This document shows positions 1 to 35,914 of a DNA stretch of 35,914 bases, piece by piece. The first letter of the stretch is position 1; each line of letters opens with the position of its first letter. The translations under genes were made by a program, and so were the position numbers. The stretch comes from a virus. The stretch covers positions 1 through 35,914 of IMG/VR virus record IMGVR_UViG_3300024432_000038; one strand, written 5' to 3'. The notes below the pieces were generated by a model. It was not told the origin of the DNA. It made no database searches and saw only the letters and a program-made list of their open reading frames with translations.

Positions 1-482
1 GCATAAGCACGATAGCGGTTGTCCTTACCCTCTACGGCACGAATCGGCGTAGTGACCGCACGTCTGACGACCTCTTTGAAGTCATGCTCAACTTCCACCC
101 AATTCATGCGCTCCTCGAAAGTGACTGTGCCATCGGAGAATGTGTACCCAACCTTGTACATATGACCGCCGACTGTAGTAACCAGGTAGTCATCGAATAT
201 CATGTCCGCGTACGCATACGGTCCACCCGACGTGTTGAACTTGGCTGAAAACTCCAGCCGAATCAGTCGCCCTCGCTCATCAAATGACCAATCGCGTTTG
301 CTAGCGACTGCACTGTTCGCCACCTTGATGGCATAGGCATCACAACTTGCCCCACCCTTTGGCTTGGCCTTACCAGCCTTGCAGCGTGACAGAGCAGAGT
401 TGGCTGTTGCCACCCACTGACGTTTCTGCTTGGATGACAAGCCCTTTTTATGTTTGTCAACATCCTTTACTGTCCAAGGCAT
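1..482 (-). CDS. Head-morphogenesis protein, N-terminal part (cut by left edge)
   Basis: The frame is open from an ATG at 482 to the window edge, giving 160 residues without a stop. The Shine-Dalgarno AGGAGG sits 7 nt upstream of the ATG. The protein begins MPWTVKDVDKHKKGL, followed by QKRQWVATANSAL and later YAIKVANSAV. This small helical N-terminal module is familiar from phage proteins fused to XkdF-like or prohead-protease regions. A beta-rich segment follows (YLVTTVGGHMYKVGY, then DGTVTFEE and WVEVE), as in head-maturation or scaffold-associated proteins. It is the last visible gene of the left late operon, at the place where protease and scaffold genes normally follow portal. The catalytic part, if any, is off-window, so protease activity is not shown. 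Confidence 0.7.
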   Translation of the reverse strand, partial: MPWTVKDVDKHKKGLSSKQKRQWVATANSALSRCKAGKAKPKGGASCDAYAIKVANSAVASKRDWSFDERGRLIRLEFSAKFNTSGGPYAYADMIFDDYLVTTVGGHMYKVGYTFSDGTVTFEERMNWVEVEHDFKEVVRRAVTTPIRAVEGKDNRYRAY

Positions 483-493
483 TTCAGTTCCTC

Positions 494-1123
494 CTATGGA
501 TGATCCTCCACCCACTTGACTGCCTCCTCGCGGGGACTCCCACGTGCCAGATAGTTCTGGTACCTCATCGCGTGGTCATACGTTCCCACGAATTCATAGC
601 TGTGGTACGTAGCGGCCCTACGGGAGCCTTGTGTTTCAAACTGCCACGCATTCTCATCTGCACGTAACAGATCACGTAGGACCTGTGGTCTCCAGATTGC
701 AGCCTGCAATGATATCGCATACGGCTCAGCCTTATCAATAATTCCAATGGTGTCCACACTCTCGATCTCAATCGTGGGACCAGGAATGGGCACCAACCGA
801 ACCATTCCCACCGTACTGACCTCCATAGTACCCATTGCAACACTCAGTAACTCGTGATTAATCTCAGTTACAATGTAATCCTCCAACATGAGCATGAACG
901 GTTCATTGTCCTCCAATTCCTCAACGCAGCTTAACATGGTCGCACTCCAGCCCTCATCTGGACCAACCAACACACATCCAACTTCGTTCCGCACAGGGGG
1001 AACAAATGTGTTCGAGATAACAGTTATTGGGCCTGGGAAGTCAGGCCATGCCCGATACCAATACTTGAGAAAGATTGGAACCACATATGCATGAGCATCA
1101 CAAGTCGGTACTACAACTCTCAT
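494..1123 (-). CDS. Glycosyltransferase-like protein in the head operon
   Basis: This 209-aa soluble protein starts at an ATG preceded by AAGGAGGGAAC, and the ATG overlaps the upstream stop as ATGA. The N-terminus (MRVVVPTCDAHAYVVPIF) suggests a Rossmann-like strand. An acidic stretch, FMLMLEDYIVTEIN, lies in the first half. The second half carries YAISLQAAIWRPQVL followed by ENAWQFE. That W-containing 'LQAAIW...LL...E..W.FE' pattern resembles a segment of GT-A-like glycosyltransferases of capsule and giant-virus type. No signal peptide or membrane segment is seen. Its place between the neck gene and the head-morphogenesis gene suggests modification of virion proteins or synthesis of a virion glycan. 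Family assignment is from motif memory only, so the function is tentative. Confidence 0.5.
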   Translation of the reverse strand: MRVVVPTCDAHAYVVPIFLKYWYRAWPDFPGPITVISNTFVPPVRNEVGCVLVGPDEGWSATMLSCVEELEDNEPFMLMLEDYIVTEINHELLSVAMGTMEVSTVGMVRLVPIPGPTIEIESVDTIGIIDKAEPYAISLQAAIWRPQVLRDLLRADENAWQFETQGSRRAATYHSYEFVGTYDHAMRYQNYLARGSPREEAVKWVEDHP

Positions 1124-1641
1124 GTTCCCTCCTTCTGCGCTGCCCGTACAGCACGTCTGAGTGCATTCTCATTACGGCGAAGGAATGTCGGTCTGTAGGC
1201 TTTCATAGCCATTTGAGGATATGGCTTGGGTCTGATGCCCTTCCAGAACACCTTCCTGCGATACACCCATCTCCCCTCACGTCCCATAAACCTCAGTGTC
1301 GCTCTCGATGCAGTACGTCTGCGTTTCCTGGACAGCATCCGGTTTGGCGGCTGTCTATGAATCCTGGGGCGAATGGTGCGTCCCTCGACGCCCCTCACAT
1401 GCCACCACCAAAGCTTGGCGACCGGGCCAGTTGGAGTCACGTCAACCTGAATGCCCCTCTTGGTCACCTGATGCTCCACTTCAAAGTCAGGCTTCTTCTT
1501 CCACTTTGAGACAACCTCAGCATTTGCCTGTGCAAGCCCAGGCCCAATGTGATTCCTGTACTCCAACTCAATCACGCGACGAAACGCTCTCACATTAGCG
1601 TAGAGACCACGTGTACGGAAGTATCTCATGTGTACTGGCAT
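1120..1641 (-). CDS. HK97-gp10-like neck / tail-completion protein
   Basis: I chose the ATG at 1641, which lies 2 nt after the portal stop and has GAGGA about 7 nt upstream. An upstream start at 1695 would overlap portal by 52 nt. The product is 173 aa and strongly basic. It follows the plan of HK97 gp10-like proteins: an N-terminal helix (FRRVIELEYRNHI), a KWKKKPDFEV segment, then a W-rich WWWHVRGVEGRTIRPRI block matching the family's 'W...GT..H.I.P' region. Near the end comes VFWKGIRPKPYPQMAM, matching 'V.HPG..AR.F'. These proteins sit at the head-tail joint. The gene is immediately downstream of portal, as expected. Confidence 0.6.
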   Translation of the reverse strand: MPVHMRYFRTRGLYANVRAFRRVIELEYRNHIGPGLAQANAEVVSKWKKKPDFEVEHQVTKRGIQVDVTPTGPVAKLWWWHVRGVEGRTIRPRIHRQPPNRMLSRKRRRTASRATLRFMGREGRWVYRRKVFWKGIRPKPYPQMAMKAYRPTFLRRNENALRRAVRAAQKEGT

Positions 1642-1643
1642 CG

Positions 1644-2999
1644 CTACATCCTCAGGATTGATCCGTCTCGATACACGCGCACCCAAGGCCCCCACATACG
1701 TATGTCGTACAGTTTTGCCTCATCCAACTCGACACCCTTCATGATACCAGGTGGTACAATACGTTCCAGAGCAGCCCACCTTCTTGCCTCCTCTGTTGTG
1801 ATGATTCCGTCTGGTTCTCCACGGTTTGGCGATGACTCCCACATTAGGCGAATGTTCTTCAATTTCTGGTTATCAATCTCCGCCTTCTGCATATCATCTT
1901 CATCATCCCGAAAGTCGAATCTGAATCTGATGCTCTGGGGTAGACTGAGTGGACTATTCAATTGCCGTTCAATCATCGCAAAGATGATGCCCTCACCCTT
2001 TGCCTTGGCCTTTCTGTACTGGATCTCCGCCTCAGTTGCAGTGCCCAGGGGTCCACCTGTAACAGGCCAAATCTCCCGTGGGGCCATCCGAAGTGCCAGA
2101 GCAAATGAGTACACTGCAATCTCTACACATGTTCTCTCATCATAATGCTCGGGCAGGCTTGAGAACTCAAACATATCTGCTTCCGTCTTGTAGGCAGGAT
2201 CAATACCACATACCACTAAGATATCACGCCAGGTAGTATTGCCCTCGTTACGCTGCCTGGCATCGTACTTCTTCATGATATCCAGCCACTGCTGATCGGT
2301 GAGGTTACTCAGGATCAGCAATGCAGCCGGAGGTAGATCACTCAATCGTTCTCGCTTGTATCGAACGATGTCCATCAGTATCAATGCAGTTGAGATTGCT
2401 CGACTCACTGAGCAGAACCCAATTCCATAGTAGTTCTCGCGTCCGTCTGGCAGGTCAACGATCTTCATGACATGTGAGCGATGGAGCTTCCTCCATATAT
2501 CACCATCATTGTATCGGACTGGATACTCTGGATCCTTCCGATTCCTACACTTCGATTCATCCAAGTGCGCAAATCCCAGAGCAGGCCCATCCTGGTCAGT
2601 CGCCGATGTCCGATGCCTCTCGCACAGGCCACCTGAGTCACGTGACAGGTAAGCCATGACCCAGGGTGGGATCATCCTATCCCATCCATCGCCAAAGTTT
2701 GATCCATGTAAAAGAGCGTTACGATACGCAGTAGCAATTGTTAATGGTCCTTCAATGTACCAACTGGCCGCAACCACCTTGGCCACCATCGTGGATAATG
2801 CTCCAGCCAGTATATCATTCCCTGTACGATGCCAGAACTTCCACAGCCACTCATCACGTCTTGGACTCCAGTACGGTGGGGCTTCATATATGGTAGCACC
2901 AACAGACATGACGAATGCCTGGGCCCAATCTGAAAACGAGGCATCATCAGCCTGGGCTGCTCTGTCCTTCTGGACCCACTTCTGAACTGTGCTAGCCAA
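1644..2999 (-). CDS. Portal protein
   Basis: This 451-aa protein would form the dodecameric portal through which DNA enters the capsid. The likely start is a TTG at 2999 with GAGG 8 nt upstream; it overlaps the terminase stop by 8 nt. The first internal ATG is about 30 codons in. An N-terminal region (WHRTGNDILAGALSTM, then VAKVVAASWYIEG) matches the 'regions of active recombination between T=0 and wing' style of portal starts. A long central wing/stem region follows (SVSRAISTALILMDIV), and then YSFALALRMAPREIWPVTGG, a typical portal 'iA..lgvPp..l' segment. A C-terminal helix-rich tail (IDNQKLKNIRLM, ITTEEARRWAALE) completes it. The 400-500 aa length and the position directly after the large terminase support the call. 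Confidence 0.85.
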   Translation of the reverse strand: MASTVQKWVQKDRAAQADDASFSDWAQAFVMSVGATIYEAPPYWSPRRDEWLWKFWHRTGNDILAGALSTMVAKVVAASWYIEGPLTIATAYRNALLHGSNFGDGWDRMIPPWVMAYLSRDSGGLCERHRTSATDQDGPALGFAHLDESKCRNRKDPEYPVRYNDGDIWRKLHRSHVMKIVDLPDGRENYYGIGFCSVSRAISTALILMDIVRYKRERLSDLPPAALLILSNLTDQQWLDIMKKYDARQRNEGNTTWRDILVVCGIDPAYKTEADMFEFSSLPEHYDERTCVEIAVYSFALALRMAPREIWPVTGGPLGTATEAEIQYRKAKAKGEGIIFAMIERQLNSPLSLPQSIRFRFDFRDDEDDMQKAEIDNQKLKNIRLMWESSPNRGEPDGIITTEEARRWAALERIVPPGIMKGVELDEAKLYDIRMWGPWVRVYRDGSILRM

Positions 3000-4494
3000 G
3001 ATTCAACCTCAGACATTCTTTGTTTGCCATTGAGCTTGCAACCAGTAAGTCAATTGGATGTAGAGTGATGCCATGGCCCTGCTTACGATCAGGCTTGATA
3101 AATCGCAAGTTCTTACCATCCTGTGTAGCACTGGCATGGTCTACATGCTTTCGGATCAAGGCCCCGCCAATATGTGATATCTGTTTCTGTAGGATCATCT
3201 CATATAATTGCTTATCCGCAACAGCACGTTCCTGTCCTTGACTGAATGCCCTGAATCGTCTCCCAAGATTCCTGGTCAGATCAGTACATAACTTATGGAG
3301 CTGGTACTCATCATAGGCGTACTCGACAACGTTCCACTCCATGGTGATGTTTCGGATCCACTTCTCCATGGTCTCAGTGAGATCAATCTTACCACCCACA
3401 GGTGGCTCCCAGGCCTTGTAGGCACGAATGGCTGTCTCTCTGGGATTCGCGGGATGGCGTGAAATAGCGACAGCTGCACAACTATCGTGACTTACGGAAG
3501 CATCCAGCCCAACCACGACTGGGGTACGGTTATCCAATGGAGGTAGTTCCACGCCATCCCTAACGACGTCCTCGCAGGCATCCCACCACTCGATCTGTAT
3601 TGCTTTCTCAACTGCTCCAATCCACATGTTACGATGGATACGGTCAAACTCTGTGGTACGGAGAATGGCGCGCTCCTGGGTATAGTATTCGGGTGTCTGC
3701 CACGCCATCCGTGGTTCGTGGTCCCAGTAGCAAAACAGCTTTGCTGGAACATTGACTCGCACAGGCAGGTCAGAATAGAAGAACAGAGGATGCTTGTGAG
3801 ACTTCTCTGTGCCAATCTTGTAAAGGTTCTCAAGCGTTATGCTCTCATTACTATATCCCGCATAACTTTCAACCCACCGCATCGCATGGCCCCATCTGGT
3901 GGGTGGTACAGTCATCTCAGTGAATAGCCGTTCCTTATGCTCATGGCGATAGCCCCACATCTCAGACCAAACTGTTAAGCCTGGATTCGCCCCAGCCTGC
4001 CCAGTTGGATCACATGGAATAGCCTCGATCAGGGTCTCATTGGGTAATGTAATCTTGGGCTTGGTAACGTACCATGTTCCCATCAGCCCTCCAACTGCGC
4101 GTGACAATTTGACGGACTGCTTAATTGCTGATAGGATTCTGTCAGATGACTGCTTGCCATCGTTAGCAATACAGTAAATCTCATTGAATGAACCTGCCGT
4201 GGCAGCATACCAGGCAGCCATTCCTGCAGCCACTCGCGTCTTGCCACTCTTCTTGGGCGCAGAGTACAACACCGTAACCCACTTGAACAAGCCCTTGGCA
4301 TCTCGTTCAACTGCAGCACGGATTATCTGTTTCTGATGCTCCGCAAGTATGATTGGCCCTGCTGGTAGTAGATCGCCGGTCAGCGGATCACGTGGATCCG
4401 CCAGGTAGAAGTGTGTCTCCATCCACGTTACCGGATCGGAGTCTACTAACCTCAGCAGCGCCTCCCTGTCTTGCCGCGATAATCTGTTGTGCAC
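2992..4494 (-). CDS. terL: Terminase large subunit
   Basis: This is the DNA-packaging motor and nuclease, 500 aa. The start is a GTG at 4494 with GGAG about 10 nt upstream; it lies inside terS, a 107-nt overlap. The N-terminal ATPase has a Walker A at residues 78-86 (SAPKKSGKT) and a Walker B-like strand near 173-181 (LTVWSEMWG). The C-terminal RNase H-like nuclease has its first Asp at about D331 (VVVGLDASVSHD), a second acidic cluster near 389-396 (VVEYAYDE), and a last Asp near the C-terminus (IDLLVASSM). Order and length are normal for large terminases. An internal ATG at 4422 would shorten the N-terminus by 24 residues and is a possible alternative. Confidence 0.93.
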   Translation of the reverse strand: MHNRLSRQDREALLRLVDSDPVTWMETHFYLADPRDPLTGDLLPAGPIILAEHQKQIIRAAVERDAKGLFKWVTVLYSAPKKSGKTRVAAGMAAWYAATAGSFNEIYCIANDGKQSSDRILSAIKQSVKLSRAVGGLMGTWYVTKPKITLPNETLIEAIPCDPTGQAGANPGLTVWSEMWGYRHEHKERLFTEMTVPPTRWGHAMRWVESYAGYSNESITLENLYKIGTEKSHKHPLFFYSDLPVRVNVPAKLFCYWDHEPRMAWQTPEYYTQERAILRTTEFDRIHRNMWIGAVEKAIQIEWWDACEDVVRDGVELPPLDNRTPVVVGLDASVSHDSCAAVAISRHPANPRETAIRAYKAWEPPVGGKIDLTETMEKWIRNITMEWNVVEYAYDEYQLHKLCTDLTRNLGRRFRAFSQGQERAVADKQLYEMILQKQISHIGGALIRKHVDHASATQDGKNLRFIKPDRKQGHGITLHPIDLLVASSMANKECLRLNLG

Positions 4495-5107
4495 GGTCGA
4501 TTAACTCCACATCACTGATTATATTGTACTGCTGGCCGATGAGTACCAGTGAGCCTTCCCCATCCCCCTCACCAAGTGCCAGGCGTTCCAGCCTCACACC
4601 AACCTCAGCCAGCTTCACAATCTGGTTTGAGGTCAGTGCACTCTTGAGTGTTATCTCGCCATTGGGTCCCCTGGTATACAGAATGGTCTTCAGTTCGGCC
4701 AGGGCCTCTGCAGCCTTTCGTCTCATCGTACGCCCTAGGTCTGCAGTCTCAACTCTGGCCTTGACGCGACTTGCTTCCAACTCCTTCCGGTACTTGTCAT
4801 CCATGTACCGATCATATGCGAATGCCCGTTCTCGCCAGTGGAACTGATTACAGTAGCGGCCGAAGTTCATTGAGGGAACCACTCTGTCCCCATGGGGAGT
4901 GCTCGCCCTCTCTAGTGTATGTCCTGAGACTAGCTCATAGGTGTGTTTGATGGTACGTTTCCCAGGATCCAAGTCACGGAAGACAACGAATGCTTCCCAT
5001 GCCATATCAGACTCACCAGGCTGGCGCTCCCATAAGTCCCGATCTGTAACTAGCTGCACAGGGCCGATGGGCACAATATCAAGTTCTTTTGATGCGTCTG
5101 AGCTCAT
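4388..5107 (-). CDS. terS: Terminase small subunit
   Basis: This 239-aa DNA-binding packaging-initiation protein starts at an ATG with GGTGGAG 5 nt upstream. It contains LWERQPGESDMAWEAF at residues 26-41, the 'W.r..gES..Af.AF' start of a common phage small-terminase family. A helix-turn-helix-like region follows, then WRERAFAYDRYMDDKYR. A helical middle (EVGVRLERLALGEGD) matches the family's oligomerisation region. The C-terminal tail is Gly/Arg rich. The large-terminase gene starts within its last 107 nt, so the two are probably translationally coupled. The family assignment comes from pattern recognition, but the synteny with terL and portal is strong. Confidence 0.85.
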   Translation of the reverse strand: MSSDASKELDIVPIGPVQLVTDRDLWERQPGESDMAWEAFVVFRDLDPGKRTIKHTYELVSGHTLERASTPHGDRVVPSMNFGRYCNQFHWRERAFAYDRYMDDKYRKELEASRVKARVETADLGRTMRRKAAEALAELKTILYTRGPNGEITLKSALTSNQIVKLAEVGVRLERLALGEGDGEGSLVLIGQQYNIISDVELIDRAQQIIAARQGGAAEVSRLRSGNVDGDTLLPGGST

Positions 5108-5312
5108 CTATCTCCACCTGGGTGTTGTGGCTGGGTCTTGGTCTCACATTCAAGACCTCACAGACAATCACGTAGTTCTTCATCACGAGACTCAGCCTAT
5201 CACCCACGCATAGTATTGGAGCCTGACTGACTGTCTTGGCTTGAGGGCAGCATTGACTGCGTCGGCCATGCTTACTTGGGTAGCCATTGGGTTGACTGGC
5301 TGTATTCTTCAT
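5079..5312 (-). CDS. Small protein at the head of the late operon
   Basis: This 77-aa ORF has its ATG at 5312 and overlaps the terS start by 29 nt. The N-terminal half is polar and Cys-containing (QCCPQAK). The second half (PILCVGDRLSLVMKNYVIVCEVLNV) could be a small beta domain. GGGAG directly abuts the ATG, too close for normal initiation. The predicted promoter at 5322-5350 would start the transcript only about 3-6 nt before this ATG, so translation would be essentially leaderless. It could instead be untranslated leader for terS. I do not recognise a family. Confidence 0.4.
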   Translation of the reverse strand: MKNTASQPNGYPSKHGRRSQCCPQAKTVSQAPILCVGDRLSLVMKNYVIVCEVLNVRPRPSHNTQVEIDELRRIKRT

Positions 5313-5321
5313 CTCCCTATA

Positions 5322-5350
5322 ATTATACTACATCTTCTTGGTAAAATCCA
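5322..5350 (-). promoter_or_regulatory. Predicted late promoter, leftward
   Basis: On the minus strand, TGGATT (-35, at 5350-5345) is separated by exactly 17 nt from TATAAT (-10, at 5327-5322). The -35 resembles the TGGAC[C/T] hexamers of the four rightward promoters in this window. It faces the terminase-portal operon. The TATAATTATA decamer is palindromic, so the plus strand also carries a TATAAT at 5318-5323. No good -35 at 17 nt accompanies that one. Confidence 0.55.
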
Positions 5351-5375
5351 CCAGGAACTTCTCTGACTTTACAAA

Positions 5376-5430
5376 GTGTGGAAGTGCAGAGCATGATTTC
5401 CCACACCTAGTTGTTGGAGGTGTGCCAACA
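5376..5430. other. Three mutually exclusive short inverted repeats
   Basis: In the divergent region three perfect inverted repeats interlock: GTGTGG (5376-5381) with CCACAC (5401-5406), CACACCT (5402-5408) with AGGTGTG (5418-5424), and TGTTGG (5412-5417) with CCAACA (5425-5430). The first two share bases, and so do the last two, so only some can form at once. This could be an operator cluster, an RNA switch near the late promoter, or an origin element. No T tract follows, so it is not an obvious terminator. Confidence 0.35.
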
Positions 5431-5687
5431 GGATAGGAAAAGTTGGCAATAGTTATTACTAGGGTAGGGGGTATAGGTAAGATTTATTTTTCATAAATTT
5501 ATAAGGTTATATTTACCTAATATTTACCTATAGGGTATATAATATAGATAGTAGGATAGGGTAAGGAAAGAGAGAGAGAAAGACCTAGACCTACTAAGAA
5601 GGATAGGACTTTAATAATACTAGGTAAAGCTAGAATAGGGGAAGGAAAGACCCTCCCCTAATATATAGATAGAATAGGAGAAAGTAG

Positions 5688-5891
5688 ATGCCTACTAGTA
5701 AGAAGTTAGCTAAGGCCCTAGAACTAGAGGAGGGAGAGTTAGTTAGTATAGCCTATAGTTCTAGGCTAGAAACCTATCTAGTATTTATAGTAAAGGAAAG
5801 GGAGATAGCCCCTATAGACCCTTCCTTTCTAGAGATAGTTTCTACTAAAGACCTAGGGGAACTAGTAGAGGAGTTACTTAGGATAGGGTAG
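5688..5891 (+). CDS. Small acidic protein of unknown function
   Basis: This 67-aa ORF starts at an ATG with AGGAG 7 nt upstream. The sequence is acidic and Leu/Ile/Val rich: a helical start (SKKLAKALELEEGE), two likely strands (LVSIAYSS and TYLVFIVKER), then a C-terminal helix (LGELVEELLRI). There is no signal peptide, membrane segment or Cys. Codon use is that of the CTAG-rich island (CTA, TTA, AGG, ATA). The mini-pilin gene starts 46 nt downstream on the same strand, so the two may be co-transcribed. I do not recognise a family. Confidence 0.65.
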   Translation: MPTSKKLAKALELEEGELVSIAYSSRLETYLVFIVKEREIAPIDPSFLEIVSTKDLGELVEELLRIG

Positions 5892-5936
5892 GAAGGAAGA
5901 CCTATCCCTAATATATAAGGAAAGGTGGTGAGATAG

Positions 5937-6080
5937 ATGAATAAAGAGAGCGGCCAGGGCCTTATAGAGTACGCTATTATCCTACTCTTAGTAGGAATAG
6001 TAGTAGCTATTCTAGTAAGTATAATCGGGGCGGCAGCCCCAGAACTAGGGGACATCCTCCCCAACTTACTAGGTCTATAA
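5937..6080 (+). CDS. Flp/Tad-type (type IVb) mini-pilin
   Basis: This 47-aa ORF has its ATG preceded by AAGGTGGTGA, a good Shine-Dalgarno. Residues 1-6 are MNKESG, followed by QGLIEY and then about 18 hydrophobic residues (AIILLLVGIVVAILV). This is a class III prepilin signal: cleavage after Gly6 would leave Glu at +5 and Tyr at +6 of the mature protein, the signature of Flp pilins processed by TadV/CpaA-type peptidases. The mature chain would be 41 aa, shorter than usual Flp pilins, with a small PELGDILPNLLGL tail. Flp pilins polymerise into Tad pili outside the cell. I see no other pilus gene here, so it may be a decoy or a modifier of the host Tad machine. It lies in the CTAG-rich island. 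Confidence 0.75.
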   Translation: MNKESGQGLIEYAIILLLVGIVVAILVSIIGAAAPELGDILPNLLGL

Positions 6081-6095
6081 AGGAATAGACCTTAC

Positions 6096-6149
6096 CTAGT
6101 CCTTAACTAAGGTTAAGGACTAGACTAAGAACTAGTCCTAAACTAGTCC
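6096..6149. repeat. CTAGTCC / GGACTAG inverted-repeat array
   Basis: CTAGTCCTTAAC (6096-6107) and GTTAAGGACTAG (6112-6123) form a perfect 12-bp inverted repeat with a 4-nt loop, just after the mini-pilin stop. The GGACTAG arm can also pair with CTAGTCC at 6132-6138, and a further CTAGTCC lies at 6143-6149. Four copies of a 7-mer in 54 bp suggest a protein-binding array or a structured 3' end. There is no T tract. Confidence 0.55.
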
Positions 6150-6262
6150 CCTCTAACCTAGTACCTTAATAATAGAATAGACTAGACCTATAGGAAGGTC
6201 TAGCACCCTAGAACTAGATAGACTATACCCCTATACCCTATCTAACCTATAAGGAGAATAAA

Positions 6263-6616
6263 ATGGCTAAAGATAAGGTGCAGGAACAGAAAGTAATCTA
6301 TCTGGATCTGAAAGCAGTAACCAAGTACGCAGGATTCGCCCACGACATCTATACCCGTCAGCTACTCAGGCAGGGTAAGTTCGATTCCCCTATCCCGCCC
6401 GTCAAAGAGGAGCATAAAGGGTATTGGAAGTGGATGATCGCCCAGGTCAGTGTAGACCACTACCTGCAGTCCCGTAAGGTCAGAACGGGTAAGCGCCGCT
6501 TTATCCTCAAAATGGACCTAGAGGATGCGGTCAGGGCGCGGAAAGCCTTAAGGGCGGCAGGGATAGAGTTTGATCTGGCCCTTTCTTACAAGAAAAAGGC
6601 CAAGGACACCAAGTAA
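6263..6616 (+). CDS. Basic protein, possible DNA-binding, unknown family
   Basis: This 117-aa protein starts at an ATG with AAGGAG 7 nt upstream. It is lysine and arginine rich. A central WKWMIAQVSVDHYLQ segment is followed by SRKVRTGKRRF, and the C-terminus is a basic tail (SYKKKAKDTK). The N-terminal YLDLKAVTKYAG and HDIYTRQLLRQGKF pieces could form a winged-helix-like recognition unit of the 'helix-QLLRQGK-wing' type, but no family is certain. Codon use is ordinary, unlike the island just upstream, so it marks the right border of that island. It is followed by a strong intrinsic terminator, so it is transcribed separately from the early operons. Confidence 0.7.
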   Translation: MAKDKVQEQKVIYLDLKAVTKYAGFAHDIYTRQLLRQGKFDSPIPPVKEEHKGYWKWMIAQVSVDHYLQSRKVRTGKRRFILKMDLEDAVRARKALRAAGIEFDLALSYKKKAKDTK

Positions 6617-6643
6617 CCAACTAGTATAGGGGTATAGTTTATA

Positions 6644-6675
6644 GGAGCCACCCACCAGGGTGGCTTCTTTTTTTA
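6644..6675 (+). terminator. Rho-independent terminator
   Basis: GAGCCACCC pairs with GGGTGGCTT across an ACCA loop, a nearly perfect 9-10 bp GC-rich stem, immediately followed by a run of T residues (about 6665-6674). It ends the transcript carrying the genes from the CTAG-rich island and 6263-6616. Confidence 0.9.
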
Positions 6676-6802
6676 CCTACTACACTGGGTACTACCTGCC
6701 ATCTGGAGGCCCACTTACTGGGTATAGTCCACTACTGGATGGGACCTACATCACCCACAGAGTGGCCCCTCCTGTACCCTACCTGCAAATGTCATCTCTC
6801 CA

Positions 6803-6837
6803 GGTCCAGACAAAGTCTGGTCCGCAGAGTCTGGACC
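6803..6837. promoter_or_regulatory. Operator-like three-half-site repeat
   Basis: GGTCCAGAC (6803-6811) is followed by GTCTGGTCC (6815-6823) and GTCTGGACC (6829-6837). The first and third are perfect inverted copies (9 bp), and the first and second share the perfect core CCAGAC-AAA-GTCTGG. The third half-site covers the -35 of the promoter for the triple-HTH regulator at 6882, which suggests autoregulation by that protein or control by another phage repressor. Confidence 0.55.
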
Positions 6838-6860
6838 AAACAGAACTTATATGCTATAAT
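6832..6860 (+). promoter_or_regulatory. Predicted early promoter
   Basis: TGGACC, 17 nt, then an extended -10 TGCTATAAT with TATAAT at 6855-6860. A CAGAGT box directly precedes the -35, as at the promoters at 7603 and 7927. Transcription would start near 6867, right at the AGGAGG of the downstream gene. Confidence 0.75.
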
Positions 6861-6881
6861 TAGAGACAGGAGGATGTGGTG

Positions 6882-7304
6882 ATGGATGACAAACAGGAAG
6901 CACAGATGATGGCTGAGAATGGTATCCCCATCCCAGACATCGCCAATGAGTTGAATGTGTCTGTTCCTACTGTGTATGGATGGATCCAGACTGATGCCCT
7001 AGCAGAACAGCGACAACAGCGTAACGTTATGATAGTGGCCGCATATGGTGATGGGTGGACCATTGCCAAGCTGTGCTCCACATTCAATATCTCCCAGGGC
7101 ACTGTGTACAACGTACTCCACTCCAGTGATACACCACTCAGACGTCCACGTGGTAACAAGTTCAATGGTGATCGCATCGAGAAGATGTATCTTGATGGTG
7201 TCAAGGTGTGTGTGATTGTCAGTGCAGCAGGATGCTCCCTAACAACTTTGTACAGAATCTTGGATCAGAGAGACATTCCCAGGAGACAAGCCTTGTCTCT
7301 GTAG
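6882..7304 (+). CDS. Triple helix-turn-helix regulator
   Basis: This 140-aa protein is read from the ATG at 6882, which has AGGAGG 8 nt upstream; the in-frame GTG at 6876 is too close to it. Three successive HTH units of Hin/resolvase-like type are visible: PIPDIANELNVSVPTVYGW (about residues 16-34), TIAKLCSTFNISQGTVYNVL (60-79) and VIVSAAGCSLTTLYRIL (about 109-125). Each has the 'I...A...S..TVY..L' recognition pattern. No catalytic recombinase or kinase domain is attached. It lies under its own promoter with an inverted-repeat operator, so a transcriptional regulator is likely. Three HTHs could read the three half-sites. Confidence 0.75.
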   Translation: MDDKQEAQMMAENGIPIPDIANELNVSVPTVYGWIQTDALAEQRQQRNVMIVAAYGDGWTIAKLCSTFNISQGTVYNVLHSSDTPLRRPRGNKFNGDRIEKMYLDGVKVCVIVSAAGCSLTTLYRILDQRDIPRRQALSL

Positions 7305-7602
7305 GAAAGGAATGAACACAGTTCACTCACATCACATCCTCCACCCAACACCGCACAGGCCAATGGCCCTTCCTATGTCAGCTACATCCAGAGGTGAACA
7401 TTACTCTATTCTTACAATTCTATGCCCCCCCTAGGGAGGGAGAGAAACCTATAGAGGGGGGTATTTCTCTCTTCTCTCTCTCTCTCTCTCATTCTCTTCT
7501 TCTTCTTCTTCTTCTTACTTCTGGTAATAATAGAGTAAGACATTACTTATATCTCATACACATACACTCCCTAACAGGACTTCCCAGTTAGACTACAGAG
7601 TA
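7305..7602. other. Non-coding gap with homopyrimidine tract
   Basis: I see no convincing gene here. An open frame at 7394-7591 lacks a Shine-Dalgarno and mostly translates a (TC)n/(TTC)n tract. The plus strand is almost pure pyrimidine from 7464 to 7516, interrupted by one A at 7491, with runs of CT and then CTT repeats. GAGAGAAA (7440-7447) is an inverted copy of TTTCTCTC (7464-7471). Such mirror-like tracts can form triplex DNA or pause polymerase. TGAAC-ACA-GTTCA near 7313-7325 is a small palindrome. Confidence 0.5.
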
Positions 7603-7631
7603 TGGACCCTCCACTTCCTTTAGAGTATAAT
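7603..7631 (+). promoter_or_regulatory. Predicted early promoter
   Basis: TGGACC (7603-7608), a 17-nt spacer, then TATAAT (7626-7631). A CAGAGT box and one spacer base (A) precede the -35. It drives the ribbon-helix-helix gene at 7655, with AAAGGAG close to the predicted start. Confidence 0.75.
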
Positions 7632-7654
7632 AGACCTAAAGGAGATTAGATTGT

Positions 7655-7837
7655 ATGGACACCAAGCCAATGTTCTTCCAAGTACCCACACACATCCACA
7701 AAGCCTTCAAGATCGCATGTGCGATACGAGGCGTCACAATGACTCAGACAATGGCCAGGATGATGAAACGCTACGCTGAGAATACATTGAAGCAGACAGA
7801 ACAGCCACCACCCACTACCCATACTGTAGTCACCTAG
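7655..7837 (+). CDS. Ribbon-helix-helix (CopG/Arc-like) DNA-binding protein
   Basis: This 60-aa protein has its ATG preceded by AAAGGAG (10 nt). A short strand, MFFQVPTHIHKAF, leads into helix 1 (KIACAIRGV), a turn, and helix 2 (TMTQTMARMMKRYAEN). This is the layout of small RHH repressors, in which the strand pairs in a dimer to contact DNA. The C-terminal 15 residues are Pro/Thr-rich and probably disordered. It has its own promoter and stands alone between two promoters, which fits an early transcription regulator. Confidence 0.65.
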   Translation: MDTKPMFFQVPTHIHKAFKIACAIRGVTMTQTMARMMKRYAENTLKQTEQPPPTTHTVVT

Positions 7838-7926
7838 GGACTTAGGGAATTTCTAGCCCTACCTACTACCTACAGTACCTTCCCATACCCCATCCTACTA
7901 ATAAGTGGGAAGCCTAGTACAGAGTC

Positions 7927-7955
7927 TGGACTAATTTTTCTGTCTGTAGTATAAT
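7927..7955 (+). promoter_or_regulatory. Predicted early promoter
   Basis: TGGACT (7927-7932), 17 nt, TATAAT (7950-7955), preceded by CAGAGTC at 7920-7926 exactly as at 6825-6831. The 5' leader to the GTG at 8024 would be about 60 nt. It probably drives the long chain of small genes from 8024 onward. Confidence 0.75.
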
Positions 7956-8023
7956 TAGGGTAGTACCTTTACCACCTTAACAGATAAAGTCCATATACAC
8001 TATAAGTAGAAAGGAGTAGTACA

Positions 8024-8224
8024 GTGACACAGGAAAGTAAGCAGGGACAGGGACAGCAGGATAGGAAGCTCTTCAGACCCATTATCTCTATCCAACAGAG
8101 ACTACGGGGAGAAGAAGCAGCCGCCTTCCTCGCAGAAGTCTCCCAGGCAGTAGATAGTACAGAGCCTGGCTCAGAGGAGAGACTACAGAAGGTAGGGGCA
8201 GTAGTAGCCAGGTGGAGTAAGTAG
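8024..8224 (+). CDS. Small early protein, first of three MTQ-start genes
   Basis: This 66-aa protein has a GTG start with AAAGGAG 7 nt upstream. The N-terminus is Gln/Gly/Lys rich (SKQGQGQQDRK) and probably flexible; the rest is helical (LRGEEAAAFLAEVSQAV, ERLQKVGAVVARWSK). Its initiation region (AAGGAG...TACAGTGACACAG) is repeated almost exactly at the next two genes. The C-terminal half loosely resembles the next protein (LA..L then a helix ending in WSK/WNQ), so the two may be diverged paralogues. Function unknown. Confidence 0.65.
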   Translation: MTQESKQGQGQQDRKLFRPIISIQQRLRGEEAAAFLAEVSQAVDSTEPGSEERLQKVGAVVARWSK

Positions 8225-8263
8225 AGCCACTAGCATATACATAAAGAGGAAAGGAGAAGTATA

Positions 8264-8467
8264 GTGACACAGAAGGATCAGAACCAAAAGGCCAGGGAAC
8301 TGGCCCAGGCCCTGGAGGACATCAAGAAGTCCACTGGTGCCACTGAGCTAGTAAAGGAGATGCAGGGAATGGCGAAGAAATGGAATCAGGCCAATCCCCA
8401 CCGTCACAGCTGGGATGACCCCTTCGCAGAGGCCATCACTGGAATGATGAAGGTTCTAGCCAGCTGA
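8264..8467 (+). CDS. Small early protein, second of three MTQ-start genes
   Basis: This 67-aa protein has a GTG start with AAAGGAG upstream. It begins MTQKDQNQKARELAQAL and is mainly helical and charged, with a short HRHSW motif in the middle and a hydrophobic C-terminal helix (ITGMMKVLAS). There is no membrane segment or zinc motif. It lies 39 nt after the previous gene and shares its initiation sequence. Function unknown. Confidence 0.65.
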   Translation: MTQKDQNQKARELAQALEDIKKSTGATELVKEMQGMAKKWNQANPHRHSWDDPFAEAITGMMKVLAS

Positions 8468-8492
8468 CCCTACACAAGGTAAGGAGAGTACA

Positions 8493-8843
8493 GTGACACA
8501 GGAAGGTACAGTACCTACACTCACAGAGTATCAGCCAGACATAGATCACAGGCTCACACAACTCCACTATGAGGGATCCAAGAGCGATAGCCCTACTGAC
8601 TGGGCAGAGTGGATCATCCAGCAACTCCATGTTGTAGTAGAGGATGGGCTGCCAGAAGCCTACCATGGTGACATCCAGAGCTTCCAGGCAGACCTATGGA
8701 TCGGGGACATGCCCTGGATAGAATCCCTGGGTGCCAAGGTGGAAGAGGCCATCGAGGCGCACCCAGACTACCAGAGTCTCCGCACTAAGTTCCAGAAGAG
8801 ATTCAACACACCCATCTGGGAGGCAGACCCTAACATGGATTAG
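8493..8843 (+). CDS. Acidic early protein, third of three MTQ-start genes
   Basis: This 116-aa protein starts at GTG (MTQEGTVPTL) with AAGGAG 7 nt upstream. It is acidic and Trp-rich (DWAEWIIQQL, ADLWIGDMPWIESL) and predicted soluble. Early phage proteins of this kind are often host-takeover factors or nucleic-acid mimics, but nothing specific is recognisable. The first 21 nt of its coding region closely copy the start of the gene at 8024. Confidence 0.65.
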   Translation: MTQEGTVPTLTEYQPDIDHRLTQLHYEGSKSDSPTDWAEWIIQQLHVVVEDGLPEAYHGDIQSFQADLWIGDMPWIESLGAKVEEAIEAHPDYQSLRTKFQKRFNTPIWEADPNMD

Positions 8844-8879
8844 AGACTGGTAGAGCTTATCTCCACCCCATCAGAGATA

Positions 8880-8896
8880 GGCTCCCACCAGGAGCC
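8880..8896 (+). other. Intergenic hairpin
   Basis: GGCTCC (8880-8885) pairs perfectly with GGAGCC (8891-8896) across a CACCA loop, between the genes ending at 8843 and starting at 8934. No T tract follows, so it is more likely an RNA-stability or processing element than a terminator. Confidence 0.4.
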
Positions 8897-8933
8897 AATC
8901 CTGGACATCCTACAGAGAAGGAGGTGATATAAG

Positions 8934-9146
8934 ATGGCGACCAATCAAGAGGACCCCAGAGTGGCATCCCACAGGTTTCCTCTCCTCACAGTTGTAGTAG
9001 AGCACGCTGAAACCTTGGCAGAGGCAGAGGCCACCGCCACCCAATGGATGGAGGAGAATGCACTGGATGGGGATTACGAGCTGGATGACTGGACACAGGA
9101 TACAGTCACCCCAACCACCTGGCACTTCCATTATGTGGTAAAGTAG
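8934..9146 (+). CDS. Small acidic early protein
   Basis: This 70-aa protein has its ATG preceded by AAGGAGGTGATATAAG. The Shine-Dalgarno is essentially a full complement of the 16S 3' end and predicts very strong translation. The product is acidic with a strand (FPLLTVVVEHA), a helix (LAEAEATATQWMEENA) and a second strand (TTWHFHYVVK). This could be a compact alpha/beta fold. It has no known motif. Confidence 0.6.
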   Translation: MATNQEDPRVASHRFPLLTVVVEHAETLAEAEATATQWMEENALDGDYELDDWTQDTVTPTTWHFHYVVK

Positions 9147-9185
9147 GGCTAGCACATAGACATCAGATGAAAGGAGGTGATATAG

Positions 9186-9461
9186 ATGCCAGAACAGCAA
9201 CAGACAGTAGGACCAGGCAAGAGGGTACATCGGATTAGTGTCTTCTGTATTTCAGGCTCTGATACCGTAGACTGTATGATCTACACCACCAAGGTGGATA
9301 GCCTGAAGATTCACTCCACCTATGGGTGCCTTACTGATCAGCAGTACAAGCACCTGGCCAGTGTAGTGAATGGAGCCGCAAGACGTGGTTACGGGGAAGT
9401 CGAAGCCCATGGCGCCATCCCTGGCTTCATATGGCACCAGGCAGCCTATGGACAGGCTTAA
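9186..9461 (+). CDS. Small early protein
   Basis: This 91-aa protein has its ATG preceded by AAAGGAGGTGATATAG, the same strong initiation sequence as at 8934 and 13657. It contains strands (VHRISVFCISGSD, DCMIYTTKVDSLKIH) and a helix (QQYKHLASVVNGAARRG). There are three Cys but no CxxC pair. A predicted soluble alpha/beta protein of unknown function. Confidence 0.6.
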   Translation: MPEQQQTVGPGKRVHRISVFCISGSDTVDCMIYTTKVDSLKIHSTYGCLTDQQYKHLASVVNGAARRGYGEVEAHGAIPGFIWHQAAYGQA

Positions 9462-9541
9462 AACACAGCTTTGGCCTCACCAGATACCCAACGAGGCCAA
9501 GGCCACATAATAATCGCCCTGTGCGATTTGAGGAGGTTCAG

Positions 9542-9826
9542 ATGTATACATACGAGGTGGTGACCACCAAGGTCATCGCAGAAGGGGTGGCCCAGTATGA
9601 GGGAGCCACCATTACGGAAGCAGAGTTTCGTGTCTGCGAACTTGGATCATTTGGCTTCATTACCAATGAGGAAGAGGCCAAGCGTACTATCACAGCACTC
9701 TATGGTGAGGAGGCAGTAGCCAGTACACTCCACTACAGCTTCAAAATCACCAGCAAGTATCCGCCCAAGTGGGACTGCTGGTCCTGCTTTGGAGTAGTGA
9801 TCACCAACTATGAGAAGACAGAGTAG
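9542..9826 (+). CDS. Small early protein
   Basis: This 94-aa protein is read from the ATG at 9542, which has GAGGAGG 5 nt upstream. The longer open frame back to 9431 would overlap the preceding gene and has no ribosome-binding site. It has a beta-rich start (YTYEVVTTKVIAEG), a helix with NEEEAKRTITALYG, and a C-terminal WDCWSCFGVVI that holds a CxxC pair between aromatics. Function unknown. Confidence 0.6.
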   Translation: MYTYEVVTTKVIAEGVAQYEGATITEAEFRVCELGSFGFITNEEEAKRTITALYGEEAVASTLHYSFKITSKYPPKWDCWSCFGVVITNYEKTE

Positions 9827-9835
9827 CCAGTCGAA

Positions 9836-9903
9836 ACACCAGGTACAGGAGGGCCTGGTGTCTGACCAGGATTGGCCACCTGGCATTGAATAAGACAGGC
9901 CAA
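9836..9903 (+). other. Tandem hairpins in a leader between small genes
   Basis: ACACCAGG (9836-9843) and CCTGGTGT (9854-9861) form a perfect 8-bp stem whose 10-nt loop contains AGGAGGG, a Shine-Dalgarno-like sequence. TTGGCC (9872-9877) and GGCCAA (9898-9903) form a second perfect stem just before the next ribosome-binding site. They may act as translational control or RNA-processing elements. Confidence 0.4.
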
Positions 9904-9919
9904 CCAGGAGGTGGTATAG

Positions 9920-10114
9920 GTGCAGAAAGCGAAAGTAGAAGCAGCGACGAGGACAGTATTTGAGGAGATGGTCCGACTGGGTGACCTTTCACATAAGTCC
10001 TACGATTCAGTACATCGTCCATACACTCGCAAGAAGGTCCACCCCAAAAAGCGTCGCCAGAGCAGGAAGGCTGCAAAGCTGGCCCGACGCCACAACAGAT
10101 CCAGAGGTGAGTGA
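9920..10114 (+). CDS. Small highly basic protein
   Basis: This 64-aa protein starts at GTG with GGAGGTGG 6 nt upstream. The N-terminal half is a mixed helix (VEAATRTVFEEMVRLGDL). The C-terminal half is a dense cluster of Lys/Arg (TRKKVHPKKRRQSRKAAKLARRH), probably a nucleic-acid-binding tail. The next gene starts 1 nt past its stop. Family unknown. Confidence 0.6.
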   Translation: MQKAKVEAATRTVFEEMVRLGDLSHKSYDSVHRPYTRKKVHPKKRRQSRKAAKLARRHNRSRGE

Positions 10115-10115
10115 G

Positions 10116-10322
10116 ATGGACAAGACATTTTGGGACTTCAAGGAAGGTGAGTACCCACTACATAGGGCATTGAGGGCTGTGACAGCCTGTACTCTAGGCT
10201 TCAAGCCACCCAAACCATTCGGTGTTTGCAGCTACTGCCCTGCGCGACGCCTATGCTTACCGATAACAGCAGGAGTCATCGCTGCCGCCAAGCACAGACA
10301 GGCAGTGAGGACCAGGAGATAG
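10116..10322 (+). CDS. Cys-cluster microprotein
   Basis: This 68-aa protein starts at the ATG at 10116 with GAGGTGA upstream; a longer frame from 9960 would overlap the preceding gene completely. The core is VCSYCPARRLC, a C-x2-C-x5-C pattern, with another Cys about 14 residues earlier (TACTLGF). This spacing is like the Fe-S Cys motif of Cas4/RecB-type nucleases but without the nuclease domain; the same C-x2-C-x5-C occurs in the nuclease at 16440. A zinc site is the alternative. Function unknown. Confidence 0.6.
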   Translation: MDKTFWDFKEGEYPLHRALRAVTACTLGFKPPKPFGVCSYCPARRLCLPITAGVIAAAKHRQAVRTRR

Positions 10323-10326
10323 TAAG

Positions 10327-10773
10327 ATGGACAACAGGCGGTACAAGTACGAGTGGAGTGCGCTCGACTGGCTACTCCGATCAGACCTTCCCACAAGGGA
10401 AAGGGAGGCACAGATGGACAAGTACACAGCAACATTCGGTAAGGGCAGAAGTCGTATCCTCTCTGTCCACGCAGAGTCAGTCCAAGAGGCCGACACTGAG
10501 ATCGAGAGACAGCTGTATCGTCCAGGCCGGCGTGCCCTTCTTGGGCAGTGGCAGGCAGGTGGCCGGAGGATGATGGTAAATGATGACAGTGAGTACGTTG
10601 TCAGTATCTTCGATACCAAGGAATATCGTCATCACCTTCGACAGGGGTCACTAGCAGATGAGCCCATCGCCCCAGGGGCTGCTGGCTCTTGGAAACGCTC
10701 AGTACAAGATGAGGAGGCACGGATACGCAGAGGGTACTACGTAGACGTGGTATGGGAGGAGACAGATGTATGA
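10327..10773 (+). CDS. Hypothetical early protein
   Basis: This 148-aa protein has its ATG with AGGAG 8 nt upstream. It is charged and Arg-rich, with ALDWLLRSDLPTRER near the N-terminus, a middle EADTEIERQLYRPGRRALL stretch, and EYVVSIFDTKEYRHHL followed by a C-terminal YYVDVVWEE. It is predicted soluble, with no recognised catalytic motif. It overlaps the next gene by 8 nt. Confidence 0.65.
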   Translation: MDNRRYKYEWSALDWLLRSDLPTREREAQMDKYTATFGKGRSRILSVHAESVQEADTEIERQLYRPGRRALLGQWQAGGRRMMVNDDSEYVVSIFDTKEYRHHLRQGSLADEPIAPGAAGSWKRSVQDEEARIRRGYYVDVVWEETDV

Positions 10774-10987
10774 CTGGAAATGCCCCAAGTGTGAGGTGAT
10801 AATCACCTACTCATCGCTCGCAGCCAAGCATATGGCCATACGAGCAGGAGGCTGCCAGGGCTGTAGAGCCAAAGTGGCATTCGCAAGAAACCCCAGCTTG
10901 CTGGGCCTATTCACTGAGTTTTGGTCGAGAACCAATGGCTTTCCGGTAAGTTCATCCTGGACAGCCTCAGTCCCAGTATCAGCATAG
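10766..10987 (+). CDS. Zinc-ribbon-like microprotein
   Basis: This 73-aa protein has its ATG with GGAGGAG upstream, overlapping the previous stop by 8 nt. It begins MYDWKCPKCEVIITY, then GGCQGCRAKVAF: two CxxC pairs about 21 residues apart, a typical single zinc-ribbon. The C-terminal 30 residues are unstructured-looking and Ser/Pro-rich. Likely nucleic-acid or protein binding, but no partner is evident. Confidence 0.6.
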   Translation: MYDWKCPKCEVIITYSSLAAKHMAIRAGGCQGCRAKVAFARNPSLLGLFTEFWSRTNGFPVSSSWTASVPVSA

Positions 10988-10999
10988 GAGACATAGACT

Positions 11000-11311
11000 A
11001 TGATTACCAAGTGGGAGGATTTGGTTGGGAAGACCATCACTGGAACCTACTACCACTCAGGTGGGGTCGTTCTCCTCCTGGAGGACGAGTTTGCAGTGAT
11101 AGTTGGCAAAGAAGGTTACTACGATGAAGGCCCCACTGCTGATCTTGCCGACCTGGAGGGTCAGGACACACTTGAAGCCGCAGTCGCTGCTGAGGCCCCA
11201 GGAGCACAACAGCTCCTGGAGACATGCCAAGCCAGGCGTGTAGCGAAAGTGGAGGCACAAGAGAGACGGCGACTCAAGTATCTCGCAGACAAATACAAGG
11301 AGACAGACTGA
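11000..11311 (+). CDS. Hypothetical early protein
   Basis: This 103-aa protein has its ATG with AGGAG about 9 nt upstream. The first half is a small beta domain (GKTITGTYYHSGGVVLLLEDEFAVIVGK), SH3-barrel-like in appearance. The second half is a long Ala/Glu/Arg helix (LEAAVAAEAPG, ARRVAKVEAQERRRLKY), possibly coiled coil. Its TGA overlaps the next ATG (TGATG). Function unknown. Confidence 0.6.
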   Translation: MITKWEDLVGKTITGTYYHSGGVVLLLEDEFAVIVGKEGYYDEGPTADLADLEGQDTLEAAVAAEAPGAQQLLETCQARRVAKVEAQERRRLKYLADKYKETD

Positions 11312-11463
11312 TGACCAAGGGACTCAGAGACGGAATCGGAGCACAAGGGAAGTTATGCTCCCAGTGCCAGAAAGATGTTAGCGGCAAGCCAGTAAAGCTC
11401 TGCAAGGAGTGTTATGGTACGTTTTGTCTGGTTTGCGCTGCATCTCATAGATGTAGAGAATAG
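11311..11463 (+). CDS. Cys-rich zinc-binding microprotein
   Basis: This 50-aa protein is coupled to the previous gene by a TGATG overlap. It has LCSQCQKDV, LCKECYGTFCLVC and SHRC: CxxC, CxxC-x4-CxxC and a final H-x-C, enough ligands for two zinc ions. The pattern resembles B-box or treble-clef zinc fingers. A protein-interaction role is likely in general, but unproven. Confidence 0.55.
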   Translation: MTKGLRDGIGAQGKLCSQCQKDVSGKPVKLCKECYGTFCLVCAASHRCRE

Positions 11464-11476
11464 GGGGAACAGACAG

Positions 11477-11809
11477 ATGAAGACCAATAGACAACAGAAC
11501 AATGCAAAAGCACGTAAGGACAAGGCCCGTCAGGAGCAGAGGCTCCAGGCCACCGTAGAGTATCTGCAGGAGAACAAAGCGTGGAACTGGCGCTGGCCAG
11601 GCCCTTCCGACCACACCAGGCTCCCGCGCAACTGCTGGTTCACCGGCCTCGCACCGCGTAACCCTAACCCCAGACACAATGGCAATGAGCTTCAGGGTAC
11701 ACACCCATACTTCGGCCCCAGTAAGAGGACGTTGAAGAGACGCCAGGCACGCCGTGGACTCCGGTCAGCCGAAACGTCAGCATTGGCCCGCACCATAGTG
11801 GGGACGTGA
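11477..11809 (+). CDS. Basic hypothetical protein
   Basis: This 110-aa protein is read from the ATG at 11477, which follows GGGGGAAC, a weak ribosome-binding site. It starts with a polar Asn/Lys/Arg helix (NNAKARKDKARQEQRLQ), has a Trp-rich middle (AWNWRWPGPSD) and ends in an Arg-rich tail (RTLKRRQARRGLR). Predicted nucleic-acid binding by charge only. Confidence 0.5.
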   Translation: MKTNRQQNNAKARKDKARQEQRLQATVEYLQENKAWNWRWPGPSDHTRLPRNCWFTGLAPRNPNPRHNGNELQGTHPYFGPSKRTLKRRQARRGLRSAETSALARTIVGT

Positions 11810-11810
11810 A

Positions 11811-12065
11811 ATGAACATCAGCCTGATTGACCAGTTGACCATACTCAAGGATGAGTTGCTTGGACGGCCTGTGCCTGAGATGCCTTGTGATTTCTGTGGG
11901 CATCCAGTGCCTAGCCACCAGGTCCAGTTCTCCACTTCTGGATCATCATTCCATATCTGTTCGGAATGCCAGGGCGTGCTGGACAGCGGTCAGAGTCTAG
12001 TGGACCAGCAGGGATTCATCTGGATCCACTCACCACGTGGGTACAAATTCACGTGGACAGACTAA
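11811..12065 (+). CDS. Zinc-ribbon microprotein
   Basis: This 84-aa protein starts 1 nt after the previous stop. After a helix (LIDQLTILKDELLG) it has PCDFCGHPV and, about 24 residues later, HICSECQGV, a four-Cys zinc ribbon with 'CGHP' and 'CxxC' knuckles. The C-terminus is a short beta hairpin (GFIWIHSPRGYKF). Function unknown. Confidence 0.65.
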   Translation: MNISLIDQLTILKDELLGRPVPEMPCDFCGHPVPSHQVQFSTSGSSFHICSECQGVLDSGQSLVDQQGFIWIHSPRGYKFTWTD

Positions 12066-12078
12066 CAAGGAGGATAGT

Positions 12079-12249
12079 ATGAGTAGGCAAGCCAGAGGCC
12101 GAAGGTATGGCCCACGCAAGCCACAGCGCCCACCGGCGCAGCCAACCAAGCCCTGCCCAGACTGTTTTGGGATGGGAGTGGTCACCAATAGGAATGGCAT
12201 AGTGGTGTACTGCCCTGTTTGTAAGGGCAGACGCAGAGTGCCCAAGTAG
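12079..12249 (+). CDS. DnaJ-type zinc-knuckle microprotein
   Basis: This 56-aa protein has its ATG with AAGGAGG upstream. A basic Pro-rich N-terminus (RKPQRPPAQPTKP) precedes CPDCFGMGVV and YCPVCKGRR. These are a pair of CxxCxGxG-type knuckles as in the cysteine-rich domain of DnaJ, only one pair deep. Such lone knuckles bind one zinc ion. No J domain is present. Confidence 0.65.
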   Translation: MSRQARGRRYGPRKPQRPPAQPTKPCPDCFGMGVVTNRNGIVVYCPVCKGRRRVPK

Positions 12250-12255
12250 GAGGAT

Positions 12256-12549
12256 ATGGTGATCGAGATTCAAGGCTACAAACTCAAGCTCGACAAGGTC
12301 ACTGAGGATAACATCATCGGAGTCTTCAATGAAGACTATGGACCAGTGGTTGTGTACGTCAGTGAGTTCCGGGGAGACTGGCTCCTTCACACACGTAAGT
12401 TCTGGAAGCCAGATGACGCGGACTACTTCGTACCCACCAAGAAGGGCACAGCTATTCCAGTCCAAGAGGCCGAGGAGTACGCACAGGCCATCTTTACTTG
12501 GACACAACTTATGAGGGAGAAGGCAAATGCCAAAGCCCAAGGTGGATAA
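12256..12549 (+). CDS. Hypothetical early protein
   Basis: This 97-aa protein can start at the ATG at 12256 or the GTG at 12259; AGGAGG lies 3 or 6 nt upstream, so the GTG is slightly better placed. The fold appears beta-rich (IEIQGYKLKL, GPVVVYVSEFRGDWLLHTR) with a C-terminal helix (AEEYAQAIFTWTQLM). No known motif. Confidence 0.6.
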   Translation: MVIEIQGYKLKLDKVTEDNIIGVFNEDYGPVVVYVSEFRGDWLLHTRKFWKPDDADYFVPTKKGTAIPVQEAEEYAQAIFTWTQLMREKANAKAQGG

Positions 12550-12588
12550 ACCTGGGCTGGACCCGCAGCAACTGATCAGGAGGTAAAC

Positions 12589-12708
12589 ATGTACACCATC
12601 GCTATGCTACTACTCACAGTTGGTATACTCACAATCATCATAGGCCACGCACAGCTGGTCCTTGAAGAGCACGTCATTGAGGATAGGCTGAAGAGGTTCT
12701 GTAGATGA
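12589..12708 (+). CDS. Micro-membrane protein (39 aa)
   Basis: The ATG has AGGAGG 6 nt upstream. Residues 3-20 are a single hydrophobic helix (TIAMLLLTVGILTIIIG), followed by a charged tail (LEEHVIEDRLKRF). The stop overlaps the next ATG as ATGA, so the two are coupled. Likely an inner-membrane microprotein of unknown role. Confidence 0.6.
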   Translation: MYTIAMLLLTVGILTIIIGHAQLVLEEHVIEDRLKRFCR

Positions 12709-12869
12709 CACCCGACAAAGCCTTCATAGTGGGAATGCTGGTGGGCGTGCTCCTTATGTTTTTGCCTACCTACTCCGCAGTACTATGGGCTCAAGAGGTC
12801 CACATCTTGTGGTTAGCGGCCTGTGCGAATCGAACCGAGGAGGAAGAGTGTGATACGACATCCAGTTGA
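12705..12869 (+). CDS. Micro-membrane protein (54 aa)
   Basis: It is coupled to the previous gene by an ATGA overlap. A hydrophobic segment (AFIVGMLVGVLLMFLPTYSAVLW) spans residues 6-28. A second, weaker segment and an acidic Cys-containing tail (NRTEEEECD) follow. The codons for that acidic stretch contain the GAGGAGG that serves the next gene at 12850. Function unknown; together with its partner it could alter the membrane. Confidence 0.6.
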   Translation: MTPDKAFIVGMLVGVLLMFLPTYSAVLWAQEVHILWLAACANRTEEEECDTTSS

Positions 12870-13164
12870 TGAATTGGAGATCCAGGTGAGTGACGATGGT
12901 AATATCTACCTGGCCATTCAGTGCGATGGGCTTGGCAAGCAGTTTCGTCTCCAGATTGCAGCTCCTGAAGGGCCACCCACTGATGAGCTAAAGGCCAGGG
13001 AGGCTGTACTGAGATTTGTTAAGGCCAAGTACGGATATAGCCTGTTAATGAGGTTTGCAGAGCACTGTGATCTACTGCCTGGCTGTTGGCTGGCCTTGGT
13101 ACACTCAGATGGAAGCGTTAACAGAGACAAAGTAATTGAGGAGGTAATATGTATGACAGAGTAA
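12850..13164 (+). CDS. Hypothetical early protein
   Basis: This 104-aa protein is read from the GTG at 12850, which has GAGGAGGAA upstream inside the preceding gene; a start at 12823 lacks a ribosome-binding site. It has a beta-rich start (ELEIQVSDDGNIYLAIQCD), a helix (ELKAREAVLRFVKAKYG) and a C-terminal CWLALVHSDG strand. It overlaps the next gene by 16 nt. No family recognised. Confidence 0.6.
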   Translation: MIRHPVDELEIQVSDDGNIYLAIQCDGLGKQFRLQIAAPEGPPTDELKAREAVLRFVKAKYGYSLLMRFAEHCDLLPGCWLALVHSDGSVNRDKVIEEVICMTE

Positions 13165-13556
13165 AGGGAAGTCCATCCCTTGGTAGGATACTGTTCAAGG
13201 CCAAGGCGAAAGGGCTACTGTGCCATCGCCGGGGCAGTACGGTATCTGTCTACTCAGGTGGACAGTGGATTACATTCTTCAGGATGAGCCCATTCACAGT
13301 GTGTAGGGCCACGCCAAGGAATCCTCGCATGGTCTACAGGAGCCCAGGATTCTTCTGTGATGAATGTGGAGGGGCACCCAGGATGGAACACTTTGGGTGT
13401 GAGGTGGGTTCACCCTCAGGCATGCAGCTCGTTTGTAAGAACTGTATGGATAATAGGAGTGGTAAGGCTACGGCCAAGGCTAAAGCCAAGCCTGTAGCTG
13501 ATAAAGCTCCTACCCAACCTGCCAAGGATGGACTAAACACCCCATCTGTGTTATAA
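13149..13556 (+). CDS. Zinc-finger protein with K/A-rich tail
   Basis: This 135-aa protein has its ATG with GAGGAGG upstream. The N-terminal part is basic and beta-like (VSVYSGGQWITFFRM). A zinc-binding block follows: FFCDECGG, FGCEV and VCKNC. The last 35 residues are low-complexity (GKATAKAKAKPVADKAP), resembling a histone-like or linker tail. A promoter for the next operon lies over its 3' end. Confidence 0.6.
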   Translation: MYDRVKGSPSLGRILFKAKAKGLLCHRRGSTVSVYSGGQWITFFRMSPFTVCRATPRNPRMVYRSPGFFCDECGGAPRMEHFGCEVGSPSGMQLVCKNCMDNRSGKATAKAKAKPVADKAPTQPAKDGLNTPSVL

Positions 13557-13557
13557 T
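13529..13557 (+). promoter_or_regulatory. Predicted early/middle promoter
   Basis: TGGACT (13529-13534), 17 nt, TATAAT (13552-13557). It uses the same -35, spacing and -10 as the promoters at 6832, 7603 and 7927 but lacks the CAGAGT box, so it may be controlled differently. It precedes the excisionase-like gene and probably the replication operon. Confidence 0.65.
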
Positions 13558-13656
13558 AGAGGGCAGTTAGGAAGACATTACAGACACCATCGAGACACAA
13601 GGTACAACATCAACAGGTTGAGGAAGTAAACCTATCAAGGGAAGGAGGTGATATAG

Positions 13657-14019
13657 ATGCGAGCAGCGACATTTGATAAGAAAGAACAGGTCTGGACTCA
13701 GACGGTTGCATACAAAGAGTGGTACTCAGTCCGCGAGGTCTGTGTGTTACTCCAAACTGGCGGCCCCAGTGTGTATGGAGCCATCCGGCGTGGGACGCTC
13801 AAAGCCTACAAGGTGAACGGGTTCACTCGGGTCAAGCACGAGGACTTGGTGGCCTACATCGCCCGTCGTTTGGCTGGTGCTACCACGGTCATGCAGGGAG
13901 CCTTGCAGATTGAGGAGATTCTCCCGCAGAAGCTGGCTGAGAAGGCAGCCCAAGGTATGACCCCCGCGGGTGAGTTCGGTGAGGAGGAGACCGCAGATTT
14001 GTCCTTCCTGGAAGAGTAG
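13657..14019 (+). CDS. Excisionase/MerR-like helix-turn-helix protein
   Basis: This 120-aa protein has its ATG preceded by AAGGAGGTGATATAG. Residues about 20-66 fit a winged HTH of the DNA-binding excisionase type: WYSVREVCVLLQTGGPSVYGAI, then RRGTLKAYKVNGFTRVKHEDLVAYI, where 'tv..LI..G.l.A.k.g...rv...dl..yl' is the family pattern. The remainder is Ala/Glu-rich and acidic (EEETADLSFLEE). It may regulate the replication operon that follows or organise replication DNA. No integrase is nearby, so a role in excision is not implied. Confidence 0.75.
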   Translation: MRAATFDKKEQVWTQTVAYKEWYSVREVCVLLQTGGPSVYGAIRRGTLKAYKVNGFTRVKHEDLVAYIARRLAGATTVMQGALQIEEILPQKLAEKAAQGMTPAGEFGEEETADLSFLEE

Positions 14020-14036
14020 ACCATCCAGGCCAGTAT

Positions 14037-14095
14037 AGGAGTGAGCTGGGTATGCCCAACTAGGTAGTCAGTGCAGAGGGGCCCAGTTCACTCCT
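14037..14095 (+). promoter_or_regulatory. Large stem-loop in front of the resolvase gene
   Basis: AGGAGTGAGCTGGG (14037-14050) pairs with CCCAGTTCACTCCT (14082-14095): 14 bp, all Watson-Crick except one G-T. The 31-nt loop contains TGCCCAACTAGG. It lies in the 92-nt gap between two genes and ends about 17 nt before the GTG of the resolvase. It has no T tract. It could protect or process the mRNA or modulate translation of the replication operon. Confidence 0.55.
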
Positions 14096-14111
14096 AATTA
14101 GGAGAAGTGCA

Positions 14112-14582
14112 GTGAAAGTTCTCGCTCTGGATCCAGGTGAGACCACAGGATTTGTTCAGGCTGTTGTAGAGGAATTTGGGGACGCCATATATGTACAGAT
14201 TGAGGAGACGGGACAGTGGGGTAACAAGACCACCCTCTCAGAGCATCTTGGCCTATTCAAGGTTGATGAGATTGTAATCGAAGACTACATCATCTATCCC
14301 AATAGAGTGCGAAGTCATATTGGAGACCGTGTCTTGACTGCACGTATCATTGGGATGATTGAATGGATTGCCTTCTATCACTACAACCTTGGACTGAACT
14401 ACCAGATGGCGTCTCAGGCCAAGCAGAGATGGCCCAACAGTAGGATTGACTCCTATCTCCCCCTATGTTGGGATACGCTCATCCGATCTGTCCACGTGAA
14501 AGATGCCCTGAGACATCTACTGACCTTCATAGAGATAAAATTCGGTACAGAGAAGACAATCCATGTCAGACCATACGGATAA
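14112..14582 (+). CDS. RuvC-like Holliday-junction resolvase
   Basis: This 156-aa protein starts at GTG with AGGAG upstream. The RNase H-like fold is shown by VLALDPGETTGFVQ with catalytic Asp7, DEIVIEDYIIYP with the second acidic residue, and a C-terminal HVKDALRHLLTFI helix with the last Asp. A basic MASQAKQRWPNSRI stretch precedes that helix. Length and motifs match phage RuvC-like resolvases, which resolve branched DNA before packaging. It opens the recombination/replication operon and overlaps the next gene by 20 nt. Confidence 0.75.
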   Translation: MKVLALDPGETTGFVQAVVEEFGDAIYVQIEETGQWGNKTTLSEHLGLFKVDEIVIEDYIIYPNRVRSHIGDRVLTARIIGMIEWIAFYHYNLGLNYQMASQAKQRWPNSRIDSYLPLCWDTLIRSVHVKDALRHLLTFIEIKFGTEKTIHVRPYG

Positions 14583-14811
14583 TCTGCCCCAACACGTGAA
14601 GGATGCCATTAACGAACTCACTGCAGAGGAGTTTGGCAGCCTCTTCATAAGTATTGCTGAAGAGACTGGTGAGTTTGAGGGCCTGTGCTTCATCGGACCA
14701 GAGGGTAAGACATGTAGGTGGGCTGACCCAAGGCGTGCCAGGATACTACAGGTCATGGATGATCAGATTCGCAAGGAACTGGGGGACACTCCATGTCAAA
14801 TGACCATGTAA
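14563..14811 (+). CDS. Small acidic protein between resolvase and helicase
   Basis: This 82-aa protein has an ATG start and overlaps both neighbours (20 nt and 19 nt). It is mostly helical and acidic (HVKDAINELTAEEFGSLF, SIAEETGEFEGL). A short GPEGKTCRWADPRR loop precedes a last helix (ARILQVMDDQIRKEL). Tight overlap with replication genes suggests an accessory role. No family recognised. Confidence 0.6.
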   Translation: MSDHTDNLPQHVKDAINELTAEEFGSLFISIAEETGEFEGLCFIGPEGKTCRWADPRRARILQVMDDQIRKELGDTPCQMTM

Positions 14812-16193
14812 GTAAACTCTATGAGTTTCAGGCCAGGGATGTTAATTACCTAGTTGAGCATGGCGGTGGTGGAGTGTGGCATGACCCTGGCCTTGGCAAG
14901 ACCAGAATTGCCATTGTGGCCGCCAAGGGACTGGGTGGACCTATATTGGTGATCTGTCCCAACATGTTGAAACAGTGGTGGAAGCAGGAGATACTGGAGA
15001 TGTATCCCAAGTCATCTATCACTATAGCAGGTACTGGAGGACGGTTTGGTAGTCGTAACGTTCTACAGTTGCCCGACAACCCCATTCCATTCTGGACGAT
15101 CATCCACTACACTGGAGTCAGACTCAACCAAGACAACCTACGCAGGGTGCCCTGGAAGACAGTCATCTGCGATGAAGCCCACTACATCAAGAACAGAAAG
15201 GCCGCAAGGTCCAAGGCAGTGATGGACGTCACCCCAGGGTACGCCTATCGGCTAGCATTGACAGCCACCCCCTGCGGTAATAACGTAGCTGATATCTGGC
15301 ATCAGCTCAGATGGATTGCCCCATACGTAGATGGACTACGTAGTTACTGGCGCTTCTATGAGACCTTTGTAAACTATGAGTATGTACGCCGTGGTGATCA
15401 GAAATATAGAGAGGTCAGGGGTGCCAAGAATGTGGAACTACTTGGCAAGGTAATGGCAGCCTATGGTATCAGACATAGTAAGAAGCAAGTAGCTGCCCAT
15501 CTGCCACCCATTACAGATACATTCGTTCCTCTTGAGATGACCCCAGACCAGGCCAAGCTATATGGCACACTGAAGCGTAAGGCAGCAGTGGAGGTCACAT
15601 TTCCTGCTGATCCTGGAGAACGGCCCACCAGGTTGGTGATTGCAAATACTCTGGTACGGCTACTCAGACTGGAGCAGTGGCTCAGCCATCCCTGGACATT
15701 TGTCAAGGGCATGAAGGGTGCCAAGCTGCAATGGCTACTGGAGTGGGCTGAGGGGTGTAAACATCAGACTGTTATCGCCACCAGGTTCAAGGCTTCAGCA
15801 TATGAGATTGCCAAGATATTCAAGTCTGACAAAAGGTGTCGGTATGCAATCACAGGAGACCTTAGTGTTGGGGCACGTATGGAGATCATTGAAGACTGGA
15901 AAGGAGGCAATCAGCAGTTCCTAGTAGGCACCATCGGCACCATTGGTACCGGATTGAGTTTTGAAAATGCTCACTCCATGATTTGCTACGACCAGCTACA
16001 TAGCACGATACAGATGGACCAGGTCAGACAGCGCATCCACCGAATCACCTCAGATCATCCAGTGGAGGTCATTTACCCGTATTGTCAAGGTACTACAAAC
16101 GAGGTAATACTGGAAGCCTTCACAAAGCAGTACAAGCAGTTGCAGCTACTGAGACGATTCATAGAACATCTGAGACAGGAGAATGGTGAGTAG
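14793..16193 (+). CDS. SNF2-like superfamily 2 helicase/translocase
   Basis: This 466-aa protein has the full set of SF2 motifs. Motif I is WHDPGLGKTRIA (about residue 33), motif II is VICDEAHYIKN (DEAH, near 125), and motif III is ALTATPCGNN. Motifs V and VI in the second RecA fold are GTIGTGLSFENA and MDQVRQRIHRI. The 'YEFQARDVNYL' Q-motif start and compact size match phage SNF2-type helicases near recombination genes, which may remodel forks or drive branch migration. It is followed by a 1-nt overlapping gene. Confidence 0.9.
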   Translation: MSNDHVSKLYEFQARDVNYLVEHGGGGVWHDPGLGKTRIAIVAAKGLGGPILVICPNMLKQWWKQEILEMYPKSSITIAGTGGRFGSRNVLQLPDNPIPFWTIIHYTGVRLNQDNLRRVPWKTVICDEAHYIKNRKAARSKAVMDVTPGYAYRLALTATPCGNNVADIWHQLRWIAPYVDGLRSYWRFYETFVNYEYVRRGDQKYREVRGAKNVELLGKVMAAYGIRHSKKQVAAHLPPITDTFVPLEMTPDQAKLYGTLKRKAAVEVTFPADPGERPTRLVIANTLVRLLRLEQWLSHPWTFVKGMKGAKLQWLLEWAEGCKHQTVIATRFKASAYEIAKIFKSDKRCRYAITGDLSVGARMEIIEDWKGGNQQFLVGTIGTIGTGLSFENAHSMICYDQLHSTIQMDQVRQRIHRITSDHPVEVIYPYCQGTTNEVILEAFTKQYKQLQLLRRFIEHLRQENGE

Positions 16194-16447
16194 TGGAAGA
16201 ATCGGAGTTGGTAACAGGAAGGGACATAGTACAGGTATTCGTCTCAGATCCATTCTGGAGACTGGTGTACCCAAAGTTCTATGAGGAGTGTGTAAAGACG
16301 CTATGGGGCAATGAGGACTTGAAACTGCTACAGGCTGCAATGGGCGTAATGACGATCTACAATAAACTGTGGGTGGTCCGCGATGCCAAGTACAATTGGA
16401 CAAGAACAATGATAGGAGCCATTCCAGGAGGAACAGACTATGCGTGA
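16193..16447 (+). CDS. Small protein between helicase and nuclease
   Basis: This 84-aa protein has a GTG start sharing one base with the helicase stop. It is helical with many aromatics (DPFWRLVYPKFYEECVKTLW, VMTIYNKLWVV) and no motif. It overlaps the next gene by 8 nt. Position between a helicase and a nuclease suggests a replication or recombination accessory. Confidence 0.6.
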   Translation: MEESELVTGRDIVQVFVSDPFWRLVYPKFYEECVKTLWGNEDLKLLQAAMGVMTIYNKLWVVRDAKYNWTRTMIGAIPGGTDYA

Positions 16448-17585
16448 TATACATATCACCGACCTGAAAACATTCTCGACAGGTTGCCGACGTAAGTGGA
16501 ACTGGTCCTCCGCCCTGCGGATGGGCTTACAGCATGCAATGATCCCACGTCCCCTATTCACGGGACAGCTAGTCCATGTTGGCCTGGATCACTACTACAA
16601 GAACGATGGGAACATGGACATTGGCATTGAGCATATGCAAGCATTCGCCAAGCACAGGGCGGGTGCTATTCAGGCACACGTCGGACCTATGTGGGAGGAG
16701 GAACGGGAGAGTGTCAATGCCTGCCATGAGATGTCCTACAAACTACTCAAGCACTACTCCCTATGGGCTCCAAAGTGGGATGAGCGATTCGAGGTGATTG
16801 GCACGGAACAGTTCTTTGATGTACCCATTCCAATTTCGCCCTGTGCGAGGGCAGGTGGATACACTCAGGCACTGAGACGTGGATGCTACATGGACAAGAT
16901 GGGTCAACTGGTCTCGGGCCGGATACAGTTGTCAGGACGTATGGATGGTCTGATCCAAGACAAGGAGACTGGAGACATCTATGTCTTGGAGTTCAAGACA
17001 GCCAGAACATTGAAGAACGTGTCCTGGACATTCCGCGACTTGCAGGGACCCGCATACATGTACGCAGCCAGTTGGCTATATGAGAGGGACATCAAGGGCA
17101 TTGTCTACCGGATGCTACGTAAGCGAGAGCCAGATGGTCTACTGCCCCTCAAGGCAGAGGGCAAGTTCAGCCAGAAGCAGAAGCAGAAGACATCATTCGA
17201 GTTTGTACTACACATCCTACGTGGCATGAGTGATGGAGATGAGGACGTATTCAGGGACTCATGCAGACAGAACAAGAAGCTGATCCGTGAGCTGCATGGC
17301 CGCAGGACACCACAGGGCAATGACTTCTTTATGGAGGCCATACTTCATAAGCCCAGGTCAGTGCTTGACAGTGCGATGACTACGGTGTACCACGAGGGAC
17401 TACAGATGGTGGATCCAAACACTCCCATCTACGCGAATCCATCCTGGCTCAATTGCATGAACTGTTCTTTCAAGAATCCATGCGATCTGGTTGAGATGGG
17501 TCTGGAGGCACAGGCCCTGGACTTGTTGGACGCCGAGTACGCTCCAAGAACCTATTGGGAGGATGTTAGTGACAAGGATGAGTAA
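16440..17585 (+). CDS. Cas4/RecB-like PD-(D/E)XK nuclease with Fe-S motif
   Basis: This 381-aa protein starts with an ITDLKTFSTGCRRKW segment that supplies the first Cys (C16), as in the Cas4/AddB/Dna2 group. The nuclease core shows LFTGQLVHVGLDHYY (motif with His), SGRMDGLIQDKETGDIYVLEFKTAR (D-x(n)-E-x-K), and DLQGPAYMYAASW (Q-x6-Y-like). Near the C-terminus NCMNCSFKNPC gives the C-x2-C-x5-C cluster that, with the first Cys, binds a 4Fe-4S cluster in relatives. It is likely a 5'-3' resecting exonuclease that makes single strands for the Sak4-like annealing/recombination module downstream. Confidence 0.85.
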   Translation: MRDIHITDLKTFSTGCRRKWNWSSALRMGLQHAMIPRPLFTGQLVHVGLDHYYKNDGNMDIGIEHMQAFAKHRAGAIQAHVGPMWEEERESVNACHEMSYKLLKHYSLWAPKWDERFEVIGTEQFFDVPIPISPCARAGGYTQALRRGCYMDKMGQLVSGRIQLSGRMDGLIQDKETGDIYVLEFKTARTLKNVSWTFRDLQGPAYMYAASWLYERDIKGIVYRMLRKREPDGLLPLKAEGKFSQKQKQKTSFEFVLHILRGMSDGDEDVFRDSCRQNKKLIRELHGRRTPQGNDFFMEAILHKPRSVLDSAMTTVYHEGLQMVDPNTPIYANPSWLNCMNCSFKNPCDLVEMGLEAQALDLLDAEYAPRTYWEDVSDKDE

Positions 17586-17838
17586 AATGCACGTATGTGA
17601 TAAGGGGTGCTACGATTCAGAAAAGATGATGGTATGGATCTTCTACAGTGAGGTAACTGGTACATGGCAGATGGACGCAGGTGCTGACTTCCTCACCATC
17701 AAGTACTGCCCATTCTGCGGTCTTGAGCTGGCCAAGGGAGAGGAAGTGGAGTGGCCCATCATAGAACCAGATACAGAGGAACAGGGACATCACTACCACA
17801 TGCCTCTGTCCAAAGATACATCCCAGATTCCATTTTGA
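17578..17838 (+). CDS. Zinc-binding microprotein
   Basis: This 86-aa protein is read from the ATG at 17578, overlapping the nuclease stop by 8 nt. It has MHVCDKGCYD near the start and KYCPFCGLEL in the middle: two Cys pairs forming a probable zinc-ribbon of 'CPFCG' type. The region between is a WIFYSEVTGTWQM beta hairpin. The acidic, His-containing tail (GHHYHM) may add ligands. Function unknown. Confidence 0.6.
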   Translation: MSKMHVCDKGCYDSEKMMVWIFYSEVTGTWQMDAGADFLTIKYCPFCGLELAKGEEVEWPIIEPDTEEQGHHYHMPLSKDTSQIPF

Positions 17839-17849
17839 GGAGGACAGTA

Positions 17850-18161
17850 ATGAATGACATGCAAGACTTCGTGGCCAATATGAGACGCAAACTTGAGGGT
17901 AAGTGGCCGCATCCAGATGTAAAGGATTCCCTGTTATACACCTTCACTGAACTTGCTGAGGTGGCGGATGTCCTACTGCGCATTCTCAATCCTGACCATA
18001 AGCGCGCCCATCAGATGGTTGACCTGAGAGTGCGCCTGAGGGAGGAACTTGGTGACGTACAGCTCATGCTCTGTACCCTTGCCAACCACTTCGACATTGA
18101 TCTGATTGAAGCTTGTGCTGATTGCTGCTGTGATAAACTAGCGAAGTATGGAGATAAGTAA
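17850..18161 (+). CDS. MazG-like nucleotide pyrophosphohydrolase
   Basis: This 103-aa protein is read from the ATG at 17850, which has GAGGAGG upstream. It has the all-alpha NTP-PPase metal site: YTFTELAEVADVLL (ExxE) and, about 33 residues later, LREELGDVQLMLCTLA (EExxD). Such small MazG-like proteins hydrolyse (d)NTPs or signalling nucleotides such as ppGpp. In phages they may adjust nucleotide pools or dampen host stress signals. A C-terminal ACADCCCDKL cluster of four Cys is unusual for the family. Confidence 0.8.
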   Translation: MNDMQDFVANMRRKLEGKWPHPDVKDSLLYTFTELAEVADVLLRILNPDHKRAHQMVDLRVRLREELGDVQLMLCTLANHFDIDLIEACADCCCDKLAKYGDK

Positions 18162-18355
18162 TGGCTTTAACTAGGGCACAACGCGCGCTCCAACTGGCTG
18201 GTCTAGCCAGGATGCGCGCACAAATCCGGCGACGAGATGTAGCATCGTATGTGGCTCAGGGAGTCTCAATTAACGATCCTGAGCTTCAAGCCCGACTGGC
18301 TGCGGCTAGATCCGAAGAGGAAGCTGCAGCCATCATAGCACGATACAGGAGGTAA
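18161..18355 (+). CDS. Small Ala/Arg-rich protein
   Basis: This 64-aa protein has an ATG start sharing one base with the previous stop (TAATG). It is helical and basic at the start (RAQRALQLAGLARMRAQIRRRD) and Ala/Glu rich at the end (ARLAAARSEEEAAAIIARYRR), with a short NDPELQ turn. Possibly nucleic-acid binding or an oligomeric helix bundle; unrecognised. Confidence 0.55.
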   Translation: MALTRAQRALQLAGLARMRAQIRRRDVASYVAQGVSINDPELQARLAAARSEEEAAAIIARYRR

Positions 18356-18359
18356 TGAC

Positions 18360-19166
18360 ATGAAGAAGCTCGCATTAGTGACACTGTTGGCCTTGCTATG
18401 CGTTATGATCGTCAATGCACAGGAACCTGATTTCAACCATTGGGTATTCGCACCTGCGGTCCAGAAGTCGCACGTCGAGCTGATACCCACTCCGACACCC
18501 ACCTACCGGCCTCCTCCTACTCCTGGCCCAACGATGACTCCCACACCCAGCCTCATCAAGCCCACACCTACACCGGACCCTGGTAAAGTGTGGGTGGATA
18601 ACGCGGATATTTACAACAGGTGGCTCAAGGCAGAGGTGCATAACGGACAGTCCAGATATATGCGATATGTGAGCTTCTCTGTAACACTATATGATGAGGG
18701 AGGCCAACCAATATATTTTGATACCGTATACATTGGGAACATTGAACCAGGAGGAAGCGTTTGTTTCAACCATTATCTATCCTTCTGGCCAGGGGAAGGA
18801 ACCACACTTGAGTTTGGAGAGGTCAGCTATGCACCCTTCACCCCTTATGGTGATTTGGTTGACCTGGAGGTATCAGAACTGCATGGCAGTTTCTTCGACG
18901 GTGGTTACTACGATTATTACGTAATCACCGGAACCGTCACAAACAATGAATCTGTCACTGTTCAAAATGTGCGGCTTATGGGACTGGGTAAAAATGTAGA
19001 GGGACAGGTAGTTAGTTGTAATGAGTGGAGCAAACCAACAAGTCCAGACCTGCTCCCAGGTCAAACTTCTCCCTTCAGAATCTCATTCTCTTTTGAGCGT
19101 GGGGCGGTTGAGACTATAGAAACCTTTTGGGCTTGGATATACCCAGAGATAAGGCGGTATGACTAA
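18360..19166 (+). CDS. Secreted protein with PTPTP linker and FxLYD-like repeats
   Basis: This 268-aa protein has its ATG preceded by AGGAGGTAATGAC. A signal peptide (KKLALVTLLALLCVMIVNA) probably ends at A20; no lipobox is seen. Then come VFAPAVQKS, a Pro/Thr linker (IPTPTPTYRPPP, TMTPTPS, PTPTPDP), and two domains. The first holds FSVTLYDEGGQPI, and the second VITGTVTNNESVTVQNV and LLPGQTSPF, as in FxLYD domains. The PTPTP linker and FxLYD combination is typical of exported proteins of Chloroflexota. It is probably host-derived cargo acting at the cell surface, for example in superinfection exclusion; this role is a guess. Confidence 0.75.
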   Translation: MKKLALVTLLALLCVMIVNAQEPDFNHWVFAPAVQKSHVELIPTPTPTYRPPPTPGPTMTPTPSLIKPTPTPDPGKVWVDNADIYNRWLKAEVHNGQSRYMRYVSFSVTLYDEGGQPIYFDTVYIGNIEPGGSVCFNHYLSFWPGEGTTLEFGEVSYAPFTPYGDLVDLEVSELHGSFFDGGYYDYYVITGTVTNNESVTVQNVRLMGLGKNVEGQVVSCNEWSKPTSPDLLPGQTSPFRISFSFERGAVETIETFWAWIYPEIRRYD

Positions 19167-19223
19167 AAGACAATGTTATACTACCCAGGTTCAATTCTAG
19201 GTTGTGAGTACAGGCAATTCAAG

Positions 19224-19328
19224 ATGTATATGAAGGCAGTTCTTGCTACGGCATGGTTGATCTACACAGCCATAGACATGGTTGTCCTTCTATGTACGAA
19301 ACAACGGCTGAGTTCTTTAATGCCATAA
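19224..19328 (+). CDS. Possible micro-membrane protein (34 aa)
   Basis: The region 19167-19425 has no long gene. One 34-aa frame starts at the ATG at 19224 (or 19230) and encodes a hydrophobic span (AVLATAWLIYTAIDMVVLLC) plus a short basic tail. No convincing Shine-Dalgarno precedes it. A better site (AAGGAGG at 19327-19333) lies after it but opens only very short frames. It resembles the nearby micro-membrane genes but is unproven. Confidence 0.25.
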   Translation: MYMKAVLATAWLIYTAIDMVVLLCTKQRLSSLMP

Positions 19329-19425
19329 GGAGGCAATGATATGCTGTAGAAACAGAATGGCGTGGGTGGATGACGTAGGGCCACATATCGGGATCGAGAC
19401 CTGACCACGCCACTGGAGGAATGAG

Positions 19426-19785
19426 ATGGAATGGGAGACGTTAGCAATCAGTTTGGCCTCAGGACTTGCAGGGGCAGTGCTAGTCTGTATTGCCAATCTG
19501 GCAGTCCAAGACAGGAGGGACAAACGCCAGGCTCTCAAGGACTATTTCCGGCGCTGGACGAATACTGGAGGTAGTGACATTCAATTACTCAATGAGGTCT
19601 TCATATCATTCAGTCACTCACTGGCAGTCAGAAAGTGTTTTCAGGAACTCAGGAAGTCAGGTTGGGGAGGCGAGAACCGCAGGAAGGCACTCAAAGCTAT
19701 GTGTAAGAGTGCAAAAGTCAGGTACGACGAGGTCTTGATGGGTTACGATGGACCTAAATTGTATAACGAGATGCGGAACCCCTGA
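19426..19785 (+). CDS. Membrane-anchored protein with cytoplasmic domain
   Basis: This 119-aa protein has its ATG after a GGAGGAATGAG sequence. One N-terminal transmembrane helix (LAISLASGLAGAVLVCIANLAV) is followed by a basic segment (QDRRDKRQALKDYFRRW) and a soluble helical domain (LLNEVFISFSHSLAVRKCFQEL). The 'TM, charged helix, LN-x-VF-x-F' arrangement is reminiscent of small DUF6680-like membrane proteins, but this is only a resemblance. It precedes a cassette of micro-membrane proteins. Confidence 0.6.
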   Translation: MEWETLAISLASGLAGAVLVCIANLAVQDRRDKRQALKDYFRRWTNTGGSDIQLLNEVFISFSHSLAVRKCFQELRKSGWGGENRRKALKAMCKSAKVRYDEVLMGYDGPKLYNEMRNP

Positions 19786-19797
19786 TGAGGAGGCATA

Positions 19798-19896
19798 ATG
19801 TTTGCATCAATTAGACCTAAGGATGCGCTTGTTCTTATTGCCCTGCTTGTGACCATTCTATCGTTCATATGTATACTGCTGGGAGAAGGTGGATGA
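19798..19896 (+). CDS. Micro-membrane protein (32 aa)
   Basis: The ATG has GAGGAGG 5 nt upstream. The protein is a short polar start (MFASIRPKD) and a single hydrophobic helix (ALVLIALLVTILSFICILLG). Its stop overlaps the next ATG as ATGA. Function unknown. Confidence 0.6.
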   Translation: MFASIRPKDALVLIALLVTILSFICILLGEGG

Positions 19897-20009
19897 AGTT
19901 TCCGAAGATTGATGCAGACCTGTTCGACTCGATAGTGATGGTAGCATTCCCACTATTGATTATTGCGATTGCTCTGGCTTGCTGCCACATGGTGGAGGCA
20001 TTGAGATGA
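19893..20009 (+). CDS. Micro-membrane protein (38 aa)
   Basis: It is ATGA-coupled to the previous gene. One hydrophobic helix (SIVMVAFPLLIIAIALACC) is followed by HMVEALR. The C-terminal VEALR codons contain GGAGGCATTGAGATGA, and nearly the same 3' end occurs at 20160-20175, suggesting duplication within the cassette. Confidence 0.6.
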   Translation: MKFPKIDADLFDSIVMVAFPLLIIAIALACCHMVEALR

Positions 20010-20022
20010 AGGAGGTAAAACA

Positions 20023-20175
20023 ATGTTTCAAGGGATTGACTATCTAATCACAAGAGGAATGTTAGTGGCCAGCGACACTCGGCGTAGCTTGACATGCGGT
20101 GGGTGTCTGATGCTAGGAGTGGTCTTATTCATCGGCTTGCTCATGGGAGCCTGCGTGATGGAGGCACTGAGATGA
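20023..20175 (+). CDS. Micro-membrane protein (50 aa)
   Basis: The ATG has AAGGAGG 7 nt upstream. A polar, basic N-terminal half with a CGGC pair precedes one hydrophobic helix (LMLGVVLFIGLLMGACV) and the tail MEALR. The tail repeats that of the gene ending at 20009. The stop overlaps the next ATG. Function unknown. Confidence 0.6.
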   Translation: MFQGIDYLITRGMLVASDTRRSLTCGGCLMLGVVLFIGLLMGACVMEALR

Positions 20176-20267
20176 ATTGGTATCAACGTAGAGTGTTGGC
20201 TGTACGATGTGTTGTAACCGGATTGGCCATTCTTACAACCATCGTCATTATGATTACAAGGAGGTAG
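20172..20267 (+). CDS. Micro-membrane protein (31 aa)
   Basis: It is ATGA-coupled to the previous gene, with GGAGG in the preceding MEALR codons as its ribosome-binding site. A basic start (NWYQRRVLAVR) and one hydrophobic helix (CVVTGLAILTTIVIMI) end in TRR. The codons of TRR carry the AAGGAGG for the recombinase gene at 20272. Confidence 0.55.
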   Translation: MNWYQRRVLAVRCVVTGLAILTTIVIMITRR

Positions 20268-20271
20268 TATA

Positions 20272-21102
20272 GTGAAAGTCGAAAGTCTGGATCGAGTACC
20301 ATGTATGAGGATGCTGATCTATGGGGACAGTGGATCTGGTAAGACTACGCTCATGGGAACGGCCATGGAGTGTGAGGAGACGTTTCCACTCTTGGTTCTG
20401 GATGCACGTGGCCAGTCTATCAGTCTCCGCCGCTTTGACCCACAACCACTAGTGCTGACTATCGAGGACATGAAGGATTTCAATGTCATCTATGAGTTCT
20501 TCAGGGATGGCCAGGACATGGAGTGGCTGGCCCACCAGAGTGGTACACTCGCAAGCCTCGTGGCCCATTACCTGGAATCAGTTGGCGCCGACAAGTTTGG
20601 ATCAGTGGGCATCGACTCCATTACTCACGTACAACGCATTGCGATGGGTGGCATCGTAGGCACTACTCCATTGCCAGGTGATATACCCCCGCAGACAAAG
20701 ATCCAACAGTGGGGGCGTACACTGGCACAGGTAACCAATTTCACTGACCTGTTCTTCCAACTACCCATACCCGTCATCATGACTGCACTGGCCAGGAGGG
20801 ACAACATTGAGGCTTTGGGCCTAGTCATGTTTGCGCCCTTCCTATGGGGCCAGTCACAGCTGGAGGTTCCCTCACATGCTGAGATTGTAGGCAGGCTGAT
20901 GTGTACCTCAACCGTACCTGTCAAGGAGCAACGTATGGTGGAGCAAGCAGCCGCACAGGCCAGTAGGGACATACCCTTCAACATCCTATATCTTCAGGGT
21001 GGTCGTGACTACATAGCAAAATGGCAGGGCGTGATTGACCCGCCGCTGAGGATGGCAGTACCGACTGTTGATGATATGATGAAAGTCATTTGCTCCCAGT
21101 AG
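20272..21102 (+). CDS. Sak4-like RecA-fold recombination ATPase
   Basis: This 276-aa protein starts at GTG with AAGGAGG upstream. A Walker A, LIYGDSGSGKTTL, lies at about residues 14-26, and a Walker B-like strand, SVGIDSITHVQ, in the middle, followed by PIPVIMTALARRD. This single-domain layout ('yGd.GsGKTtl...iDS.t') is that of Sak4/AAA_24 single-strand annealing or recombinase proteins of phages. It directly precedes the SSB-like gene, its usual partner, and probably loads on single strands made by the 16440 nuclease. Confidence 0.85.
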   Translation: MKVESLDRVPCMRMLIYGDSGSGKTTLMGTAMECEETFPLLVLDARGQSISLRRFDPQPLVLTIEDMKDFNVIYEFFRDGQDMEWLAHQSGTLASLVAHYLESVGADKFGSVGIDSITHVQRIAMGGIVGTTPLPGDIPPQTKIQQWGRTLAQVTNFTDLFFQLPIPVIMTALARRDNIEALGLVMFAPFLWGQSQLEVPSHAEIVGRLMCTSTVPVKEQRMVEQAAAQASRDIPFNILYLQGGRDYIAKWQGVIDPPLRMAVPTVDDMMKVICSQ

Positions 21103-21163
21103 CAGGGAACTGGGAACAGTCGGACCAAAACCAAGCTACACAATCACAATAAGGAGGCATACA

Positions 21164-21709
21164 ATGCCAGAGCTGGTCGTAGACTTCTCTGATGTTAAGA
21201 CATTCGAGCCACTACCTATTGATTGGTACAATGTGGAAGTCTCGGATGCTCGCATCGGCAAGTCCCAGGCAGGAAACGCCAAGGTCACCCTGATACTCAA
21301 AGTGACTGACGGCGAGCATGAAGGTCGCAATCTCATTTGTGACCTGGTACTCGAAGGTGATGGACGCTGGAAGACAAAGCAGGCGTTCGAGGCGCTTCTG
21401 GGTGAGGCTGAGGGTCAAGTCAGCATTAGCACCGAGACGCTCGTCGGTACGGCCTGCACTGTCAGGGTCACTCAGCGAGTGTGGCGTGAAGAGGATGGGG
21501 GTGATGGTACGGTACGGAACAACATCTCCACCTTCCGCCCGCTACAGTTCGCGCAGTCCGAGCTTGAGGGCCTGTTCGCTGAGGGCGCCAAGGCAGCACC
21601 GGCCACTGAGCAGCTGGTCGAGAAGGTCACCGCAGAAGGTGGTGTTGAGGGACTCGCCAAGGCAGCCGCAAAGACGCCAGCCGCTCCCAAGAAGGGCCTG
21701 TTCCGGTAG
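21164..21709 (+). CDS. Single-stranded-DNA-binding-like protein (DUF669-type)
   Basis: This 181-aa protein has its ATG with AAGGAGG upstream. The beginning (EPLPIDWYNVEVSDARIG, then AKVTLILKVTDGEHEGRNL) is the OB-like start of DUF669 phage proteins. TKQAFEALLG and GTACTVRVTQRVW follow in the family's order. A flexible Ala/Glu/Lys C-terminus ends in PKKGLFR rather than an acidic SSB tip. It sits between the Sak4-like ATPase and the primase, as in many phages. Confidence 0.8.
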   Translation: MPELVVDFSDVKTFEPLPIDWYNVEVSDARIGKSQAGNAKVTLILKVTDGEHEGRNLICDLVLEGDGRWKTKQAFEALLGEAEGQVSISTETLVGTACTVRVTQRVWREEDGGDGTVRNNISTFRPLQFAQSELEGLFAEGAKAAPATEQLVEKVTAEGGVEGLAKAAAKTPAAPKKGLFR

Positions 21710-21770
21710 ACTATCCATAGGTTCAATGGGGAGGGGTGTCCCTGCCATCCCTCCCCCATCAAGGACATCG

Positions 21771-24206
21771 ATGAATATATTCGACGTATGCTTCAAGTCT
21801 GAGACGGATGGGTACGTAGAATTGAGAGTTGGGGGAGTACATAAGCCGCACTGTAGGTGGATTCCTGTGTCGGAGATATCGGATAACATCCCACAGAAGG
21901 TACCTGAGGCATACTTTGGTCCAGCTGTGCGCAAGGAGCCAAATGCATTGGGCAAGGCCAACTATCTATGCTCCAACGTCTGTTGGATAGACCACGACAG
22001 TCTAATGCAGCCGCCGTCTGTAATGCCACCCACTGCGGTGGTATGGTCTGGACATGGATGGCATTACTATTGGAGGTTGAATCAGTCTTGCTCTAATGCT
22101 GGACATTTGGAGAATGTGAATAACAGACTGGCACAGTCAATGGGGTCGGATTCCTGCCACAATGCTGATCGCATCCTACGCATTCCTGGTACCATCAATG
22201 CCAAGGATGAGAAGAATCCTGTCTTATGTAAACTGTCTGAGATACATGTGAATCGAGTATATTCCCTTCGTAGTTTGTACGCAGCCACCAGGTTGGATGA
22301 GAAGACTACTCGGCGCATACTGACAGGTGACCAGCGAGGGTATCCGTCTCGCAGTGAGAGGGACATGAGCATTGTAAGGGCCTTACTGACTGCGGGCATG
22401 GAGGATGCTCATATCCATCTCATATTTGAATGCCATGAATGTGGAGACAAGTGTAGAGACCCGCGTACAGACCAGAGATACTTGGAGCATACCATAGAGA
22501 GCGCCCATAAAACGGCTAACCGCACAGGGCAAGCCAAGCGCGATGTGGAGGAAGATCAGGATGGATACTACGTCCACTCAGGGCGAGGAGGACGCCGTAG
22601 AGTATCCACCTTTGTGCTTACTCCAACTATGCTACTGGAACAGGGTGATGATAAGGAGGACGTGTTCCTGTGCGATGTCAGAGCCGCAGGCACAGAGCAG
22701 GTATGGAACGGACTGCCCTTGCCCATGCATGTATTCACTAACAGTAGAGCATTTACCAAGTGCATGAATAAGGGTCTGTGGACGTGGCTTGGTACAGATG
22801 CGGATGTACGAACCTTGCGTGAGTACCTAATGAATCAGCTCATTGCTGAGGGAACTCCCAGGGCCAGAGCAGTATCGGCCATTGGCAGGTATGACTTGGA
22901 TGATCTCTCATACATGGTGACCAATGACTGTGTAATGTCCTCGGCAGGGAACGTATGGAAGGCATCGGATGGTCCTGTTGTCTATGTAGACCCTGGACGT
23001 GGGGGACCAGTCATGTCAATGACCAACTTTGAGACTGATGTGGGATTCCTGCAGCAGTTGGCACGGATGCTGCCCCAGCTCAATACCTCCGATGTTATCT
23101 GGCCACTCATTGGATGGTTCATGGCTGCGCCATTGAAGACTGAACTTGAGAAGTATGGATACAGGTTTCCCATCCTGAATGTCTTTGGTACTAGGGGCAG
23201 TGGTAAGACCACTCTGATCCTGAGGGTGTTCCACCCACTACTTGGCTACGCCGAGGAACGTAGCTATGACGCCAATACGACGAGGTTCGTTACTCTCGCA
23301 CTACTTGGGAGTAGTAATGCCATTCCAGTCGCATTTAGCGAGTTCAGGATTGCAAGCACGACCAACTTCACTAGGTACATCCTACTCGCATATGATACTG
23401 GTCGCGACCCAAGGGGGCGTGCTGATCAGACTACTGTAGACTACCCACTCATGGCTCCATTCAGTGTTGACGGTGAGGACATGGTTGAAGATCCAGCCTC
23501 CATTGAACGAGTGCTTGCAGTCCGGCTAGTTCCGGCGACCATAGCTGAGGGATCAGTATCCTGGAACGCATTTAACACATTACAGGAATTGGGTGACCTC
23601 CGTGACTTTGCTGGTCCATACTACATGTACACTCTCAATATTGATGTTCCCCTGCTACTGGACAAGGCAGAGCAGGATGTCTGGGACGTGTTTGAGGACC
23701 AACTACCTGACCGGATACGGCGGAACCTGACTGTAGCATGGTTTGGGGTCTCATCATTCAGCCAGTTCATGGAGAGTAATGGAGTACCATGCGAGCCTAT
23801 GGATGGCCCTACGGTACTCCAGTCTTCACTGGATAATGTCTATTCAGTGAAACTTGGAAGAGCACCCACTGAGGCGGACTTCTTTGTGGAATTGATATCC
23901 AATGCTGCAGCCAAGAATAGTAAGGCGTTTCCTTGGGAACTGGATGCTGGCATACTCTGGTTCCAGCTGGCACCTGCCTTTGAATTCTATGCCCACCAGA
24001 AGTCAATGCAGAGGAGACCCACCCTCTCCAGAAAGGCCATTAAGATACAGCTAATGGAGCTGATGGATGAATATACGGTAAGTCCCGAGACTAGGCTAAT
24101 GCGCCGAGGGAAGGTATGGGCGTATGGAATTGATCTCAAGAGAGCGCATGAAGCTGGACTGGACTTGCCCATGACGTTCAAGCAGGGGAGGTTTGTAATT
24201 GATTAA
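21771..24206 (+). CDS. AEP-type primase-helicase fusion
   Basis: This 811-aa protein is read from the ATG at 21771. The frame is open back to 21318 but that part is antiparallel/offset to the SSB gene and has a different, Arg/Ser-rich composition. The N-terminal archaeo-eukaryotic primase part has CWIDHDS (DxD metal site), VVWSGHGWHYYWRL (the S-x-G-x-H-x-YW signature) and ADRILRIPGTINAKD. A helical linker with Cys/His (CHECGDKC) precedes an SF3/D5-like helicase with Walker A VFGTRGSGKTTL (about residues 469-480) and AIPVAFSEFRI as a Walker B-like strand. It probably primes and unwinds at the origin. A GC-rich hairpin (about 21727-21760) lies just before the start, whose ribosome-binding site is weak (AAGG). 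Confidence 0.85.
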   Translation: MNIFDVCFKSETDGYVELRVGGVHKPHCRWIPVSEISDNIPQKVPEAYFGPAVRKEPNALGKANYLCSNVCWIDHDSLMQPPSVMPPTAVVWSGHGWHYYWRLNQSCSNAGHLENVNNRLAQSMGSDSCHNADRILRIPGTINAKDEKNPVLCKLSEIHVNRVYSLRSLYAATRLDEKTTRRILTGDQRGYPSRSERDMSIVRALLTAGMEDAHIHLIFECHECGDKCRDPRTDQRYLEHTIESAHKTANRTGQAKRDVEEDQDGYYVHSGRGGRRRVSTFVLTPTMLLEQGDDKEDVFLCDVRAAGTEQVWNGLPLPMHVFTNSRAFTKCMNKGLWTWLGTDADVRTLREYLMNQLIAEGTPRARAVSAIGRYDLDDLSYMVTNDCVMSSAGNVWKASDGPVVYVDPGRGGPVMSMTNFETDVGFLQQLARMLPQLNTSDVIWPLIGWFMAAPLKTELEKYGYRFPILNVFGTRGSGKTTLILRVFHPLLGYAEERSYDANTTRFVTLALLGSSNAIPVAFSEFRIASTTNFTRYILLAYDTGRDPRGRADQTTVDYPLMAPFSVDGEDMVEDPASIERVLAVRLVPATIAEGSVSWNAFNTLQELGDLRDFAGPYYMYTLNIDVPLLLDKAEQDVWDVFEDQLPDRIRRNLTVAWFGVSSFSQFMESNGVPCEPMDGPTVLQSSLDNVYSVKLGRAPTEADFFVELISNAAAKNSKAFPWELDAGILWFQLAPAFEFYAHQKSMQRRPTLSRKAIKIQLMELMDEYTVSPETRLMRRGKVWAYGIDLKRAHEAGLDLPMTFKQGRFVID

Positions 24207-24705
24207 GCTATGTCTCATGCCCAACTCATGTATAGGCCATAATGCACGTACGTTCCTGTCCAAGTCACAGTGGGACATGATCAGGAAATGGTGCTACAGA
24301 CGTGCTAACTATCAGTGCGAATATTGTGGCCAATATGGAATACAAGTGGAGTGCCATGAGGAGTGGGACTTCATTATGGTACAGAAACACCGTATACAGA
24401 AACTGGTAGGACTAAAGTGCCTGTGCGGAATCTGCCATGATGTCACACACATGCGCCGTTCCCCGCTGAGGAGTTCGGGTGGTGATATTAAGCCACTCAG
24501 GGAGCATCTATGCGAGGTGAATAAGTGGAGTGAGGGGGTGGCCAGAGAGGTGCTTCGTCTGGCACTCCGTGAGTACCGGAAACGTAGTGAATGGCATTGG
24601 GAGTTGGATCTGATGTGGATGGTCGCTCACTTTGGCTTGCCAAACGTAGTGATCCGCCATCCCCCATATGAAGTGGAGGTGAACTTCGATGTTGAATGTG
24701 AATGA
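24199..24705 (+). CDS. HNH-type nuclease-like protein
   Basis: This 168-aa protein is read from the TTG at 24199, which overlaps the primase stop and has GGGGAGG 7-8 nt upstream; the ATG at 24217 lacks such a site. It shows CEYCGQYG, then VECHEEWDF, RIQKLVGLKC and LCGICHDVTH. This is the pattern of a bacterial HNH family (CxxC, ECHE-W-F, iQkL, CxxCH-x3-H) with zinc and catalytic His. It may nick DNA for replication or attack host or competitor DNA. It overlaps queE by 17 nt, so it belongs to the modification/replication operon. Confidence 0.75.
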   Translation: MIKLCLMPNSCIGHNARTFLSKSQWDMIRKWCYRRANYQCEYCGQYGIQVECHEEWDFIMVQKHRIQKLVGLKCLCGICHDVTHMRRSPLRSSGGDIKPLREHLCEVNKWSEGVAREVLRLALREYRKRSEWHWELDLMWMVAHFGLPNVVIRHPPYEVEVNFDVECE

Positions 24706-25321
24706 GATATTTCAGAGCATACAAGGTGAGGGCGTACATGCTGGTGTTCCTGCCGTATTCCTGAGATTACAGGGATGTAACCTACAGTGCCCATGGTGCG
24801 ACACCAAAGGTGCCCTGGACCCAAAGGGCGGTACTCTTATGCAAGTAGAGGAGGCACTGGGGTGGATCAACATGTATGCTCCAAGTCTGGCAGTGGTTAC
24901 AGGTGGAGAGCCACTACTGCAAATACCAGGATTGGGCATACTAATCAATGGTTTGGACCAGCATAAACATACGTGGGCCCTGGAGACCAATGGGACACTG
25001 GCTCCTCCCCCTGTGCGACTGTTTGATTGGATAACTGTTAGTCCCAAGCCCCCAGATTATCGCATACATCCAGCGTACCATCCCCCTGGTCCACATATTG
25101 ATGAACTCAAGGTCATAGTGACTGGTGATGCTGAATTCCAATACCTGCAAAGCTATGTCTTCTGTTCGGGGAATGTGCTCCTGGAAGACACAATCATTTG
25201 TCTGCAGCCAGTTGATAATGACTTGGACATCGCAAGAAAGATCGTAGAGTTTCTCTGCGCTACTGATGAGCCGAAGTGGAGATTGAGTCTCCAACTACAC
25301 AAAATACTGGAGGTCAAGTAA
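24689..25321 (+). CDS. queE: 7-carboxy-7-deazaguanine synthase
   Basis: This 210-aa radical-SAM enzyme converts 6-carboxytetrahydropterin to 7-carboxy-7-deazaguanine (CDG). The N-terminus NEIFQSIQGEGVHAG, FLRLQGCNLQCPWCDTK with the C-x3-C-x2-C cluster, VVTGGEPLLQ and ALETNGT are diagnostic. A later VSPKPP motif also matches QueE. Length is normal. It is followed 1 nt later by queD and then folE, giving three consecutive steps of preQ0 biosynthesis. Confidence 0.95.
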   Translation: MLNVNEIFQSIQGEGVHAGVPAVFLRLQGCNLQCPWCDTKGALDPKGGTLMQVEEALGWINMYAPSLAVVTGGEPLLQIPGLGILINGLDQHKHTWALETNGTLAPPPVRLFDWITVSPKPPDYRIHPAYHPPGPHIDELKVIVTGDAEFQYLQSYVFCSGNVLLEDTIICLQPVDNDLDIARKIVEFLCATDEPKWRLSLQLHKILEVK

Positions 25322-25322
25322 C

Positions 25323-25682
25323 ATGAAACACTGGACGTTGTACGTACGAAGAAAGTTTCCTGCCTCGCACGCCCTGCCCCACCACACAGGTAAGTGTAAG
25401 CGGATGCATGGACACACCTGGACGGTCGAGGTGGAGATACGCTACACCGGTGAGATACCATCAGAGGCCTGCGGAATGATCGAGGACTTTGGTGTGATCA
25501 AGGGAGTGGTAGATGAATTGGATCATACTACACTCAATGATTACATTTCCAATCCCACGGCAGAGAACATTGCTGAGTACCTGCTTGGACGCATTCGGGA
25601 CCAGATGTACGGTTATCTGGCCGATGCCGGACTTTTGGTCCGAGTGTGGGAATCAGATGACACATATGTGGAGTTGTCGTGA
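25323..25682 (+). CDS. queD: 6-carboxytetrahydropterin synthase
   Basis: This 119-aa enzyme converts dihydroneopterin triphosphate to 6-carboxytetrahydropterin. The zinc/catalytic region is intact: FPASHALPHH, GKCKRMHGHTWTVEVE with the catalytic Cys and two His. Then GMIEDFGVIKGVVDELDHTTLND and NPTAENIAEYLLGRI give the rest of the QueD signature. The C-terminal VRVWESDDTYVELS matches the Glu of the active site. It overlaps folE by 4 nt. Confidence 0.95.
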   Translation: MKHWTLYVRRKFPASHALPHHTGKCKRMHGHTWTVEVEIRYTGEIPSEACGMIEDFGVIKGVVDELDHTTLNDYISNPTAENIAEYLLGRIRDQMYGYLADAGLLVRVWESDDTYVELS

Positions 25683-26251
25683 TGAAGACTGAGGTAGCAG
25701 GAAGAGACTGTCTCGCTATGGTACTGCAGACGTGGCTACATAACATGAGAGTACAGGTGCCCACGGGTCCACACAACAACACCCCCCAGCGTATTGTGGA
25801 TATGTATAATGAGTTCTTCCTTGATCCAAACAAGCAGCCATTCTCCTTCACGATGTTTCCCAATGATGAGGGAATGGAAGACCTTGTGATTATCAAGGAC
25901 ATTACATTCTACAGTATGTGCGAGCATCACCTGATTCCGTTCTTTGGGACAGTACACGTTGGCTACCTGCCCCATGAACGAATTGTGGGCTTGTCCAAGA
26001 TACCCAGGGTAGTGGATTGGTATGCCAGGAGACCACAACTACAGGAGCGGATGACGGCTCAGATTGCCGACTATCTCCGCAAAGAGTTGAGACCCAAGGG
26101 CGTGATAGTAGTAGTGGATGCGATCCACTTATGCGTGTGTATGAGGGGAATTAAGAACATTACAACCAATACGACCACGAGTGCGCTGCGTGGAGTGTTT
26201 CTGGTTAATCCCTCAGCCAGAAACGAATTCTTCAGACTGATTGGGAGGTAA
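25679..26251 (+). CDS. folE: GTP cyclohydrolase I
   Basis: This 190-aa enzyme makes dihydroneopterin triphosphate from GTP, the first step to 7-deazaguanines. It has FYSMCEHHLIPFFGTVHVGYLP with the zinc Cys/His, IVGLSKIPRVVDWYARRPQLQER, and HLCVCMRGI with the second zinc Cys. All are FolE signatures. Length matches the compact bacterial enzymes. The start overlaps queD (ATGATGAAG), and either ATG is possible. Confidence 0.95.
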   Translation: MMKTEVAGRDCLAMVLQTWLHNMRVQVPTGPHNNTPQRIVDMYNEFFLDPNKQPFSFTMFPNDEGMEDLVIIKDITFYSMCEHHLIPFFGTVHVGYLPHERIVGLSKIPRVVDWYARRPQLQERMTAQIADYLRKELRPKGVIVVVDAIHLCVCMRGIKNITTNTTTSALRGVFLVNPSARNEFFRLIGR

Positions 26252-26256
26252 ATGAA

Positions 26257-26595
26257 ATGAGAGTGTTTCCAGAAGAATATGAGGTCATATCCAAGCTAGT
26301 CGAGGAGTGGTACCAGGACATTGCTGCCTTCACCAAAGCCTGCAATACCATATTCAGCGAGAAGGGTGAGAGGTATGACAAGACATCACCCAGTTGGCAT
26401 CGCCATACTTGGCCGTATGGGTATGCCGATGAATTACGAAAGAAAGTGGATAGGATCACTCAGCTGCTTGTTGACTACGATCCAGAGTCATCCGATGCCA
26501 ATTGGGATGCCATCAACGAGGAGTTGGGAGATGTCCTCAACTACGCTCGAATGTTCGCAGCACTCAACATGATGTGGCAGAGGAGGATGGAATGA
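26257..26595 (+). CDS. DUF1599 / nucleotide-modification-associated-like protein
   Basis: This 112-aa all-helical protein has its ATG with GGGAGG 6-7 nt upstream. It shows a 'EKGERYDKTSPSW' turn, DELRKKVDRITQLL and NEELGDVLNYARMFAAL. The order 'YG..w, l..K..Ri..L, .e.l.D..nYa' is that of the DUF1599 (Nmad1-like) family, predicted relatives of MazG/all-alpha NTP pyrophosphatases found beside DNA-modification genes. It lies between folE and the DpdA-like gene and overlaps the latter by 4 nt, supporting a role in modified-nucleotide metabolism. Catalysis is not shown. Confidence 0.65.
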   Translation: MRVFPEEYEVISKLVEEWYQDIAAFTKACNTIFSEKGERYDKTSPSWHRHTWPYGYADELRKKVDRITQLLVDYDPESSDANWDAINEELGDVLNYARMFAALNMMWQRRME

Positions 26596-27386
26596 TTACA
26601 AGATTCATTCCAGTAATGCCTGGTGCGGCCTATACAATCCTGCTTCCGAGGTGGGTAATGCTCCAGGCTCACCAGATTGCGGATGACAAGAATCTCCTCC
26701 ATTGCCTAGCGCACAGGCAGGGGACCATACTCATGCTAGACAATGGAGTCATCGAAACGGGCAGCCCACAGACACATGTGCTCCTGGAAGTGGCCAAGAA
26801 GACCCAGCCGAACTATGTAGTCTGTCCTGACCTACTGCGCGATGGGCCTGGGACCAGGGAACTTCTATGCGTGCATGGGCCTATTCTGGAGAGGCATACA
26901 GATCAGATGATTATTGTCCCACAGAGCGAGTCTGTGAGTGGCTGGTGGGTAGAGGCAGAACACATGATCATGGTGGGCCATGAAGTGCTGAGTAAGCCAT
27001 TCATCCTTGGAGTGCCTGGGATACTGGATGAGATGGAGCCGAATGGCAGGTGTAGGGCACTAATGCACCTACCGGACAATCTTCGCCCACCTATACACCT
27101 ACTGGGTATTCGGACTACTATAACTGAGCTGCTTCTCTGCATACTACATGCTGGGCCCATTCTGAGTGTGGATTCAACACTACCTGTAGCACTGGCACTG
27201 GATGGGCACCTACTGGGCATGTCATCCAACAAGATTACAATGAAGAATGAGGACTGGGAATTGGATGGCGATATATGCTGGATGCTCATACAAAAGAACA
27301 TTGAGCAGATGGGGAGGTATCTACGCCAATGGTCAAGACCCAATCAGTCAACTGCGACAAGTGTCCCTACAGAGACCGTAAGTTAG
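26592..27386 (+). CDS. dpdA: DpdA-like DNA guanine transglycosylase
   Basis: This 264-aa protein is read from the ATG at 26592, which has AGGAGG upstream. The TIM-barrel pattern of phage DpdA (a Tgt paralogue acting on DNA) is visible: ILMLDNGVIE with the general-base Asp near 50, NYVVCPDLL, MIIVPQSES, ILGVPG, PIHLLGIR, and ILSVDSTLP with the nucleophile Asp near 194. DpdA exchanges guanine in DNA for a 7-deazaguanine. The neighbouring folE-queD-queE genes would supply the base. It is shorter than tRNA Tgt and lacks its zinc motif. The residues are from pattern matching, but the gene context is strong. Confidence 0.8.
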   Translation: MITRFIPVMPGAAYTILLPRWVMLQAHQIADDKNLLHCLAHRQGTILMLDNGVIETGSPQTHVLLEVAKKTQPNYVVCPDLLRDGPGTRELLCVHGPILERHTDQMIIVPQSESVSGWWVEAEHMIMVGHEVLSKPFILGVPGILDEMEPNGRCRALMHLPDNLRPPIHLLGIRTTITELLLCILHAGPILSVDSTLPVALALDGHLLGMSSNKITMKNEDWELDGDICWMLIQKNIEQMGRYLRQWSRPNQSTATSVPTETVS

Positions 27387-29887
27387 TACCTGGCGCCGGA
27401 GCACCACCTGGTCAAGCCGTAGTCGTAATGGTGGGTGAGTCCCCTGGCATGACTGAGATGCGAATGGGTGTTCCATTCATTGGCAAGTCGGGACACCTAT
27501 TACGCAGTCTGCTTCGGGGCACTGGCTATGATACCCCGACTACCAGTGATCTACAAAAAGCATTGCGCCAGGGGGATCGGACAATCGTAGACTCTGGTAA
27601 TGTCTACTACACTAATGCCGCCCTGTGCGTTCCTACGGCTGCTGATGCTGATACGTACAAGACGAGCAGCACAAAGAAGGAAGCCTGCGTACTGTGCCGT
27701 GACCGGCTGGTGGCTGAACTTGAGCCGTACCTTCAGAGGGACATCCCTGTCTGTGCCCTGGGTGGTGGTGCCTCACTGGCCCTGGTAGGAAATGAGGAGA
27801 TTACCAAGATCAGAGGGCTGTGGCATTCGGATGATCGTGTATTGACTACCTGGCATCCAGCCTATGTCCTACGCCAGCCTACGCGGGTCAGTGAGTTAAC
27901 ATGGGACTTGCAGAAGCCATTGGCAGGTGGTCCAGCATATAGGGACTTTCCAGAGGTGGATGTTACCATTCTTGAAACAGACCAGCACATGCTACTCTTC
28001 ACTGAGATGCTCTTGGCAATGGTAGAGCGAGGGGACATACTGGACAATACAGTCTCCTTCGACATTGAGTCTGCTAACATCAACTATCGTACAGATCCAA
28101 TCATTTGTCTTCAGTTCTCCTGGGATGTGGATATTGGAGCAGTGGTATCTGAGGACATCATTCACTCTCCCATAACACGGGAGTGTTTACTGCGTCTATT
28201 TGCTCCATGGAGTGGGATCAAGTTTATGGGCCATAATGCGAAGTTCGATGTGAAGTTCTTGTACTACCAGCTGGGTGTCTGGAATGCCCGCTTTGAGTAT
28301 GACTCACTGCTAGGTGACTACATTCTGGATGAGAATCGAATGCATGGCCTGAAGGAGCTACTGGCTGACCGATACAGCCTACCGGACTATGAGCAGGACT
28401 TGGTACAGATATACCTGCGTAGTAAGAATGATGACTACCGTAAAGTACCTCGGCCACAGCTGTACAAGTATGGTGCCCTGGATACGGCCTACACCCTCCG
28501 TCTCTGGAGAGATGTCAGAGCCGAGTTGGAGGAGCGGGGACTGTGGGAACAACCGTTCCTATATCCCATGATGGCCCTACAGCCCATGTGGGCTGAGATG
28601 GAACTTTACGGAATGCAGGTTGATAGGGATCGTATTACCGACTTGTCCAGGCAGCTACGTGACTTCACTTCCCAGGTACAGGCACAACTGGTGGACCTTG
28701 GTGAGGCGAGTGCGGACTTCAATCCCAACTCGTGGATACAGGTTGGGAAGGTGATGTATGACTACTTCCACATGCCACTACAGAAGATTCGGAAGCTCAA
28801 TCCACGATCCACAGCCAAGCCTGTCCGTCAGGCCATAGAGCGCCACTATAGGGAACATGATCAGTTTGATTGTCCCGCAATGGAATGGCTACTATTACTG
28901 GGACAGTGGAGAAGCCTGGAGAAACTACGTAGTTCATATGTGGATAATCTGATACCGTCCATAGATCAGAAGCAGAGGGTCCATCCAGACATTTTGGCCT
29001 ATGGTACAGAGACTGGACGTATATCAGTTCGGAATCCAGCACTGCAAACCATTCCACGAAAGGGTACAGGTAAGGCCCTGGGCAAGGAGTGGGGACGGGA
29101 GATCAAACTATGCTTCAATGTTCCAGATGAATGTAAGATGATTCAGGTAGACTATGGCCAGGCTGAACTGCGTACAGCGGCCTGGATGGCCCAGGATCCA
29201 TTCTTATTGGAATGCTACAGGGAGGGCAAGGACATACATGGTGAGGTGTCCGAGGCATTCTTTCCAGGGTACTACGCCATGAAGCCCGAGGACAGAATGG
29301 CGACTGCCATTGGACCCAAGAGTAAGAGTGATATACGTAAGGAGATCAAAAAGTGCGTATTCGGTAGGATGTACTTGGGCACTGCGTACACTATTGCTGA
29401 GACTTTGAACTGTACCATGGGCCAGGCCAAGGAGTATCTTGCCATCTTGGACTCCAAGTTGGGTGGGCTGGTCAAGTTCGAGAATGCGCAGTGGGAGCTG
29501 ATGCGCACTCAGGGATATGTGGAAACTCTCACCGGACGTAGGAGACGTGTACCACTGATTGTTCGAGAGAACCAGGATGATGCCCGCAAGGCGGCCTGTA
29601 ATGCTCCTGTCCAGGGCATGGCGTCCGATCTGACTATAATGGCCACCTATGAGGCTTGGAAGTGGTTACATGCGGATTCCAAATTCAAGGACGTTCATAT
29701 ACTCATTACAGTCCACGACTCCATCATCCTAGAGGTGCCAGATGGACTAGTTGAGGTGGTAGCATTGAAGACACAGGAGATTATGGAACGGATTGGCGAT
29801 GAGTGGATGCCTGGTATTCCATGGGTGGCAGACATGGAGGTTGGTAATAGTTGGGGGGAATTGGAAGCATGGTCATCGAAGAACTGA
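27329..29887 (+). CDS. Uracil-DNA glycosylase / 3'-5' exonuclease / family A DNA polymerase fusion
   Basis: This 852-aa replicase overlaps the DpdA-like gene by 58 nt. About residues 1-200 form a family-4-like Fe-S uracil-DNA glycosylase: NCDKCPYRDRK, VVVMVGESPGMTEMRMGVPFIG, later ACVLC and TWHPAYVLR. Next is a DEDDy exonuclease: VSFDIES (D245, E247), MGHNAKFD and YKYGALDTAY, apparently intact. The polymerase has motif A IQVDYGQAELR (D608), motif B with R670, K674, F678 and Y682 in RKEIKKCVFGRMY, and motif C TVHDSIILEV (D797; usually HDE, here HDS). It would copy phage DNA; the glycosylase may remove or sense uracil, or read the modified template. Confidence 0.92.
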   Translation: MVKTQSVNCDKCPYRDRKLVPGAGAPPGQAVVVMVGESPGMTEMRMGVPFIGKSGHLLRSLLRGTGYDTPTTSDLQKALRQGDRTIVDSGNVYYTNAALCVPTAADADTYKTSSTKKEACVLCRDRLVAELEPYLQRDIPVCALGGGASLALVGNEEITKIRGLWHSDDRVLTTWHPAYVLRQPTRVSELTWDLQKPLAGGPAYRDFPEVDVTILETDQHMLLFTEMLLAMVERGDILDNTVSFDIESANINYRTDPIICLQFSWDVDIGAVVSEDIIHSPITRECLLRLFAPWSGIKFMGHNAKFDVKFLYYQLGVWNARFEYDSLLGDYILDENRMHGLKELLADRYSLPDYEQDLVQIYLRSKNDDYRKVPRPQLYKYGALDTAYTLRLWRDVRAELEERGLWEQPFLYPMMALQPMWAEMELYGMQVDRDRITDLSRQLRDFTSQVQAQLVDLGEASADFNPNSWIQVGKVMYDYFHMPLQKIRKLNPRSTAKPVRQAIERHYREHDQFDCPAMEWLLLLGQWRSLEKLRSSYVDNLIPSIDQKQRVHPDILAYGTETGRISVRNPALQTIPRKGTGKALGKEWGREIKLCFNVPDECKMIQVDYGQAELRTAAWMAQDPFLLECYREGKDIHGEVSEAFFPGYYAMKPEDRMATAIGPKSKSDIRKEIKKCVFGRMYLGTAYTIAETLNCTMGQAKEYLAILDSKLGGLVKFENAQWELMRTQGYVETLTGRRRRVPLIVRENQDDARKAACNAPVQGMASDLTIMATYEAWKWLHADSKFKDVHILITVHDSIILEVPDGLVEVVALKTQEIMERIGDEWMPGIPWVADMEVGNSWGELEAWSSKN

Positions 29888-30240
29888 TTCTCGAACGTGG
29901 TACTGCTTATTACGTTACGCATAAGCCGAGTGGACGTCTATACATACGCATTCGTATGTCCTGCTCTATCGCACAGGGCGATCTATTGTGTCATGCATTC
30001 GGGGGTACATACGACCGTGGGACTGGACTCTGGATTGCTGGTGCGAAGAGTGCTCTCTGGAGGATTGCGGACATGCTGATACGCCGTGGTTGTGGATATG
30101 AGTTGGCTGAGTTTGGAATGATGCTCCAGGCATACTGCAATCTACGTGGCCAGGCTAGTACGGCCTACGTAGATAGTCTGAATGGTGCTGGTGTCCTACC
30201 GTTGAAGCTCTCGGACTGTTCGCCGGAGTTGCAGCTCTGA
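29869..30240 (+). CDS. Hypothetical protein ending the early operon
   Basis: This 123-aa protein is read from the ATG at 29869, overlapping the polymerase by 19 nt; GGGGGGAA lies about 11 nt upstream. It has strands (EELILERGTAYYVTHKPSGRLYIRIRM), a GGTYDRGTGLWIAGAKSALWRIADMLI block and a C-terminal helix (EFGMMLQAYCNL). The 'F-G-G-x-Y-D-x-x-x-x-x-W' portion resembles small single-strand-binding or primase-associated domains, but no family is certain. Its last 45 nt overlap the convergent holin-like gene. Confidence 0.6.
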   Translation: MVIEELILERGTAYYVTHKPSGRLYIRIRMSCSIAQGDLLCHAFGGTYDRGTGLWIAGAKSALWRIADMLIRRGCGYELAEFGMMLQAYCNLRGQASTAYVDSLNGAGVLPLKLSDCSPELQL

Positions 30241-30444
30241 CTTTGACTTATACCAGTAGCCAACGGCCGTGCCAGTCAGCGCAGCCAAGAGGTTTGGTAC
30301 TGCAGTAACTTCCTGACCACGTAGCAGTGGGACCATGTACCATGCACAGATGGTGACTAGTAGTATCAGCGTAATCAGTGACTGTACGATCACACTCTCC
30401 GCGAACAACTCCATCAATCTTTCTTTGGCATTCGTTGTGCCCAT
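30196..30444 (-). CDS. Holin-like membrane protein
   Basis: This 82-aa protein has its ATG with GGGAGG 9 nt upstream. A charged start (NAKERLMELFAES) precedes a first transmembrane helix (VIVQSLITLILLVTICAWYMV) and a short loop. A second hydrophobic helix (AVPNLLAALTGTAVGYWY) and a basic tail (SELQLRRTVRELQR) follow. Two helices, a basic C-terminus and a position after a cell-wall-type hydrolase fit a class II-like holin. It is the last gene of the late operon and converges on the early operon. Confidence 0.65.
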   Translation of the reverse strand: MGTTNAKERLMELFAESVIVQSLITLILLVTICAWYMVPLLRGQEVTAVPNLLAALTGTAVGYWYKSKSELQLRRTVRELQR

Positions 30445-30520
30445 TTGTTGTACCTCCCTTTTCTGCTTTTTTTCCCTAAGTCCTGCCCTAACCTTGCTCT
30501 AACCTATGTTGTTAGGTGGT

Positions 30521-31726
30521 TCAAGTGGCTCTGCTGCTTGTCGTGAGGGCTTCCAAGATCATTGGGTACTGACCATAGTTCCACTGGTCATAGTTATGGC
30601 GGAAGAGACAAGCACCATCAATTCCCAATGTAGCGAAGTAGCTGTAGGCCTGACTGACCCACAGACCAGCGTCAGCCTCCCATCCCACTAATCCATCTCG
30701 TCTGATGTAATGATTGGTTTCAGTGACTACTATCTCCTTGGTGCGATGTTGGATGGGAATGATGGAGAGTTGAGTCTCAACCACCCGTAGATCATAGTAC
30801 ACTCCGGTTAGAGGAGCATCGGTGAATCTCTTCTCATGCCAAATCAATTGGGGATCGGGACCATGAGTGTAGCCATGGAGGGCGATTCCATCCAACTCGA
30901 TGGATGCGAGAACCTCCTGCCAGACAACCCTCCAGTCTCCCCATCCTGCATTGAATGGGTCGATGGAACCGGGCCATACCTGTGCACCAGATGGCTTGTC
31001 TTGATAGATTCTCCGATAGAAGTCCCGATAGTAGGTAGGAGTGATTGGGCGCTCTCTTGGCCATTCCCTTGGGTTATTCATCTCATTGCAGATGATGAAG
31101 GCATGGGCACGAGGATTCCTAGCCATGGTGTCGAGACAGGCCCGCGCAAAGGCTTCAAGTTCACTGAATCCTGGCATCGTACCTGCACCATGATCATCTA
31201 CTGCATAGCTGAAGCGAAGATTGACCAGACAACGGATTCCCGCATCAACCAGTGGATCCAGGTTAAGGTCTTGCCATGAGGTCCCCACGTAGACTGGCAG
31301 TAGGCACCAACCTTGGAGTTGGTTGGCTCTGAGCCAGTCTCCACCTGCTCGGTCATGGACACCCCGAAGTGGGAAGGTGGAGGGTGGAGGCTTGGGAGGC
31401 GGAGGCTCAGGCTTATCATCCACCAGAATGTTGTATAGTTCCTTGGGTGTGAAGGCTTCAATCACAATGAGTTCGATTCCAGGATACCACTCTTCGTAGA
31501 AAGCAGTTAAGTCGCCAGGCCATTGGTGGGGATTAACAGCGATCACCCGTCTTACATCCAGGTCACCAAGTCCTGCATCATCTGCGCTACTGCCAAAAGT
31601 GTAGCGTTTATTGTTCCATATGGCATCCACAATGGCACGTGCCCAAGAGGCATCAGCATCTGGTGGAAGCAGTACATAGGTACGCTCATACTGATTACGT
31701 GGGGAGCCACGTTCTGATTCAGTCAT
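30521..31726 (-). CDS. Clan-A-like glycoside hydrolase, virion- or lysis-associated
   Basis: This 401-aa protein is read from the ATG at 31726, which has AAGGAG 9 nt upstream; a longer frame from 31762 would overlap the previous gene more. Residues about 10-100 form a small N-terminal domain (GSSADDAGLGDLDVRRVIAV). A Pro-rich linker (PEPPPPKPPPS) follows, and then a TIM-barrel: GVHDRAGGDWL, LVNLRFSYAV, FIICNEMNNP with a candidate acid/base Glu near 215, and EIVVTETNHY with a candidate nucleophile Glu near 336. The spacing of about 120 residues fits strands 4 and 7 of clan GH-A. It may cleave host envelope glycans at entry or lysis. No signal peptide. Confidence 0.7.
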   Translation of the reverse strand: MTESERGSPRNQYERTYVLLPPDADASWARAIVDAIWNNKRYTFGSSADDAGLGDLDVRRVIAVNPHQWPGDLTAFYEEWYPGIELIVIEAFTPKELYNILVDDKPEPPPPKPPPSTFPLRGVHDRAGGDWLRANQLQGWCLLPVYVGTSWQDLNLDPLVDAGIRCLVNLRFSYAVDDHGAGTMPGFSELEAFARACLDTMARNPRAHAFIICNEMNNPREWPRERPITPTYYRDFYRRIYQDKPSGAQVWPGSIDPFNAGWGDWRVVWQEVLASIELDGIALHGYTHGPDPQLIWHEKRFTDAPLTGVYYDLRVVETQLSIIPIQHRTKEIVVTETNHYIRRDGLVGWEADAGLWVSQAYSYFATLGIDGACLFRHNYDQWNYGQYPMILEALTTSSRAT

Positions 31727-32066
31727 CTTGAACTGCTCCTTCAAGTTTCGCTTTGAGGCCAAGTGTCAAGTGAGACCTGGGCCAGTTTTGGTACTGCTTG
31801 GCCAAACGCTGTAAGAGCGTGAAGTCCGCATCCTCAAATGCCAGATCAAATTCACGATCCTGGTCGTCCCATTCAAATCGCTTCATCACTCCCATAGGGC
31901 CTTGCGTGGAAAATTCCTGCAGGCCAACCTCATCACTCTCCGATTCGTTGAGTTCAAGGACATCAACAAGCCGTAAATACTTTGCGATGTCCATAATGGT
32001 GCCCTCATTGGGAATACAGCGCACCAACTGAATCCGATCCCAGGTGGTCAGTTTCAAGTCCTTCAT
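31719..32066 (-). CDS. Conserved small tail-region protein
   Basis: This 115-aa protein has its ATG with AAGGAG 7 nt upstream. It has TTWDRIQLVRCIPNEGTIMDIAKYLRL, then a helical acidic part and DADFTLLQRLAKQYQNW. The 'r..l...lP.eG....l...r.l...l.l.e.E' pattern is one I associate with unnamed phage proteins near tail genes. It follows the tail fibre and overlaps the hydrolase by 8 nt. Chaperone or tail-assembly roles are possible but unproven. Confidence 0.6.
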   Translation of the reverse strand: MKDLKLTTWDRIQLVRCIPNEGTIMDIAKYLRLVDVLELNESESDEVGLQEFSTQGPMGVMKRFEWDDQDREFDLAFEDADFTLLQRLAKQYQNWPRSHLTLGLKAKLEGAVQDD

Positions 32067-32077
32067 TTGTTTCTCCT

Positions 32078-35000
32078 TTATGGTGCTGATAGATTTCCAA
32101 GAGCATCTGCTACGACGTTACGAACACCTACACCAGCTAGGTTATTGATTTTTAGACCAGCACTAAGCTCCATGCGGTTGGCCCAAGCTCCGGCGACCCG
32201 TACCGTGAACCCGATTCTACCTGTCTCAATCCCAGCTCCTCGTACTATGTTAGCAACTGAGAGTCCAGCATATAGAATGGAAGCCGGTGTGTTATTCTGT
32301 AGGAAGAATTGCATCGAGGAGTTGTTTATTGAGTTATGGCTGGACACCAAACCCAATTGCACTTGGTTGGAGCCGGCTGATTCTGCTTTGATTACAGTAC
32401 CAGCTACGGCCTCGTAGACATCGAGCGTTGCTGTAGGTAATCTTCCGATGCCCAGGTCTGCTCCCAATACCTGGAGGTTTCCAGCATCATCGAAGACCAG
32501 GCGTTCCAGTGCAGGGCCAATGCCAATAGAAGAAGCATCTCCCATCACGATATCACTGCCAGCTAACACGGTGAACGCATTAGCCATCCAACTGAAGTCC
32601 AGTGCACCAGCAATGTATAGATCAATCTGATCGTCTGCTGGTGATACAAGATAGGTATCATCGTCGGTGTTGTCAATAATGAATTTGTTGCCTTGCAGGT
32701 CCAAATCCGCAGCGGTGACTATGATCTGGTCTGGAGCGGGCGTTGAGTCAAATACAAACCTGCCCCCTCCGCTGATGCCTACAGCAGCATTGTCTATTAG
32801 GACTACATTCCCGTGAGAGTCAACAGTCAACACCGTGGCATCATTACTATCTCGAATGACAACCCCTGAATCACCTGCTGCATCACACAGCTTGATTATC
32901 AGTAATGAGTCACCTGCCATGACTCCGTCTTCGAGATACATTTCAATCGTATCGTCGTTGCCCCCACCAATGAATTGGAGTCTGGGGGAATCACCCACAC
33001 CATCATCATAGATAACATTGTCTGCGTGGGTATGTACTCCCAACCAAAGTGGTGTCGTGTCTGCAATCCACGCAGGCACCGCATTAGAGACCAATGCTTG
33101 TCCTTCAGCAGTTGGAGCAGGCACAGCTCCTACTGGCGTCAACTTGGCAACGTTGCCAGCCTCATCCATGTAGTAGAGTTCGGTGTTACCTGATCCATCA
33201 TCCTTGACGTATATCCTACCCTCATTGGCTGCGTTGGTTGGATCAGCAGTTTCAGGTAGCGTGATCACTCCATCTTGGTCTGCTACAGCAGTCCCAACCC
33301 CTAGCCGCACAGGGCGAATGTATGCACCACCGTCGCCAGATGCCGTATGCTCGTGGTCGACAGCCACTGCCTGGCTAACGGGGAACACTCTGTCATAGCC
33401 CGAAACAATGGCTGTAAAGACTAAACCATTCCTTTCGATGATGATCTTGGCAGCCAGTGTGGCGAACTCACTGACTGCTTCTGGCAAGTTGGATGGAACC
33501 GTAGCGGCCTCAGCATCTGCTAGCTTGAGCTTGCTAGTGCCATATACTACTTGAAGATCACCATCGTAATGGACAAACACCCAATGGACGCCGAAGGGCA
33601 GTGCGGCCGTTAAGGGCGCCAGTCCCACTCCGTAGTCATTATATTGAGTGTTATCAACTACTTGCTGATTTATTACATCCTGCCAAGCTCCATCATTATA
33701 CCAGGCAGTGAACCTGTCTGCAGCCGTGGTGTTCCTTCCTGCAGTGATTATCAGGTTACCACCATGATAGAACCTACCAGCATCAGAAATCAAGTACCGT
33801 GAGTCAGCACCGATTGTGCCAGCAGTTATGTTCCCACCCCGGGCTCGTTCAAACCCACGAACCTCAACCAATCTCTGATGATGCCAGTAGTCATGGTTGA
33901 AGAGGTCTGTTCCCGATTGAGCAATATGTAGATCGTTACCGTCTCGCCAAACCCGGCCGAGTATGAACTCAGTTAGTCCATCAATGGTAGTCCGATCAAT
34001 CGTTGACTGAATTGTAACAGCTTCTGTTGCTACGTTGTAGTCAACAAATACATAGTTCGCATCCTGATCAACTAGAGCCATTCCAGCCACAGCATCCCAG
34101 TTGAAGAACTTTGTCAGTCCCGTTTCTGATGCTACTACTTTTATAAAGCCCCTACCATTGGAAACATCCAACGTTCCATTGGCGGCAGCATTTGGCGTCA
34201 TCAATCCATCTAGCTCAGAGAGTCTGCCTGCACTCTGAGTGGTGTTTATGTAGTCTTGTAGGTCATCAAAGGAGGCGACTGGAATCTCCTCCAGCTCTAT
34301 ACTTGTGCCTGCTAATGGTGCTCCCCCATCAGCCATTGAAGTGTGGTAGTGAGGAGCGGGAGTTACGCTGCCCCCAGATGAACCGATGATCTCTCGTACA
34401 TCAAATAGCTCATCCCAACCGAGTGAGGTTGTACCATTCACCAGCGCCACTTGTACAATGGGAACGCATCCAGCTGGTGTGACTGCAAACATTAGGGATG
34501 GATCAACAGGAGGCATCAACCAGGGGAATACTGGACCATCGGTGTATTGTAATGTGTTTGTTGCTCCATCAATCGACACGAGGGTGTAACGTGCCATGCC
34601 TGGGCCTGCTGGTACGTGTCCTGCAAGGTTCGCTACTCCTCCTGGGAACCACCTGGATGTGGTGAGCCACGGGTAGAATCCCTCGTAGACATTCAACCGC
34701 ATGGATTCTGGGCTTGTGGGATACGCCAGGAGTCGTACAAACTGCTGTGACTGTATCCATACGACATCATCACCACCGATGATATTTCGGAACTCATGCG
34801 CCTCATGGTGGTGAGGAACATAACGGTAAGCTCCAAGACCAGACGACATTCCACCCTCAAACACTTCGAGGACTTGTAATGTGTCTGGACGTACAGGATC
34901 ATAGCCAACAACTACATGTAGGTTGTTACGATTGGGAACACGAGTGTTCAGCACCTCAACGATACCACGCCCTGCAGCGGCTGTACGTCCCCAACCACGG

Positions 35001-35152
35001 ACATATACAGTCGTTGGCCCCTTTCCAGGAACTTCAACCACGCCCTCCCCATTACCCATTCGAGCAATGAATCGGTCTGGAATAGGCTCACGCGTCTCCA
35101 AGCCCGTATGATATCTTCGTCTCGCCCGAATCAACTCACCCCGTCTGCTCAT
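32078..35152 (-). CDS. Tail fibre / receptor-binding protein
   Basis: This 1024-aa protein is read from the ATG at 35152, which has GAGGA 9 nt upstream; a TTG at 35176 would add 8 residues. The N-terminal third is Gly/Pro/Val rich (EVPGKGPTTVYVRGWG). Fibre-type HxH motifs recur (PAPHYHTSMADGGAP near 275-290, VDHEHTASGDGG, GVHTHADNV). Repetitive beta segments follow (DNTDDDTYLVSPADDQ, DASSIGIGPALERL). The C-terminus (LGIGRLPTATLDVYE and later) has the 'GIG...a.L.v' pattern of fibre-tip/chaperone-like regions. A trimeric receptor-binding fibre is likely, with host range set by its C-terminal third. Confidence 0.8.
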   Translation of the reverse strand: MSRRGELIRARRRYHTGLETREPIPDRFIARMGNGEGVVEVPGKGPTTVYVRGWGRTAAAGRGIVEVLNTRVPNRNNLHVVVGYDPVRPDTLQVLEVFEGGMSSGLGAYRYVPHHHEAHEFRNIIGGDDVVWIQSQQFVRLLAYPTSPESMRLNVYEGFYPWLTTSRWFPGGVANLAGHVPAGPGMARYTLVSIDGATNTLQYTDGPVFPWLMPPVDPSLMFAVTPAGCVPIVQVALVNGTTSLGWDELFDVREIIGSSGGSVTPAPHYHTSMADGGAPLAGTSIELEEIPVASFDDLQDYINTTQSAGRLSELDGLMTPNAAANGTLDVSNGRGFIKVVASETGLTKFFNWDAVAGMALVDQDANYVFVDYNVATEAVTIQSTIDRTTIDGLTEFILGRVWRDGNDLHIAQSGTDLFNHDYWHHQRLVEVRGFERARGGNITAGTIGADSRYLISDAGRFYHGGNLIITAGRNTTAADRFTAWYNDGAWQDVINQQVVDNTQYNDYGVGLAPLTAALPFGVHWVFVHYDGDLQVVYGTSKLKLADAEAATVPSNLPEAVSEFATLAAKIIIERNGLVFTAIVSGYDRVFPVSQAVAVDHEHTASGDGGAYIRPVRLGVGTAVADQDGVITLPETADPTNAANEGRIYVKDDGSGNTELYYMDEAGNVAKLTPVGAVPAPTAEGQALVSNAVPAWIADTTPLWLGVHTHADNVIYDDGVGDSPRLQFIGGGNDDTIEMYLEDGVMAGDSLLIIKLCDAAGDSGVVIRDSNDATVLTVDSHGNVVLIDNAAVGISGGGRFVFDSTPAPDQIIVTAADLDLQGNKFIIDNTDDDTYLVSPADDQIDLYIAGALDFSWMANAFTVLAGSDIVMGDASSIGIGPALERLVFDDAGNLQVLGADLGIGRLPTATLDVYEAVAGTVIKAESAGSNQVQLGLVSSHNSINNSSMQFFLQNNTPASILYAGLSVANIVRGAGIETGRIGFTVRVAGAWANRMELSAGLKINNLAGVGVRNVVADALGNLSAP

Positions 35153-35914
35153 CGACTCCAATCCTCGGTAGTCCAAACATCATACAATAGCCTGGAGCGC
35201 TGGAACCGTTCCGTCCCCCAACCCACTCAGGATCAGTATCACCGTCCCAGTCGAAGGCCATGTTATCATACCATTGACGTGATACATTACACCAGGTCCA
35301 GTTCCCAGTATCCGTTTCAATCTCCATCCGAATCACTAACCTGCGGTTCGTAGCCGCACCTGCTACATTACTTTGGGCCAGTCCAGTCCATAGCAGTACC
35401 TCTTCATCAGGTTGCCAAGTTGTTGGCGCACAGGCCACGGCACCACTGAACGCTCCAGGGATCCATTGGAACAGTCCAGTTCCTGCAGCCTCATCGTTAC
35501 CTGCGTCCCCTATCTCACTCCAATTGGCTCCACCATCTGGAGAACGCATTCCAACATGCTCATTGTCTGCGTCTCGTTCCATCACAGTGATGACGTCTCC
35601 CGTACTGCCATACCAACCGTAGATGCCAGTCTTCCCACCACCATTGGCTAGACCCGCCACTTCACTGTACGCAGCCTCTGTCACGTCAGCCCAACTGTCT
35701 CCACTATCACCTGACTTTTGAATGGCAGCATTAGCAAGTGAATTCTGTATTGTAGCGTATAAATCTCCACTTGCGTATGGTCTGAATACATCCGCTCGTG
35801 ATGAGACCCATATCGCATCCGCGAGTGTGTTGGTACCCATTACGAAGTTCGCTCCACCATCAACGGAACGGAACACAAACGCCCTCGGACCACCTGCAGC
35901 CTGCCAGTGGCCAC
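35136..35914 (-). CDS. Asp-box (BNR) repeat virion protein, C-terminal part (cut by right edge)
   Basis: The frame is open from the right edge to the stop at 35136, giving at least 258 residues. Its start lies outside; the GTG at 35876 is only the first internal candidate. It carries Asp-box repeats of the S-x-D-x-G-x-x-W type: SVDGGANF (degenerate), SGDSGDSW and SPDGGANW, each followed by a strand. Such repeats mark beta-propellers of sialidases and related sugar-binding proteins. It overlaps the fibre start by 17 nt, so it is probably a tail-tip or baseplate protein binding host surface glycans. Catalytic residues are not visible. Confidence 0.75.
   Translation of the reverse strand, partial: GHWQAAGGPRAFVFRSVDGGANFVMGTNTLADAIWVSSRADVFRPYASGDLYATIQNSLANAAIQKSGDSGDSWADVTEAAYSEVAGLANGGGKTGIYGWYGSTGDVITVMERDADNEHVGMRSPDGGANWSEIGDAGNDEAAGTGLFQWIPGAFSGAVACAPTTWQPDEEVLLWTGLAQSNVAGAATNRRLVIRMEIETDTGNWTWCNVSRQWYDNMAFDWDGDTDPEWVGGRNGSSAPGYCMMFGLPRIGVDEQTG

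Follow-up and report, generated by a model that had tools for sequence, protein, structure and literature searches.

A probable Flp/Tad-type prepilin gene in an uncultured phage and its possible use as a pilus decoy

We found that an uncultured phage carries what is very likely a real gene of an Flp-type prepilin, P0001. The DNA in question (the window, i.e. the whole stretch that was analysed) is a 35,914-base IMG/VR virus record with genes of a phage terminase, a Sak4-like annealing protein, a helicase and a family A DNA polymerase; locations of the features discussed below are collected in Table 1. In our preferred reading, to which we assign a probability of about 0.4, the gene would code for a genuine, selected Flp/Tad prepilin of the Chloroflexota type that, situated at the head of the rightward operon, acts as a decoy.

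Table 1. Coordinates of features of the window, of the deserts in related phages and of Flp-type pilin genes in other phage contigs
Feature	Record	Position	Strand	Remarks
Flp/Tad-type (class III) prepilin gene P0001, 47 aa	window	5937..6080	+	Chloroflexota Flp HMM, AlphaFold2 helices
Leader MNKESG, with predicted cleavage by prepilin peptidase after G6	window	5937..5954	+	sequence, alignment A6
Predicted mature pilin, 41 aa	window	5955..6077	+	Glu+5/Tyr+6, single hydrophobic helix, AAA insertion, divergent C-terminus
Ribosome-binding site AAGGTGGTGA	window	5922..5931	+	5 nt ahead of the pilin ATG
67-aa ORF upstream of the pilin gene, same cluster	window	5688..5891	+	CA/TG-free except start codon
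117-aa gene downstream of the pilin gene	window	6263..6616	+	homologues at the same place in L002 and L003
Perfect 12-bp inverted repeat CTAGTCCTTAAC-TAAG-GTTAAGGACTAG	window	6096..6123	+	hairpin right after the pilin gene, without T-run
Strong intrinsic terminator-like hairpin	window	6643..6668	+	closes the cluster of 67-aa ORF, pilin gene and 117-aa gene
CA/TG-dinucleotide desert, ~770 bp, containing the pilin gene	window	5493..6263	.	CG rare too; TA and CTAG enriched
Desert	G001 (L125-L127, joined coordinates)	~46750-48066		
Desert	G002 (L128-L129)	~8870-9600		
Flp-type pilin gene	L005	2502-2645		
Flp-type pilin gene	L007	9980-10138		
Flp-type pilin gene	L008	2606-2755		
Flp-type pilin gene	L009	2426-2572		
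Flp-type pilin gene	L010	6293-6445		
Flp-type pilin gene	L096	9977-10129		
Flp-type pilin gene	L097	159-317		

The 47-aa gene with a strong ribosome-binding site, claimed in an earlier note on this DNA, was borne out: the ORF starts with ATG, stops with TAA and translates as MNKESGQGLIEYAIILLLVGIVVAILVSIIGAAAPELGDILPNLLGL. Its prepilin junction reads MNKESG-QGLIEYA, with the class III cleavage context between G6 and Q7 as the note had described it, and with the Glu and Tyr claimed for +5 and +6 of the mature chain present as E11 and Y12. A sequence resembling the ribosome-binding site, AAAGGAGGTGAG, precedes the pilin genes of the phage contigs L007, L010 and L097 as well as some Chloroflexota pilin genes. 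When we searched for short ORFs that have a start and fit a loose prepilin pattern (G-x4-E-hydrophobic together with 18 or more uncharged residues in a row), the single match in the window was the P0001 ORF; among dinucleotide shuffles of the whole window a match appeared in 1 of 300.

The note had also seen no other pilus-assembly gene, and neither did we: a family scan of the 53 window proteins gave no Tad or other pilus-assembly family, and prepilin peptidase (Peptidase_A24) was found neither in the window nor in the phage contigs G001, G002, G006 and G008; a pilin gene borne by a phage need not come with such genes. As ORFs are open at both window ends, the absence of Tad genes refers to the window and says nothing on the missing parts of the genome.

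Profile, motif, predicted helix and relatives give good support to the assignment of P0001 to the Flp/Tad-type prepilins. With a profile made from 88 cellular pilins, nearly all from Chloroflexota, P0001 scored 42.2 bits (E-value 1.2e-12 among window ORFs); the second-best window ORF had 9.0 bits, and the 4371 ORFs of related phages did not exceed 11.2 bits. The fear that no Flp profile would match came true in one part: P0001 had no match to Pfam Flp_Fap (PF04964). It did match the Chloroflexota Flp profile, and its close relatives do match PF04964, namely all 23 other members (E ≤ 1) of an alignment of 24 pilins (A6; P0001, nine pilins from viral contigs and fourteen cellular ones). Residues G6, Q7, L9, E11, Y12 and A13 were invariant across this alignment. 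Identity of P0001 to pilins of Anaerolineae and other Chloroflexota was mostly 40–59% over the aligned part. Searches of Pfam, NCBIfam and PHROGs gave nothing usable for P0001 (none above threshold in Pfam and NCBIfam), and a PDB search gave no match; phrog_10597 (E-value 0.011) was discarded as uninformative since it matched 12 of 14 control genomes too.

Shuffling of all residues after GQGLIEY never restored the profile score of P0001 (0 of 2000 shuffles, maximum 36.6 bits), while shuffling of residues 32–47 alone regained it in 274 of 2000 cases. Thus, motif and membrane helix account for the similarity; the C-terminal similarity to Flp pilins is not beyond that of shuffles. The protein is small, with a single hydrophobic helix, a 41-aa mature chain and no globular domain; its AlphaFold2 model is a two-helix rod (helices 5–33 and 35–44, mean pLDDT 81). 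With the Chloroflexota branch of Flp/Fap pilins (PF04964) P0001 shares a short leader ending in G, the mature start QG[LI][IV]EYA, Glu+5 and Tyr+6, a hydrophobic helix of ~20 residues and a mature length of ~40–45 aa. It differs from them by a shorter leader (6 aa), an AAA insertion, an unrelated C-terminus and the missing PF04964 match, as well as by being encoded in a phage, in a window with no other Tad genes. P0001 is a divergent relative of a known family; its carrier and its proposed use are what is new.

The pilin gene is located at the head of a rightward, replication-side operon, where it has its strong ribosome-binding site and where a terminator follows the third gene; the packaging genes to the left of the cluster run in the opposite direction. 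A homologue search with the 67-aa ORF found none. Near the hairpin downstream of the pilin gene a 101-nt stretch folds at a z-score of −3.5, and a scan for sigma-70 promoters at the pilin cluster returned nothing beyond chance.

Two contigs, G001 and G002 (L002 and L003), represent related phages; their terminases are 55% identical to that of the window, and they share with it a common genome plan, 7-deazaguanine genes and the 117-aa gene. The pilin gene is absent from both, the two relatives covered at this place; closer terminase relatives (L106 and L107) end at or just before the pilin place and were left out of the comparison. The gene is thus accessory in this phage lineage. Absence of the motif in homologous phages, a concern of the earlier note, was therefore real for the two covered relatives, whereas other, unrelated phages do carry such a gene (see below).

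The nucleotide composition around the pilin gene is unusual. The count of CA/TG dinucleotides at positions 5501-6000 is 5, the median per 500 bases being 82; the depletion concerns both strands, with z-scores of about −10 per kb in the window and in G001. Within the window desert, TG is present only in the start codon of the 67-aa ORF (at 5689), in the pilin ribosome-binding site (5926 and 5929) and in the pilin ATG (5938), and the next TG belongs to the ATG of the 117-aa gene. Synonymous recoding of P0001 with the phage codon usage gave an expectation of 11.9 TGs versus the one observed (none of 3000 recodings was as low). Since TGs were kept at start codons and at the pilin ribosome-binding site, the pilin gene is very probably genuine.

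Deserts exist at the same place, the start of the early operon upstream of the small terminase gene, in both related phages; the counts go down to 3 in G001 and to ~20 in G002, versus 66–67 per 500 bases. At 47546-48066 of G001 just two CA/TG sites are left, one of them in a start codon; in the deserts of the window and G001 start codons are nearly the sole remaining TGs. CG is depleted in the window desert and not in G001; TA is enriched. Five of the six CAs and all four CGs of the window desert fall within the pilin ORF, which makes it the least adapted piece of the desert; we infer that the pilin gene arrived after the flanking desert had formed and was then purged of TG. The idea of an AT- and CTAG-rich island as recent foreign DNA was rejected, as the same CA/TG depletion is seen at the same place in the two related phages; the pilin gene itself may be a later arrival in the island. 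As to the cause of the desert, one could think of an avoided modification or cleavage context in the DNA that is used first or of a local CpA-to-TpA mutational pressure.

Some other genes of the window deserve mention. Positions 24689-27386 hold 7-deazaguanine genes (QueE-like radical SAM, QueD and FolE), of which QueE, QueD and FolE are also present in G001 and G002. The protein encoded at 26580-27386 looks by eye like a DpdA-type transglycosylase (in Pfam it matched DUF6610 only, E-value 0.0018); a DpdA-like protein is found in G001 too. The phage DNA probably carries a modified guanine, judging by this gene content. We also asked whether such a desert is a general mark of phages with 7-deazaguanine pathways; CAjan and 9g, which have these pathways, show none. 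The family A DNA polymerase (27329-29887) seems, from its N-terminal sequence, to carry a fused uracil-DNA glycosylase domain; PF03167 appeared in the window family scan with E-value 5e-17, the scan not naming the member protein. Two tandem tiny single-pass membrane ORFs of 46 and 50 aa (19869-20009 and 20023-20175), both ending with MEALR or VMEALR, are possibly a duplicated small membrane protein.

Searches of viral contigs gave 13 records with an Flp-type pilin ORF. At least seven other uncultured phage contigs (Table 1) have the pilin gene in a convincing phage context, mostly beside tail genes: tape-measure proteins are encoded in L007, L010 and L096, a tail-fibre protein in L009 and a terminase in L097 and (weakly) in L008, while the tail module of L005 is homologous to those of L007 and of a Bellilinea caldifistulae prophage (L135/L136, ~152294-174572), which has no pilin gene. 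Not included in the count were L006 and L100, whose TadE-like genes indicate that they may be host DNA, as well as L098 and L099. Two genes that sit side by side in L007 and in the Bellilinea prophage are separated in L005 by the pilin gene and a 91-aa ORF, which is the mark of an accessory gene that was inserted. The phage pilins are each roughly as close to some cellular pilin (identity of at most 86% over the aligned part) as to other phage pilins, a pattern that fits several acquisitions. Neither P0001 nor the L009 pilin had a match among cultured phages, and a full-text search of openly licensed papers brought up no account of a Tad pilin encoded by a phage.

Which host could provide a Tad machine? 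With P0001 alone as the query, Flp pilins were matched in 182 of 400 Chloroflexota genomes versus 6 of 296 Actinomycetota genomes (the taxonomic counts were made with P0001 alone, alignment A1 being biased by three typed Flp-like rows). Flp was present in all 10 genomes tested, nine of which were from Chloroflexota, and each of these nine had Peptidase_A24 (eight over the cut-off). A host lacking prepilin peptidase, the objection raised earlier, is therefore not what we see; Flp pilins and prepilin peptidases are both present in the candidate phylum. Matches to the window terminase were about equally rare in Chloroflexota (3 of 400 genomes) and Actinomycetota (2 of 396), the best one being in a Chloroflexota MAG contig (37% identity over 97%). 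The host phylum is likely to be Chloroflexota, mainly on the ground of pilin similarity; for at least the carriers with the L007-type tail module there is a link to Anaerolineae, as this module is present in Bellilinea.

In the Tad pilus of Caulobacter, Glu+5 forms hydrogen bonds with the backbone of +3 and with Tyr+6 of neighbouring pilins, and the pilin C-termini face outward (PMC11067988). The residues conserved in P0001 are thus those needed for co-assembly. Caulobacter crescentus PilA (structure in PMC11067988) resembles P0001 in its Glu+5 and Tyr+6 and in a single helix whose C-terminus would face outward in both; it differs in the lengths of leader and mature chain (14 aa and 45 aa versus 6 aa and 41 aa), and while the Caulobacter pilin binds phage phiCb5 via Lys48, the mature chain of P0001 contains no Lys or Arg.

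We suggest that the 47-aa prepilin would insert into the host inner membrane, would be cut after G6 by the host prepilin peptidase and, as a mature 41-aa helix, would enter the host Tad platform; with neither assembly genes nor a peptidase in the window, host machinery would be needed. Owing to Glu+5 and Tyr+6 the decoy could dock among host pilins, and its divergent, outward-facing C-terminus could then cap, poison or re-coat the Tad filament. The infected cell would lose or change the pili to which pilus-dependent phages adsorb, with superinfection exclusion as the outcome. That P0001 blocks or alters host pili is plausible; we know of no Chloroflexota phage that uses Tad pili as a receptor. 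Pilin genes of the other phages are in tail or late modules and not in an early operon; hence one shared role in early exclusion is not implied.

Phage proteins with a comparable effect are on record. PfsE of phage Pf4, a very small, predicted inner-membrane protein that binds the pilus platform protein PilC (PMC8764522), disables type IV pili and causes superinfection exclusion (PMC8764522; review PMC11436027); phage proteins that bind PilB, among them one of phage D3112, shut pili down (PMC8764522, PMC11436027). What they have in common with our proposal for P0001 is a phage-encoded shutdown of pili that excludes superinfecting phages. However, the targets of PfsE and of the PilB-binding proteins are Pseudomonas type IVa pili, and neither is described as a pilin, whereas P0001 is a proposed pilin mimic for the Tad (type IVc) machine.

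Other readings of the gene have to be weighed. We consider it unlikely that the product is the phage's own small virion, tail-associated or lysis-time membrane protein with a borrowed pilin helix. Such a role would agree with the pilin gene lying inside a tail module or at its end in L005, L007, L009, L010 and L096, with its position between small genes next to the tail-fibre gene in L009 and with its position upstream of terminase and portal genes in L097. Yet, the position is not conserved between phages, the tail modules of L007 and the Bellilinea prophage have no pilin gene at the L005 site, and in the window no recognised lysis or tail-fibre gene lies anywhere near P0001; besides, this role would not need the prepilin-peptidase motif and Tyr+6, both of which are kept. 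We also regard as improbable, if anything a trace more so, an accessory gene of benefit to the host, by which the infected or lysogenic cell would obtain a functional or modified pilus (adhesion, biofilm, change of surface). Here the integrase genes of L007 and its tail-module prophage relative in B. caldifistulae suggest that some carriers may be temperate, and the identity of phage pilins to cellular ones, up to 86% over the aligned part, would suit such a role; still, no integrase or lysogeny family was found among the 53 window proteins scanned, and such hosts usually have several flp copies already, so that an extra one would add little.

One could speculate further that a host flp gene was gained by chance and stays as a non-functional passenger; its absence from the two covered relatives and its poor adaptation to the desert would be in line with this. 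We hold it to be distinctly improbable, given the intact motif, a strong ribosome-binding site kept at the cost of two TGs, the purging of TG via synonymous choice and the independent recurrence in phages. Least of all do we expect that P0001 is not a pilin, i.e. that GQGLIEY arose by chance in a single-pass membrane protein or that the assembly is chimeric. The failure of Pfam and NCBIfam families to match over threshold and the C-terminus being within the shuffle range would agree with this; the profile score, above every motif-preserving shuffle and far above every ORF of related phages, speaks against it, and the desert composition that runs through the gene, and is repeated at this site in both related phages, argues against a chimera.

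To return to the decoy, a broader and more tentative version of it is that phages of Chloroflexota and their neighbours may repeatedly capture a host Flp pilin gene for a decoy that the host processes and that poisons or re-coats Tad pili, so that exclusion would work by pilin mimicry and not by binding to motor or platform. A recurring phage pilin gene would suggest that viruses enter Chloroflexota, a phylum for which few phages are in culture, by way of Tad pili, and P0001 would serve as a 47-aa natural probe of which subunits the Tad machine accepts.
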